A stretch of 50,155 nt of DNA from a virus. Below, piece by piece: positions 1 through 50,155 of the stretch (its first letter is position 1; every line of letters begins with the position of its first letter). Made by a program: the position numbers and the translations under genes. The stretch covers positions 1 through 50,155 of IMG/VR virus record IMGVR_UViG_3300028025_001335. The stretch is one strand, 5' to 3'. The notes below the pieces were generated by a model, which did no database searches, was not told the origin of the DNA, and saw only the letters and a list, made by a program, of their open reading frames with translations.

Positions 1-117
1 GCTCTTGCTATTGCTCTGGAAGTGATAAGGACACATGGAGATAGATTAACAACAACTAATGTACCATTTACACAAAAGATGGGTTCATTTCAACAATTAG
101 AAACAACATGGTTATAA
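1..117 (+). CDS. 3' end of a truncated gene, possibly terminase large subunit
   Basis: An open frame runs in from the left edge and stops at 115-117, giving 38 residues that begin ALAIALEVIRTHGDR. In phage terminase large subunits the last catalytic aspartate of the nuclease domain is often followed by an Ala/Leu-rich helix (D-A-L-A type), and this fragment would fit just after it. The location, directly before head genes, also fits. This is inference from a short tail; the diagnostic part of the protein lies outside the window. Confidence 0.4.
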   Translation, partial: ALAIALEVIRTHGDRLTTTNVPFTQKMGSFQQLETTWL

Positions 118-126
118 AGGTGTAAT

Positions 127-408
127 ATGGAAAAAGATCCTCGATTAGCTAGGGCTGGTGTATCTGGTTTTAATAAACCTAAAAGAACACCCGGTCATCC
201 TACTAAGAGTCATATTGTAGTAGCTAAGAGTGGTGACACTATTAAGACTATTCGTTTTGGTGAACAAGGTACTCAGGGTTCCCCTAAGAAGGAAGGTGAG
301 TCTGAATCAGAGAAGAAACGCAGAGAAGCTTTTAAAGCTAGACATGCGGAGAATATCTCTAAAGGACCCCTATCAGCGGCATACTGGGCTAACAAAGTTA
401 AATGGTGA
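127..408 (+). CDS. Conserved small phage protein of unknown function (93 aa)
   Basis: A basic 93-residue protein. The segment KPKRTPGHPTKSHIVVAK, then the pattern IRFGEQG, and the C-terminal SAAYWANKVKW are conserved in a family of small proteins found in many marine and freshwater phages, often near the terminase. From memory it matches a DUF-type family, but I cannot name the accession. The end is rich in Lys, Arg and Ala and could bind nucleic acid; that is inference. ATG at 127 follows AAAGG with good spacing. It starts 9 bases after the truncated gene's stop, so the two are probably cotranscribed. Confidence 0.75.
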   Translation: MEKDPRLARAGVSGFNKPKRTPGHPTKSHIVVAKSGDTIKTIRFGEQGTQGSPKKEGESESEKKRREAFKARHAENISKGPLSAAYWANKVKW

Positions 409-414
409 AAGAAT

Positions 415-570
415 ATGGCTATTGATTTAAACCTACGTGGTAAAGAAAAAGAACAATTAAAGGCTTTGATTAAACCTCAACAGCCTAATAAGCTAGTATA
501 CCCTAAACAAGATGGTAAACTAAAAGAGTCTGATGGTCAATTTATGGCTATCAGAGGACAGAATAAATAA
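415..570 (+). CDS. Hypothetical protein (51 aa)
   Basis: A short frame starting at ATG 415, six bases after the preceding stop, and ending with TAA at 568-570. The product begins MAIDLNLRGKEKEQLKALIK and is lysine-rich and hydrophilic, with no membrane segment. A purine-rich GAAAGA stretch ahead of the start is a plausible ribosome binding site. I do not recognise the family. The tight spacing within the rightward operon is the main reason to call it a gene. Confidence 0.55.
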   Translation: MAIDLNLRGKEKEQLKALIKPQQPNKLVYPKQDGKLKESDGQFMAIRGQNK

Positions 571-571
571 A

Positions 572-619
572 TTATCCCTTGTGTCCGAAACTCGTTTCTG
601 AAGGTGTACGAGAGGATAA
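572..619 (+). other. Long imperfect RNA hairpin in an 80-base gap
   Basis: TTATCC at 572-577 pairs with GGATAA at 614-619. After one bulged A (613), 578-584 continues to pair with 606-612, partly through G-U pairs. Inside the loop, GAAA (587-590) and TTTC (595-598) can form a second small stem. There is no T tract, so it is not a simple intrinsic terminator. In T7 such intergenic hairpins are RNase III processing sites; a similar role here is inference. Confidence 0.45.
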
Positions 620-650
620 ATAACACTGACCTATACATTTAAGGAACATT

Positions 651-968
651 ATGTCAACAAAGATTATTGCTAAAAAAGGTGGAACTACCACTCTGACATG
701 TACAAAAAAGAACAGCACCACTGGAGATGCTGAGAGTGTAAGTGCTATCACTATTACAGCTGCTTTGCGTAATGACACCTTTGCCACACTTGAGATGCTT
801 ACTGTTACTAAACAGGCACAAACAGGTGTGTTTACAATACAAATAAACCCAGAGAATATTGAGGGATTATCCCCTACTACTTTATACATTTACATTAAAT
901 ATGATTATGGTAATGCTGCTGATATACTAGATCCTATTCCCGTTATCATTGTAGAAACAGGGGATTAA
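651..968 (+). CDS. Hypothetical small beta-rich protein, probably virion-associated
   Basis: 105 residues, rich in Thr, Val and Ile in alternating patterns typical of a small beta-sandwich. There is no signal peptide or membrane segment. ATG 651 follows TTTAAGGAACATT, a good ribosome binding site, and the stop is two bases before the collagen-like fibre gene. The close spacing suggests a partner or accessory of that fibre, for instance a fibre-base or decoration protein. I do not recognise a specific family. Confidence 0.7.
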
Positions 969-969
969 T

Positions 970-3150
970 ATGGCATATAATACCATTATACAGGTACTTA
1001 ATACAAGTATAACAGAAGTATCTGTTGATGATGTCACTAATACTTCTTTGTATGCCCCATCACCATACTATACTGAATTAGCTACTGGTGCTATTGGTTT
1101 GCCCGGGCCACAAGGCCCCCAAGGTAACCAAGGTATTCAGGGTGTTCAAGGTCTTAAAGGTGATCAAGGAGACCAAGGCGATCAAGGTATTCAGGGTATC
1201 CAAGGTATTCAGGGTATACAGGGTATCCAAGGTATTAAAGGTGATACTGGAGATACAGGGGCTACAGGGGCAACTGGTGCTAAGGGTGATACTGGTAACA
1301 CAGGTGCTGCAGGAGCTGCAGCTACAATAGCTGTAGGAACTACTACAACTGGTGCGGCAGGTAGTTCTGCAACTGTATCTAACTCTGGAACATCCTCTGC
1401 TGCTGTATTTGATTTTAGTGTACCACAAGGTATTCAAGGTATACAGGGTATTCAAGGTATACAAGGCATACAAGGTATTCAGGGTGTTAAAGGTGACACA
1501 GGTGTAGGATTAACTACAGGTGGTACTGCAGGTCAAATACTTTCCAAAGTAAGTAGCACTGACTATGATGCTCAATGGGTGACTCTCACAGGTACATTAA
1601 ACTACCAAGGGTCATGGAATGCTTCTACAAATACTCCAACTCTTACAAGTAGTGTTGGAACAAATGGTTATTACTATGTTGTTTCTGTTAGCGGGTCTAC
1701 TAACCTCAATGGTATTACGGATTGGGTTGTTGGAGATTGGCTCATATTTAATGGAAGTGTTTGGCAAAAGATTGATCAAACAAACCTAGTATCTTCTGTA
1801 GCGGGTAGAACTGGTGCAGTAACATTATCAAATACTGATATTAGTGGCTTGGGTACTGCTGCAACAACAAACAGCACTGATTATGCTACTGCTGCACAAG
1901 GTGCTAAAGCAGATACAGCTATTCAAACAATTACATCAACTGATGGTAGTGTAGTTGTTACACCATCAGGTACAACAAGTGACCTTAGTGTTGCGTTTTC
2001 AGGATCTACAACAAACGTTATTTGTTTAGTTCGTAATAATACTGGAGCGACTCTTACTAAAGGTACTGCTGTCTATATAAACGGTGCTATTGGTCAAAAC
2101 CCTACAGTAGCTAAAGCATTAGCTACATCGGATGCAACCTCTGCTCAAACTTTAGGTTTGATGACTGCTGACTTAGCTAATAACTCTAATGGTTATGTAA
2201 CTATTATTGGTTTGATTACTAATATAAATACGTCTGCTTATACGGATGGTGAACAGCTTTATTTAAGTCCTACAACTGCAGGGGCTTTAACAGCAACTAA
2301 ACCACATGCGCCACAACATTTAGTATATGCAGCTGTTGTAGAACATGCTCACCCCACACAAGGTAAACTGTTTGTTAAAGTACAAAACGGTTATGAGATG
2401 GATGAGCTACATGATGTATCTGCTCAAAACCCTACTAATGGTCAAATATTAATTTATAATGAAACAACTTCATTATGGGAAAAGCATACACTAACTGATG
2501 GTACAGGTATTAGTATTACTGAAGGTGCGGGTTCAATTACTGTTACTAACAGTGCTCCTGATCAGACAGTAGCTTTAACTGCTGGTACTGGGATTAGTAC
2601 ATCAGGTACATACCCTAACTTTACTGTTACCAATAGTGCTCCTGATCAAACAGTAGCTTTAACAGGTGCGGGTACAACTTCTATTAGCGGTACTTATCCT
2701 AACTTTACAATAACATCTAATGATACTTATACAGGTACTGTTACAAGTGTTACAGGCACAGCCCCTATTGATTCTACTGGCGGTACAACCCCAGCAATTA
2801 GTTTAGCTGCTAGCTATGGTGATACACAAAACCCATATGCATCTAAAACAGCTAACTATGTGTTAGCGTCACCCAATGGATCAGCAGGTGTACCTACATT
2901 TAGAGCTATTGTTGTATCTGATATTCCTACATTAAACCAGAATACAACAGGTACTGCTGCTAATGTAACAGACTCAAGTAACAGCACATTAACTACGCTC
3001 AATGCATTAATCTTACCAACATCACAACTTACTGGTTCTATTAGCATTGCTAATGGGGGTACAGGTGGAACATCAGTAGCTACAGCACAAACAAGCTTAC
3101 AAGTAGACCCAGCGGGAACAGCAGTTGCTTTAGCAATTGCATTAGGTTAA
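970..3150 (+). CDS. Collagen-like tail/head fibre protein
   Basis: 726 residues. A short N-terminal region (about 1-42) is followed by uninterrupted Gly-X-Y triplets at about 43-116 and again at about 154-179, many of them GIQ or GDQ, as expected for a collagen-like triple-helical shaft. The region at about 185-270 resembles a common fibre domain with a GQILSK motif. A later domain contains [20 protein letters not shown], a motif typical of phage fibres. Two near-identical segments, [14 protein letters not shown], mark repeated beta units at about 510-570. The protein ends in a hydrophobic AVALAIALG tail, closely matched at the end of the fibre-like protein at 10401-11096. It is probably a trimeric virion fibre involved in host contact; whether it sits on head or tail is not visible. 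Confidence 0.85.
1096..1317 (+). repeat. Collagen-like Gly-X-Y coding repeats (first block)
   Basis: About 24 Gly-X-Y triplets. At the DNA level the core is a 9-base unit close to GGTATTCAG/CAA repeated with small changes. A second shorter block lies at 1429-1506. Repeats of this kind change length by slippage or recombination, which would change shaft length without breaking the frame. Confidence 0.85.
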
Positions 3151-3205
3151 AAAAATAAACGGTCATTGTTGACCTTGATTGAATGTAAACCCAGAAAGGT
3201 TAACA

Positions 3206-5455
3206 ATGGATAACACATTAACCCCTATTACTATTACGGATAGATATAAGGATCCAGTAGGAGATAATGAACTATTAGCAATGATCGAACAGGGTGTAAT
3301 GAACTCTGTAGGTGACTTCTTAAACAGTTCTGACTTAGCTCGTGAGAGACAAAAGGCTACATACGAATATGGTATGATGCCTCAATATCATTTAACCCCA
3401 CAAGGTGTGTCACAAATTGTATCTTCTGATACAGTAGAGGCTATCGAGGGTTATACCGCTATTATCGCTGAACTTATGTTTAACAATAATAAGTTGGCAA
3501 GGTTTATTCCTGCGGGTTCTACCCCTACTGACTATCATAATGCTAAGAAAGCCTCAGACCTAGTGAATTATGCTATCTTTAAGCAAAATCCTGGTTGGGA
3601 AATCTTAAATACATGGGTAAAATCAGCCTTACTATGGAAAAATAGTATTGTAAGATGGGAATTTATTGAGGATTATGACTATAGTTTCGAAGAATATGAA
3701 TCAATTGCTCAAGAAAATCTTGATTTGATATTATCTGACTCCGAAATTGAAGTTATAGGTAACCTAAATTACGAACAAGAACCCGGATTTGATGAACAAG
3801 GTAACACGACAATCAATGTCATGTACAAAGATGTTCGTTTAAAGCGTAAAACAAACAAAACAAGAATACAAATTAAGAATGTACACCCAGAGTGTTTCAG
3901 AGTTACCCGAGATGGTGACAATATAGATGAAAAAGCATTCGTAGGTATTCAAATAGATATGACTCGATCAGAAGTCAGAAAGTTTTTCCCTGATATAGCA
4001 GAGAACATCGATTGGGATGCGATCGGAGATGGTAGTTACGATTGGGCTACTAAGTACACCGAAGAGCAAGCAGCTCGTAAGCGCCTAGTTGGTGAAGAGT
4101 ACTGGCTAGGGGGAAATTCAAGGGAATTATTCCCTTCAGAAGCTAACAGACAGATCACTGTTATCGAGTGTTGGTTAAGAGTAGACAGAGATGGTGATGG
4201 TATTGCCGAATTAAAGCACTTTATTATTGCTGGATCAACAATTCTTCTTGAAGAAGACTGTGATATGATTCCATTAGCAGTACTATGTCCTTTTGAAGTA
4301 CCCCACGAATTCTTTGGTATCAGTGTTGCTGATATGGTACGCCCATCTACGCTAGCTACTACAGCTATTATGCGTGGATTCATTGAAAACGTTTACTTAA
4401 CTAACTATGCACCTAAATTAGCTGACCCTAATGTAGTAGACTTTAGTGCTCTTCAAAATATGAAGCCTAAACAGATTATTGCTACTAATGGTAACCCCAT
4501 GACGGCTGTATCTTCTATGACTCCCGACACCATTAGTCCGGGGACTGTACCAATCTTAGAATTGTTGCAGGTTCATAAAGAACAGGCTACTGGCTTAGGT
4601 AAAGCTGCTCAAGGTTTAAATGATACGCTATATGTATCAGGTAACAGTGAAGAAAAGATGCAAAAAGCTATGTCTGCTGCACAAGTACGTATCCAGTTTA
4701 TGGCACGTAGGTTTGCAGAGACAGGGTTTAAGCGTTTATGTGATGGTATCTACCGCACAATGCGTACTAAGCTCCGTGGTAAGGTAGTTAAATACGCTGA
4801 TCAGAATGATATCTTTAAATCTGTTGATCCATCAACATTACCCAGCAATATGCTATTGTATATTGATGCTGATGTAGGTGAAAACAGTAACAGTAACATT
4901 GTTAAGAAAATGTCTATGGTTGGCCAACAGCTATTACCCGCTTTAGTTCAAGCTGGTGCTGGTGGCGCTGTTAATCCTGAGGCAGCAGTACGTATTGCGT
5001 CTAAAACACTTGAAGCTATGGACTTAGACCCATTAGATTTCTTAGTAGACTATACTACTGATGACTTTAAACAAAAGGCAGAGCAATCTAGAGTTGCTGA
5101 ACAAGCAGCTACTGAAAAGATGAAACAATTAGAAGAACAAGTCAAGATGATTGATCTTGCTCAAAGGCAAGCTACTGTTGATTTAACTAATATTCAAGCT
5201 AAGAACGCATTACAAGATAATACAAAACAACTTATGGTTGCATTAGATAAATCCTATCAAGAATGGGGTAAGATCTATATTCAAGCAGCTAAAGAAGGTG
5301 TTGACCCACCTAAACAACCTGATATCAAGGCTCTCCTAGCTATGGCTAAAGAGTTTATTGATTCAGACTCGCATGTAGATGCGTCTAGACCAGCTAATGG
5401 TATGGAAGCACCACAACCTCAAGGACCAGCGGCAGAAATGTCACAACCACAATAA
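3206..5455 (+). CDS. Portal (head-to-tail connector) protein
   Basis: 749 residues from ATG 3206, which has AAAGG six bases upstream; the frame extends to a TTG at 3179 but without a comparable site. Length and features fit the large portal proteins of P22-like and SU10-like podoviruses, not the shorter T7 gp8: an N-terminal helical region, a central domain with the stretch GISVADMVRPSTLATTAIMR, then GLNDTLYVSGNSEEKMQKAM, and a helical C-terminal part rich in Gln and Ala with coiled-coil character at about 630-690. The portal forms the dodecameric ring at the capsid vertex through which DNA is packaged and ejected. Scaffold and capsid genes follow. Assignment is by remembered family resemblance and gene order. 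Confidence 0.85.
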   Translation: MDNTLTPITITDRYKDPVGDNELLAMIEQGVMNSVGDFLNSSDLARERQKATYEYGMMPQYHLTPQGVSQIVSSDTVEAIEGYTAIIAELMFNNNKLARFIPAGSTPTDYHNAKKASDLVNYAIFKQNPGWEILNTWVKSALLWKNSIVRWEFIEDYDYSFEEYESIAQENLDLILSDSEIEVIGNLNYEQEPGFDEQGNTTINVMYKDVRLKRKTNKTRIQIKNVHPECFRVTRDGDNIDEKAFVGIQIDMTRSEVRKFFPDIAENIDWDAIGDGSYDWATKYTEEQAARKRLVGEEYWLGGNSRELFPSEANRQITVIECWLRVDRDGDGIAELKHFIIAGSTILLEEDCDMIPLAVLCPFEVPHEFFGISVADMVRPSTLATTAIMRGFIENVYLTNYAPKLADPNVVDFSALQNMKPKQIIATNGNPMTAVSSMTPDTISPGTVPILELLQVHKEQATGLGKAAQGLNDTLYVSGNSEEKMQKAMSAAQVRIQFMARRFAETGFKRLCDGIYRTMRTKLRGKVVKYADQNDIFKSVDPSTLPSNMLLYIDADVGENSNSNIVKKMSMVGQQLLPALVQAGAGGAVNPEAAVRIASKTLEAMDLDPLDFLVDYTTDDFKQKAEQSRVAEQAATEKMKQLEEQVKMIDLAQRQATVDLTNIQAKNALQDNTKQLMVALDKSYQEWGKIYIQAAKEGVDPPKQPDIKALLAMAKEFIDSDSHVDASRPANGMEAPQPQGPAAEMSQPQ

Positions 5456-5461
5456 TAGGAT

Positions 5462-5833
5462 ATGGATAAGTATAAAGATGGGTTTGAAAGAAGAGTCAAA
5501 CCAAAAATGAACCATGATACTGGCGAGTACAAGATTGAACCTTTCCGGGATGCCCAAACAGCTCTCGGAAAGGCTGAGTTTTCAGTACGTGAAAGAGAAC
5601 AGTTTTTTGGTGAAGCATATGCTGAGATCTTAGCTGATCTTTTTGTTACATGGCTTAAGACAGAACCTCATTGTTCTAAAGAACGTGAATTCTTATATCA
5701 TACTGCTATGGCATTAGGCTCTGTTAAAGAGAAACTAATTGGTATTGAAATGTACGGTAACAATGTTAAGTACATGAACAAACTTAAACAAGAATCCCAA
5801 GAAGGGGATAAAGAAGAAGGTAATAATGAGTAA
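5462..5833 (+). CDS. Hypothetical protein between portal and scaffold (123 aa)
   Basis: A charged, mostly helical 123-residue protein ending in a Glu/Lys-rich tail (QEGDKEEGNNE). It starts four bases after the portal stop, with the site AATAGGAT just ahead of ATG 5462, and overlaps the next gene by eight bases, so the portal-to-capsid genes look translationally coupled. Similar small helical proteins occur at this place in other podoviruses, but I cannot assign a function. A head-assembly role is inferred from position only. Confidence 0.7.
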   Translation: MDKYKDGFERRVKPKMNHDTGEYKIEPFRDAQTALGKAEFSVREREQFFGEAYAEILADLFVTWLKTEPHCSKEREFLYHTAMALGSVKEKLIGIEMYGNNVKYMNKLKQESQEGDKEEGNNE

Positions 5834-6074
5834 ATATTCAGGTGCAAAAGAAGTATTAATTCGATCACGAGATGAGATTTTTCGTGAATTAACAAGAGCA
5901 GGTGAAAATGGCGGCAGTGGTTTAGCCCAACGCTATGCACCTATTCTAGTCCATCTACAAGAAGCTATTGAAGTGATTGATCGTATTGATGATCAACCTA
6001 AAACAGCTGGCAAAGAATTTGCTGAAAAGATGGCGGTAGCTAAGGCTGCTAAGAAGGCTGCAGTAGCAGCATAA
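5826..6074 (+). CDS. Hypothetical protein (82 aa), head-assembly region
   Basis: 82 residues, helical, with an Ala/Lys-rich C-terminus (AVAKAAKKAAVAA). ATG 5826 lies inside the end of the previous gene, following AAGAAGGT as ribosome binding site. No recognised domain and no membrane segment. Its place immediately before the scaffold gene suggests a part in capsid assembly or packaging, but nothing in the sequence shows it directly. Confidence 0.65.
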   Translation: MSKYSGAKEVLIRSRDEIFRELTRAGENGGSGLAQRYAPILVHLQEAIEVIDRIDDQPKTAGKEFAEKMAVAKAAKKAAVAA

Positions 6075-6096
6075 TGGACACAAAGGTAAATAAATT

Positions 6097-7242
6097 ATGA
6101 ATCTACAACATCTCTCTACCAACACCCCTGCCTCAGAAGTGAGTAGCAAGGACTTTGATGACGGAAGTTATAGTGCAGATTTGGAAGCAAAGAGTCTTGA
6201 TGACATTCTTCGTAATTCACCCGCAGCAGCATTGCTAGGTTTGAAAGACAAAGAAGAATCTCTACCAGAAGAAGACTTAGGCGTCCCAAATCCAGATGAA
6301 TCATCGGAAGAAAAAGAAGCCCAAGAGAACGATGAGGAATCTGCAGATGACCTAGATGAAGAAGAAGGATCAAAGGAATCAGAAGAAGAAAGTACAGATG
6401 AGGATGATACGTCTACCCAAAACTCTGAATTACCTTCTGAAGAAGATATTGATTGGGAATATAAAGTACCTGTAACCGTTGACGGTAAAACAGAGTATGT
6501 ATCCCTAGAAGAAATCCGCAAGGGTTATTCTACTGATAAACATCTATCTCAAAAGGGGCGTGAACTAGGCGAACTGAAGAAACAGGTCGAACAAGAAAGA
6601 AACGAAAAACTACAAGAAGTAATTCGTTTAGGAACAGTAATCAATGAAGAACTAACTGCTGTAGAAACTAATCTTGCCAAAGAGTATCATAAAGTTAAGT
6701 CTGAAATAGACAAAGCTCGTGAGACAGGAGACACATACACTGCTCGTGAGTTGAGAGAACAACTTGAAACAGTGCAAGAGAAGTATTGGAATGCACGGAA
6801 TAGCCGTGAATCTAAAACAAACGCAGTAATGGAACAATTACAGGCTCAACAACAAGAGTATCAAGCTAATCTACTTAAAGAATACGAAGATAAAATAACA
6901 ACTTTTATCCCTGACTATTCAGAAAAAGTAGCTACAAGCATTAGAGAGTTTGCCCTTAAAGAAGGCTTACCAGAAGAATTGTTGAATCAAGTATATGATC
7001 CAGTAGTAGTTAAATTCATTAATGATTATCGTAAACTAAAAACAGCTAAGGAAACAGGTGAAGTGAAACGTAAAGCAGCCCCATCGGTAAAATCGATACC
7101 CTCTAAAAAGGGAACTTCGACATCCCAGAAGGAGCAGCAGAACAATAGCAACAACCGTTCTAAAGTTCTTTCTGGTCAAGGATCTAAACAAGACGAATTA
7201 GATTTTCTAAAACGTATTTCTTCAGTGAGTAAAAAACTTTGA
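6097..7242 (+). CDS. Capsid scaffolding protein
   Basis: 381 residues. The first 120 are strongly acidic (long Glu/Asp/Ser runs), followed by a conserved-looking segment with VDGKTEYVSLEEIRKGYS, then a long heptad-type coiled coil at about 150-250, and a basic Lys/Ser/Gln-rich C-terminus. This acidic-coil-basic arrangement and the position directly before the capsid gene are typical of podovirus scaffolds, whose C-terminus binds the coat protein during procapsid assembly. ATG 6097 is preceded by AAAGGTAAATAAATT. No protease gene is visible next to it, so scaffold removal without cleavage, as in T7 and P22, is likely. Confidence 0.85.
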   Translation: MNLQHLSTNTPASEVSSKDFDDGSYSADLEAKSLDDILRNSPAAALLGLKDKEESLPEEDLGVPNPDESSEEKEAQENDEESADDLDEEEGSKESEEESTDEDDTSTQNSELPSEEDIDWEYKVPVTVDGKTEYVSLEEIRKGYSTDKHLSQKGRELGELKKQVEQERNEKLQEVIRLGTVINEELTAVETNLAKEYHKVKSEIDKARETGDTYTARELREQLETVQEKYWNARNSRESKTNAVMEQLQAQQQEYQANLLKEYEDKITTFIPDYSEKVATSIREFALKEGLPEELLNQVYDPVVVKFINDYRKLKTAKETGEVKRKAAPSVKSIPSKKGTSTSQKEQQNNSNNRSKVLSGQGSKQDELDFLKRISSVSKKL

Positions 7243-7273
7243 TTTAAATTCTCACTATTAAGGAATAAATAAA

Positions 7274-8389
7274 ATGGCAGGTAATAACTTTGCAACTGGC
7301 GGCCCTAAGGCTGCCGCACGTAGCTCTGCAGCTACAGGTAACGCAGTCAACGCAGGTGAACGTGAAGACTTAGCGAACTTCATCTCTATGATTTCTAGAG
7401 ATGAAACTCCTTTCATGTCTTCTATTGGTAAAACAAAAGCTACTGCAGTTTTCCATGAATGGCAAACTGATGAGTTAGCCCCTCCTACTTCTGCTCCAGT
7501 AGCTGAAGGCGTGTCTTACTCTACACAAAACTCTGCACAAGCTGCAGAACCTTTCCGTACTCGTTTAGGCAACTACACTCAGATTAACAGCAAGACCGTT
7601 ACCGTTACTGGTACTAAACGTGCTGTTGACCAAGCTGGTGTTGCTGACGAATACGCATATCAGCTTAAAAAGCGTGGTACTGAACTACGCCGTGACGTTG
7701 AGTTTGACTTAACTAACAGCTGGAAGTCTTCTAACGGCTCTGGTACTCGTACCTTTGGTGGTTACCAATCATGGGTTAACTACACTGCTGCTACGACTAC
7801 TCCCGCTACAGCACTTAACGTATTAGCTACTACTGCTGAATACACTGCTCCTACTAACCCAGGCGGTGGTATTGCTGGTACTTTCACTACTGTTACTTCT
7901 GCTGATAAAGTAAGCTTAGCATTATCACACGTTGATACTGTTATGCAAGGCATCTATGAAAACGGTGGTAAGGCTACTAAGCTAATGCTTTCTCCTGCTA
8001 ACCGTCGTGTATTCTCTGCTAAGGCACAGTCTGCTGGCTCTAGCTCAAGCAATGCTGGTGATGGTAACGTTAGACGTAACATTGACCAAGATGGTAAACT
8101 ACGTCAGTCAGTAGAAATCTACATGTCTGACTTCGGTGACATCATGGTTGTTCCTAACTACGTAATGGGTATTTCTAATACTACCGTTTCTGGTTTAGAT
8201 AACACAGCTAACTTTACTGCATTCTTATATGATCCAATGTGGTTCAGCTATGCTTCTTTACGTCCTCTACAAGAAGTTGACTTAGGTCAATTAGGTGATT
8301 CTATCATCGGTCAGATCGTTGAAGAAGGTACCTTAGAGTGTAGAAATCCGAAAGGTTGCGGAATGATTTTCGGTTTGTCTGGTGCTTAA
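7274..8389 (+). CDS. Major capsid protein, SU10-like family
   Basis: 371 residues. The N-terminal region with EDLANFISMISRDETPFMSS followed by KTKATAVFHEWQTDELA is the signature I associate with the SU10-type major capsid family (formerly DUF5309), an HK97-fold group found in phiEco32/SU10-like podoviruses. A later motif, KATKLMLSPANRRVFSA, is also typical. The gene uses regular, C-richer codons (GCT, GTT, AAC, CGT) than its neighbours, as expected for the most highly expressed virion gene. AAGGAATAAATAAA precedes ATG 7274, and a strong terminator follows 24 bases after the stop. Confidence 0.9.
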   Translation: MAGNNFATGGPKAAARSSAATGNAVNAGEREDLANFISMISRDETPFMSSIGKTKATAVFHEWQTDELAPPTSAPVAEGVSYSTQNSAQAAEPFRTRLGNYTQINSKTVTVTGTKRAVDQAGVADEYAYQLKKRGTELRRDVEFDLTNSWKSSNGSGTRTFGGYQSWVNYTAATTTPATALNVLATTAEYTAPTNPGGGIAGTFTTVTSADKVSLALSHVDTVMQGIYENGGKATKLMLSPANRRVFSAKAQSAGSSSSNAGDGNVRRNIDQDGKLRQSVEIYMSDFGDIMVVPNYVMGISNTTVSGLDNTANFTAFLYDPMWFSYASLRPLQEVDLGQLGDSIIGQIVEEGTLECRNPKGCGMIFGLSGA

Positions 8390-8412
8390 TCAGTAATCGA
8401 TAACTAACCTTT

Positions 8413-8446
8413 AAAGGGAGGTGGGGGAAACCTTACTTCCCTTTTT
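8413..8446 (+). terminator. Intrinsic terminator after the capsid gene
   Basis: AAAGGGA (8413-8419) pairs with TCCCTTT (8438-8444), AGGT pairs with ACCT inside, and a T run follows at 8442-8446. It lies 24 bases after the capsid stop, the same place as the T7 Tphi terminator after gene 10. Incomplete termination here would give more capsid than downstream transcripts; that is inference from T7. Confidence 0.8.
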
Positions 8447-8454
8447 AATTTATT

Positions 8455-8832
8455 ATGACAAAAATTTGTAGAACATGTAATCAAGAAAAACTATTAAATG
8501 AATTTTCAGTATTAACTACTAAAAAGAAAAGTGGTATTAAATATAATTGTGATTGTAAAATTTGTAGATCAAAAACTAGGCAAGAAAAAGCAAAACAATT
8601 AAAAGCAAAAGCTATACAATATAAAGGTAGTAAATGTAATGATTGTCTAAATATTGTTCATCAAGCAGCATTTGAATTTCATCATTTAAACCCACAAACA
8701 AAAGAAAAAGACCCAACTCATTTTTTAAGGGATGCTGTTGATTTGTCTGATTCAGCAAAACAAGAACTTGATAAATGTGTTTTACTATGTGCTAATTGTC
8801 ATAGGGTTAGACATTTCTCAGACCTAATATAA
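8455..8832 (+). CDS. HNH endonuclease, free-standing homing type
   Basis: 125 residues. An N-terminal zinc finger uses C5, C8, C34 and C37. A second metal-binding pair, C61/C64, precedes the HNH core FEFHHLNP (H76, H77, N79), and the last part of the core is CANCHRVRH with C112, C115, H116 and H120. This is the zinc-supported HNH fold common in phage mobile endonucleases, which nick DNA near their own insertion site. The gene is much richer in A/T and in AAA/AAT codons than the capsid gene just before it, and it sits directly after the capsid terminator, both signs of a later insertion. ATG 8455 has no clear ribosome binding site, only the T-rich tail of the terminator. Confidence 0.85.
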   Translation: MTKICRTCNQEKLLNEFSVLTTKKKSGIKYNCDCKICRSKTRQEKAKQLKAKAIQYKGSKCNDCLNIVHQAAFEFHHLNPQTKEKDPTHFLRDAVDLSDSAKQELDKCVLLCANCHRVRHFSDLI

Positions 8833-8844
8833 AGGAAAACACAA

Positions 8845-9132
8845 ATGGAATTTTTAAGAATTACAGCAGTAGACGGTACTCGTCAATACATTCCTGATAA
8901 TCATGTTGTTAACGTAGCAACTACTGCTGATGGTGCAGATGCTGGTTCTGACTACAGAGCACCTAACGTAACTCGTGGACGTATCAGTCAAGTTAAATAT
9001 TATGATGGTGCTAATGGTACAGCTGGTGCTTTAGTAGTAACAGCAGTAAGTGCATATACATCAGGAGGTATTCTTTATGAATATGGTTGCCTTACTAATG
9101 ATGGTGCATACTCAGTATACTTACGAAATTAA
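8845..9132 (+). CDS. Hypothetical virion protein (95 aa)
   Basis: A small beta-rich protein with many Gly, Ala, Thr and Val residues. AAAGGAAAAC precedes ATG 8845. It lies between capsid and adaptor genes, where podoviruses encode head decoration or completion proteins. The sequence shows no domain I can name. Codon use resembles the structural genes rather than the adjoining HNH gene, so without the insertion it would directly follow the capsid gene. Confidence 0.7.
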   Translation: MEFLRITAVDGTRQYIPDNHVVNVATTADGADAGSDYRAPNVTRGRISQVKYYDGANGTAGALVVTAVSAYTSGGILYEYGCLTNDGAYSVYLRN

Positions 9133-9144
9133 ATAAGAGGACAC

Positions 9145-9468
9145 ATGGGATTTTTATCACAAGACAATAATGCAAAAAGCTTTGTTGTTAAAACAGACGA
9201 AAAAGATTTTCGATTAGAACAAAATGTACAGGATTATAAAGATTATGCTTCTCAACAAAGAGAGCTAGATTCATTATCACATAACGGTAGAACATATAGG
9301 TCATTTGCTATTATACCTGATATTGTTGCTATTGATATGTTAACTAAACATGGATTAGATGTACATGCCCCTGAGTTTATGAGTGACCCAACTAATCTAC
9401 GAAAATTAAAACAAATTATTGAATCAGATTATCCATTACTTAAAACAAGTAATGTAAAAGTTTTATAA
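9145..9468 (+). CDS. Hypothetical protein (107 aa), head completion region
   Basis: 107 residues, mixed alpha/beta and hydrophilic, beginning MGFLSQDNNAKSFVVK. AAGAGGACAC precedes ATG 9145, and the stop is nine bases before the adaptor gene. No recognised motifs, membrane segments or cysteines. Its place between the capsid and adaptor genes is the only hint of function. Confidence 0.7.
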   Translation: MGFLSQDNNAKSFVVKTDEKDFRLEQNVQDYKDYASQQRELDSLSHNGRTYRSFAIIPDIVAIDMLTKHGLDVHAPEFMSDPTNLRKLKQIIESDYPLLKTSNVKVL

Positions 9469-9477
9469 GGAAAACAT

Positions 9478-10389
9478 ATGGCAACACCTAAATTTGACGC
9501 CTTAGTCGGCAAGATAAGAGACTGGAGTAATAAACCCGAAGTAGCAACTATTCCCGACAGCGTAATTCAGGATTGCCTTTCTTATTCCGCTGATGAATGC
9601 TACCGACAATTAAGAATACCCCCATTAGAATCTACTGTAGTATATACAGTTGAGGCTGGAGATAATACAGGAGATAACAGTGCTGGGTTACCTTATGGTA
9701 ATGCTTACACTTCATTTAGTATACCTGAAGATTTAACACAATTTATTTATGTAAGAACTTTAGCTCAAGATAACATAGGTACATCTTATTCTACTTACCC
9801 TTCTAATGTAAGTAAAGTGTTTAATGAGATAACGGATAGCAGAACATTCTTTGATCTTTATTCAGAAAAATATTCAGTATATAACTGGATGTGGCAAGAT
9901 AATAAAATATTTATTCATCCTCAATTAGCCGTAGGTGCTGAAGTAGAAATTCACTACTATCGTAGATTACCTGCATTAGACGCATTATATAATGTTGCAC
10001 CTATTAACTATCTTATTGGTCTTAATGATGCATCACAGCCTTATCTTGAGCTAGTTAATAACGATGGAACTAACCTTTACTTCTCAACTGCAAATGGTGT
10101 TACTAAATGTTTTGCTAATTATGGTGATGCATTTGTATACAATCCAACAGTAACAACTAAGATGTATATAGGTAAAGAAGTAACTAATTGGTTAAGAGAT
10201 AGTAATGAAAGATTAGTATTGTTTGGAGGTTTATATAACCTTGGAGCATACATGTTTGATCAAGCTATGGAACAACGTTATGAAAAGAAATTTTTTGAAA
10301 CATTATTATCAATGAACAAAGAAGAAAAATGGCGTAGATCACTTGGTGGTAATGTACAAGTTAATTTTAATACTAACGGTATGATTTAA
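9478..10389 (+). CDS. Head-tail adaptor (tail tubular A-like) protein
   Basis: 303 residues. The N-terminal helical part with VIQDCLSYSADECYRQLRIP, the central beta-rich region, and the C-terminal helix pair with LGAYMFDQAMEQRYEKKFFE are typical of podovirus adaptor proteins that bind under the portal (P22 gp4, T7 gp11 and the SU10 adaptor are functional equivalents). ATTCACTACTATCGTAGATT encodes an IHYYRRLP strand often seen in this family. The gene follows head genes and precedes fibre genes. AAGGAAAACAT precedes ATG 9478. The assignment rests on remembered pattern and position. Confidence 0.75.
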   Translation: MATPKFDALVGKIRDWSNKPEVATIPDSVIQDCLSYSADECYRQLRIPPLESTVVYTVEAGDNTGDNSAGLPYGNAYTSFSIPEDLTQFIYVRTLAQDNIGTSYSTYPSNVSKVFNEITDSRTFFDLYSEKYSVYNWMWQDNKIFIHPQLAVGAEVEIHYYRRLPALDALYNVAPINYLIGLNDASQPYLELVNNDGTNLYFSTANGVTKCFANYGDAFVYNPTVTTKMYIGKEVTNWLRDSNERLVLFGGLYNLGAYMFDQAMEQRYEKKFFETLLSMNKEEKWRRSLGGNVQVNFNTNGMI

Positions 10390-10400
10390 GGAGATATGTA

Positions 10401-11096
10401 ATGGGTTATAATACAACCGCTGGCTCAGTCAGCAGCATATCTCCCGGTGGAGAATATGACGCACCTGATGTAGGTAGTAACAGCACATATGTTATTTTAT
10501 CTGCCGCCGAAGCTGCTGCTGCAGCCCTTAGTGCGTCACAGGCTGCTGCCTCTGCAACACTAGCTGTAAACGCATATGATTCTTTTGATGACAGATATTT
10601 AGGCGCTAAATCAGTTGAACCAACACTAGATAATGATGGTAATGCTTTATTAACAGGTGCATTATACTATAATAACGGCTCAGTAGATCCTTTATTACAA
10701 GGCATGAGAGTATACACAGGTGCATTTTGGACAGCAGCGTATACTGCTTCTCCCGGTGCAGGTGCATTATTAGCTACTAACAACCTTGGTGATTTAACAT
10801 CATTATCAACAGCAAGAACTAATTTAGGTGTTACAGCCACAGGCTCTGATACAACATATGCGTATAGAACTAATAATCTTAGTGACCTATCTAATACAGC
10901 TACAGCAAGGTCTAACTTAGGTGTTACAGCAACAGGTGCTGACACAATATACGCATTCAGAAATAATAATTTAAGTGATCTTGGTGATGTCCCTACAGCT
11001 AGGACTAACTTAGGTTTAGGCACTGCAGCTTTAGCTTCAACAACAGACTTTGATGCAGCAGGATTAGCAGTAGCTATGGCTATTGCACTTGCATAA
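10401..11096 (+). CDS. Fibre-like protein with repeated NLSDL units
   Basis: 231 residues. An Ala-rich helix at about 33-55 (AAEAAAAALSASQAAASA) may trimerise. A domain with DSFDDRYLGAK and MRVYTGAFWTAAY, typical of phage fibres and needles, follows. Three copies of a unit of about 28 residues then follow, built on NNL(S/G)DL....TAR(T/S)NLG. The protein ends in a hydrophobic FDAAGLAVAMAIALA tail like that of the collagen-like fibre. It is probably an attachment or adaptor piece of a virion fibre. AAGGAGATATGTA gives a strong ribosome binding site before ATG 10401. Confidence 0.75.
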   Translation: MGYNTTAGSVSSISPGGEYDAPDVGSNSTYVILSAAEAAAAALSASQAAASATLAVNAYDSFDDRYLGAKSVEPTLDNDGNALLTGALYYNNGSVDPLLQGMRVYTGAFWTAAYTASPGAGALLATNNLGDLTSLSTARTNLGVTATGSDTTYAYRTNNLSDLSNTATARSNLGVTATGADTIYAFRNNNLSDLGDVPTARTNLGLGTAALASTTDFDAAGLAVAMAIALA

Positions 11097-11108
11097 TAAG
11101 GAACAAAC

Positions 11109-11435
11109 ATGGCAAATACATTCACATCTTACGTTAATAAATCCGTAGGCACATCAGCTGCAACTGTAGTTACTGTTGGTGCATCAACCCAAACAACTGT
11201 TATTGGCATGTCATGTGCTAATACCACAATAAGCCCAGTCACAGTAGACGCTTACTTTACACGTTCTGCTGTAGACTTTTACTTAGTTAAAGGTGCTACA
11301 GTACCAGTAGGTGGTGCATTAGTTATTGTTGGTGGAGATCAAAAGGTAGTATTAACACCTAGTGATGCTCTTAAGGTAGTATCTTCTGCTACAACATCTA
11401 TTGACGTTGTAACATCTGTACTTAACATTACTTAA
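11109..11435 (+). CDS. Small beta-sandwich virion protein
   Basis: 108 residues, strongly beta-patterned and Thr/Val/Ala-rich, with the segment VPVGGALVIVGGDQKVVL. This is a pattern I have seen in small head-fibre or tail accessory proteins of many phages, but the family has no function I can name. AATAAGGAACAAAC precedes ATG 11109, 12 bases after the previous stop. No membrane segment. A virion role is inferred from composition and neighbours. Confidence 0.65.
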   Translation: MANTFTSYVNKSVGTSAATVVTVGASTQTTVIGMSCANTTISPVTVDAYFTRSAVDFYLVKGATVPVGGALVIVGGDQKVVLTPSDALKVVSSATTSIDVVTSVLNIT

Positions 11436-11443
11436 GGTTAGCT

Positions 11444-12385
11444 ATGGCATACTTAGGTAACTCATCTACACAACAATCATTTACACCTGCCATTGATTAT
11501 TTTAATGGTGATGGTTCTACAACAGCGTTTACATTGTCTAGACCTGTAGCATCTGTTGCACAGATTCAAGTAACAATTAATAATGTGGCTCAAAACCCTT
11601 CATCTGCATATACAGTAAATGGTAGCACAATTACATTTACTTCTGCCCCATTAAGTGGGTCTAATAATATTTATGTTTATTATACAAGTCCTAATACACA
11701 GGTGATTGCACCAAGTCAAGGTACTGTGTTTCCAACATCATTGAGCACTGGTGGCCTATACTGGAATACCTCTGGTAATGTGGGGATTGGTACGAGTTCT
11801 CCAGCATATAAGTTGGACGTAATAGGGCAAGGTAGAGCAACAACAGGGTTTGCTGTAAGCACAGATGGCTCTACTTTTACACCATCGGGTTTAAATGCAA
11901 TACCAAATTATGGTGTTGGATACATAACAAGCACATCACAAACTGTTATTTCTGGTTTTGGTGGAATTCCATTCTACACCAATCAAGTTGAGCGTATGCG
12001 CCTTGATTCTAGCGGTAACTTGCTATTCAACTCAGGCTATGGCTCTGTTGCTACTGCATATGGTTGTCGTGCTTGGGTACAATTTAATGGTTCAGGCACT
12101 GTTACAATTAATTCAAGCGGTAATGTAACAAGTATTACAGATAATGGTGTAGGTAACTATACACTTACTTTTACAAATAATTTTCCTGATACAAACTATG
12201 CTTTAAATTTTGGTATTTGTTCTGGTTCTAGTGGCCTTAATGCTGGGTTTGTTGGCTATGTTATTTCAGCAACACAGTATGGATTACCAAATATTAAAAC
12301 TGCAAACACTTGCCAAATTGGTTTTGGAGATTACACAGCCACTCCAAGAGATTTTTCACAATTATATGTTACGGTATTTAGATAA
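11444..12385 (+). CDS. Tail fibre protein with anchor domain and C-terminal tip (type B)
   Basis: 313 residues. The N-terminal part (about 1-85) has YFNGDGSTTAFTLSRPV and a following beta pattern, the anchor domain seen on many phage fibres. The middle contains WNTSGNVGIGTSSPAYKLDV, a widespread fibre repeat. From C208 the C-terminal tip, starting CRAWVQFNGSGTVTINSSG and including ITDNGVGNYTLTF, is shared with the separate protein at 16387-16779, which consists almost only of this tip. It is probably a receptor-binding fibre. It opens the array of tip-like genes that extends to 17367. Confidence 0.8.
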   Translation: MAYLGNSSTQQSFTPAIDYFNGDGSTTAFTLSRPVASVAQIQVTINNVAQNPSSAYTVNGSTITFTSAPLSGSNNIYVYYTSPNTQVIAPSQGTVFPTSLSTGGLYWNTSGNVGIGTSSPAYKLDVIGQGRATTGFAVSTDGSTFTPSGLNAIPNYGVGYITSTSQTVISGFGGIPFYTNQVERMRLDSSGNLLFNSGYGSVATAYGCRAWVQFNGSGTVTINSSGNVTSITDNGVGNYTLTFTNNFPDTNYALNFGICSGSSGLNAGFVGYVISATQYGLPNIKTANTCQIGFGDYTATPRDFSQLYVTVFR

Positions 12386-12393
12386 GGACAATT

Positions 12394-12597
12394 ATGAATC
12401 AAAGAATTATTTACCCAAACGATAATGGTGGTGTATCTATAGTAATCCCAACACCTGAATGGCTTTCCCAAGAAGGGAATACAATAGAAATTCTTGTTAC
12501 TAAGTCTGTCCCTGAAGGTAAACCATTTAAAATTGTAGATGTATCTGATATTCCAACAGACAGAACATTTCGTGACGCATGGGAGTACTCAGAATGA
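12394..12597 (+). CDS. Small tip-associated protein X1 (67 aa)
   Basis: 67 residues starting MNQRIIYPNDNGGVSIVIP and containing VPEGKPFKIVDVSDIPTDR. A paralogue with the same two motifs lies at 16788-16979. Proteins of this type follow fibre genes in many phages and prophages; a role in fibre folding or assembly is often supposed but I know of no proof. ATAAGGACAATT precedes ATG 12394, and the stop overlaps the next start (ATGA). Confidence 0.75.
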   Translation: MNQRIIYPNDNGGVSIVIPTPEWLSQEGNTIEILVTKSVPEGKPFKIVDVSDIPTDRTFRDAWEYSE

Positions 12598-12827
12598 TAA
12601 CTATTAACATTGACAAAGCTAAAGCTATTGCTCACGATAAACGAAGAGAAGCAAGAACCGCTGAGTTTGCACCATTAGACATCAAGGCAACCATTCCATC
12701 TGAAGCATCTGCTGCAGAAGCAGCAAGACAAGTTATTAGAGACAAATATGCACTTATGCAAAGTGATATTAATGCTGCAACAACAACAGAACAAATTAAG
12801 GCAGCTATGCCAAAGGTGACAACATAA
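12594..12827 (+). CDS. Small tip-associated protein Y1 (77 aa)
   Basis: 77 residues from ATG 12594, which overlaps the previous stop as ATGA, so translation is probably coupled. It begins MITINIDKAKAIAHDKRR and is a charged, helical protein; the paralogue at 16976-17197 begins almost identically. Together with protein X1 it forms a conserved pair downstream of a type B tip. A chaperone-like or fibre-assembly role is inferred from the constant linkage with fibres. Confidence 0.75.
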   Translation: MITINIDKAKAIAHDKRREARTAEFAPLDIKATIPSEASAAEAARQVIRDKYALMQSDINAATTTEQIKAAMPKVTT

Positions 12828-13375
12828 TGCCTATAAGCACAATAGATCAAACAGGGTTATCAGCCCCATTAAGTCTGACAAGTCCTGTAATCGCAGGAAC
12901 TCCAACAGGTGTGGGGGTTCTTACGAGTGGTACTGCGGTTGCGTCTACTTCAGGTGTAGCTATTGATTTTACTAGTATTCCTTCATGGGCTAAACGCATT
13001 ACTGTAATGTTATACGGAGTATCTACAACTGGAACATCAAACTATTTAATTCAAGTTGGTGCTGGATCAATTACAACTTCAGGGTATGTTGCTGGCTCTA
13101 TGTCTGGTGGTACTTATGTTTCATCTACAGCTGGTTTAATTTTAGTTAACAATATAGTAGCTGCCGATCTTTTTTCTGGAATATTAGTTTTAACAAATGT
13201 TACTGGAAATACTTGGGTATCTATAAGTAACATGAACAAAGCAGGATCACCACCCGCAGTTTTACCAGCAGCAGGTAATATTGTATTAGGGGGTACTTTA
13301 GATCGAATACGATTAACAACAGTAAACGGAACAGATACATTCGATGCCGGTTCCATTAACATACTATACGAATAA
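12827..13375 (+). CDS. Fibre-tip paralogue A1
   Basis: 182 residues. A short lead of about 35 residues is followed by the type A tip: GTAVASTSGVAIDFTSIPSW, then KRITVMLYGVSTTGTSNY, ending in the signature LDRIRLTTVNGTDTFDAG and SINILYE. The same tip ends four other proteins in this array. There is no long anchor domain, so attachment to the virion must be through the short N-terminus or another fibre. ATG 12827 overlaps the previous stop by one base (TAATG). Confidence 0.75.
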   Translation: MPISTIDQTGLSAPLSLTSPVIAGTPTGVGVLTSGTAVASTSGVAIDFTSIPSWAKRITVMLYGVSTTGTSNYLIQVGAGSITTSGYVAGSMSGGTYVSSTAGLILVNNIVAADLFSGILVLTNVTGNTWVSISNMNKAGSPPAVLPAAGNIVLGGTLDRIRLTTVNGTDTFDAGSINILYE

Positions 13376-13384
13376 GGAGGATAT

Positions 13385-14449
13385 ATGAGTTATATAGGTA
13401 ATGAACCTTCAACTACAGCCTTCTTAACGGATACTTTTAATGGTACAGGCGCTCAATTAATATTCACTATGTCTGTAGCACCCGCTAATACAACCTCTGT
13501 ATTAGTAGCTATATCAGGCGTAGTACAAGACCCATCTACATATGCTGTAGCGGGTACTACATTAACATTCTCTGGACCACCTCCTAGTGGCACAGGTAAT
13601 ATCTCAGTAAGGTATCTTGGTATACCTGCCTCAGGTGTAACTAATACAGCATACAGAACAGTAACTGACTTCACTGCTACAGCTGGGCAGACATCCTTTA
13701 CAGTACCTAGCTATACGGTAGGTTATATTGATGTGTATCGTAATGGTGTTAGATTAGCAGCCGCTGACTATACAGCCTCTACAGGTACTACAGTAGTGTT
13801 AGCTAGTGGATGTACACTTAATGACGTAGTAACTACTGAATCATTCTATGTATCAAGCGTATTGAATGCTATTCCAGCTACTGCTAATGCTATTAATTCA
13901 ACTTACTTAAGCCCTAGCTTAACATTAACAACACCTGCTATTGCTAGTCCTGTTATTAGTGGTACTCCATCAGGGGTAGGGGTTCTTACTAGTGGTACTG
14001 CCCAAGCATCTACTTCAGGTACAAACATTGACTTTACTTCTATCCCATCATGGGTAAAACGGATTACTGTATTGTTTGCAGGTGTTAGTGTAAACGCATC
14101 TTCAATTATTCAAGTTCAATTAGGAACTGGGTCAACAACTTATACAACAACTGGATATCTTGGTGGCGGGTGGTTTGCAAACACAACAAACACTAACGTA
14201 ACAACTGGAATACCTGTTATTGCATCTGGCGCAGGTGCTAGTGCAAGGACTCTTCGAGGAACAATGACTATTGCAAATATTACAGGCAACACTTGGGTAG
14301 CCTCAGCAACTATATTTGATGATAACGCATCAGGTTGTTTAAGTGGAAGCTCTATTGCTCTTGCCGCTCCTTTAACTGCTATTCGTCTTACTACCGTAAA
14401 CGGTATAGATGTATTTGACGCTGGCACTATTAACATTTTATATGAGTAA
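13385..14449 (+). CDS. Fibre protein with anchor domains and type A tip (A2)
   Basis: 354 residues. The N-terminal anchor begins MSYIGNEPSTTAFLTDTFNG and runs to about 80, related to that of the fibre at 11444. A second beta domain at about 90-165 contains YIDVYRNGVRL, a common fibre motif. The last 170 residues are a type A tip, starting around SGTAQASTSGTNIDFTSIPS and ending FDAGTINILYE. It is the only type A member with a full-length anchor, so it may be the scaffold onto which the short paralogues assemble; that is inference. AAGGAGG, a near-perfect ribosome binding site, precedes ATG 13385. Confidence 0.8.
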   Translation: MSYIGNEPSTTAFLTDTFNGTGAQLIFTMSVAPANTTSVLVAISGVVQDPSTYAVAGTTLTFSGPPPSGTGNISVRYLGIPASGVTNTAYRTVTDFTATAGQTSFTVPSYTVGYIDVYRNGVRLAAADYTASTGTTVVLASGCTLNDVVTTESFYVSSVLNAIPATANAINSTYLSPSLTLTTPAIASPVISGTPSGVGVLTSGTAQASTSGTNIDFTSIPSWVKRITVLFAGVSVNASSIIQVQLGTGSTTYTTTGYLGGGWFANTTNTNVTTGIPVIASGAGASARTLRGTMTIANITGNTWVASATIFDDNASGCLSGSSIALAAPLTAIRLTTVNGIDVFDAGTINILYE

Positions 14450-14454
14450 ACAAC

Positions 14455-14976
14455 ATGACAAAAGCAGTTAATCTAGCCGCAGTAGGCTCAAATGCAAACT
14501 CAGGTGGATCGTTAATTACAAGTGGTACTGCTGTTGCTAGTACATCGGGTACAAGTATTAATTTTACTGATATACCTAGTTGGGTTGAACGTATCACTGT
14601 GATGTTTAATGGTGTTAGTACAAGTGGAACAAACCCAATTTTAATACAAGGCGGTAACAGTAGTGGTATTGTAAATACTGGTTATAATTCAACATCAAAT
14701 CACTTTAACGCATCAACAAGTACTAGTGGAGCAAGCAGTACTGCGGGTTTTATATTTTTTAGTAATTCTGCCGCTTCTATTCATTCTGGAATTATTACTT
14801 TAGTAAATATTAGTGGCTCTACATGGGTTTCTTCACATACAGCAAAAAGCTTAGCTTCATTGGTTGTTACAGGTGGTGGTGATGGTGTCATATCTACATT
14901 AGATAGAATACGTATAACAACTACAACTGCAGTAGATACATTTGACGCAGGCTCCATCAACATTTTATATGAGTAA
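14455..14976 (+). CDS. Fibre-tip paralogue A3
   Basis: 173 residues made of a lead of about 20 residues and a type A tip: GTAVASTSGTSINFTDIPSW, KRITVM-like ERITVMFNGVSTSGTN, and the end DRIRITTTTAVDTFDAGSIN. It lies five bases after A2. The middle of the tip differs strongly from the other copies while the beginning and the end are nearly constant, a pattern expected when exposed loops diversify on a conserved frame. Confidence 0.75.
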   Translation: MTKAVNLAAVGSNANSGGSLITSGTAVASTSGTSINFTDIPSWVERITVMFNGVSTSGTNPILIQGGNSSGIVNTGYNSTSNHFNASTSTSGASSTAGFIFFSNSAASIHSGIITLVNISGSTWVSSHTAKSLASLVVTGGGDGVISTLDRIRITTTTAVDTFDAGSINILYE

Positions 14977-14982
14977 ACAACT

Positions 14983-15192
14983 ATGGCACTAACTAAAGTA
15001 GCATCTCAAATGATTGGTGGTGGATCAGGTATAGCCTTCTCACCATCAGTCCCTATATACGAAAATACATTAACAGTAGCTTCATCTTACACTATTACAA
15101 GTGGCTCATCAGCAATGTCTGTTGGCCCCATCACGATTACTTCAGGTAACTCAGTGAGTATACCTAGTGGAAGTAAATGGGTTATATTATGA
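14983..15192 (+). CDS. Small conserved fibre-region protein (69 aa)
   Basis: 69 residues. The end TITSGNSVSIPSGSKWVIL is a pattern found at the C-terminus of many small or fibre proteins of aquatic phages. It begins MALTKVASQMIGGG, also typical. It has no type A tip, and it separates paralogues A3 and A4. It may be a stand-alone fragment of a fibre or a minor virion component; the function is unknown. It starts six bases after the previous stop. Confidence 0.65.
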   Translation: MALTKVASQMIGGGSGIAFSPSVPIYENTLTVASSYTITSGSSAMSVGPITITSGNSVSIPSGSKWVIL

Positions 15193-15202
15193 AGGAATAC
15201 AC

Positions 15203-15799
15203 ATGAGTTCATTAATTATAGCGGGGGATACCTCAGGGCAGATAGCGGTAGCAGCCCCTGCTGTTGCAGGTACAAATACGCTGACACTTCAAGCCGCCAC
15301 TGCGACAAATGCTGTCAATACATTGAGTACAGCGGTTGCATCTACCAGTGGTACAAGCATTTCATATACAGGTTTTCCTAATTGGATTAAAAGAATAACA
15401 GTTATGTTTTCTGGCATAAGCACAAGCTCAACAAACAATATACAAGTTCAACTTGGTAGTGGAACTATTGATATTGCGAGCTATGGTGGAAGCGCCATGT
15501 CAGTCCGCGCTGGCGGGTTATCTAATGTCTACAACAACAGTACAGGTTTTATTGTTTGTGCTGAAGTAGCAGCGGCAGCTGTAATCTCTGGAAGTGTGAT
15601 TATTAACTTGCTAGGCTCAAATACTTGGGTGTGTAATGGGAACACTGCTGACAGCGGCGGCGCTGGAAGATCAACCATTCAAGGCGGCACAAAAACATTG
15701 TCAGGGACATTGGATCAGATAAGAATTATTGGTAGCGCAACAGGCAACCCATCTGATACTTTTGACCTTGGCACTATCAACATTCTGTACGAAGGATAA
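15203..15799 (+). CDS. Fibre-tip paralogue A4
   Basis: 198 residues from ATG 15203, preceded by GAAGGAAT; an in-frame ATG at 15167 lies inside the previous gene and has no such site. The N-terminus (SLIIAGDTSGQIAVAAPAVA, about 1-35) is a common fibre-like lead. The remainder is a type A tip with GFPNWIKRITVMFSGISTSS and the end FDLGTINILYEG. Codons here become noticeably richer in G and C (for example GGCGGCGCTGG at 15656) than in the fibre genes to the left, suggesting that A4 onward came from another phage. Confidence 0.75.
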   Translation: MSSLIIAGDTSGQIAVAAPAVAGTNTLTLQAATATNAVNTLSTAVASTSGTSISYTGFPNWIKRITVMFSGISTSSTNNIQVQLGSGTIDIASYGGSAMSVRAGGLSNVYNNSTGFIVCAEVAAAAVISGSVIINLLGSNTWVCNGNTADSGGAGRSTIQGGTKTLSGTLDQIRIIGSATGNPSDTFDLGTINILYEG

Positions 15800-15801
15800 T
15801 C

Positions 15802-16383
15802 ATGTCAATACTTGTTTTAACTTCTGATACATTAATTGGTACACCTTCTACAGGTAACATCGAATACAACGGTCAATTCTTTGGCACTGACAGCAATGCG
15901 TCTCGGGCGCAGTTGCAGAGGATCGTAAGGACTACTGCTGTTGCCTCTACATCAAGTACAAGCGTTACATTTACTGGCATACCCGCATGGGCAAAACGAA
16001 TTACTGTAATGCTTAATGGGGTAAGTACAAGCGGGTCAAATAATTTGCAAATTCAAATTGGTTCAGGCTCTGCCTTAACTACTGGATATGTGGGATTTAC
16101 ATGGTTAGGTAATACTAATAACGCCTCACATTCAACTGGGTTTTTACTTAGCGCAGGAGCATTAGCAACTTATACTTATTATGGTAATGCTATTTTGACA
16201 AATATAACAAGTAACAGTTGGGTTTTTTCTGTTTCGGCAGGCGTAACAGCTGCTAATACTGCTGTTACCGGTGGTGGATCAAACACTACATTAAGCGGGG
16301 TTTTAGATCGTGTAATTATTACTTCTGTAGGCGGCACAGACACTTTTGACGCTGGTTCAATCAACATTTTGTACGAGGGCTAA
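15802..16383 (+). CDS. Fibre-tip paralogue A5
   Basis: 193 residues. A lead containing LTSDTLIGTPSTGNIEYNGQ, a frequent fibre motif, is followed by a type A tip (FTGIPAWAKRITVMLNGVST to FDAGSINILYEG). It starts two bases after the stop of A4 with AAGGATAATC ahead of ATG 15802. It shares with A4 the extra Gly at the C-terminus, so A4 and A5 are probably each other's closest relatives in the array. Confidence 0.75.
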   Translation: MSILVLTSDTLIGTPSTGNIEYNGQFFGTDSNASRAQLQRIVRTTAVASTSSTSVTFTGIPAWAKRITVMLNGVSTSGSNNLQIQIGSGSALTTGYVGFTWLGNTNNASHSTGFLLSAGALATYTYYGNAILTNITSNSWVFSVSAGVTAANTAVTGGGSNTTLSGVLDRVIITSVGGTDTFDAGSINILYEG

Positions 16384-16386
16384 ATC

Positions 16387-16779
16387 ATGGCAGTAACAAT
16401 TGATGGATCAGCAGGTGTCACGACAAACGCTGGTGGGTCTGTAAACCCATCGACAACGATTGATGGCATCAACTACTCATGCCGTGCTTGGGTGAACTTT
16501 AACGGCACAGGCACTGTGGCAATTCGTGGAAGTGGTAATGTGTCATCTATTACAGACAATGGCACAGGTGACTACACAATAAATTTTACAACTGCAATGA
16601 CTGATGCAAATTATTCAACAGTAGGCACTACTGGAAGCCCTGCGGTGGCTCATGGTGTTTTTATGTTTATTACAGGCACAGGCACTGCTACAACTGCATC
16701 TAATGTAAGAATTGGTACTGTTACACAAAGTTCGGTTCTTTATGACTACGTGAATGTACTTTGCGCCATTTTTAGATAA
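16387..16779 (+). CDS. Stand-alone type B tip protein
   Basis: 130 residues. About 30 residues of lead (MAVTIDGSAGVTTNAGGSVN) precede the type B tip, beginning CRAWVNFNGTGTVAIRGSGN at C32, with ITDNGTGDYTINFTTAM, and ending in NVLCAIFR. It is homologous to the C-terminal third of the fibre at 11444-12385 and, like it, is followed by X and Y proteins. It lacks the anchor and shaft domains. Confidence 0.8.
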   Translation: MAVTIDGSAGVTTNAGGSVNPSTTIDGINYSCRAWVNFNGTGTVAIRGSGNVSSITDNGTGDYTINFTTAMTDANYSTVGTTGSPAVAHGVFMFITGTGTATTASNVRIGTVTQSSVLYDYVNVLCAIFR

Positions 16780-16787
16780 GGAAAACC

Positions 16788-16979
16788 ATGAACTCAAGAA
16801 TCATTTATCCAAACGATGATGGTGGTGTATCAATCGTCATTCCAGCACCAGAGTGCGGTTTAACTATTGAAGAAATTGCCGCAAGGTCTGTTCCTGAAGG
16901 CAAGCCATTCAAGATCGTTGATGTTGCTGATATACCAACAGACCGCACATTCCGCAACGCATGGGAGTACACAGCATGA
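16788..16979 (+). CDS. Small tip-associated protein X2 (63 aa)
   Basis: 63 residues beginning MNSRIIYPNDDGGVSIVIPA and containing VPEGKPFKIVDVADIPTDRT, a clear paralogue of the protein at 12394-12597. It differs mainly in the variable middle (ECGLTIEEIAAR). ATAAGGAAAACC precedes ATG 16788; the end overlaps the Y2 start by four bases. Confidence 0.75.
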   Translation: MNSRIIYPNDDGGVSIVIPAPECGLTIEEIAARSVPEGKPFKIVDVADIPTDRTFRNAWEYTA

Positions 16980-17197
16980 TTACCATCAACATTAACAAAG
17001 CCAAGAACATTGCTCACGACAAGCGCAGAAAAGCACGATCTGCTGAGTTTGCGCCTTTGGACATTAAGGCAACGATTCCCTCTGAGGCAACAGAGGCAGA
17101 AGCGGCAAGGCAAGCTGTGCGTGATAAATACACCGCCATGCAAGCCGCAATTGATGCGGCAACAACAACTGAACAAATTAAGGAGGCAATGCTATGA
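16976..17197 (+). CDS. Small tip-associated protein Y2 (73 aa)
   Basis: 73 residues from ATG 16976, in an ATGA overlap with X2. MITININKAKNIAHDKRRKA and the following FAPLDIKATIPSEA match protein Y1 (12594-12827) closely. It is helical, charged and without a membrane segment. Its end overlaps the next start as ATGA, so X2, Y2 and the following gene form a coupled set. Confidence 0.75.
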   Translation: MITININKAKNIAHDKRRKARSAEFAPLDIKATIPSEATEAEAARQAVRDKYTAMQAAIDAATTTEQIKEAML

Positions 17198-17367
17198 CAC
17201 ATAGAATCGTAGTAAACGTACAAACAGGTGTAACTACACAAGTAGAATACACCCCTGAAGAACAAGCTGCACATGATGCAGCAGTAGCGCAAGCTGCCGA
17301 ATTAGCAGCACAACAAGCAGCAGAGGCAACAGTTCAGGTAGTAGTACCTGAAGCAACCGCACCGTAA
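17194..17367 (+). CDS. Small Ala/Gln-rich protein (57 aa)
   Basis: 57 residues starting MTHRIVVNVQTGVTTQVEYT, followed by an Ala-rich helix (PEEQAAHDAAVAQAAELAAQ) and a short hydrophobic tail. ATG 17194 overlaps the Y2 stop, and AAGGAGG lies at 17180-17186, an ideal ribosome binding site. Proteins with a PEEQAA helix of this kind commonly sit next to fibre genes in phages. The function is unknown. Confidence 0.65.
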   Translation: MTHRIVVNVQTGVTTQVEYTPEEQAAHDAAVAQAAELAAQQAAEATVQVVVPEATAP

Positions 17368-17576
17368 TGAGTGAAGACACAGTAACTTTAACACAAGCTA
17401 AATTAATGTCTCATGAGCAAGTATGCTCAGAACGTTATGCAGCTATTGCAGCTAGTCTTCAAGCAGCAGGAACAAGAATGACTAAAATAGAATACCTCTT
17501 ATATGGTGTTATGTTATGTGTATTACTTGGCCCCGGTACTGCTGCTGATTTTATTAAACATTTAATAGGAGTATGA
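17367..17576 (+). CDS. Holin-like small membrane protein
   Basis: 69 residues. The N-terminal half is hydrophilic and helical. One hydrophobic stretch, YLLYGVMLCVLLGPG at about 43-57, can span the membrane, followed by a short tail. The layout (helical head, one membrane segment, small size) and the position at the start of the lysis cassette fit a class III or XhlA-like holin, which would permeabilise the inner membrane. It starts in a TAATG overlap with the previous stop. Another membrane protein in this cassette could be the real holin. Confidence 0.55.
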   Translation: MSEDTVTLTQAKLMSHEQVCSERYAAIAASLQAAGTRMTKIEYLLYGVMLCVLLGPGTAADFIKHLIGV

Positions 17577-17577
17577 A

Positions 17578-18279
17578 ATTGAACCTATCAGTCTTATTCT
17601 CATGGGTGCGTACCAATGTGTCAATGCTATCAAAGAAGGTTGTGACCTTTATAAGCAAGCTAAAGAATCCTTTGTCGAAATAAAAGAAACATACGATGAA
17701 GCAATGGGGGATGTAGAAGAACTTAAAGGTATCTTTGCATTCCTCATGACTTTTTTTCGTGAAAAAATATTCGGTAGTAAACCTAAACCAATAGTAGCTA
17801 AGCCTAAAGCTAAACAAAAACAAAAATATGTTACTGTTGATGAAACAAAAATTAGATCAGATGTAATACAACAATTAACTAAGTTTTTTAAATTACAAGA
17901 ACAATTAGCTGAACATATCCGTGAAGAAGAATATAAAAGTAAAAACGTATATAATAAGAATCAAAACCATATGGAGTCAGCTTTACTAAGAGTAGATGCG
18001 TTAGACCAGATGGCTGCTTTAGAAGTCACAATAAGAGAAACAATGGTTTATCAAAGCCCACCTGAAATGGGTGCCTTGTATTCTAAAGTGTTTGATATGA
18101 GGAATGTAATACGTCAAGAACAAGATGAGGCTAGGCTCAAACAAGAAAAACTTGATAGGAACATAAAATGGCAACAACGAGAAGACCAGCGGGAAAAGGA
18201 AATAACAATAGCATTAGTTCTGCTGACTCTATTCCTAATTGGTTACCTCCACCTATGGTTCCTGTACCTGAGCCATTAG
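17578..18279 (+). CDS. Coiled-coil protein with C-terminal membrane anchor, probable ATT start
   Basis: From ATT 17578 the product is 233 residues; from the first ATG (17602) it is 225. AGGAG at 17567-17571 is ideally spaced for the ATT and too far from the ATG, and the extra residues (start-EPISLIL) match the hydrophobic 'M-D/E-P-I-S-L-I' openings I associate with this type of phage protein. A Lys/Pro-rich linker (KPKPIVAKPKAKQKQK) at about 70-85 separates the N-terminal helix from a long coiled coil, and a membrane segment (ITIALVLLTLFLIGYLHLWF) closes the protein. The function is unknown; its place between lysis genes suggests a membrane-associated lysis or entry-control role. Confidence 0.65.
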   Translation: MEPISLILMGAYQCVNAIKEGCDLYKQAKESFVEIKETYDEAMGDVEELKGIFAFLMTFFREKIFGSKPKPIVAKPKAKQKQKYVTVDETKIRSDVIQQLTKFFKLQEQLAEHIREEEYKSKNVYNKNQNHMESALLRVDALDQMAALEVTIRETMVYQSPPEMGALYSKVFDMRNVIRQEQDEARLKQEKLDRNIKWQQREDQREKEITIALVLLTLFLIGYLHLWFLYLSH

Positions 18280-18467
18280 AAAGGAATCATGGTATGTTTT
18301 ATTTAGGTTGGGTTGCTGCTTGTGTATTAGTAGCTTTGTTATTGCCATTAAGTTCTTTTATATTTTTTAAAGTATATGAGACACAATTACAAGCTGAATA
18401 TACTTTACATGAAGTAGAACAAATTAAAAAAGAAATAGAACGAAAACAAGCAAAGGATAAACAATGA
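18168..18467 (+). CDS. Single-span membrane protein (99 aa)
   Basis: 99 residues: a Pro-rich N-terminal region (SIPNWLPPPMVPVPEPLE), one membrane segment at about 44-67 (YLGWVAACVLVALLLPLSSF), and a charged coiled-coil tail (HEVEQIKKEIERKQAKDKQ). It overlaps the preceding gene by 112 bases in another frame, but TAGGAACATAAA before ATG 18168 and the coherent membrane topology support a real gene. Its stop overlaps the next start by four bases (ATGA). It may be a holin or antiholin component; this is only inferred from place and topology. Confidence 0.65.
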   Translation: MATTRRPAGKGNNNSISSADSIPNWLPPPMVPVPEPLERNHGMFYLGWVAACVLVALLLPLSSFIFFKVYETQLQAEYTLHEVEQIKKEIERKQAKDKQ

Positions 18468-18790
18468 AGCAATTAGAAAAAGATTCAGCATATAATCAAT
18501 TTGATACTGATAAAGATGGTGTAGTAACTGATGCCGAATTAGCCAGATCAGAACGAATGATGATGATTGAAAACATGGATAAGATGGCTGATCAACAGCG
18601 TATTATGGCATGGTTTGCTCTTGTATTACCTCCAATTGTTATCATGTATTTAGGTTCTGCTCTTGTATTGTTAGATAAAGTAAATGCTCTTAATGGTTTA
18701 GCAACTACATACTGTGCTGCAATGGGTACTATTGTTGTTGCATTCATGGCTGCTCATGCTTATGCTCGAGGAAAGATGGCTGATGCGTAA
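18464..18790 (+). CDS. EF-hand membrane protein, holin-like
   Basis: 108 residues. Residues about 13-24 are a canonical EF-hand loop, DTDKDGVVTDAE, with Asp at positions 1, 3 and 5, Gly at 6, a hydrophobic residue at 8 and Glu at 12. A short helix and two membrane segments follow (WFALVLPPIVIMYLGSALVL and YCAAMGTIVVAFMAAHAYA). I recall similar small EF-hand membrane proteins in marine phages. Two spans, small size and location directly before the spanins suggest a holin, here with a possible calcium-sensing head; calcium binding is inferred from the loop alone. Confidence 0.7.
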   Translation: MKQLEKDSAYNQFDTDKDGVVTDAELARSERMMMIENMDKMADQQRIMAWFALVLPPIVIMYLGSALVLLDKVNALNGLATTYCAAMGTIVVAFMAAHAYARGKMADA

Positions 18791-19265
18791 TATAATTATA
18801 GGTATCATATTATCTATTGTTACTTTTATTGCTGGTTACTTTAAAGGTGAGTATGATAAAGGCGTAGATGTAGCATTACAAGTAACTAAAGCTAATGAAG
18901 CTTCTGCAGAAAAAGAAAAGCAATTAACTCAAGTAGCAGTTACATATGCTACTGTACTAAGAGAGAAAGAAAATAATGCAAACAAAAAGATCCAAGCTCT
19001 TCGTAATGATGTTGCCTCTGGTAATCGTAGGTTGTTCATTCCTGTCTCCACCCAAGCCCCCAACTGTAGTGTACAAGCCACCACAGATGCCCCCACTACC
19101 AGTGGAAGTGACACAAGAGAAACACGAGCCGAACTTGACCGAAAGACTTCTGACGATCTTATCGCCATAACAGCGGAAGGTGACTCAGCTATTCGTAAGT
19201 TAAACACATGTATTAATCAGTATAACGAGATTAAGGATAAATTAAATGACGCAATTAAGCACTAA
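18783..19265 (+). CDS. Rz: Rz-like inner-membrane spanin
   Basis: 160 residues from ATG 18783; GAGGAAAG lies about seven bases upstream, and the start overlaps the previous gene by eight bases. A single N-terminal membrane anchor (IIIGIILSIVTFIAGYFKGE) is followed by a long coiled coil and a Thr/Ser-rich stretch. RNDVASGNRRLFIPV is the typical Rz motif of the phage lysis protein family. A second gene with lipoprotein features is embedded in the +1 frame at 18976-19170, as in lambda and T7-type Rz/Rz1 pairs. The pair would bridge the periplasm and fuse inner and outer membranes at the final lysis step. Confidence 0.85.
   Translation: MRNIIIGIILSIVTFIAGYFKGEYDKGVDVALQVTKANEASAEKEKQLTQVAVTYATVLREKENNANKKIQALRNDVASGNRRLFIPVSTQAPNCSVQATTDAPTTSGSDTRETRAELDRKTSDDLIAITAEGDSAIRKLNTCINQYNEIKDKLNDAIKH
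18976..19170 (+). CDS. Rz1: Rz1-like outer-membrane lipoprotein spanin, embedded in Rz
   Basis: 64 residues lying entirely inside the Rz gene in another frame. A basic N-terminus (MQTKRSK) and hydrophobic stretch lead to a lipobox, LVIVGC, giving a mature lipoprotein starting at Cys20. The mature part is proline-rich (SPPKPPTVVYKPPQMPPLP), exactly the composition of Rz1 proteins. This arrangement is strong evidence for a Gram-negative host. Confidence 0.85.
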   Translation: MQTKRSKLFVMMLPLVIVGCSFLSPPKPPTVVYKPPQMPPLPVEVTQEKHEPNLTERLLTILSP

Positions 19266-19710
19266 CTTTACTTTAAAAGAACTATCTAGATCAGATACAG
19301 CTACTCGATTAGGCTTTGATAATACACCTGACGCTACAGCTACAGCTAATTTAAAAACATTATGCGAAAAAGTATTACAACCTGTAAGAGATCATTACGG
19401 TAAAGTAACTGTTAATAGTGCTTATAGATCACCTGAGTCAAATGCTGCTGTAGGTGGTTCAAAAACATCAGATCACTGTAAAGGTATGGCTGCTGATATT
19501 GAAGTATCAGGCACAGCTAATGGTGACTTAGCTCAATACATTAAAGATAATTTTAAATTTACACAATTAATTCTCGAGTTCTACACTCAAGGTATACCTG
19601 ATTCAGGTTGGGTTCACGTATCATATGATCCAGCTAATCTAAAATGTGAATGTTTAACTGCTACAAAACAAAACGGTAAAACAGTATACTTAAAAGGTTT
19701 ACAACCTTAA
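19246..19710 (+). CDS. Endolysin, M15-type peptidase
   Basis: 154 residues. The M15 (D-Ala-D-Ala carboxypeptidase or L-Ala-D-Glu endopeptidase) zinc motif is visible as SDHCKGMAADIE, with His and Asp as metal ligands, and the third ligand in GWVHVSYD. The N-terminal helix and YRSPESNAAVGGSK lead are also typical of this family. Without a signal peptide it would need the holin for access to the peptidoglycan. ATG 19246 lies inside the end of Rz (20-base overlap). The phage promoter motif follows right after the stop, so the lysis operon ends here. Confidence 0.9.
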   Translation: MTQLSTNFTLKELSRSDTATRLGFDNTPDATATANLKTLCEKVLQPVRDHYGKVTVNSAYRSPESNAAVGGSKTSDHCKGMAADIEVSGTANGDLAQYIKDNFKFTQLILEFYTQGIPDSGWVHVSYDPANLKCECLTATKQNGKTVYLKGLQP

Positions 19711-19712
19711 CG

Positions 19713-19734
19713 ACAGACGTCCCCTAATAGAGAA
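19713..19734 (+). promoter_or_regulatory. Phage-type promoter motif, rightward copy
   Basis: ACGTCCCCTAATAGAGAAC in the 36-base gap between endolysin and PhoH-like gene. It shares the core CCCCTAATA and the following purines with three leftward copies (37697-37720, 39872-39893, 48493-48513). It would drive the PhoH, tail and ejection genes. Length, conservation and position before operons resemble T7-class promoters. Confidence 0.7.
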
Positions 19735-19746
19735 CAAGGAATATAA

Positions 19747-20427
19747 TTGAAACGTAACGCCAAACATCAGAGGGATTCGGTTCAAGTCCCTCGTGTATTT
19801 CATATTCAACCTAAAACTTTCAATCAAAAACTATTACTAGAATCAATAGAAGAATTCGAAATAGTAGTTGCACTAGGTCCAGCAGGAACTGGTAAAACAT
19901 TTTGTAGTGCAAGTAAAGTAGCTCAGTTATTCCTTAAAGGTGGTTATGATCATATTATCCTTAGTAGAGCTAATGTACCTACAGGCAAGTCATTAGGTTC
20001 GTTTCCCGGAACAGTAGAAGATAAATTAAGTCCTTGGTTATTACCAATTACTTCGGTACTAGAGAAACAGTTTGGCGTTTCTAAGTATCAATATTTAGCT
20101 AATAAGAAAACAATTCAGATGCAACCACTTGAGACTATTCGTGGTAGATCATTTGAAAACTCATTAGTTATCGTAGATGAATGTCAGAATTTAAACTTTG
20201 ATGAAATCAAAGCTATTACAACTAGACTAGGTGAAAACTCTAAGATGATTCTTTCAGGAGACTCATCCCAGTCAGATGTATCAAATGGTAATGGCATCAT
20301 TAAGTTTTGTAAAATGTGCGAAAGAAATAATATCGAAATACCAATAGTAGAATTCACAACAAATGATGTAGTGAGGTCTGACATTGTTGGAGCACTAGTC
20401 AAAATGTTTGTAAAAGAAAAGGTTTAA
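19747..20427 (+). CDS. phoH: PhoH-like ATPase
   Basis: 226 residues. Walker A is GPAGTGKT at about 38-45, Walker B is LVIVDECQN at about 139-147, and SGDSSQ serves as sensor motif, together the standard PhoH/RecD-like P-loop fold. PhoH-like genes are frequent in aquatic phages and their precise role is not settled; RNA-related or phosphate-related functions have been proposed. The frame begins with TTG at 19747, preceded by AACAAGGAATATAA, and no ATG is available near it. It lies between lysis and tail genes and is the first gene after the rightward phage promoter motif. Confidence 0.85.
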   Translation: MKRNAKHQRDSVQVPRVFHIQPKTFNQKLLLESIEEFEIVVALGPAGTGKTFCSASKVAQLFLKGGYDHIILSRANVPTGKSLGSFPGTVEDKLSPWLLPITSVLEKQFGVSKYQYLANKKTIQMQPLETIRGRSFENSLVIVDECQNLNFDEIKAITTRLGENSKMILSGDSSQSDVSNGNGIIKFCKMCERNNIEIPIVEFTTNDVVRSDIVGALVKMFVKEKV

Positions 20428-20430
20428 AAT

Positions 20431-21969
20431 ATGGCTACTACAATAGAACAATTCGGCAGAGGAGGGTGGAACTCTGACATGCCACCATTAATCTTACCAC
20501 AGAATACATTCACAGATGTGATGAATGTAAGATTTGATGATGAAGCAGTACAGGCAACTACTGGAGAGACTACATATAAAGTAGTATCTATTGCCCCTGA
20601 CTATGGTATTCACTGGAGACGTCCTGATCAAGGATACAATATCTTTGCTAAGAATGGTAATATTGTAAGGGTAGATTCATTAGGCAATCAATCAGCTATG
20701 TTAACTAGTAGTGACCCAGTATATGACAATAGTGATTGGCAAGGTACATTATTTAATGGTGGATTTGCTATTGTAATTAACAATGGCACATCCAACCCAT
20801 TATATTGTTTATACGGAAGCACTACAGCTGGTTCCTCATTTCAACCACTACCTAACTGGAACTATATTCCCGGATTAACAGTTACGGCTAAAGTTATTAG
20901 AGCATTTAATTATTCTTTAGTAGCTGCTAATTTAACTTTAGATCAGAGTGGTACAATTACTTATGCACCCGGAACTATAAGGGTATCTGTACAAGCGGCT
21001 ACAGGTTCTATCCCCTCTATATGGCAACCCGGATTAACAACAGATACTGCTGATGAATTTGATTTAAGCTCTACATCACCTATTCTTGATATGCAAGAAC
21101 TTAGAGGTAGTATGTTTATTTATTCTTCAGATAGTATTAATATATTAACTATAGGCGCTACTACAAGAGTAGTACCATATAGTAAGTCATATGGTATTCT
21201 TAATACAGACTGCGTTATTGAGGTAGATGGTAAACACTTTGTTGTTGATCGTAATGATATCTATACTCATAATGGTTCAGGTGCTATTGAGTCTATTGCT
21301 GACTTTAGAATTAAAAAATATTTCTTCAGAAATTTAAATAAGAATGCTACTAATAAAGTACACGTAGTTAAAAATCCATTCTATAAAGAAATATGGATTA
21401 ACTATCCTAAAGGTACATCTACTGTTTGTAATGAAGCTATTATCTATAATTATAAAAATAATACATGGACTAAAAGAACATTACCTTCAGCTACATATTT
21501 ATTTAATGGCCCTCCAAGTGTAAGTAACGTATTTCAATACGGTAAAGAAGTACTTTATATATGTACTAATAGTAACCAAACATTAGTTACTGATGATGGT
21601 TATTATATGTGGATTAATTCTTCATTATCTCAATTTGAATCTTATATTGAAAAGAAAAGATTAAATACAGGTGATGTCTCAGGTAGTAGCTTAGTAACTT
21701 CTATATATCCTATCTTTGATAAAGTACCTATTAATTCAGATATTACTATTAAAGTAGCAGGTCAAAATAATTATAATGATGATATAGATTTAACATCAGA
21801 TGACCCCGCTATTACTACTTTAATGTTCTTACCTAATACTAACAGATCACAAGGTTATAAGGTTGATCCTCGATCTTATGGTCGTGTTTTAAATTACAGG
21901 ATATCTTCTTCAGAGTATTGGAGACTAGCTACTATGGCTGTAGACGCTAAACAAGCAGACAGGAGATAA
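20431..21969 (+). CDS. Tail nozzle (tail tubular B-like) protein
   Basis: 512 residues, beta-rich throughout. The N-terminus TIEQFGRGGWNSDMPPLILP followed by NVRFDDEAVQATTGE is the opening typical of podovirus nozzle proteins, in which beta-propeller-like domains form the distal tail tube (P22 gp10 and T7 gp12 are functional counterparts). A later segment, HFVVDRNDIYTHNGSG, is also characteristic. It starts three bases after the PhoH-like stop and is followed by another tail protein. Confidence 0.8.
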   Translation: MATTIEQFGRGGWNSDMPPLILPQNTFTDVMNVRFDDEAVQATTGETTYKVVSIAPDYGIHWRRPDQGYNIFAKNGNIVRVDSLGNQSAMLTSSDPVYDNSDWQGTLFNGGFAIVINNGTSNPLYCLYGSTTAGSSFQPLPNWNYIPGLTVTAKVIRAFNYSLVAANLTLDQSGTITYAPGTIRVSVQAATGSIPSIWQPGLTTDTADEFDLSSTSPILDMQELRGSMFIYSSDSINILTIGATTRVVPYSKSYGILNTDCVIEVDGKHFVVDRNDIYTHNGSGAIESIADFRIKKYFFRNLNKNATNKVHVVKNPFYKEIWINYPKGTSTVCNEAIIYNYKNNTWTKRTLPSATYLFNGPPSVSNVFQYGKEVLYICTNSNQTLVTDDGYYMWINSSLSQFESYIEKKRLNTGDVSGSSLVTSIYPIFDKVPINSDITIKVAGQNNYNDDIDLTSDDPAITTLMFLPNTNRSQGYKVDPRSYGRVLNYRISSSEYWRLATMAVDAKQADRR

Positions 21970-21972
21970 TAC

Positions 21973-23232
21973 ATGATACTACCTCCTCCTATTACAGGTA
22001 TAGATGAGCTTGACGCTTTCTTATCTCAGCTATACATGGAAGATACAGTATCTAACACTGACAACGTTGTCATTGATTCAAGTAATGGTCAAGTATATAA
22101 CCCATCTACTGGTATTGTTGTATCTTATTTATATCAGTACATGCATATCAAATATGCTGATGACAACGTAGGCACTGGTATATCAGATAGCCCAACAGGT
22201 AAAGCTTACTTTGGTTTGTTTAATACTGACTTAGCCACTGAATCACTTAACCCAGCAGACTATACTTGGTATATTGTTAATGGTGGGTTTGGATCAACTA
22301 AATATTTCTGGTATATCGTTAATGGTGGTAGACAATTTAACTATGTAATTAGTGAAACATTACCTAATGCTTTATACATACAAGATACAGGAGCAGTTGT
22401 TAACTTAGATTTAGTATCTAGCTCTAGTGGTGCATCAGCTCGTATTGCTTATGCTAAAGCAGTTATAGGCTCACTTAATTCTACTCCAACTACTTTTACT
22501 ACTTCAGGCTCAACTAGCTATCCACCTACAAATACTTGGGGTGGAAGTGAAGTATGGGTAGGTGTCCCCCCAGCATTATCTGTTGGTGAAGCATTATACA
22601 GATCAGATGGTGTGTACAACCCAGCAACTGATATAACTACTTGGTATGTACCTTATACTGCTTCTTTAAGTGTAGGGTCATTAGCTGTAATAAGCCCTGT
22701 TATGGGTACCCTTAACAACGGTAATGTGGTAAGATCTAGTACAACTATTGGATCAGGTTCAGGTGTATTGTTTGAGTCTTCAGGTGCGTTTGCTCAGGGT
22801 GACTCAACTAAAAACATTACATATGATGGATCTACATTGACCTTAAACGGTGCATTAGTTAATACTGCTAACTTAGTAACAAACTCTGTATCTACATCTG
22901 CAAGTAATAGTAATGCTGGTAACAGTGCAACTATAACCTTATCACTTAATGCGGGTGATACAGTATGTTTAAATGCTTATTGTGATACAGGATATAATAC
23001 TGCTGCTGTTGGATTAACCAGAACATTCAGTATTTTTATTACAGGTGCTGCTACAGCTACATTATGTACAACTACTTCTTTAGTATCAACGGTTATGCTT
23101 GTTGATTACTATCCATCATCAGCCACAGGGAATGTATATACAGCCCCATCAACTGGCTCCTACACCTTTACTGCCACATATAGTGCTGGTACTGGTGCAA
23201 CATCTATAAACGCTATTGTTTTAAAGAGATAA
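21973..23232 (+). CDS. Tail protein, probable fibre or hub component
   Basis: 419 residues. The N-terminal part (MILPPPITGIDELDAFLSQL) resembles proteins that dock on the nozzle. A repeated pair of YIVNGG motifs occurs at about 98-118 (TWYIVNGGFG and FWYIVNGGRQ), a pattern I associate with central fibre proteins. The C-terminal 150 residues are Ser/Thr/Ala-rich beta strands with FEPSSGAFA-like and LTLNGAL elements, ending in a small beta domain. It lies one to three bases from its neighbours, so it is in the tail operon. The function is inferred. Confidence 0.65.
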   Translation: MILPPPITGIDELDAFLSQLYMEDTVSNTDNVVIDSSNGQVYNPSTGIVVSYLYQYMHIKYADDNVGTGISDSPTGKAYFGLFNTDLATESLNPADYTWYIVNGGFGSTKYFWYIVNGGRQFNYVISETLPNALYIQDTGAVVNLDLVSSSSGASARIAYAKAVIGSLNSTPTTFTTSGSTSYPPTNTWGGSEVWVGVPPALSVGEALYRSDGVYNPATDITTWYVPYTASLSVGSLAVISPVMGTLNNGNVVRSSTTIGSGSGVLFESSGAFAQGDSTKNITYDGSTLTLNGALVNTANLVTNSVSTSASNSNAGNSATITLSLNAGDTVCLNAYCDTGYNTAAVGLTRTFSIFITGAATATLCTTTSLVSTVMLVDYYPSSATGNVYTAPSTGSYTFTATYSAGTGATSINAIVLKR

Positions 23233-23233
23233 T

Positions 23234-23650
23234 ATGAACATCGTACTATTACCCCCAGATAAAGCATTAAAATATTGGCCATCTATTTGTTTATTTTTAG
23301 ACAAAGCTTTAGCCAAAGGTCAAGGAGAAGCAACAACAACTGACTATATGCGCAGAATACTTTTAAAAGAAGTTCATTGTTGGGTGCTAATAGATGATGA
23401 AACAACTATTGTTGGTGCTGCATTAACACAAGTGTTGCAATATGCTCAACATAAAACATTACATATAATTGCTTTCTCAGGAGAAGGTTTTGAAGAACAA
23501 TCAAAAGTATTTCCTACAGTAGAAGAATTCGCAAAAGAAATAGGATGTAAAGCCATTGAACAATGGGGAAGACCGGGCTGGGCAAAGATATTACCCAAGT
23601 ATGTTCCTGGTTTTAAACAAGCATACGTAGTTATGAGAAAAGATTTATAA
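23234..23650 (+). CDS. GNAT-like protein of the tail region
   Basis: 138 residues with the layout of a small GNAT fold: an N-terminal helix pair, central strands including VLIDDETTIVGAALTQV, and the C-terminal CKAIEQWGRPGWAKILPKY that is common in phage GNAT-like proteins placed before internal virion proteins (the T7 gp13 position). The acetyl-CoA loop is not clearly visible, so enzyme activity is uncertain. It starts one base after the preceding stop. Confidence 0.6.
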   Translation: MNIVLLPPDKALKYWPSICLFLDKALAKGQGEATTTDYMRRILLKEVHCWVLIDDETTIVGAALTQVLQYAQHKTLHIIAFSGEGFEEQSKVFPTVEEFAKEIGCKAIEQWGRPGWAKILPKYVPGFKQAYVVMRKDL

Positions 23651-23660
23651 GGAACATATA

Positions 23661-24353
23661 ATGATTAAATGGAAATATAGTAATATATCTAAGAGATATA
23701 AAGGCGGTGGTGGTAGTCCCGGTACTACAAGTACAGAAAGTACTATCCCTAAAGAATTTATTCCGGGCTTATTAAGAACACAAGATAAAGCTGAAGACCT
23801 TTATGGTAGAGGCGAGCTTGGTAAAGTTGCTGGTCAAAGTGGCTTACAAAAAGAAGCATTTACTAGTGGTATTGGTGGTGTAAGAGAAGCTGTTGCAGCT
23901 AATAAAGAAACATTAACAGGCCAAAGACAAAGACTAGGATCAATGGCTGAAACAGGTGGTGCTGATGAATTAAAAGCAGCTCTTGATTTAGATGTTGGTA
24001 TGGGTGCTGCTAAGATTGGTCAGGATTATGGTGCATCAGGTACATTAGGTTCTTATAGACAAAACCTAGCTAATGCTACTTCTGAAGACGCTACTAAAGC
24101 TAAGTTTGCCCAACAAGTTATTCAAAATAAAGCTGCTGCAGAACAAGGTTTAAATACTAATGCTGCTGCATTATCTGCTGATCAAGCTAATTTACTTAAG
24201 TCTCTTGAAGCTACTGGTGCTGCTGAACGTGGTATCGATCAACAACAACTAGATGCTAATTGGCAAGCATATCAAAGGTTAGCATCATCTATGTATGGTA
24301 ACCCAGCAAGACAACAAACAGTTGCAATACCCGGCTCTTCAGGAGGTAAATAA
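23661..24353 (+). CDS. Internal virion / ejection protein (230 aa)
   Basis: 230 residues. A basic Lys/Gly-rich start (KRYKGGGGSPG) precedes long Ala/Gln/Leu-rich helices, with no cysteine. Proteins of this composition, located between tail and large ejection genes, are the small injected proteins of podoviruses (compare P22 gp7 or T7 gp14 by position). The stop overlaps the start of the next gene by one base (TAATGG). Confidence 0.65.
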   Translation: MIKWKYSNISKRYKGGGGSPGTTSTESTIPKEFIPGLLRTQDKAEDLYGRGELGKVAGQSGLQKEAFTSGIGGVREAVAANKETLTGQRQRLGSMAETGGADELKAALDLDVGMGAAKIGQDYGASGTLGSYRQNLANATSEDATKAKFAQQVIQNKAAAEQGLNTNAAALSADQANLLKSLEATGAAERGIDQQQLDANWQAYQRLASSMYGNPARQQTVAIPGSSGGK

Positions 24354-25021
24354 TGGATTATGATCCTTGGGATTGGTCTAAAAAACAGACACAACAAGAT
24401 AAAATTAATGGCCCTTTAGGTAATACTATTGCACCATTACAGGCGTCAACTGAACAAGCGCCTCCTCCTGTAAATGTACCAGTTACACCTGAGAAGCCAA
24501 ATGAACTTTTACAAACAGCAAAAGGTATTGCTGTAGCTAAAGGTGCTGATAAGGCTACTAATTATGTTGGTAAAGAATATGATGCATGGAAAGCAAGTCA
24601 ACCACTTGAACCTACATATACAATGGCTGAAGGCCCAGTAAGTAGCGCACCATTAAGTGCTGAAGCAACAACAGCAGCAGCACCAGAAAGTATGATGCCA
24701 GCTGGTGTAGATATGTCTGGAGCAACAACTGCTGGTTATACAGCACCAGTAGCTGAAACAGCTGCTGTATCTGCTGCTCCATTAGCAGCTCCTGCTAGTG
24801 CTGCTGTTGCACCCGCTTCATCTGTAGCTGGTACATACGGTGTAGGCACTGCAACTACTGCCGCTACAACTGGTGCTGCTACTGCAGGTGCGGGTGCTGC
24901 GGGAGGTGCTGCTGCAGGTGGTGCTGCCGGTAGTGCAGGATTAACTGCTGCATTAGCTTCTAACCCAATAGGTTGGGGTGTAGGTGCTTTATTGTTAGCT
25001 AAATCAATGAATTGGATTTAA
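24353..25021 (+). CDS. Internal virion protein with hydrophobic Gly/Ala C-terminus
   Basis: 222 residues. The N-terminal part is polar (DPWDWSKKQTQQDK), the middle is Ala/Pro/Thr-rich and low in complexity, and the last 50 residues are Gly/Ala-rich and end in a hydrophobic segment (SNPIGWGVGALLLAKSMNWI). Such tails are common in ejection proteins that insert into the host membrane. It is coupled to both neighbours (one-base overlap before, one-base gap after). Confidence 0.65.
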   Translation: MDYDPWDWSKKQTQQDKINGPLGNTIAPLQASTEQAPPPVNVPVTPEKPNELLQTAKGIAVAKGADKATNYVGKEYDAWKASQPLEPTYTMAEGPVSSAPLSAEATTAAAPESMMPAGVDMSGATTAGYTAPVAETAAVSAAPLAAPASAAVAPASSVAGTYGVGTATTAATTGAATAGAGAAGGAAAGGAAGSAGLTAALASNPIGWGVGALLLAKSMNWI

Positions 25022-25022
25022 T

Positions 25023-28000
25023 ATGGGACCACTATCTGCTAAACAATACAGAGAGTATTTAAAGTTTAATAACCAAGAGCAACGTGAAACCACTAAAATG
25101 GAACGTGAAGAAGCTCGTAAGCAACAATTACATAATGTAAAGCTTATGGAGGCTGCTTCTAAAGCTGGTCAATCAATAGGTCACAAAGAAGAAATACATC
25201 AATACAAAATGGGTACTCAAAAGGTATCTCCATTAGGTAAAAGTAAAACTAAAACACCTAATCCTTTAGCTGGAACAGAAATGTTTGGTCAAGGCCAACA
25301 CATGTTACCTTTTCAAGCGGCTGATGCTGCTAAGGCTAGAAAGCAAAACACAGATACAGTACCAGCAATGCTTACTCCGGGTGAAGCAGTTATTCCTGAA
25401 CCCGCAGCACAAAACCCTAAAAATAAACCTATCATTAAAAAGATGGTTCAAGAAGGTCGTCAAGCTAATAAAGCTAAAAAGGGTTTTTTAGGATTACGTG
25501 ATGGCTCAGTTAATATTGCAAACTCTGATGTTATACCTAGTAGAGTACAACAAGCTGCTGGTTATGCTCATGGTACTTCTGCTGTACCCCAGTTAATGAA
25601 CTATAATGACGGTACCTCAGGTGTTCCATCATTAGCTTATCGTCACCCTGATACTCCTCAAACATCTTTTGAAGATGGTACTGAGAGGGTATATGACTTT
25701 AGTAGAGGTAGTGCTGATAGACAGTACTATATGGACGGTATTGAAGAAGTACCTGTTGATCCTCTTGTTACTCAAGGCTCAGCTATTACTGCTATTGAAA
25801 CAGTTATACCAGCTAATAGTGCTCCACCTAGTATGGCTCCTCAACCAATGGTTGAAGAAGTACCAGCACAAGAAACAGTTGTACCAATGGAAGTACAGGA
25901 AGTACCTGTAATAGCGGGTTTAAAAGAAGATCAAGTATCTAATGTTAATAAACCCATGCAATTTATGCCAAGTGATTCTTTATTAAATGCTCAAATAGAA
26001 ACTGAATCTAAGGGTTTTCATAGAGATAAAAACGGAAAATTAATTCAATCTAAAAAGGGTGCATTAGGTGTTTCACAAGTAATGCCTAAAACAGGAGTTG
26101 ATCCGGGTTATGGTGTAAAGCCTTTAGCAAACAGTTCTGAAGCAGAATATAGAAGATTTCAAAAAGACTATATGGCTGCAATGCTTAAAGAGTACAATGG
26201 AGATGAAGAAAAAGCTTTAGCTGCTTACAACTATGGTCCAGGTAATGTAAATAGTTTAATTTCTAAACATAGTGATAAATGGAAAAATAATTTACCACTA
26301 GAAACAAAAAGCTATTTAACTCAAACATTATCTTTAAAAGATCAATTAGAAGCTAAAAACAAAACTAGTTCACCTGCACCTACACCTCGTGATATTCTTA
26401 TTGCTAAACAAGACTTAGCTACTTCTACTAACCCTCAGGTTAGAGCACGTGCTCAAGCTATTTTAGATGCTGCAAAATTACCAACTCCTACTATAGCAAG
26501 TAATTATCAAGAAAGTGCTATTGTAAAAAAAAGAACACCTTATGAAGATATAAGGTTGTTAACTAATAATAAACCTGTTTTTGGTTTATCTAATACAGAG
26601 CCACCTAAAGTTGCTGTAAAAGACCCTAATGCTGTAGCAAGAGAAAATTTATCTACACGCATGGATGTAGATGAGTTAGGTAATCCTTTAGAACCTAAAC
26701 TACAACAAGAACAACCAATAGAGTTAGATAATCCTCCTGTTATTATTCCTGAGAGTATGAAAAACTTAGAGGATCCTTTAGCAACAGAGGGAGAAGTTGT
26801 ATTAGGTATGACACCTGAAATGCGTAAAGAATATGCAGATAAGGTAGATGTACCTCCAGTAGGAACTACTCGTGAAGAAATAGAAGCTAATCAGGTCATA
26901 GAAAAAGATGCTCGTGTAGCTCAAATTTCTAAAGATGAACATGATGCTATGGATGCTGAAGTTAAAAGGCTTGTTAATACCTATGGTAAAACACCTGAAA
27001 CTCAAAACAAAATAGCTGAATTGTTGTCTAAGGTATATGGTCCTGAAGGTATCTTTAGCCAGAAAGAATTAGTAAGGTTTGCTGTTGTTGCTGCTGGTGG
27101 AATGTTAACTGGTGGTTCTACTGCTGGTTCACTTAAGTATGCTGCCAGAGATGCATTGCAATACGCTGATAATCGTAACAGAGCTGAAGCAGCAAGAGCT
27201 GAACAAGTAGCTGATCGTAAGTTATCTAGAGCTGAAAGACTAGCTGATTATGATCAGCAAAGAAAAGATACTATTTCTGATATGGATAAGCGGGATGCTA
27301 GAGCTGCTGCTCAACTACGATATAAAGAAAATGTTAAGCTAGAAAAAGATCTTTATGACCAAGGTTATGACAAGACTAGGATTAAAAAGTATTTAACATC
27401 GGGTGACCCAGCTGATTTAGGTGATGCTGTTGATAGTCATGTTGTTGCTGGCACTGGTAAGAATATAACATTTGATGATGGCTCTGGTGAATTTAAAGCA
27501 TACCCTACTGTTACTTTAAAGGCAACTAGAGGTCCAAACAAAGGTGAAAAAGTTCAAGCAGTAGTTATAACTGATAAAGATGGAAATAAACAATACGTAC
27601 CTGTGAATGAACTACCACAGACACCTATTGATTATGATGCTAAAGTACATTCTACAGCTGGCCAATTAGATGCTATGGTAAAGAATAAACCTAATATTGA
27701 AAAGCTTTCTGAAGGTTTAATTACTAGGTCTTTTGGAAACAAAACTGAAAAAGATAAACCTAATATGGGTAGGTCTATGATACCCACTTCAGAAACAATT
27801 GCTGATCAAGCACTATCTTGGGCTAATGCTAATAAATATAAAGTTTATAATACATCACAACTATTAGAACTAAATAATGTTATTGGTTTAGCTACTCAAG
27901 ATATGATAGATTATAGTAAGGTTGCTAAAGTTGAAGCTAAATCAATTGAGGGTTTTCTTGAGTCTTCTAAGATAAAAATTAGAGCTGGTATAACACAAGA

Positions 28001-28268
28001 TGCTTTCTTAACAGATAGTAAAATACCTATGAGTCCAGCTAAGGTACTTGAATTAAAGTCTAAAGCAGAATCATTAGTAGATAAACCATCTTTAGAAAAA
28101 CAATTAGGTAAGAAGCTAACTAAAGAAGACATTGAAAAAGCAGCATACGATAACATGTCTAGAGCCTATAGAGCCTTCTCAAGTAATCCAAAGATATCTA
28201 ATAAATATCCTAATGCTAAAGAAGAAAGTGGATTCTACATGTATGCTATGCGAGAAGCATTTAAATAA
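25023..28268 (+). CDS. Internal virion protein with lytic transglycosylase domain
   Basis: 1081 residues. Residues about 60-160 contain DTVPAMLTPGEAVIPEPA, a motif often found in phage ejection and tape-measure proteins. An SLT-type transglycosylase domain lies at about 317-440: catalytic Glu328 in ETES, then KKGALGVSQVMP, and AAYNYGPGNV at about 400-409. The middle and C-terminal parts are long charged helices. In T7, gp16 carries the same enzyme on an internal core protein and locally opens the peptidoglycan during DNA entry. The gene follows three smaller virion genes and precedes two more giant ones. Confidence 0.85.
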   Translation: MGPLSAKQYREYLKFNNQEQRETTKMEREEARKQQLHNVKLMEAASKAGQSIGHKEEIHQYKMGTQKVSPLGKSKTKTPNPLAGTEMFGQGQHMLPFQAADAAKARKQNTDTVPAMLTPGEAVIPEPAAQNPKNKPIIKKMVQEGRQANKAKKGFLGLRDGSVNIANSDVIPSRVQQAAGYAHGTSAVPQLMNYNDGTSGVPSLAYRHPDTPQTSFEDGTERVYDFSRGSADRQYYMDGIEEVPVDPLVTQGSAITAIETVIPANSAPPSMAPQPMVEEVPAQETVVPMEVQEVPVIAGLKEDQVSNVNKPMQFMPSDSLLNAQIETESKGFHRDKNGKLIQSKKGALGVSQVMPKTGVDPGYGVKPLANSSEAEYRRFQKDYMAAMLKEYNGDEEKALAAYNYGPGNVNSLISKHSDKWKNNLPLETKSYLTQTLSLKDQLEAKNKTSSPAPTPRDILIAKQDLATSTNPQVRARAQAILDAAKLPTPTIASNYQESAIVKKRTPYEDIRLLTNNKPVFGLSNTEPPKVAVKDPNAVARENLSTRMDVDELGNPLEPKLQQEQPIELDNPPVIIPESMKNLEDPLATEGEVVLGMTPEMRKEYADKVDVPPVGTTREEIEANQVIEKDARVAQISKDEHDAMDAEVKRLVNTYGKTPETQNKIAELLSKVYGPEGIFSQKELVRFAVVAAGGMLTGGSTAGSLKYAARDALQYADNRNRAEAARAEQVADRKLSRAERLADYDQQRKDTISDMDKRDARAAAQLRYKENVKLEKDLYDQGYDKTRIKKYLTSGDPADLGDAVDSHVVAGTGKNITFDDGSGEFKAYPTVTLKATRGPNKGEKVQAVVITDKDGNKQYVPVNELPQTPIDYDAKVHSTAGQLDAMVKNKPNIEKLSEGLITRSFGNKTEKDKPNMGRSMIPTSETIADQALSWANANKYKVYNTSQLLELNNVIGLATQDMIDYSKVAKVEAKSIEGFLESSKIKIRAGITQDAFLTDSKIPMSPAKVLELKSKAESLVDKPSLEKQLGKKLTKEDIEKAAYDNMSRAYRAFSSNPKISNKYPNAKEESGFYMYAMREAFK

Positions 28269-28280
28269 CAAAGAGGTAAT

Positions 28281-31200
28281 ATGGATAGACTAACTGAAAA
28301 CTTAATCAGATCTGGAGTAGACCCTGAGTCTATCCCTCCTCCCGCTGAACTCTTAAAGAATAGCCAAGGTATCTCATTAAAAGATGCAGATACTTTGGTT
28401 ACTCCTGATAACAGAACTATGCGTCTCTCTGGTGTTAATGCTAGAGAGACAGCTAAGTTTATGCCGGGAACTAAAATAGAGGGTGCAGAGCTAGGCGCTG
28501 ATCGCCAAACAAGCCTTGTCAATCAAGAGATTGAAAGTGGTAGATACAATAGACCAGTTTATACTGGTGCAAAAGACACATATAATAGGGAGTTAGGTGA
28601 TCTTGAAAATGCTCAAGGACAAAGATTAACTAACACATTATTAAATAAAGGGTTTATAGCCCCTGATAAATCAGTATCTTCAGAACAACTACAATACCTT
28701 AGCTTTGGTAGGTTAGATAGAGCTAAGAGAGCAGCAGAAGGTAATGAGACTGTTGGTGATCAAATACTTAAAGGACTAGTTAAGGATATGAATCCTACTG
28801 GTGCTCTTTTTGCTAAGAGATACACTAACACAGCAAGAGACTTTGGGATCGTTACTGGTGATGAAAATGAAAGTGACTACTTTATTGGACCTGCATTACG
28901 CAGAGAAGGTGAAGATAAAAAAGGGTATGCTACAGGTACTGCTAGTACTGCTTGGGATATTGGCGCTGGTTCATTATCAAAGGGTCTTTACGATTTCCTT
29001 AACATGGTTGGTACTAAAACAGGTATTGAATCTTTAACCGAAACTGCTGATGCCAATATAAATGTTAAGCAATCTAACTTAGAGAACTTACCTTTATTAA
29101 AGAACCCAGATGCATTTGATGAAAAAGGTAATTGGAAGTTAGATACTGTAGGTAAGTTTGTAGACTACACTGTAGGTGCTGCTGCCGCATCATCTCCTCA
29201 GATGCTTGTATCTATTGCTTCTGCTTTTGCAGCTCCATTTACTTATGGTTTATCCTTATCAATACCTGCAGCTATTTACTCAGGACAAATATGGGGTAAT
29301 CAAAAGCCAGAAGATAAGAATGCAACCTATGCTATAGGTGGTGGTGTATTAATGTCTGCCCTAGACAAGTTAGCTCTTGGTGGATTGTTCCCTAAGGGTG
29401 GATCTATTACTTCTCCTGTTGTACAAAAAGCAGTTAAAGAAAAGTTAATAGAGAGAGGTATGACACCTCAAGCAGCTGAAGAAGCATTTACTAAGGCAAC
29501 TATAGAGTCTACTAAAGAAATGGCTCAAGCTATTAAAGCAGTTACTGATGCTCAAAAGAGACAATTAACTACTATAGGTAAAGAAATTGCTGGTGGTGGA
29601 GCAAGTGAAAGTATTACTGAATCTGCTCAAGAAGTTATTCAATATAGTGCTGAGAATCAACAGGTACCTCAAACACCTGAAGAAGCTATTAAGTTTAGAA
29701 ACCGAATAGCTAATGCTGCTGTAGGTGGTTTAGTGTTAGGTGGTGCTTTTGGTGGTGGTAGTGCTGGTGCTCGTGCCTTAATGACTAAGTCAGAGAACAA
29801 TACTTCAGGATCAACTGATCTTGAGTTCAGAGAAGACTATAAGCGTAGAACAGGTTCTAACTCAGTACCAACAGCATCTGATGCTATTAGAGAAGCTTAT
29901 ATTATTAAAACAGATAGACCTGACTTAGAGACTATAGCAGAGCCTGAAACAAGTAAGCGTTCTATGGAGGGTATCCCCTCTAAGATAGGTTCTTTTATAA
30001 ATGATAAAGGATTAGGTTCTTTGTTTAGAACTTGGTCTAGTACTATTATGAAAGGTAAAGAACACGTTGATGAATTTACTGCTGCGTTATCTACATTACT
30101 AGGTCATGGTAAACCTTTGAATGGCTCATCTATAAGTGAGCATCAAGACTTACTAGAAGGTAATATACAAAATAACTTTGGTAACAAAGAAGAACTAAGA
30201 AATTCATTTAAAGGATTATCTACTGAAAAGATATCTGCTATATTATCTTCTGATAAAGTAGTAGATTATATAGATAGATTAACACAAGAAAAGAATTTAA
30301 CTAGTTCAGCTAGCACTAAGGATGTAGCAGGTAGATTAGACATTGACAATCTATTAGGTGACAATATTCTTTATAAAGATGCTATTATAGAATACGCAAA
30401 CAAGATAGATAACCTTGTTAACTCTTATAATGCTGCTACTGGTAGTAATCTTAAGACTAGAGAGTTCTTAGATAACAGACCTATAGATAAAACAAAAGTT
30501 GCACAGAACAGTAAAGTGTTTATAAGCACACTTAAGTCTGCACTCAATGTAGATGATAAAGCTGCTCATGAAATATACAATACTATTCTTAACAATGAAA
30601 ATGTTAACTCTATTGGTGATACTATTGATGAGTGGTTAACACCTATTGATACTTTAAATACTAAGAACAGAGATGCTATTCAATTAGCTTTAAATAATCC
30701 TGAAACTAGAGCTAAATTTGTTAGGTTTTTATCTAACAATTTATTAGATAACTCTTATGCACTTGCAGCTAGAGGTGCAGCTATTAATACTAATAAAACA
30801 CTTATTGGTAAAGATGGTGCTCATTTAGCAGCGTTACTAGATGCCGCCAATATATCTGACTCTGATAAAGCTTTTATGGCAAAAGAAATAAAAGACTTTA
30901 TTGATATGCGTAATGGTAACTATAACCGTATTGAAAATAAATATTTTAGGGGTGCAATGGAGATCAGTACTTTTTTAAGTACCCTTAGCTCACTACCGTT
31001 AGCAGCAATCAGCTCTACAGTAGAGTATGCTATAATCTTCCGTAATTTAAACAAACCTCAATCTGTAAAAGCTATGAAAGCTTTATTAGCATCTCATGGT
31101 AATGAATTAGGTTCTGTTATGGCTGACCTTAGCTCTACTAATTATAGTCACCCTGATAAGAACATTCGTGTTGCTTTAAATAGAGCTGGCTTTAAAAGAG

Positions 31201-32075
31201 AACATGGTATTGGTAAACGTAACGATGTTGTAGCTGGCTACACACAAAAATGGAGTGAAGGTTTCTTTAAGATTATCGGTTTAAATTCAGTAACTAATAT
31301 TACTAGAGCAACTAGATTGGCTATTGCAGCTGATGCTTTAAATAACTGGGTTAACACTGTAAGAAATAAAGATGGTATTTACTCAAATGAACAAGTTGTT
31401 ATGGCTAATAACCATTTAATTAGGTTAGGTGTTGATGTAGATTTTATGACATCAGTAGAAGAACATAGTGAAGTTAATCAAGCTAGAGTAAATGAAAATC
31501 TTCAAAGGGGTTCTTATAACTTTGTTAATGAAGCTGTATTAGTTCCTAATGCACTTAACAGACCTAAGTTCTATAGTGATCCTTATTTAAAATTATTTAC
31601 TACATTCCAAGGATATACCTCTACCTTTACAGCAACAGTATTACCAAGGTTACTTGGTGATCTTAAGTATTCAGGTTCAGATGAACAAAAGAATGCTGCA
31701 TCTATTATTGCTTTAACTTTTGCATTGTCATTAATGGCATTGTATGTTAAAGACTTAATTAAGTATGGTGAATCACCACCTGACTGGATTAAAAAAGATA
31801 ATGATAAACAGTTTCAAAGAATAATAAACCAAATGGGTACACTAGGTACTGGTCAAAGAGTATGGGATACTATAAGTAATATCTCAGATAACAGATACAG
31901 GTCTGATACTATGTATGGAACAGCTGCATTAATGGTAGCTGGGCAATCACCTCAATTATCTTATATTAATAAAATATTAGATTTAATAGAGAAACCAAGA
32001 ATAGAAAAGGGTGCAAGGCTACTACCTATTGTAGGTGTAAGTCCCGCTTTTGCAGAAAGTTTTAAGGAGAAATAA
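28281..32075 (+). CDS. Large ejection protein with SNase-like N-terminal domain
   Basis: 1264 residues. Residues about 31-128 resemble staphylococcal nuclease (TNase/SNase): KDADTLVTP, then MRLSGVNARE, then KDTYNRELGDLENAQGQ and LLNKGFIAP. Counterparts of the catalytic Arg, Glu and second Arg are R48, E56 and R103, while the aspartate before the Glu in the nuclease is Asn53 here. The centre has hydrophobic stretches that could enter membranes (about 295-335 and 480-500), and the C-terminal region (GYTSTFTATVLPRLLGDLKY) is typical of huge podovirus internal virion proteins. AAAGAGGTAAT precedes ATG 28281. The overall role, entering the cell with the DNA, is inferred from context. Confidence 0.75.
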   Translation: MDRLTENLIRSGVDPESIPPPAELLKNSQGISLKDADTLVTPDNRTMRLSGVNARETAKFMPGTKIEGAELGADRQTSLVNQEIESGRYNRPVYTGAKDTYNRELGDLENAQGQRLTNTLLNKGFIAPDKSVSSEQLQYLSFGRLDRAKRAAEGNETVGDQILKGLVKDMNPTGALFAKRYTNTARDFGIVTGDENESDYFIGPALRREGEDKKGYATGTASTAWDIGAGSLSKGLYDFLNMVGTKTGIESLTETADANINVKQSNLENLPLLKNPDAFDEKGNWKLDTVGKFVDYTVGAAAASSPQMLVSIASAFAAPFTYGLSLSIPAAIYSGQIWGNQKPEDKNATYAIGGGVLMSALDKLALGGLFPKGGSITSPVVQKAVKEKLIERGMTPQAAEEAFTKATIESTKEMAQAIKAVTDAQKRQLTTIGKEIAGGGASESITESAQEVIQYSAENQQVPQTPEEAIKFRNRIANAAVGGLVLGGAFGGGSAGARALMTKSENNTSGSTDLEFREDYKRRTGSNSVPTASDAIREAYIIKTDRPDLETIAEPETSKRSMEGIPSKIGSFINDKGLGSLFRTWSSTIMKGKEHVDEFTAALSTLLGHGKPLNGSSISEHQDLLEGNIQNNFGNKEELRNSFKGLSTEKISAILSSDKVVDYIDRLTQEKNLTSSASTKDVAGRLDIDNLLGDNILYKDAIIEYANKIDNLVNSYNAATGSNLKTREFLDNRPIDKTKVAQNSKVFISTLKSALNVDDKAAHEIYNTILNNENVNSIGDTIDEWLTPIDTLNTKNRDAIQLALNNPETRAKFVRFLSNNLLDNSYALAARGAAINTNKTLIGKDGAHLAALLDAANISDSDKAFMAKEIKDFIDMRNGNYNRIENKYFRGAMEISTFLSTLSSLPLAAISSTVEYAIIFRNLNKPQSVKAMKALLASHGNELGSVMADLSSTNYSHPDKNIRVALNRAGFKREHGIGKRNDVVAGYTQKWSEGFFKIIGLNSVTNITRATRLAIAADALNNWVNTVRNKDGIYSNEQVVMANNHLIRLGVDVDFMTSVEEHSEVNQARVNENLQRGSYNFVNEAVLVPNALNRPKFYSDPYLKLFTTFQGYTSTFTATVLPRLLGDLKYSGSDEQKNAASIIALTFALSLMALYVKDLIKYGESPPDWIKKDNDKQFQRIINQMGTLGTGQRVWDTISNISDNRYRSDTMYGTAALMVAGQSPQLSYINKILDLIEKPRIEKGARLLPIVGVSPAFAESFKEK

Positions 32076-35000
32076 ATGGCTAAAGTCACAGGTATAGGTT
32101 CATATCAGAACGTACCTTCAGCAGTTCCTAAACCAGAGTTTGGGGTACCCCCAGTACCCCCATCTGGTAATGATCTACTTGATAATCAACTTGCAGCAAG
32201 ACAAAATGCTGAAGCACTTATACCTGCAAATATGCAGTCTACAGGTAGTGCTAGTTATTCACCAGTTGAAGATGAAAGTATGATTGATCAGGAGGAAGTG
32301 GAGTTATCTAAGTATAACCCTCAACCATATTCTGATGTAGAGTCTGGTGCAGAACAAGAGGTGTTAACCCCTGAAGGTGAGTTAACCCCTTATGATATGC
32401 TTGCTCAACAACGTGAACAAGAAATTGCTGCTCAACAACAAACAGCAATGACCTTTCAAAGCATTGCTAAGATGAATAATGAAATGGAAATAAGAGAATC
32501 ATTTCCAGCTTCAGTAATGCCTACTCAAGTAGGTACTATATTCAGGGCTACAAGAGACATTGCAACATCCTTAAACAACATTGATGTTACATCTACTGAT
32601 GGTAACACATATAATGCTCTTGACTATATTAGTAATGGGTTAGGTACTACAACAAAAGCAACTGCTAACTATGCTACAGTAGCTAACATTCTTATGTTAC
32701 CTATGCTTACAGGTGCGTCTAAGGGTATTAATGCTGATGTAGATATTGATCAAGATATTCAAGATAGCTTTGATGCTCTTGATTCAATACTAGGTAATTC
32801 AGAAGACTCTGTTGATCTTAAACCCGGGCCGAACAATAGCATGAACAAAGATGTTATTGCTAAAAGCTTAGGTAAAGTAATGGTTGCTTTATCTAGAAAT
32901 GCTAATGCAGTAGATGAAACTGGCAGACCTATTGATCCTGAAACTCAACCTAGAGTTACTAGGTCAGCTGAAGAAATAGGTAATTTAGCATTAGATGCAG
33001 CTATTAATGATGGAATCTTTATGGAATCTACTGGTGCTGATGGTAAACCCAGCATCATAGTTAACCCTGTAGGTGGTACACCTCTCTACCAAAACAGTAG
33101 GCACATGGGTAGGGAGCTTACTAATAAGCTCTCTGGTAAAGCTCAAAAGTTTCCTGTTACTGGTAAAGGAGATTACATTGGTTCATTAAGAAATATCCGT
33201 GAAGGTGACCTTAAAAAAGTTAACTACACTGAGACACCTCAAATGAATGAAGCCAAAAGAATTGGTGGTAGTATAGGTAAAGCTATTAGCCCTCAGAAAG
33301 CTTTCTTTGGTGCTCAATTAGCTAACCTAGCTAAGTTACAAGTACTTTATCGTGGGCAACCTATTAATGGTTTAGATGTACTTAGTATGTTTAAGATTAA
33401 CCCATCAGAAGTAGCTCCATTACCTGAAGTAAACATTCTTGAGGAAACAAATCCAGCTGTATTAGAGAATCTTAAAAAGAGAGAAGAAGATTTTAAAACT
33501 GTTGAGTTTAAAATGAATGGTATTACAAATGAGCTTACTGACTTTGCAGGGTTTATTGTAGACAAATCACTTAACTATACCCCTTATAAAGTAGATTATG
33601 CTTCTCAACGGTTGTATGAAGACCCATTAAACTTTAATGAGCAACGTAATAAATTAACTCGTGGTGCAATGACCTTTGCTGCTCCAGCATTTCAAATGAC
33701 AGGTGACTATCATGTGAATGGTATTAGTAGAATGACTGCTGATAAGTTAGTAGAAAGAATTGGAAACAAAGCTAGAGGTAGAGATTTTGAATTGTCACCA
33801 CAAGAAAGAGAATTATCTTTTTTAGCTACTGTTGGTAGAGTACTTGATGTAGGTAAAAATGTAGCTTCTAAAACAGAAAACATGTTGTTAAATGAAATGC
33901 TTACCTTAGTAACACCACAGCTTATTCAACGTTGGGGTGAAGTAGGTAGACAATTAAGATCTATTGTTCCTAATAATGACAAGGAAATTGTTAACACAAT
34001 CTTTGCTATTGCTAAAGATAATGATAGAGTATTTAACGATAGTAAGAAGAAAATACCTTCTAACGTAGATATAGCTGCATTACCATCATTTGAAAACTTA
34101 ATACCAGCACAGCTTGATGCAGTAAGAGAATGGTTAGGTAACTCTGATAGGGAAACTTGGGGTTATACTTTACAAGCGTATTTAGATATGGCTAATTACC
34201 TTGATGCTAAAAAAGGTAATAACTTATTTAACCCTAAAGTAACTGTAGCATTAGACATGAACAGTGCTGGTCGATCTGTTATTGCTGCTGATATTGGTAA
34301 CGAAGAAATCTTATCTAGAGTAGGTTTAATCTGGGAACACTATACTGATCGAGAGTTTCAGGATGTAGTACCCGGAGAAAAGGGAGATCCAAGAGCTTAC
34401 TTCACTGATGTTGCTAACAAGCAAGGCTTAGAGATAGCTTTTTCTGAAGACTCATCTGACAAGAAACAGCTATGGAGAAACATACTAGAAAAGTATGGTG
34501 GTAAAGGTGTTAAAGGTGCCACATCATTTAATAAAAACTTTGGTAAAAAGGTTTTGTTAACCTCTGATTATGGTAAACCTTTGCAGTACCACATTGAAGA
34601 AGCTAAAGACTTCTTAGCTGCTTACCCTGAGATTCAAGAAGAACTAATGAAGTACTATAATAATGACTTTAAAAAAGTAGTCATGGATCTTAACAGTATT
34701 TTTAAACACACTTTAAAACTATCTACAGAAGAATGGCAGTATTCTTTACCTAAACAAATGGTTAAGATGCTACAGATGTTTGATAAACTACCTCACCCTG
34801 AAGGATACTTCGGAGAGAGAATGAGTTTAGGTAACTTTACTTCACAGGAAACTGGTGATTCAATAGAAATTAAAAACAAAACTACTGGTAAAAGTAGAAT
34901 GTTAGCGTTAACTAAAGCTATGTTTGACCCTAATGCTGCGGCAAAAGATAAGAACACTAAAGATTTAGATGGCAATACTATTGCCCCTCCCGGTCCCGGC

Positions 35001-35645
35001 ACTGCAGCTATCAACCAAGTTGGTCCATTAATGGGTCAATATCGTGAATCTATTATTGTTGCTGAAACAATGAACTATATTAACGGTGGTAAAGATGCTG
35101 CTAAGATGCGTAACTTAGCTCCTGTATTTGATAACTTTATTGTTGACTCTAATAGTTATTTGTTTGTTCACTATGTTGCTAACAATATTATAACACCTAA
35201 AGTTCTTGAATGGAATATGTCTAAGTCTTTTCATAAAGATTGGACAGATAAAATGAAAGAGATGAGTGAGTTATTAAGAGGAAAAGAAGAAGTTTTAGTC
35301 GGTAAAGGTACTGACTATGCAGGATTTGTTAGTACACTTGATAGAGAGTATAGCTATCTACAAGGTGAAAACTTAACTAGAAGACAAGAAGAATTTAAAA
35401 AGTTTTTAGAATCAGGTTCTAGTGGTTATATACCCCCTACAGAAGGTAGACCAGAAGTATTTAAAGTTACTAGCAAGCAATTTCAAAATAGCTTAGCTAA
35501 GCTAAATCAATTCTATGGACTACACGGTAATACAGGTGAATATAAGTTTCATAAATGGTTAGTAGAAGGTGGTATTAGACGACAGAAAGCATTAGCTAAA
35601 ATAAAAGCTCATGCTGCTAAAGGTCAGATTTACTTCTTTACATAA
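32076..35645 (+). CDS. Candidate virion-packaged single-subunit RNA polymerase
   Basis: 1189 residues, starting directly after the previous stop with AAGGAGAAATAA ahead of ATG 32076. The first 130 residues are Pro/Gln/Glu-rich. From about 500 the order of single-subunit RNA polymerase motifs can be read: VDYASQRLY (507-514) then FNEQRNKLTRGAMTFA, comparable to T7 DYRGRVY and FNPQGNDMTKGLLTLA; motif A ALDMNSAGR (D727); motif B KKVLLTSDYG (K824, Y832); motif C PVFDNF (D1019). The A-B and B-C spacings, 97 and 195 residues, resemble T7 (94 and 181). Its place as last gene of the ejection cluster recalls the N4 virion polymerase, but that protein is about three times longer. Substitutions (DYASQR for DYRGR, FDNF for HDSF) make it a very divergent member. 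Alternatively it is an ejection protein that lost catalysis. Confidence 0.7.
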   Translation: MAKVTGIGSYQNVPSAVPKPEFGVPPVPPSGNDLLDNQLAARQNAEALIPANMQSTGSASYSPVEDESMIDQEEVELSKYNPQPYSDVESGAEQEVLTPEGELTPYDMLAQQREQEIAAQQQTAMTFQSIAKMNNEMEIRESFPASVMPTQVGTIFRATRDIATSLNNIDVTSTDGNTYNALDYISNGLGTTTKATANYATVANILMLPMLTGASKGINADVDIDQDIQDSFDALDSILGNSEDSVDLKPGPNNSMNKDVIAKSLGKVMVALSRNANAVDETGRPIDPETQPRVTRSAEEIGNLALDAAINDGIFMESTGADGKPSIIVNPVGGTPLYQNSRHMGRELTNKLSGKAQKFPVTGKGDYIGSLRNIREGDLKKVNYTETPQMNEAKRIGGSIGKAISPQKAFFGAQLANLAKLQVLYRGQPINGLDVLSMFKINPSEVAPLPEVNILEETNPAVLENLKKREEDFKTVEFKMNGITNELTDFAGFIVDKSLNYTPYKVDYASQRLYEDPLNFNEQRNKLTRGAMTFAAPAFQMTGDYHVNGISRMTADKLVERIGNKARGRDFELSPQERELSFLATVGRVLDVGKNVASKTENMLLNEMLTLVTPQLIQRWGEVGRQLRSIVPNNDKEIVNTIFAIAKDNDRVFNDSKKKIPSNVDIAALPSFENLIPAQLDAVREWLGNSDRETWGYTLQAYLDMANYLDAKKGNNLFNPKVTVALDMNSAGRSVIAADIGNEEILSRVGLIWEHYTDREFQDVVPGEKGDPRAYFTDVANKQGLEIAFSEDSSDKKQLWRNILEKYGGKGVKGATSFNKNFGKKVLLTSDYGKPLQYHIEEAKDFLAAYPEIQEELMKYYNNDFKKVVMDLNSIFKHTLKLSTEEWQYSLPKQMVKMLQMFDKLPHPEGYFGERMSLGNFTSQETGDSIEIKNKTTGKSRMLALTKAMFDPNAAAKDKNTKDLDGNTIAPPGPGTAAINQVGPLMGQYRESIIVAETMNYINGGKDAAKMRNLAPVFDNFIVDSNSYLFVHYVANNIITPKVLEWNMSKSFHKDWTDKMKEMSELLRGKEEVLVGKGTDYAGFVSTLDREYSYLQGENLTRRQEEFKKFLESGSSGYIPPTEGRPEVFKVTSKQFQNSLAKLNQFYGLHGNTGEYKFHKWLVEGGIRRQKALAKIKAHAAKGQIYFFT

Positions 35646-35650
35646 AATAA

Positions 35651-35692
35651 AAAGCCCCTCAAGGATTATTCCTTGAAGGGCTATTTTTTTTT
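35651..35692. terminator. Bidirectional intrinsic terminator between the two arms
   Basis: AGCCC-TCAAGG and CCTTGA-AGGGCT (35653-35682) form a stem of about 11 pairs with one bulge and a six-base loop (ATTATT). A T run lies on the right (35684-35692) and an A run on the left (35646-35653), so it can end transcripts from both directions. It separates the rightward virion genes from the leftward arm. Confidence 0.9.
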
Positions 35693-35696
35693 AATC

Positions 35697-35978
35697 TTAC
35701 AATAAAGATTTGTACATATCTAGTGCTGCACTCTTATGTTGACTTGCAACTTTATTCGCTTCATCTTGTGTATACAATCTACCAGTCTCATCATTGTTTA
35801 ATTCAGTTAAACCAGAGATTGTTTGATCATGTACTTTATTGATAACATATGGGCCAAGATCAGGTGTGTACAGAAGACTATCTGGTATATCGATACCTAC
35901 TTCTTTCATTTCCTGTTGAAATTCTTTGTCATCATAATCATGGCCCCTTAAGGCTTGTACATTAAAAGACTTCTTCAT
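35697..35978 (-). CDS. Hypothetical protein (93 aa), last gene of the leftward arm
   Basis: 93 residues, acidic and mixed in structure, beginning MKKSFNVQALRGHDYDDKEF. The start overlaps the stop of the Dps-like gene by four bases (ATGA), so the two are probably translated together, and a partner role for Dps is possible but unproven. The gene ends four bases before the bidirectional terminator. No motifs I recognise. Confidence 0.65.
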   Translation of the reverse strand: MKKSFNVQALRGHDYDDKEFQQEMKEVGIDIPDSLLYTPDLGPYVINKVHDQTISGLTELNNDETGRLYTQDEANKVASQHKSAALDMYKSLL

Positions 35979-36427
35979 ACTATACTCCTACCTAATGTGG
36001 CTTTAAGTTTCCAATTTAGTTTAGATAAACCTTTTAGGTAGTCACCTATTAAAGTATTTAAACCACCATAACACTCTGACTTTTCAAATATAACTTGTCC
36101 AACTTCCATAATAGTATCAAGGTCTTCTTGTAATTCATTGAACATATCCTTACTAGACTCTTTACCCTTTTTACACTCTACTATATTAGTTAGTTCTAAG
36201 ATATCAGCTAAGCTAGGTAATACAGTTTTATCTAATTGTCTAATCTGTTCACCAATATTATCGTGTTGATCCCATAAAAATTGATAGACTTCTTCTAACA
36301 ATCCATGATCTTGTGCAAACGTAACGCCTTGAACATTGAAATGAAAACCATGTGACTTATAGTAGGCAGTGAAGTTATCGGCATATAGCTTTCTAAGTAA
36401 GCTAACCATCAACTGATTATCTATCAT
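35975..36427 (-). CDS. Dps-like ferritin-family protein
   Basis: 150 residues, four-helix type. The sequence FHFNVQGVTFAQDHGLLEE followed by QHDNIGEQIRQL matches the Dps ferroxidase region. Ligands align with E. coli Dps H51, H63, D67, D78 and E82 as H29, H41, E45, D56 and E60 with identical spacing (12, 4, 11 and 4 residues), with Glu in place of one Asp. Dps forms a 12-subunit cage that stores iron, removes peroxide and can bind DNA. There is no long Lys-rich tail, so direct DNA binding is uncertain. ATGA overlaps at both ends place it in the operon behind the tRNAs. Confidence 0.75.
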   Translation of the reverse strand: MIDNQLMVSLLRKLYADNFTAYYKSHGFHFNVQGVTFAQDHGLLEEVYQFLWDQHDNIGEQIRQLDKTVLPSLADILELTNIVECKKGKESSKDMFNELQEDLDTIMEVGQVIFEKSECYGGLNTLIGDYLKGLSKLNWKLKATLGRSIV

Positions 36428-36522
36428 TTCTTTTCTTCCTTTTTCTTTTGTCCAAAGATCTTATCATAGTTATCTTTAAATTTTTGTTCGTCAGTAGGAC
36501 GTCTATTACTGCCCTTACTCAT
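36424..36522 (-). CDS. Very small basic protein (32 aa)
   Basis: 32 residues, starting MSKGSNRRPTDEQKFKDNYD and ending in a Lys/Glu tail. The pattern RRP..(D/E)...F..N(Y/W)D(K/R)IF is widespread in small phage proteins; the function is unknown. ATG 36522 overlaps the previous stop by eight bases, and its own stop overlaps the Dps-like start (ATGA). The constant coupling and the recognisable motif are the grounds for calling so short a gene. Confidence 0.65.
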   Translation of the reverse strand: MSKGSNRRPTDEQKFKDNYDKIFGQKKKEEKK

Positions 36523-36754
36523 TAGCCTCTTCCCAATCCATATCACATGTGTCATAATTTACAAAATCTAAATGACAATTTGCTGGAGGAAAATAACCCA
36601 TACCTCGTAAGAACCTTTCAAACTGTTCTACTACTTCAGTGATATGAGAATGAGCAGACATTTCCATACGAGTAATTAGTTTGGGATTACTATGTGTACA
36701 CTCAAAGACAATACTGTCTCCACGCATATCTTCAATATCATATTCATTAATCAT
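36515..36754 (-). CDS. Hypothetical protein (79 aa)
   Basis: 79 residues, acidic, with a helix at about 38-52 (HITEVVEQFERFLRGMGYFP) and a C-terminal NYDTCDMDWEEANE. The phrase EQFERFLRGMGY resembles a conserved element of small phage proteins of unknown role. It overlaps its upstream neighbour by eight bases and its downstream one by eight bases. Confidence 0.65.
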   Translation of the reverse strand: MINEYDIEDMRGDSIVFECTHSNPKLITRMEMSAHSHITEVVEQFERFLRGMGYFPPANCHLDFVNYDTCDMDWEEANE

Positions 36755-37088
36755 CTGATTTCCCTAATAACTGACCAAGTGATTTTATTTTGGTGTTTTT
36801 ATTTTCTAACTCTTTTGCTTTTCTTGCTTCAAAAAAGCTATCTTTATTTTCTTCCATAAATTTTTGCATTGTTAATAATTCATTAATGATTAAAGATAAT
36901 TTCTTAAACTTTTCAGCATAGTCTTTTTCTTTCCACACACTGAATTCTAAATTAATGCTTCTGTTACAATCAGATAATGTAACATCCGCTTCCATAGACC
37001 AATCGTTAACATAACAATGAGCTTCAATAGCTGCTAATCCATGTTTACTATTGAGGAATTTTCGTGATCTGTATTCTTTAGATTTCAT
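36747..37088 (-). CDS. Hypothetical protein (113 aa)
   Basis: 113 residues: an N-terminal beta-rich half with ADVTLSDCNRSINLEFSV and a helical, charged second half (FFEARKAKELENKNTKIKSL). ATG 37088 overlaps the RyR-domain gene's stop by one base (TAATG). No domain recognised; one of a set of coupled small leftward genes. Confidence 0.6.
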   Translation of the reverse strand: MKSKEYRSRKFLNSKHGLAAIEAHCYVNDWSMEADVTLSDCNRSINLEFSVWKEKDYAEKFKKLSLIINELLTMQKFMEENKDSFFEARKAKELENKNTKIKSLGQLLGKSDD

Positions 37089-37441
37089 TACATTAAACCC
37101 TTCATTGATTTAACAATAGCACAAAAGATATAGTCTTTAGATTTCTGTTCAGTAGGTAATTCACTATAAGGAACCATACAAGGATGTTCTTTATTCTCAA
37201 CATCTTTAATTTCACCGTATACCCAACCATCTAATTCTTTTTCTTGATACCAAGAATTATGGCTAGCTTCAGGGCCAGCATTAGGGTTATTGTAATGGAA
37301 TACCACCCCATTGTACGCTGATTGTTTCTGCCAATCAGGTGCTTCTTCCCATAGTAATTGAGAATCATCCCCTAAAGATAAACAGTAAGCACGATTAGTT
37401 TCATGACATACTTTGGCAATATTTTCTAGTGTTGGTTTCAT
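37088..37441 (-). CDS. RyR-domain protein
   Basis: 117 residues from ATG 37441, which has AAGGACAC just ahead; an upstream in-frame ATG would run through the Arg tRNA and is unlikely. CHETNRAYCLSLGD, W..AP.WQ and GWVYGEIKDVENKEHPC followed by VPYSELP match the small RyR (ryanodine receptor-type) domain family that occurs in many bacteria and phages. RyR domains are thought to bind nucleotide-type ligands. The role in phages is unknown. It is the first protein gene after the three tRNAs. Confidence 0.75.
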   Translation of the reverse strand: MKPTLENIAKVCHETNRAYCLSLGDDSQLLWEEAPDWQKQSAYNGVVFHYNNPNAGPEASHNSWYQEKELDGWVYGEIKDVENKEHPCMVPYSELPTEQKSKDYIFCAIVKSMKGLM

Positions 37442-37453
37442 ATGTGTCCTTGT

Positions 37454-37528
37454 TGGTGGGTCATGCATGAATCGAACATGCACTCGTGACTTAGAAGATC
37501 ACTGTTCTATCCATTGAACTAATGACCC
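37454..37528 (-). tRNA. tRNA-Arg (anticodon TCT)
   Basis: Full cloverleaf: acceptor GGGTCAT pairs perfectly with ATGACCC, anticodon stem GTGAT/GTCAC, loop CTTCTAA with anticodon TCT, T arm GCATGTTCGATTCATGC, and encoded 3' CCA. It reads AGA and AGG, codons used often by this AT-rich genome and commonly rare in hosts. Confidence 0.95.
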
Positions 37529-37535
37529 TATTAAA

Positions 37536-37611
37536 TGGTTGCGACAATTGGGTTTGAACCAATGACCTAGCGATTATCAATCGCTTGCTCTACCAACTGA
37601 GCTATGCCGCA
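37536..37611 (-). tRNA. tRNA-Ile (anticodon GAT)
   Basis: Acceptor TGCGGCA with TGTCGCA (one G-U), D arm AGCTCAGTTGGTAGAGC, anticodon stem AGCGA/TCGCT with loop TTGATAA (anticodon GAT), T loop TTCAAAC, encoded CCA. It reads ATC and ATT. It lies seven bases from the Arg tRNA. Confidence 0.93.
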
Positions 37612-37619
37612 TTGTATGG

Positions 37620-37694
37620 TGGTTGCGGAAACTGGGATCGAACCAGTGACCAAGGGATTATGAGTCCCCTGCTCTACCATTGAGCTACTCCGCA
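37620..37694 (-). tRNA. tRNA with anticodon CAT (Met, or more likely Ile2)
   Basis: Acceptor TGCGGAG with TTTCCGCA end (one G-U), D arm AGCTCAATGGTAGAGC, anticodon arm GGGGACTCATAATCCCT, T arm CTGGTTCGATCCCAG, encoded CCA. The U1-A72 pair excludes a standard initiator tRNA. The arm and variable region (ACTCATAATCCCTTGGTC) look more like E. coli tRNA-Ile2 (ACTCATAATCGCTTGGTC) than elongator Met. If the host's TilS modifies C34, it would read ATA. Confidence 0.9.
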
Positions 37695-37696
37695 AT

Positions 37697-37720
37697 GATT
37701 CCTATTAGGGGTCAGCTGGG
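37697..37720 (-). promoter_or_regulatory. Phage-type promoter motif before the tRNA cluster
   Basis: On the minus strand GCTGACCCCTAATAGGAA lies directly upstream of the CAT tRNA and overlaps the thioredoxin stop codon. It has the same core as the copies at 39872-39893 and 48493-48513. It would drive the tRNAs and the small genes down to the Dps-like gene. Confidence 0.75.
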
Positions 37721-37981
37721 CTGTCCAGTAATAAAATCTTCTAACTCTTTTACAGTAATAGCACCTACTTTTGTACGCAAAAGATTATCATGATCATCTG
37801 TAATAGCAAACGTAGGTACAGCTTTTACGTTAAACTTAATAGCAAGATCTTTATCCTTATCAACATCAATGTGATGAATCAATGCTCCATACTCAATCAT
37901 GAAATCAATATCTTTGATACGATCATTCATAATCTTGCATGGTTGACAAGTAGACGTAGAGAATTTATATAGGTTAATCAT
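37712..37981 (-). CDS. Thioredoxin-like protein
   Basis: 89 residues. The active site CQPC occurs at residues 12-15, after the first strand, and the cis-proline motif appears as KAVPTFAI. The protein is shorter than E. coli thioredoxin, closer to glutaredoxin-size phage thioredoxins. Its start overlaps the reductase stop by four bases (ATGA), so it is almost certainly the electron donor that reduces the reductase's C-terminal cysteine pair. That pairing is inferred from coupling. Confidence 0.88.
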   Translation of the reverse strand: MINLYKFSTSTCQPCKIMNDRIKDIDFMIEYGALIHHIDVDKDKDLAIKFNVKAVPTFAITDDHDNLLRTKVGAITVKELEDFITGQPS

Positions 37982-39852
37982 AACTCACATGCTCCTGCAG
38001 TACAAGCTAACATCTGAGCGCCTTCTACATTGTCACGATCTTCTGTAAACAAGTCCCAATTAATATTAGGCTGTGTAGCATACAAACTTTCGTAAGTAGA
38101 ATCATCAATAGTTTCATATGGGGCTTGATGATAAGTACCACCATCATCAGGTAAGAAGCTGATACCAGTACACTCATCAAAGTGTTCGTATACCCATGCA
38201 CCTACCTCCATCCACTCATGTTCTTTAACAGAGATAGTTACGGATGGTTTGTGTTCGCACCATTGACGCTGGTATGTTAACCATAAATCTAAGTGTTGCA
38301 TAGCAGTAAGGTTCTGACGAGTAAATCCTTCACACTTCATAGGGAAAGAGAATACAACTGTTTGTTCAGGCTTCATAAAGCATGGTTCATTACTAACACC
38401 TTGCTCGATAAGGAACTGTGTTAATGGATCCTTAATATCCTGACGAATACGTCTGATGTAATATGGAGCATGACCAGGATGAATGCCACTACTTGTTAGT
38501 GTTAATTGAGATACAGTACCTTCAGGTTTAACACAGGTAATAGCTGCTGACTCAGGTACACCTAAGATCTCAGACCATTCTTGATTTGTTACACGAGCTA
38601 CATCACGTAGTTCGGCTAATAACTCATCAAGATATTGTGGACCTTCATTACGTAGATGTTTGTTATCTAAAATACCAGTCATAGATACACCTAATAGACG
38701 TTCTGATTCTGTATTTGTTCTCCATACATCTCGAAGGTAAGGGAAATAAGTTAAAGTTGACTGCATGGTACCCATAATAGTAGCCACTCTGACCTTGTGT
38801 TTGAGGGACTCAGGAGTATCCTCTGGTGAGACAACAACGGTGGATAGGTTACAAAACTGGTAGGGTTGTAGGATGATTTCTGAACAGGGATTAGTTCCGT
38901 AATCAATATCATCTGGTCTGCGTCCCCATTTTGCTGCTTGTTTTTGTGATGCTTCACGATTAAAAATTCCTCGTTCACCTGAATGACTGTTATAAATGTC
39001 TAACCATTCTTTCATAAACTCACCCATAGAAGGTTTGCTGTTATATACAGCTGAGTTATTAGCTAATGCACGTTCACCATGGTTCTTCCACCATTCACCT
39101 GCTTTAGCGGTAGCATGGTCATGATCGCCTAAGTCACCTAAGCTAATCATAGCTGACCTACGTACACCGCCTACAACAACTACCTCACCAATCTTACACA
39201 TGATATCATGGCACTCGATAGGCTTTAGCTGACGCCCTTGAGCTAAGGTAAATTTAGCAATAGTATATTTAAATAATTCTACTAATGGACCAGGACCAGA
39301 GGCACGACCGCCAAAGGTCTTCAGAGGGGTACCTGCTGGTCTCACCTTGGAGACGTCCCACTGAGGGATTACCCCACTATACAGGCATTGAATCAGTTGC
39401 TTGTAGGCCTCACACCAGCCTTCTTTGCTATCCCCTACTACAATAGTAAGGGCTAATTCTACAAGGGAAGGTACTTTAGGTAATGTAGAAGTATACTTAA
39501 CCTCTGCCGAGAAGCCTACTCCTGTACCACATAATAGAATGTACATAGCTTCGTCAAAACAACGAGGATGGTCTACAGGTAAGTAAGAACAATTGTATGC
39601 AGCTACATTGGTACGTCTTAATGCTTCTCCAGCGGTCATAATAGAACGCATAGATGGTAGAACCTTTAGTTCTTTAATAGAGTTCTCTAGCATAGGCCAG
39701 ATAGAATCATTAGGGTTTAATTTATCTTTTAATTCCCCTTTAAAGAATTCAATCCATCGAGCAGAAGTTTCATCCCAGTTTTCTCTACGTTTTTGTTCAG
39801 GTAGGTAGCGAGAATAACGAGATTTAGCAATTAGGTTTTGGTAAGAGTTCAT
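37978..39852 (-). CDS. nrdJ: Class II (B12-dependent) ribonucleotide reductase
   Basis: 624 residues, similar in plan to the monomeric Lactobacillus ribonucleoside-triphosphate reductase. NCSYLPV holds C88 (counterpart of C119), NPCSEI holds C323 (radical cysteine, C408) and E325, and QFCNLS holds C334 (C419); the 11-residue gap between the last two is the same as in the reference enzyme. CTAGAC at the end (C617, C622) matches C731 and C736. GTGVGFS and KPEGTVSQLTLTSSGIHPGH are family motifs. It makes deoxynucleotides without an oxygen-dependent radical subunit but requires adenosylcobalamin. Shorter than the 739-residue reference. A phage promoter motif lies just upstream. Confidence 0.92.
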   Translation of the reverse strand: MNSYQNLIAKSRYSRYLPEQKRRENWDETSARWIEFFKGELKDKLNPNDSIWPMLENSIKELKVLPSMRSIMTAGEALRRTNVAAYNCSYLPVDHPRCFDEAMYILLCGTGVGFSAEVKYTSTLPKVPSLVELALTIVVGDSKEGWCEAYKQLIQCLYSGVIPQWDVSKVRPAGTPLKTFGGRASGPGPLVELFKYTIAKFTLAQGRQLKPIECHDIMCKIGEVVVVGGVRRSAMISLGDLGDHDHATAKAGEWWKNHGERALANNSAVYNSKPSMGEFMKEWLDIYNSHSGERGIFNREASQKQAAKWGRRPDDIDYGTNPCSEIILQPYQFCNLSTVVVSPEDTPESLKHKVRVATIMGTMQSTLTYFPYLRDVWRTNTESERLLGVSMTGILDNKHLRNEGPQYLDELLAELRDVARVTNQEWSEILGVPESAAITCVKPEGTVSQLTLTSSGIHPGHAPYYIRRIRQDIKDPLTQFLIEQGVSNEPCFMKPEQTVVFSFPMKCEGFTRQNLTAMQHLDLWLTYQRQWCEHKPSVTISVKEHEWMEVGAWVYEHFDECTGISFLPDDGGTYHQAPYETIDDSTYESLYATQPNINWDLFTEDRDNVEGAQMLACTAGACEL

Positions 39853-39871
39853 GGTATCCTTTTAATTATTG

Positions 39872-39893
39872 TTCGGTATTAGGGGTCAACTAG
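39872..39893 (-). promoter_or_regulatory. Phage-type promoter motif before the reductase
   Basis: On the minus strand AGTTGACCCCTAATACCGAA, overlapping the RNA polymerase stop codon. The bases after the core (CCGAA) differ from the GGAA of the other leftward copies, so strength may differ. It is 20 bases ahead of the reductase start. Confidence 0.72.
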
Positions 39894-42091
39894 CAGAAAA
39901 AGTATTTTGAATCATAGACTTGCTGTAAGTCTAGGTTACCTGCCTCAGGTTGAGGATAAGCAAACGTACTTTTGTTTAGCATCAATGTATCCATAAGGTT
40001 ATTAAAGAAATCAGGGATATCATATTGAGCTATGAAGGTCATCTTAGTTACTTCCTGAAGAAAATCCACTTCACTGGCATGAGTACTAAAGCTATCGTGA
40101 ACGGCAGCAAAGCTACTGTTAAAGATACTAATAGTATTGGCCATATGGGAGGCATCGTAACTATGTACCACGTTAGGACTAATGCCAGAAGCAAAAGACC
40201 TTCTACAAGGGACTTTTTCTCCAGTTTCTTTATTGAGTACATCCACTTTAATAACATGGTTAATCCTACCTTTAGTATTCCCGGGTATACCTTTAATAGT
40301 ACCCTTATGTTTACGTTCATGTTGCAAGAAAGATTTATAGATGACAGGAAAGCCTGATGGTGTATGCCATGACATTTGGTTACGACCAGAGTTAAGTTCG
40401 TGCTCTGCAATCTTCTGTAAATACTTAGTAGTCTTTAATGGACCAGAACAAACTGTGTTGATAGCCTTAATAAGATTACTGGCTAACTCACCACACTCTT
40501 GTTCAGTGATACTGTACTTAACAGTGAATCCTTCTACGTGACAGTCATCGTACATGTTCTTAGCTATACGTTGTTTACCAGCTGAGTATGCACGAGTCAT
40601 TGAACCTCGTTTAGCAATACCTTTTCTGATGTCCTTCATGGGCATCTTTTTATTTTCAAAATAATTAGGCATCAATCCAATAAGTTCTTTAGCTACAGCT
40701 ACATAGAAATCTTTTTGAATATCAGTAGGCATCAATGATACTAACTTACCTGCTTGTTTATCCTTAGACATAGCAGCTAAGTGCTGCCAGCCATTGTTAC
40801 TTCCATCAATAGGAATAGGAAAGCCAGACTTATATGGTAAGCCTTTAGCTTTACAACGCATATAGTTAGCTATTTCACAACAACAAGCAAGTAAACTATA
40901 GGGCTTTTCAGCTGATTGATCAATGTATTTTGTCTTAGCAATACTACTAACTATATTAAGGTTATTATCTACCCAAGCTACTCTGTCTTCTAGAGTCATC
41001 TTATCAAGTGAAATAGTATCTAATCCTTCTTGAGTAAGATAAGTCTTATAATCAGTAGCAAAGTATTTAGGTATTTCATTGATGTTAAATGATTTATTGT
41101 AACATCCTGCTGTATGAACCTTTAGCCAGAATAAACCACGATCAGTTACTTCCTTTTTATTCTCAAATAAAAAGAGACTACGAGCTAAGTCACTACCCTG
41201 AAATTCTAAGAATGATTCAGCATAATACACTCGACCACGATAGTCACAAGATACTTCTTGATAGAATGTTCTATCATCTACTAGCTCTGCTTTCTTTAAC
41301 ACTTGATTATATTCAAAGAACTTACTTAGCATACGTTGTAGCTTAGGATCTTTTTTACCTAAGAACGTTGTACCATCTAAGTGTTTAAGTTCTTTAGGTA
41401 ATTCTAAGTTTTCATAATGGATATTGTAGTTATACATTACACCATCATTATCTACTAGCTCTAATACTTCTTTAGGTTTAGTAAATTGAATGCCTTGTAA
41501 TACATCTAAGTTTATTTTCCAACCTTGTTGTCTTAATATCTCAAGTGATTTAACAAAAGGTTTATCAAGGTATTCATGAAACAATTTGCTGTTAGTCCAG
41601 CCCTTAATAAAAGGTTCTTTAGTAAGGTTACTGTATAGACCAGCAATAGGTAACAAAGGTTCAAATGAAGTACCAATCAATGTTGGTTTAATATTGTCAG
41701 GCATATTAACAATACGCACCATGTAAGGTGCCTTGAACCCTTCATACTCACGGAATATATCTATGAGTCCGTCTTGGAGAAATACTTCGAGTAAAATGTC
41801 TCCAAGAGCGAGAGTTGATTTGATGTTGCTTTCATCAGTTCCAATAGCTCTTGCAATTCTTTTTCCGATAAGGTCACTTGCAAAAGTAAGTTTAACTGAT
41901 GCACTGTGAGTTGCATTCTTGTTGCGAATACAGTACCGTAATAGTGTGTCCCACGATTCATTGACAAACCTTTCTAAGTCATATTCCCATGTTGGATGAT
42001 GTGCTAATAGTCGAGCACCCTCATTATAAATCTTATCTGAGTTGACTACGACTTTAGCTACTCTTTCAGATAAGTATTGTACTGGATTCAT
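39890..42091 (-). CDS. T7-type single-subunit RNA polymerase
   Basis: 733 residues, shorter than T7 RNA polymerase (883) mainly at the N-terminus. Catalytic motifs are intact: DYRGRVYY (D283), PIPIDGSNNGWQHLAAM (D429, motif A), RKGIAKRGSMTRAY (K494, Y502, motif B), GISPNVVHSYDASHM, and VHDSFSTH (D666, motif C). It would transcribe most phage operons from the CCCCTAATA promoters. AAGGAAC precedes the ATG at 42091. It follows the primase-helicase in one leftward operon; in T7 the polymerase is early and the primase comes later, so the order here is reversed. Confidence 0.95.
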   Translation of the reverse strand: MNPVQYLSERVAKVVVNSDKIYNEGARLLAHHPTWEYDLERFVNESWDTLLRYCIRNKNATHSASVKLTFASDLIGKRIARAIGTDESNIKSTLALGDILLEVFLQDGLIDIFREYEGFKAPYMVRIVNMPDNIKPTLIGTSFEPLLPIAGLYSNLTKEPFIKGWTNSKLFHEYLDKPFVKSLEILRQQGWKINLDVLQGIQFTKPKEVLELVDNDGVMYNYNIHYENLELPKELKHLDGTTFLGKKDPKLQRMLSKFFEYNQVLKKAELVDDRTFYQEVSCDYRGRVYYAESFLEFQGSDLARSLFLFENKKEVTDRGLFWLKVHTAGCYNKSFNINEIPKYFATDYKTYLTQEGLDTISLDKMTLEDRVAWVDNNLNIVSSIAKTKYIDQSAEKPYSLLACCCEIANYMRCKAKGLPYKSGFPIPIDGSNNGWQHLAAMSKDKQAGKLVSLMPTDIQKDFYVAVAKELIGLMPNYFENKKMPMKDIRKGIAKRGSMTRAYSAGKQRIAKNMYDDCHVEGFTVKYSITEQECGELASNLIKAINTVCSGPLKTTKYLQKIAEHELNSGRNQMSWHTPSGFPVIYKSFLQHERKHKGTIKGIPGNTKGRINHVIKVDVLNKETGEKVPCRRSFASGISPNVVHSYDASHMANTISIFNSSFAAVHDSFSTHASEVDFLQEVTKMTFIAQYDIPDFFNNLMDTLMLNKSTFAYPQPEAGNLDLQQVYDSKYFFC

Positions 42092-42098
42092 AAGTTCC

Positions 42099-43712
42099 TT
42101 AAGCGAAGTCTACCATTGTTTTCTTGTATAAACGACCTGTGTCAGCGTCATAATGGGTTGTACCACATCGACCTGTTAGGCCAGTAAGTCTTGATTTAAG
42201 TACTTGAAGTTGAATTGTGTTACGAATATTAACATCATCATTAGTCATGTCACGAGCAAAGCCAATAATATCAAACGCAATTTGTTTAATAGAGCCTGAA
42301 CCTTTGATATCATCTAATGAAGGTAATTTACCTTCTTCAAATGGAGTCATACCAAGACCTGATTTACGTAGGTGACTAATAACACCTAACCAGATGTTAT
42401 GTTTCTTAGTGATTTTAAGTAGGTCAGACATGAATGAATCAACTGCTTCATTACCAGTCTTACCCTTAGCACCTTCAGATACAGCAATAGTAATGTGATC
42501 TAAGATAATATACTTACAACCCATAAGAGCTAAGTGTTCCATTTTATCTACTAATGATTCATCACTAACAGAACCCTGATGGTCTAGTAATACTAAGCGT
42601 TCATCACCAAATACTTCTTGAAATGCTTTGTATTTATCTTCTTCAGATACTTCTTCTCTGTTTAAGTTACGATGTAGCTTCATACCAATAAACTTTTCAG
42701 CTGTATCACCTACTGATTCTTCAAGTGAAACCATACCGATCATGTCATTTGTTTTAGCTAAGAGTTCTAATACAATCTCTTTAATAACAGTTGATTTACC
42801 TGAGCCAGTACCTGAGGTGAACAATACAATCTCACCCATACGAATACCTTTAATCTTTTCATTAAGACCATCAAGGCATTCAGGATAAGGGATAGATACA
42901 ACAGAATCTTTAAGCTTATATTGTGTCCAGATATCTTCACCCTTAACTACATCTGCTGGGCTATATGAACGAACATTAAAGATACATTGCATTAAAGCAT
43001 CTGAACCATGTTTAATTAACACATCACATGGATCCTTCTCAGGTAATGTTGCTATCTTAACCTTATCATAACCAATAATCTTAGCTGCTTGTTGAGTAGC
43101 TTTCTGACCGGGTTCATCCATGTCAAACATTAAAACTACTTCATCAAACTTCCTGAGCCATTCCCTTTGTGCGAGTACAACTGCCATTGCTGATGCTGAA
43201 GGTAACGCCACTGCGGGATAGAAACGTTTGTACTTATCATACTGGGCTTGTGCCACGGCAAGAGCATCCAGTTCTCCTTCAGTAATAATAATCCGCTTAC
43301 CACCTGTGGAAACATTCTGGCCAAACAACTCAGTGTCTTTAAAGTTACCATGTGTAGTAAATGTTTTAGGTAGCTTACGTTCTTTATACGCAACAATAGC
43401 ACCATCTTTAGTGTAAGGATAGAAGTGGCTAACGATAGAACCATCCTCACCATAGCTAACTTTAACACCATAGTGTGCTGCAACAGCTTTATGGATACCT
43501 CGTTCTTGAAAACCTCTTGTGTCATAATTCTCGATTTCCTCTAATGTATGCATGGAATAATTCTCTTTGTGGTAAACAGTTGGTATAAAATTAGGATCAA
43601 TAGGGGAGGACTTCTGGCAACTAAAGCAGAAGCCCCATTCATCATCTTCCTTATAGCTAAATGCGTCTGATGAATCACACTTAGGACATGGTGCATGTAC
43701 CCATCTTGTCAT
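42099..43712 (-). CDS. Bifunctional primase-helicase (T7 gp4-like)
   Basis: 537 residues from ATG 43712; the frame opens two codons earlier at TTG, but the ATG has AGGGA upstream and forms an ATGA overlap with the previous stop. The zinc ribbon uses C9, C12, C29 and C32. TOPRIM motifs are IIITEGELDALA (E145) and LMFDMDE (D197, D199). The RecA-like helicase has Walker A GTGSGKST at 301-308 and Walker B YIILDH at 401-406, with ISHLRKSG as a later motif. It unwinds DNA ahead of the polymerase and primes the lagging strand. Confidence 0.93.
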   Translation of the reverse strand: MTRWVHAPCPKCDSSDAFSYKEDDEWGFCFSCQKSSPIDPNFIPTVYHKENYSMHTLEEIENYDTRGFQERGIHKAVAAHYGVKVSYGEDGSIVSHFYPYTKDGAIVAYKERKLPKTFTTHGNFKDTELFGQNVSTGGKRIIITEGELDALAVAQAQYDKYKRFYPAVALPSASAMAVVLAQREWLRKFDEVVLMFDMDEPGQKATQQAAKIIGYDKVKIATLPEKDPCDVLIKHGSDALMQCIFNVRSYSPADVVKGEDIWTQYKLKDSVVSIPYPECLDGLNEKIKGIRMGEIVLFTSGTGSGKSTVIKEIVLELLAKTNDMIGMVSLEESVGDTAEKFIGMKLHRNLNREEVSEEDKYKAFQEVFGDERLVLLDHQGSVSDESLVDKMEHLALMGCKYIILDHITIAVSEGAKGKTGNEAVDSFMSDLLKITKKHNIWLGVISHLRKSGLGMTPFEEGKLPSLDDIKGSGSIKQIAFDIIGFARDMTNDDVNIRNTIQLQVLKSRLTGLTGRCGTTHYDADTGRLYKKTMVDFA

Positions 43713-43867
43713 TGCCAATCCCTATTTTCTTTTAGCTCTCTAATTTCTTTTCTACGTTCTCTGGCTTCTTGTTGTGTAGTTTTTTTCTTAGTGAATTGTT
43801 GTTTAAATTCATCTTTAAGTTGAACATACTCAGGTAATGGTGTGTCTTTAGTTTTACTGTTTTTCAT
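43709..43867 (-). CDS. Small coiled-coil protein (52 aa)
   Basis: 52 residues, highly charged, with an Arg/Lys/Glu-rich helix (QQEARERRKEIRELKENRD). ATG 43867 overlaps the GIY-YIG stop and its stop overlaps the primase-helicase start, both as ATGA, so it is translationally embedded in the replication operon. Family not recognised. A role as a small replication accessory is inferred from place. Confidence 0.6.
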   Translation of the reverse strand: MKNSKTKDTPLPEYVQLKDEFKQQFTKKKTTQQEARERRKEIRELKENRDWQ

Positions 43868-44283
43868 TTTGAAGGCTTAATAAATTTTACTGCTCCAATG
43901 TTTCCATTGTACCAAACTCTTTCTCCATCTTCTGTAAGATCTCTCGAAAGTACTTCTGATGCCCATTGCTCTTGGACCTCCCGATAAGTGAGCATTCCTC
44001 TACCGAAGACCCAGTCGAAGACAACAAAAGTAAATGATGATATTCCGTAGTAGTTAATATCGTCCAACAATTCTCTGCACGAGGATTGATAATACTTCCA
44101 ATCACTTTCTTTACGAGTGACAGTTCGTCTGGTTGATCCGGGTTTAAGCTTTTTTGACTCACTGATTAATTGCTTTCTTCCAATGTATCGTCTTCCTGTT
44201 TGGAGGTTTTCAATGTAGTAGATGAATCCAAAGGCTCCGTCAGGCTTGTCGCTGAGGGTGTTCCAATGTCCGTAGTCAACCAT
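43864..44283 (-). CDS. GIY-YIG endonuclease, homing type
   Basis: 139 residues. GFIYYIENLQTGRRYIGRK at about 19-37 carries the GIY (here IYY) and YIG elements, followed by a region with KESDWKYYQSSCRELLDDIN that is common in phage homing-type GIY-YIG proteins. Catalytic Arg and Glu cannot be fixed with certainty. The first 118 bases overlap the end of the exonuclease in another frame. AAGGATAG lies about seven bases before ATG 44283, supporting this start. Its presence between exonuclease and helicase genes suggests a mobile insertion. Confidence 0.8.
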   Translation of the reverse strand: MVDYGHWNTLSDKPDGAFGFIYYIENLQTGRRYIGRKQLISESKKLKPGSTRRTVTRKESDWKYYQSSCRELLDDINYYGISSFTFVVFDWVFGRGMLTYREVQEQWASEVLSRDLTEDGERVWYNGNIGAVKFIKPSK

Positions 44284-45023
44284 GTCAATCTATCCTTAAG
44301 TTCTTCCATTGATAAGGGTCTGAGGTCTTCATCAAACTCTCTGATATAAATGCAGTTAGCACACTTTACGAAATTATTATACCATGTTTCAGGTTGTTTG
44401 CTTTTCCAGATCTCAATAACCTTATCCCACAAATGAATATTAGGTGTATCCTTAATTAGCTTCTCAGCTGTCTTAAGACCTACACCACGTAATCCTTGGA
44501 TGTTATCTGTAGCATCACCTGTAAGCAACTGTGACATTAAGAATCGATATGATTGCATGTCATCTAAATGGTATATCTCATTAGTCCTAAAGTTGTGATG
44601 CCATCCTGAGATAGTATTTAAATCTTTGTCAATATGAGATACGATAAAAGTTTTACCTTCATCAAGAGCTTTACGAGCTGTAATACTACACAGATCATCT
44701 GCCTCACCATTGTCACCAGCTACACAGAAGTCTTTAGCGTATTCATATAACATATCAATACGATCTTTTACTTCAGGTTCAATAGTATCTTTACGATTTC
44801 CTTTATAAGCAATATCTACTTGGTACCTAAAGTTGTTAGTGCCTTTAATAAACACTACACCATTAGGTGCTCCAGTTAATTCCATAATATCAGCAAGTTT
44901 TTTATCTAAGTTTTTCTTACATAAAGCGGGTGATGCCTCAACAAAAGCAATCTGATACATGATACTGTCTGCATCAATGATTGCTAAGTCAAACTGCATA
45001 TCATTATCAGTGTACTTCTGCAT
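44166..45023 (-). CDS. 5'-3' exonuclease (FEN/T7 gp6-type)
   Basis: 285 residues from ATG 45023, chosen because GGAAAG lies just upstream inside the polymerase gene; an alternative ATG at 44999 has no such site. Metal-binding aspartates appear in IIDADS, GEADDLC and SHIDKDL, and GDATDNIQGLRGVGLKTAEK is the helix-three-turn-helix that holds DNA. It would remove primers and degrade host DNA. The final 39 or so residues, Ser/Thr/Glu-rich and without fold signs, are encoded inside the next gene's start region. In T7 the gp6 exonuclease also belongs to the replication set. Confidence 0.9.
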   Translation of the reverse strand: MQKYTDNDMQFDLAIIDADSIMYQIAFVEASPALCKKNLDKKLADIMELTGAPNGVVFIKGTNNFRYQVDIAYKGNRKDTIEPEVKDRIDMLYEYAKDFCVAGDNGEADDLCSITARKALDEGKTFIVSHIDKDLNTISGWHHNFRTNEIYHLDDMQSYRFLMSQLLTGDATDNIQGLRGVGLKTAEKLIKDTPNIHLWDKVIEIWKSKQPETWYNNFVKCANCIYIREFDEDLRPLSMEELKDRLTWLTTDIGTPSATSLTEPLDSSTTLKTSKQEDDTLEESN

Positions 45024-46851
45024 ATGTCTTTCCAATGTGAGCGTCACCACCCATACAATTAATACCAAACCATTTAGGTGCTTCAATGAACGCTTCAATG
45101 GCTAACTCTTTTACTTCTTCTGCATATTCATCTTTAACTACAACAGCTAATTCATCATGATAATGAATGCTAAAGTAATAATGTATACCTCGTTCTTGTA
45201 GCTTTTGTTTGAGGTAAACGATAGCTGCTTTACAAGTGATACCTTCAGCTGTTTGTAATAGGTAATTTAATACTTGATGCTTAGAAGATACAAAGATAAT
45301 ACGACCATCAATACCACGAATGAATGCTTTGTCTTTACCAAACTGACTGGAAGTTCTTTCAAACATTCCTTCAAGCTTTTCTTTAAGTTCTTTTAATCCG
45401 GGAATTGAACTTTGAAACTTATCTATTGATTCTTGTCCTCGTTTAGCATCTGTTTTTCCTGTGAGGATGAGTCCCAATTTTCCTGCTCCACCTCCAAACA
45501 AAAAAGCATATAGCCAAGGCTTAGCGAGCTTACGACTAACACTAAGAGCGTTAGCATTCCGAGTATGAACATCTCCATTGATTACCTCATTAGTAAAATC
45601 ATCGTTACCAATGTAATGACATAGACCACGCATCTGGTTACCCGCTGAGTCGGCTCCCACAATAGTAGTTCCATCTTCGCAAGTAAGTAATCCCCGCATT
45701 TCTCTGCCATAAACTGAATCAACGCTAGGGAGATTAGCAACAAGCTCATGACGACAACGAAAGGTAGGAGTCCCAATAGTCCACATACGCCCATGAAGAC
45801 GTTGGTCTTTTGATTGTTTAACAGCATCAATCCATCCTTCTAAAATACCTTTACGGCTTCTGATAGTGTAATACTCAGACACTAGCATAGCATCTGGTCC
45901 AAGCTTTTCTAATGAAGATTCAGTAATCTTAGGTGACTTATTAACAAACTTACCATTAATCTTTTCAACATTCCATTCATCTGGAACCCATCCAAGACTA
46001 TACAACCAGTCTTTAACAACCTCAATGCTACCTACTTTACCTTGTTCAAAGCTAATACGAGTATATGCACCAGCAATAGGTCTATCTTCACGACCTCTTT
46101 CTAATTCATACCCAAAGTGTTTAGCAGTGTTAACAGTATAGCAACCATCTTTACGCCATGCAGGTTCTTTAGGTTCTTTATCTAACTTAATGCAACGCAT
46201 ACCAATTTTAGGCTCAAGTACTGATTCAATAGCATCAAGCTTATTATTAATATTTGTTAATAGTGTTTGAGCTTCTGCCATATTGAACATCCAACCTTTG
46301 TGTTGAATCTCTGCTTCAATCTTAGCAAACTCCATTTCAACCTCGATACCTTTCTTGTATAGAGCGTTAGTTTTAATCAGTTTTAAAGCTTCTTCTGCAA
46401 GTACCTTATAAACTTTAACATTAAGTTCTACATCTCGGATACAATAAGTCAGCATATCTTTACTGTAATTATTGAATTCATTGAATTCTAATTTAGCAAA
46501 TCCTAATTTAGAACCCCAACCCTCTAAGCCATGTTTATGTTCACGCTTATATTGATTGAGCATAGATAATATCCATGTGTCAACAATTGTTTGAGTACTT
46601 TTAGGCTCCCATCCAGTTAATCGCTTGAGTACTACATTATCATAACCAATAATGTTATGACCTATAAGTACATCTGCTTTATGAAGTTCATCAAGACCTT
46701 TATTTAAAGATTCTAATTCATCATCATAATCTGAATAACATTTACGTTCGTATGTATCAGTATTGATAATAACTAGCAGCCAGATTTTGCTTACTGTATC
46801 GAGTAAACCATCTGTTTCAATGTCATACACATATCTTATTTTTGCAGTCAT
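45007..46851 (-). CDS. DNA polymerase, family A (T7-type)
   Basis: 614 residues. Proofreading exonuclease: YDIETDG (D10, E12), GHNIIGYD (D71), YCIRDVELN (Y136, D140). Polymerase motif A is GADSAGNQMR (D401), motif B is KLAKPWLYAFLFGGG (K444, Y448, F452), motif C is YHDELAV (D566). Shorter than T7 gp5 (704). At the position of E. coli Pol I Phe762 it has Tyr448, the state also seen in T7; the neighbouring position of T7 Tyr530 is Phe452. The start overlaps the metallopeptidase stop by four bases (ATGA). The exact T7 thioredoxin-binding insertion is not obvious. Confidence 0.95.
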   Translation of the reverse strand: MTAKIRYVYDIETDGLLDTVSKIWLLVIINTDTYERKCYSDYDDELESLNKGLDELHKADVLIGHNIIGYDNVVLKRLTGWEPKSTQTIVDTWILSMLNQYKREHKHGLEGWGSKLGFAKLEFNEFNNYSKDMLTYCIRDVELNVKVYKVLAEEALKLIKTNALYKKGIEVEMEFAKIEAEIQHKGWMFNMAEAQTLLTNINNKLDAIESVLEPKIGMRCIKLDKEPKEPAWRKDGCYTVNTAKHFGYELERGREDRPIAGAYTRISFEQGKVGSIEVVKDWLYSLGWVPDEWNVEKINGKFVNKSPKITESSLEKLGPDAMLVSEYYTIRSRKGILEGWIDAVKQSKDQRLHGRMWTIGTPTFRCRHELVANLPSVDSVYGREMRGLLTCEDGTTIVGADSAGNQMRGLCHYIGNDDFTNEVINGDVHTRNANALSVSRKLAKPWLYAFLFGGGAGKLGLILTGKTDAKRGQESIDKFQSSIPGLKELKEKLEGMFERTSSQFGKDKAFIRGIDGRIIFVSSKHQVLNYLLQTAEGITCKAAIVYLKQKLQERGIHYYFSIHYHDELAVVVKDEYAEEVKELAIEAFIEAPKWFGINCMGGDAHIGKTYAEVH

Positions 46852-47327
46852 GGTATATCAGTTCCATAGTAAGCTGTATAGGGTGCTTCCAATACTCTAG
46901 CTTCAATTTCCTCAGGATCAAAGAAATATTCTTCTCGAATGTCTTCAGACATAGTCATTTTAGGTATTTTAAAACCTGTTCTTCCAGTTAAATGTTGGCA
47001 TACATGAACTATCTCATGACAGATTATAGCTATAAATAACGACATAGCATATTCAGTGTATTCACATTCATTTAAGAATGGGTCTCTAACTTGTACTAAG
47101 ATTCTACCATCTTCATCATTGAACATAGTAAGACCCATATCACCATTACCATCTAAAGGGTATTCAACAGCACATATCTGTATCTTTATAGGGTGCATAA
47201 TAATAGGGGCATTAAACCTTATTACATAGTCTTCAAGACAACTCCAAAATAATTTAGCTATAGCGTTTTCAGAATTAGGTAGACAAGCTATTTCTAATTC
47301 TATACCGGGGAATAGTTTATTTTTCAA
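46848..47327 (-). CDS. Zincin-like metallopeptidase
   Basis: 159 residues. ICHEIVHVCQHL carries HExxH, and EEYFFDPEEIEAR provides a downstream acidic residue, a pattern I have seen in small phage metallopeptidases. There is no signal peptide, so the target is in the cytoplasm and unknown. The frame begins with TTG at 47327; the first ATG is 43 codons in and would remove a well-formed N-terminal region, so TTG is preferred. It sits immediately ahead of the DNA polymerase gene with an ATGA overlap. Confidence 0.7.
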   Translation of the reverse strand: MKNKLFPGIELEIACLPNSENAIAKLFWSCLEDYVIRFNAPIIMHPIKIQICAVEYPLDGNGDMGLTMFNDEDGRILVQVRDPFLNECEYTEYAMSLFIAIICHEIVHVCQHLTGRTGFKIPKMTMSEDIREEYFFDPEEIEARVLEAPYTAYYGTDIP

Positions 47328-47502
47328 TGGGAGTTACCTTAACATTAGGTGAACCATATTCTTGTAACTCATGTGCCATACCTAAAATAAGTTCATTAGC
47401 TAAATCTATTTGATCATATGCTTCTTGGAGATCATTTGTTAATTTCCAATTGTATACGCCTAAAAGAACAAGAGCACCAGACAGTAAATATAATTCTACC
47501 AT
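47317..47502 (-). CDS. Small membrane-anchored protein (61 aa)
   Basis: 61 residues with an N-terminal hydrophobic segment (ELYLLSGALVLLGVYNW) and a helical cytoplasmic or periplasmic part. Overlaps: seven bases with the deaminase before it and 11 bases with the metallopeptidase after it. Topology resembles small phage inner-membrane proteins of unknown role. Confidence 0.55.
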   Translation of the reverse strand: MVELYLLSGALVLLGVYNWKLTNDLQEAYDQIDLANELILGMAHELQEYGSPNVKVTPIEK

Positions 47503-47963
47503 AATAGCCCTGTCCTAGCTAACCATTCTTGATTAGCTAGTTTGGTTGTTGAGTATTCTTCATTGACCATAACATCATTGTCCTTAAGAAATTGTATTCC
47601 ATCTGTACACTTGTATGTGTCAATATACACTAGTCTTTTAATACCTACCTGATAGATAAGCTTTGCGCAATCAATACAAGGGCTAAGGGTACTATAGAGA
47701 GTAGCCCCATTACTAGATAAGGTTGATCTAGAAACTTTAGCAATAGCCTGAGTTTCAGCGTGTAGAACCATTGATTTAGTTTGTCCATCAGGATTTTGGG
47801 TTTCATTGTTCCATCCTCGTGGTGTTCCATTATAAGAAAAAGAAATGATGTTATCATCTTTTACAATGACAGCACCTACTTTACGATCTTCAGCATAGCT
47901 TTGTTGAGCTACTAACTTGGCTATGTTCAGATAAAACTGATCCCAATCTTTCTGCGTTTTCAT
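47496..47963 (-). CDS. dCMP/CMP deaminase
   Basis: 155 residues. The zinc-dependent deaminase motifs are HAE (H68, E70) and PCIDC (C96, C99). The context YNGTPRGW and the size are those of phage dCMP deaminases, which turn dCMP into dUMP for thymidylate synthesis. No thymidylate synthase is visible in the window, so dUMP would be passed to a host enzyme or to a gene outside it. The start at 47963 lies inside the end of the preceding frame. Confidence 0.9.
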   Translation of the reverse strand: MKTQKDWDQFYLNIAKLVAQQSYAEDRKVGAVIVKDDNIISFSYNGTPRGWNNETQNPDGQTKSMVLHAETQAIAKVSRSTLSSNGATLYSTLSPCIDCAKLIYQVGIKRLVYIDTYKCTDGIQFLKDNDVMVNEEYSTTKLANQEWLARTGLLW

Positions 47964-48087
47964 ATTGGTTTGCTAACTCCTGTATCTTTAAAGCTATTTC
48001 ACTAAGTAGCCACATATCTGTAGCGTTTTTAGGTGGTCTCAATAATAGTAATAAGCTTACTATATTACCATGGTCTTCAATTAGCAT
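47890..48087 (-). CDS. Hypothetical protein (65 aa)
   Basis: 65 residues from ATG 48087 (GGGAT about nine bases upstream), beginning MLIEDHGNIVSLLLLL and continuing as a helix-rich protein. It overlaps the MazG-like stop by 11 bases and the deaminase by 74. The large overlap lowers confidence; the leucine run could be a shadow of coding constraints. No family recognised. An ATG two codons earlier is also possible. Confidence 0.45.
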   Translation of the reverse strand: MLIEDHGNIVSLLLLLRPPKNATDMWLLSEIALKIQELANQYENAERLGSVLSEHSQVSSSTKLC

Positions 48088-48346
48088 GTGCATTATCCCA
48101 TAAGTCATAATTAGCTTTTTTATTTTCATAAGCTAATGTTACGTTCTTACGATTTAATTTCCAATCATCAGCTAATAACTGCATCATAGCAATAAGTTGA
48201 CCCATTTCTTCTTCAAGATGAGCAGCATTTGTTATGTTTGTTACTGGTGATTCATGATCAATACCAAACCTTAATACCTTAGAAATAGCTTGAATTACTT
48301 CAGCACATTCTTCTTGGGTAATACGTGCTATAAGATTATTATTCAT
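48077..48346 (-). CDS. MazG-like nucleoside triphosphate pyrophosphohydrolase
   Basis: 89 residues. ITQEECAEVIQAISKVLRFG and LEEEMGQLIAMMQLL are the two acidic-helix motifs of the MazG/all-alpha NTP pyrophosphohydrolase group. The second helix has Gln where an Asp is usual (EEEMGQ), so the metal site may be altered. Such enzymes clear unwanted nucleotides or (p)ppGpp during infection; which substrate is used here is unknown. It overlaps the preceding small gene by eight bases. Confidence 0.7.
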   Translation of the reverse strand: MNNNLIARITQEECAEVIQAISKVLRFGIDHESPVTNITNAAHLEEEMGQLIAMMQLLADDWKLNRKNVTLAYENKKANYDLWDNAHAN

Positions 48347-48488
48347 CGATATAATCTACTTCTACTACGCTGTATGTTTCTTGACTATTAAGTCCTGGCT
48401 CTAACATTTCACTTACAGCCATTAACACTGTGTCTTTATCTAATTCACTTTCAAATTCAATTACGACTGTTACCATTGTCTTTTTCAT
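48339..48488 (-). CDS. Hypothetical protein (49 aa)
   Basis: 49 residues beginning MKKTMVTVVIEFESELDKDT, with a short beta-alpha-beta pattern typical of tiny phage proteins. It is the first gene after the promoter motif at 48493-48513, and GGAG lies before ATG 48488. Its stop overlaps the MazG-like start by eight bases. No recognised family. Confidence 0.6.
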   Translation of the reverse strand: MKKTMVTVVIEFESELDKDTVLMAVSEMLEPGLNSQETYSVVEVDYIDE

Positions 48489-48492
48489 GCTC

Positions 48493-48513
48493 ACTCCTAT
48501 TAGGGGACAACTG
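48493..48513 (-). promoter_or_regulatory. Phage-type promoter motif before the nucleotide and replication genes
   Basis: On the minus strand AGTTGTCCCCTAATAGGAGT. It shares AG.TG.CCCCTAATAGGA with the copy at 37697-37720. It lies between the stop of the 85-residue gene and the 49-residue gene, in position to drive the whole set down to the T7-type polymerase. Confidence 0.75.
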
Positions 48514-48517
48514 CGGT

Positions 48518-48775
48518 TTAAGGTTGAAATTCTTCAGCATCAATGTAGCTACGGCTACTTAACTCTCTAATAACTTCACCGGGTAATTCATATACACCAT
48601 CATAGTCATTTAAGAACATACATTCATCAAACCATAAACCACCAGCACAATCTTCTCCTAGTAATTTGTGTTCAAAGAATCCATATTTAGCATCTAAATC
48701 AATATGAATTTCAAAGTTGCGTGTATCAATTACTTGATTATAGTTATATGTTTTGCACCATTCTTGTGTAGACAT
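48518..48775 (-). CDS. Hypothetical protein (85 aa)
   Basis: 85 residues, acidic, beta-rich, with a cluster GGLWFDECMFLNDYDGVYEL. No domain recognised. It is followed by the promoter motif, so it belongs to the group transcribed before or apart from the replication operon. ATG 48775 is preceded by AAGGAAAGATTAGT, within the close gap behind the GIY-YIG gene. Confidence 0.6.
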   Translation of the reverse strand: MSTQEWCKTYNYNQVIDTRNFEIHIDLDAKYGFFEHKLLGEDCAGGLWFDECMFLNDYDGVYELPGEVIRELSSRSYIDAEEFQP

Positions 48776-48776
48776 A

Positions 48777-49382
48777 CTAATCTTTCCTTAAGTTATTACT
48801 CATGTTGTAATACATATGACACTTAGTTGCTCTTATTTGTAACAATAGCATTGTTTCTAACTCAAGCATTTCTTGATCTGAACCGTATGCAAGAATAGTT
48901 CTTATGAACCTTGATGGACAATCGTTGTATTCTTCAAGCATCTGTTCAGAACTGCAGATATATCCATCATTTGTTGTTCCCTTGTGCTTTCCAATGTACT
49001 TTCTATCTGTGTCTTTATTGATCCAAAGATACACAAATGACTCACCGCTTGAGCTATAAGCGTTAGATTCACTGGACACTTCTCCATTAGACACTCCATT
49101 AATATGGTCTTGCCATATTTCTTTTACATAAGCTACCATAGGTTTTCCTTTAGGTGCTCGCCATAGCACTACAAATGATGCAGAGCCTTCATTAGCACAT
49201 AAGTAATCATAAACCCATTTGTTATGTAAGCCTGAATACTCGATACCTTCAATAGTTACTTTGACCATTGACTTACCTGAGTCAGAAGTATACGCATCTA
49301 CTTCATCAACAGTGCATTCATATATGTCAAAGTATTTGTCAGTACCAGCAACAAATCTTTTAACTGTTTTTAATAAGTTCAT
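48777..49382 (-). CDS. Protein with C-terminal GIY-YIG domain
   Basis: 201 residues. The first 105 or so form a beta-rich domain I do not recognise (MVKVTIEGIEYSGLHNKWVY). After a Ser-rich linker, FVYLWINKDTDRKYIGKHKG at about 116-135 carries the degenerate GIY (VYLW) and YIG elements, followed by DGYICSSEQMLEEY and LELETMLLLQ, with a candidate catalytic Glu. Related stand-alone domains occur in many phages; here the additional N-terminal domain may direct it to a site or partner. It overlaps its upstream gene by 23 bases. Confidence 0.7.
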   Translation of the reverse strand: MNLLKTVKRFVAGTDKYFDIYECTVDEVDAYTSDSGKSMVKVTIEGIEYSGLHNKWVYDYLCANEGSASFVVLWRAPKGKPMVAYVKEIWQDHINGVSNGEVSSESNAYSSSGESFVYLWINKDTDRKYIGKHKGTTNDGYICSSEQMLEEYNDCPSRFIRTILAYGSDQEMLELETMLLLQIRATKCHMYYNMSNNLRKD

Positions 49383-49569
49383 TTAATTTCCATTTGATAG
49401 CTTCATGCCAGATACCTAGTGCATCCATAATGCTTGTATGTTCAAATGAGTAATCAATATCTTCACCTGCTTCATAACGTCTTACAAAATCAGTTAAAAT
49501 ATTTTCAGGTAGATGTCCTACATGGTTAAGGTAAGCCTCTACAAAGGCTTTTTGTTGATCTTCATTCAT
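49360..49569 (-). CDS. Hypothetical protein (69 aa)
   Basis: 69 residues, helical and acidic, beginning MNEDQQKAFVEAYLNHVGHL. The ATG forms an ATGA overlap with the stop of the small membrane protein before it; the end overlaps the GIY-YIG gene by 23 bases. Not recognised. Confidence 0.6.
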   Translation of the reverse strand: MNEDQQKAFVEAYLNHVGHLPENILTDFVRRYEAGEDIDYSFEHTSIMDALGIWHEAIKWKLNELIKNS

Positions 49570-49709
49570 TTTGCTAACATATATAAACCCACGTTACCGA
49601 GGGCATATCCAAAGTAAGTTATTGCCATACCAGTATTACCCCTATATAACTGTTCAAGTGATATATAGAGGTATACTACTCCAATAGTTGCTATTAACCA
49701 ACCTGACAT
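49566..49709 (-). CDS. Small membrane protein with two spans (47 aa)
   Basis: 47 residues starting MSGWLIATIGVVYLYISLEQ and ending in a second hydrophobic stretch (AITYFGYALGNVGLYMLAK), with a short polar turn (YRGNTG) between. It overlaps the preceding gene by 16 bases and the next by four (ATGA). Such tiny membrane proteins are frequent in early regions of phages; the function is unknown. Confidence 0.6.
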   Translation of the reverse strand: MSGWLIATIGVVYLYISLEQLYRGNTGMAITYFGYALGNVGLYMLAK

Positions 49710-49882
49710 TTATCTGCCTCGACTTTGCAGATTGTATTAATAAGTGCCATAAATGCAGTGATTACTGCTGGTTTATCTTTGTTACTACAGTTATTAGAAA
49801 CATTCATTGCATACTCTAATGCTTCATCTACTGTATTAAACGTAATGAATAGATCACTTTTGTGTTTGATTAGTTCCTGCAT
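49694..49882 (-). CDS. Hypothetical protein (62 aa)
   Basis: 62 residues, mostly helical, with three cysteines and a candidate N-terminal strand (DLFITFNTVDEALEYAM). AAGGAAGA is close to ATG 49882. It overlaps the preceding gene by 29 bases. Not recognised. Confidence 0.6.
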   Translation of the reverse strand: MQELIKHKSDLFITFNTVDEALEYAMNVSNNCSNKDKPAVITAFMALINTICKVEADKCQVG

Positions 49883-50024
49883 TTTCTTCCTTAAAATATT
49901 TTAATGAATCTCTAAGAATATTAATAAACGCATATTCGAGTAACATTTTATGTTCTTCGGGTGTGTATTCAAATTCAACAGTTGCGCTACCGTCTTCATG
50001 TTCTTTAATCGTATTTACTTTCAT
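49854..50024 (-). CDS. Hypothetical protein (56 aa)
   Basis: 56 residues from ATG 50024, preceded by GAGGAAAC; the frame can be extended upstream but those codons overlap the next gene and lack a ribosome binding site. It begins MKVNTIKEHEDGSATVEFEY, a beta hairpin followed by a helix, a plan common in small phage proteins of unknown role. Confidence 0.6.
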   Translation of the reverse strand: MKVNTIKEHEDGSATVEFEYTPEEHKMLLEYAFINILRDSLKYFKEENAGTNQTQK

Positions 50025-50155
50025 TTGTTTCCTCATGTGGATGTTCATCGATGTCATAGATAGAGTAAAAGTCATGTACTCTTTTTAAACTTTTTAAAAA
50101 CTTTTTAATTGCTTTGCGATCTTTTTCAACATCAATATGGTATACTCTTTGATGT
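50005..50155 (-). CDS. 3' end of a truncated gene (right edge)
   Basis: An open frame enters from the right edge on the minus strand and stops at 50005-50007, giving about 50 residues (HQRVYHIDVEKDRKAIKKFL and onward), rich in Lys, Asp and His. It overlaps the next start by 20 bases. The start lies beyond the window, so nothing can be said on function. Confidence 0.5.
   Translation of the reverse strand, partial: HQRVYHIDVEKDRKAIKKFLKSLKRVHDFYSIYDIDEHPHEETNESKYD

Follow-up and report, generated by a model that had tools for sequence, protein, structure and literature searches.

The window, a virus record of 50,155 bases, quite probably carries a host-recognition array in which eight fixed slots have their own leaders, seven exchangeable tips are re-sorted by recombination, and several tips are shown on each virion. 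Tips evidently change slots and pass from phage to phage. In some swaps only the middle of a type A tip is exchanged, within its constant ends; in others a different tip family comes in, often together with its matching small downstream gene. Homologous recombination between co-infecting phages would carry out the exchange, crossing over at the constant ends and in the leaders. The tips would bind host surface molecules; leaders l1 and l3 would anchor two fibres, the short-leader tips would dock onto the same complex, and a single virion would display several different tips at once. To change or widen its host range, such a phage would probably re-plug its tips and not mutate them.

The virus backbone and the parts of the array

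The window has an SU10-like podovirus backbone by Pfam (portal PF23899, SU10_portal, 415.9-417 bits; adaptor PF24175, 35.6 bits), and also encodes a T7-type RNA polymerase, a DnaB-type helicase, a DNA polymerase A, and a class II ribonucleotide reductase. Among named phages, Roseobacter phage CRP-7 has the nearest capsid protein (52% identity), and the others are more distant. Certain relatives are 58-64 kb in length, so the 50,155-base record may be a fragment. Eighty loci were retrieved via the related capsid gene, and some 250 related contigs were examined. The closest of these loci with an array (IMGVR_UViG_3300020044_002757, hereafter L154) was aligned to the window gene by gene.

All genes of the array and its flanks lie on the + strand. 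At the left end stands a conserved gene of 108 aa (11109..11435), with 89% aa identity to L154 and 59-85% to the genes left of slot 1 in unrelated phages. Slot 1 (11444..12385) joins the anchor leader l1 to a type B tip; the leader is 78-95% identical in nucleotides to L154, and beyond it identity is ~30-40%. PHROG 18673 (tail fiber) matches the N-part of this protein and PHROG 11355 its tip, and the T7-type tail fibre anchor PF03906 scores 19.7 bits, below the curated cut-off of 25.2. Behind slot 1 follows a pair of small genes (12394-12827), namely a type-B-linked gene of the YPND family (12394..12597), chaperone-like by position, and a gene of the CH family (12594..12827) that matches phrog_20196 (unknown function). 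The cassette is present twice (repeats D3, D6, and D9), and its second copy (16788-17197) stands behind slot 8, with a YPND-family gene at 16788..16979 and a CH-family gene at 16976..17197.

The search with a type A tip and the comparison with L154 identify slot 2 (12827..13375; leader l2), slot 4 (14455..14976; leader l4, ~22 aa), and slot 7 (15802..16383; leader l7, ~40 aa, with the end YEG) as leaders joined to type A tips. Slot 3 (13385..14449) couples the anchor leader l3, 90% identical in amino acids to L154 and encoded by 206 viral-contig stretches, to a type A tip where L154 has a different family. Slot 5 (14983..15192) is a conserved protein of 69 aa without a type A tip, 96% identical to L154, conserved end to end, and 71-74% identical in unrelated phages. 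Slot 6 (15203..15799; leader l6, ~38 aa) again has a type A tip with the end YEG; its longest ORF starts at 15167, and GAAGGA stands before the ATG at 15203. Slot 8 (16387..16779) has a short leader and a type B tip, the L154 counterpart being a type A tip. The right-end gene of the array (17194..17367; 80% aa to L154) follows slot 8 in other phages too, and a homologue of it follows 50 distinct type A tip genes. To its right are two conserved flank genes, one of 69 aa (17367..17576; 90% aa to L154) and one at 17602..18279 (95% aa to L154; 53-60% in phages with other backbones), and a lysis region travelling with the array (18464..19710), with an Rz-like gene at 18714-19265 and an M15 endolysin at 19246-19710 (Peptidase_M15_3, 73.7 bits; Phage_lysis, 23.9 bits, just below the cut-off). 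None of the array proteins has a confident Pfam domain.

Sequence searches and PHROG bear out the tips listed in a first-pass annotation, five of type A and two of type B, and long anchors are, as it held, limited to two members, 11444-12385 and 13385-14449, where they are N-terminal and mutually homologous (41% over 80 aa). Its description of the type A members as five neighbours needs adjusting: all five are present, and the 69-aa gene of slot 5 stands between the third and the fourth. The short members cannot be called nearly tip-only, as each carries a slot-specific leader of ~22-42 aa that is kept between phages.

Between the window and L154, the DNA of the flanking genes is 83-92% identical, the leaders are mostly 75-98% identical (slot 7, 66%; slot 8, 55%), and the tips 30-45%. 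The collapse from leader to tip comes at a slot-specific point, around residue 95-100 in slot 1, 34-40 in slot 2, 165-176 in slot 3, 22 in slot 4, and 38 in slot 6. In slots 2, 4, and 6, the type A tip faces a different type A tip in L154; in slots 3 and 7 it is replaced by other families, and the type B tips of slots 1 and 8 face a carbohydrate-binding-like tip and a type A tip, respectively. This conservation of leaders slot by slot, together with the replacement of tips, argues for an array of eight ordered slots, seven of which hold an exchangeable C-terminal tip. In a set of 409 array proteins complete at both ends, seven tip families occur on the l3 leader (A 14, B 9, C1q-like 23, S74-like 6, and others; apart from A and B, the names reflect resemblance only), and tip A is found on l1, l2, l3, l4, l6, and l7. 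At least six of the eight leaders occur together in only six contigs.

Tip families and their variation

With one type A tip as query, the whole set of five is recovered, each at E 5.5e-24 or lower. Three of the five proteins match PHROG 29482 or 18673 at 1e-5 or better, and PHROG 11355 matches both type B tips at 1e-13 or better; the proteins at 15203 and 15802 have no PHROG match, yet match their sibling type A tips. By profile match, the tip proteins thus appear to belong to the tail-fibre/receptor-binding tip families PHROG 18673, 29482, and 11355.

The five type A tips of the window are 53-76% identical at their ends and 18-30% in the middle. Across a sample of 205 distinct viral-contig tips of type A, numbered as in the 14455 protein (slot 4), mean column entropy is 0.79 bits at residues 24-60, 2.64 at residues 78-144, and 0.71 at residues 145-173, and in a block rotation test no alternative placement of an equal-length block gives as large a contrast. 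The first-pass annotation was therefore right that the tips are constant at both ends with a variable mid-part, the variation being uneven along the length. Its further picture, of loops diversifying on a frame, fares less well. The slot 4 structure is predicted as an all-beta domain (mean pLDDT 88.9), and mapping the variable sites onto it places an entropy of 2.70 bits in the predicted strands of the middle vs 2.50 in the loops. Whole central strands vary as much as loops, and variation in loops only was dropped as an explanation; the type A pattern is real, and it is that of a variable block without confinement to loops.

No solved-structure relatives of tip A were found by sequence. A fold search of the PDB gave no close fold, and its weak galectin-like and lactococcal receptor-binding-protein-like matches (TM at most ~0.4, E > 0.001) were kept out of the evidence. 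Tip B weakly resembles part of the phiAB6 tailspike (TM 0.47, E 0.009).

Evidence for tip exchange

The DNA of contigs L253 and L299 agrees at 95% identity across 5.7 kb left of the second slot of the array and across 0.9 kb at the right, and each contig contains slot 2 (leader MPISTI) and, further along, a slot whose leader is MALTQVAGG. In L253 these two slots hold tips T and U, respectively, which are 60% identical to each other. In L299, slot 2 is occupied by a type B tip, and the MALTQVAGG slot begins with its own leader (96-100% nt to L253), continues with a T-like middle (90-100% nt to T in most blocks, against 20-63% to U), and closes with its own last codons (90-100%) and its own 3' flank (97%). 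Both junctions fall inside the constant ends, at alignment columns ~41-80 and ~171-190. The T middle may have moved from slot 2 or may have arrived from a third phage. Two more contig pairs (L285/L254 and L053/L034) have one tip on different leaders, with 85% nucleotide identity confined to the tip.

If swaps occur between the constant ends, the middle of the tip is expected to forget its slot and the outer junctions to remember it. In a tree built from 129 tips whose slot is known, weakly supported overall (13 of its 124 inner branches starred), the slot label changes 64 times, where the minimum is 5 and the shuffled mean 72.6. At residues 78-144, tips from the same slot resemble each other no more than tips from different slots do, whereas at residues 20-24 they are more alike (z 3.5), both comparisons ignoring phage kinship. 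The last residues also follow the slot, again with kinship ignored: behind l2, l3, and l4 the ending is YE in 34 cases and YEG in one, and behind l7 it is YEG in 12 and YE in none. Slots 6 and 8 have mixed endings. The extra glycine codon yields GAAGGA or GAGGGC immediately ahead of the next start codon, so the YE/YEG difference may be kept by selection on the ribosome site of the next gene, besides the position of the crossover.

Some tips are linked to small genes of their own. Of 70 distinct type B genes, 44 have the YPND gene immediately behind them; 77 of 83 carbohydrate-binding-like tips are followed by a 51-aa gene, and 29 of 53 tips of a third type by a 90-aa gene. The YPND and 51-aa genes never occur behind a type A tip (0 cases for YPND), and what follows a type A gene is no comparable small gene or, in slot 8, the end gene of the array. 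From this linkage to tip type and from their position, we regard these genes as putative chaperones or caps. The earlier reading of the locus as something other than one fibre with a chaperone hence holds for type A, and has to make room for type B and two further tip families that travel with small chaperone-like genes.

A block shared with phages of other backbones

Three further phages, G2, G3, and G4, match the window across 11.1-19.7 kb and hardly elsewhere, the match covering the array, the flank genes, and, in G2 and G4, the lysis genes, where identity is 37-76%. G2 and G3 carry six leaders each, and the array of G4 is split over contig ends. Their portals score 26-34 bits against SU10_portal vs 417 for the window, and the G2 capsid matches phrog_371 vs phrog_1328 for the window capsid. 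A match limited to this stretch, between phages with unlike portals and capsids, indicates that a host-recognition and lysis block moves between phages of different backbones.

How the tips may have diversified

The sharp constant-variable-constant profile would suit targeted hypermutation of the tip middle, for example by a diversity-generating retroelement, an explanation that we find barely credible. In type A tip pairs above 85% identity, the middle differs no more than the ends (0.10 vs 0.11, and 0.03 vs 0.07), and the dN/dS of close tip pairs is 0.06-0.28, two results on which hypermutation of the middle was ruled out. RVT_1 is absent from the window and 20 related records in a search where the controls gave signal, although the gene could lie outside a 50 kb record that may be partial; this absence, with the lack of a middle excess in close pairs, also led us to reject the tips as targets of a retroelement. 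An invertible tail-fibre cassette was discarded as well: resolvase (PF00239) and integrase (PF00589) gave no match in the same 21 records, again with working controls, and the inverted repeats in the window are only short and imperfect. The first-pass remark that no reverse transcriptase or invertase is visible can accordingly be extended to the 20 relatives. Taken with the low dN/dS and the missing middle excess, it leads us to infer that diversification is by recombination and not by hypermutation, in keeping with the first-pass view of a collection of receptor-binding-like tips diversified in that way.

In-place tandem duplication, in which a single tip gene was copied five times in the window genome and the copies then drifted, would account for five neighbours with the same tip family and for a slight within-contig excess in the agreement of fourfold sites at the ends (0.47 vs 0.38 between contigs). 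However, the slots have different leaders, whose orthologues stand in the same order in unrelated phages as well as in L154; no window tip has a sibling among its five nearest tips; and fourfold sites at the ends of the five tips are near saturation, with an agreement of 0.44 observed and 0.36 expected by composition. We judge this origin very unlikely; the window tips do not appear to have been copied from each other recently. The same near-saturation led us to reject recent gene conversion among the constant ends within the window genome, and suggests that protein constraint is what mainly preserves these ends.

How the tips may be displayed

All slots keep their order, leader, and open frame, and for this reason each slot is most likely made and used in a multi-tip complex; conserved order together with intact leaders in all slots favours co-assembly of the tips over alternative use. 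The short-leader tips have no virion anchor recognisable by PHROG or Pfam, so their docking is a guess. Long anchors in slots 1 and 3 only, and tips that do move between slots, could instead speak for a store of alternative tips, in which the phage builds only one or two anchored fibres and draws on the short genes as gene-conversion donors. Pure donors would need none of what the short genes possess, however, namely their own starts, several Shine-Dalgarno-like sites, intact frames, and conserved leaders, and the type A ends in the window genome have not been recently converted, making such a store unlikely. Small beta domains decorate the capsids of some phages, and this, with the lack of a recognised anchor, might suggest that the short tip proteins serve to decorate the virion or act as particle adhesins, and are not primary host-receptor binders. 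The same tips, however, end anchored or long fibre-like proteins in the window phage and in others, and the short tip genes adjoin fibre genes, so we consider decoration improbable, and somewhat more so than a store. The preferred reading, a complex of several co-assembled tips, has a stronger form that we offer tentatively, as possible and somewhat short of likely: the eight leaders would be standard sockets common to unrelated phages, any tip of the pool would fit any socket, each virion would show ~7 different tips, and the population would explore host range by re-sorting them.

Relation to known systems

Swapping of receptor-binding modules is well known, and the literature cases that we found involve one to four sites per phage. 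New here would be eight ordered sites in one array that recurs in phages whose capsids are unrelated, with one tip pool and with exchange that can be read to both junctions. T-even phages reportedly exchange their distal tail fibre adhesins between conserved motifs, as Tetart is said to have described in 1998 in work that PMC7468147 cites. In the adhesin as in the array, conserved blocks flank variable specificity segments and act as crossover sites; unlike the array, T-even phages have one adhesin locus per phage, and we found no sequence relation between the two.

Ackermannviridae carry a branched complex of up to four tailspikes (PMC8432352; PMC11414711), whose C-terminal modules can be 91-100% alike on different spike types, with exchange proposed at a conserved motif (PMC8432352). 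Both systems have adjacent receptor-binding genes, slot-specific conserved N-termini, and exchangeable C-termini. The array differs in its eight slots, in small tips that have no recognised enzyme domain and include five of one family, in the very short leaders of most slots, and in crossovers mapped inside both constant ends. The tailspikes form one complex; in the array, co-assembly is a prediction. No array protein has a Pfam domain of the XD or gp10-like branching kind, and we therefore suggest that the array works like the Ackermannviridae multi-spike complex without filing it as a member.

Alteromonas phages A5, V22, and P24 share a host-recognition module despite different morphology and no other similarity (PMC10579305). 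There too, a host-recognition block with fibre and chaperone crosses between unlike phages, but the Alteromonas block comprises one tail fibre and one chaperone, and the array block has eight slots plus lysis genes, with tips re-sorted inside it. The metaviromic islands or flexible modules of aquatic phages, as far as the available portions of those accounts go, contain receptor-binding genes with C1q-like, carbohydrate-binding, or fibre tips, which vary or swap as alleles while the core genome is stable (PMC3909814; PMC7468147). As presented there, they are single variable genes or domains, in contrast to the many ordered sites, common tip pool, and measured inter-site exchange of the array. 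A broad survey of domain shuffling in phage receptor-binding proteins (PMC10684548) is general in scope, and the part of it available describes no multi-slot array of this kind. By analogy, the logic of the array appears to be that proposed for Ackermannviridae tailspikes and aquatic phage flexible modules, with more and smaller slots. The array is a natural set of interchangeable small putative binding domains, and how phages keep pace with changing host surfaces becomes testable by counting tip-slot combinations in one habitat.

A 726-aa protein encoded far to the left of the tip array, at 970-3150, carries collagen-like repeats (PF01391, 54.8 bits), and its residues 318-505 show 71% identity to a protein of G4, a contig that bears an array and a lysis block like those of the window and is otherwise unrelated to it. 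The G4 protein is encoded immediately left of that contig's own array. The product of 970-3150 is perhaps another fibre, one that swaps parts with the pool of tips that the array draws on.

Left of the array, the gene at 10401-11096 contains 93-nt direct repeats (NNLSDL..TARTNLG). Its product is short and fibre-like, and the homologues of this protein in relatives range from about 230 to 800 aa. In L152, one of the relatives, the pair formed by this gene and ORF11109, the conserved gene at the array's left end, is doubled in tandem at 8617-11621, left of the array. This duplication may have been left behind by recombination at the edge of the array.

Within the array, the 69-aa protein at 14983-15192 is 96% conserved at the amino acid level relative to L154, the closest array-bearing relative, with its neighbours replaced. 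The type B cassette (tip, YPND-family and CH-family genes) is present in two copies in the window, which share 75% identity over 300 nt (12481-12780 versus 16863-17162).

Elsewhere, an HNH-like gene (8455-8832) separates the capsid gene from the structural gene that follows; some relatives carry it in this position and others lack it. Three clustered tRNA genes (Arg-TCT, Ile-GAT and Met-CAT; 37454-37694) adjoin a B12-dependent ribonucleotide reductase.
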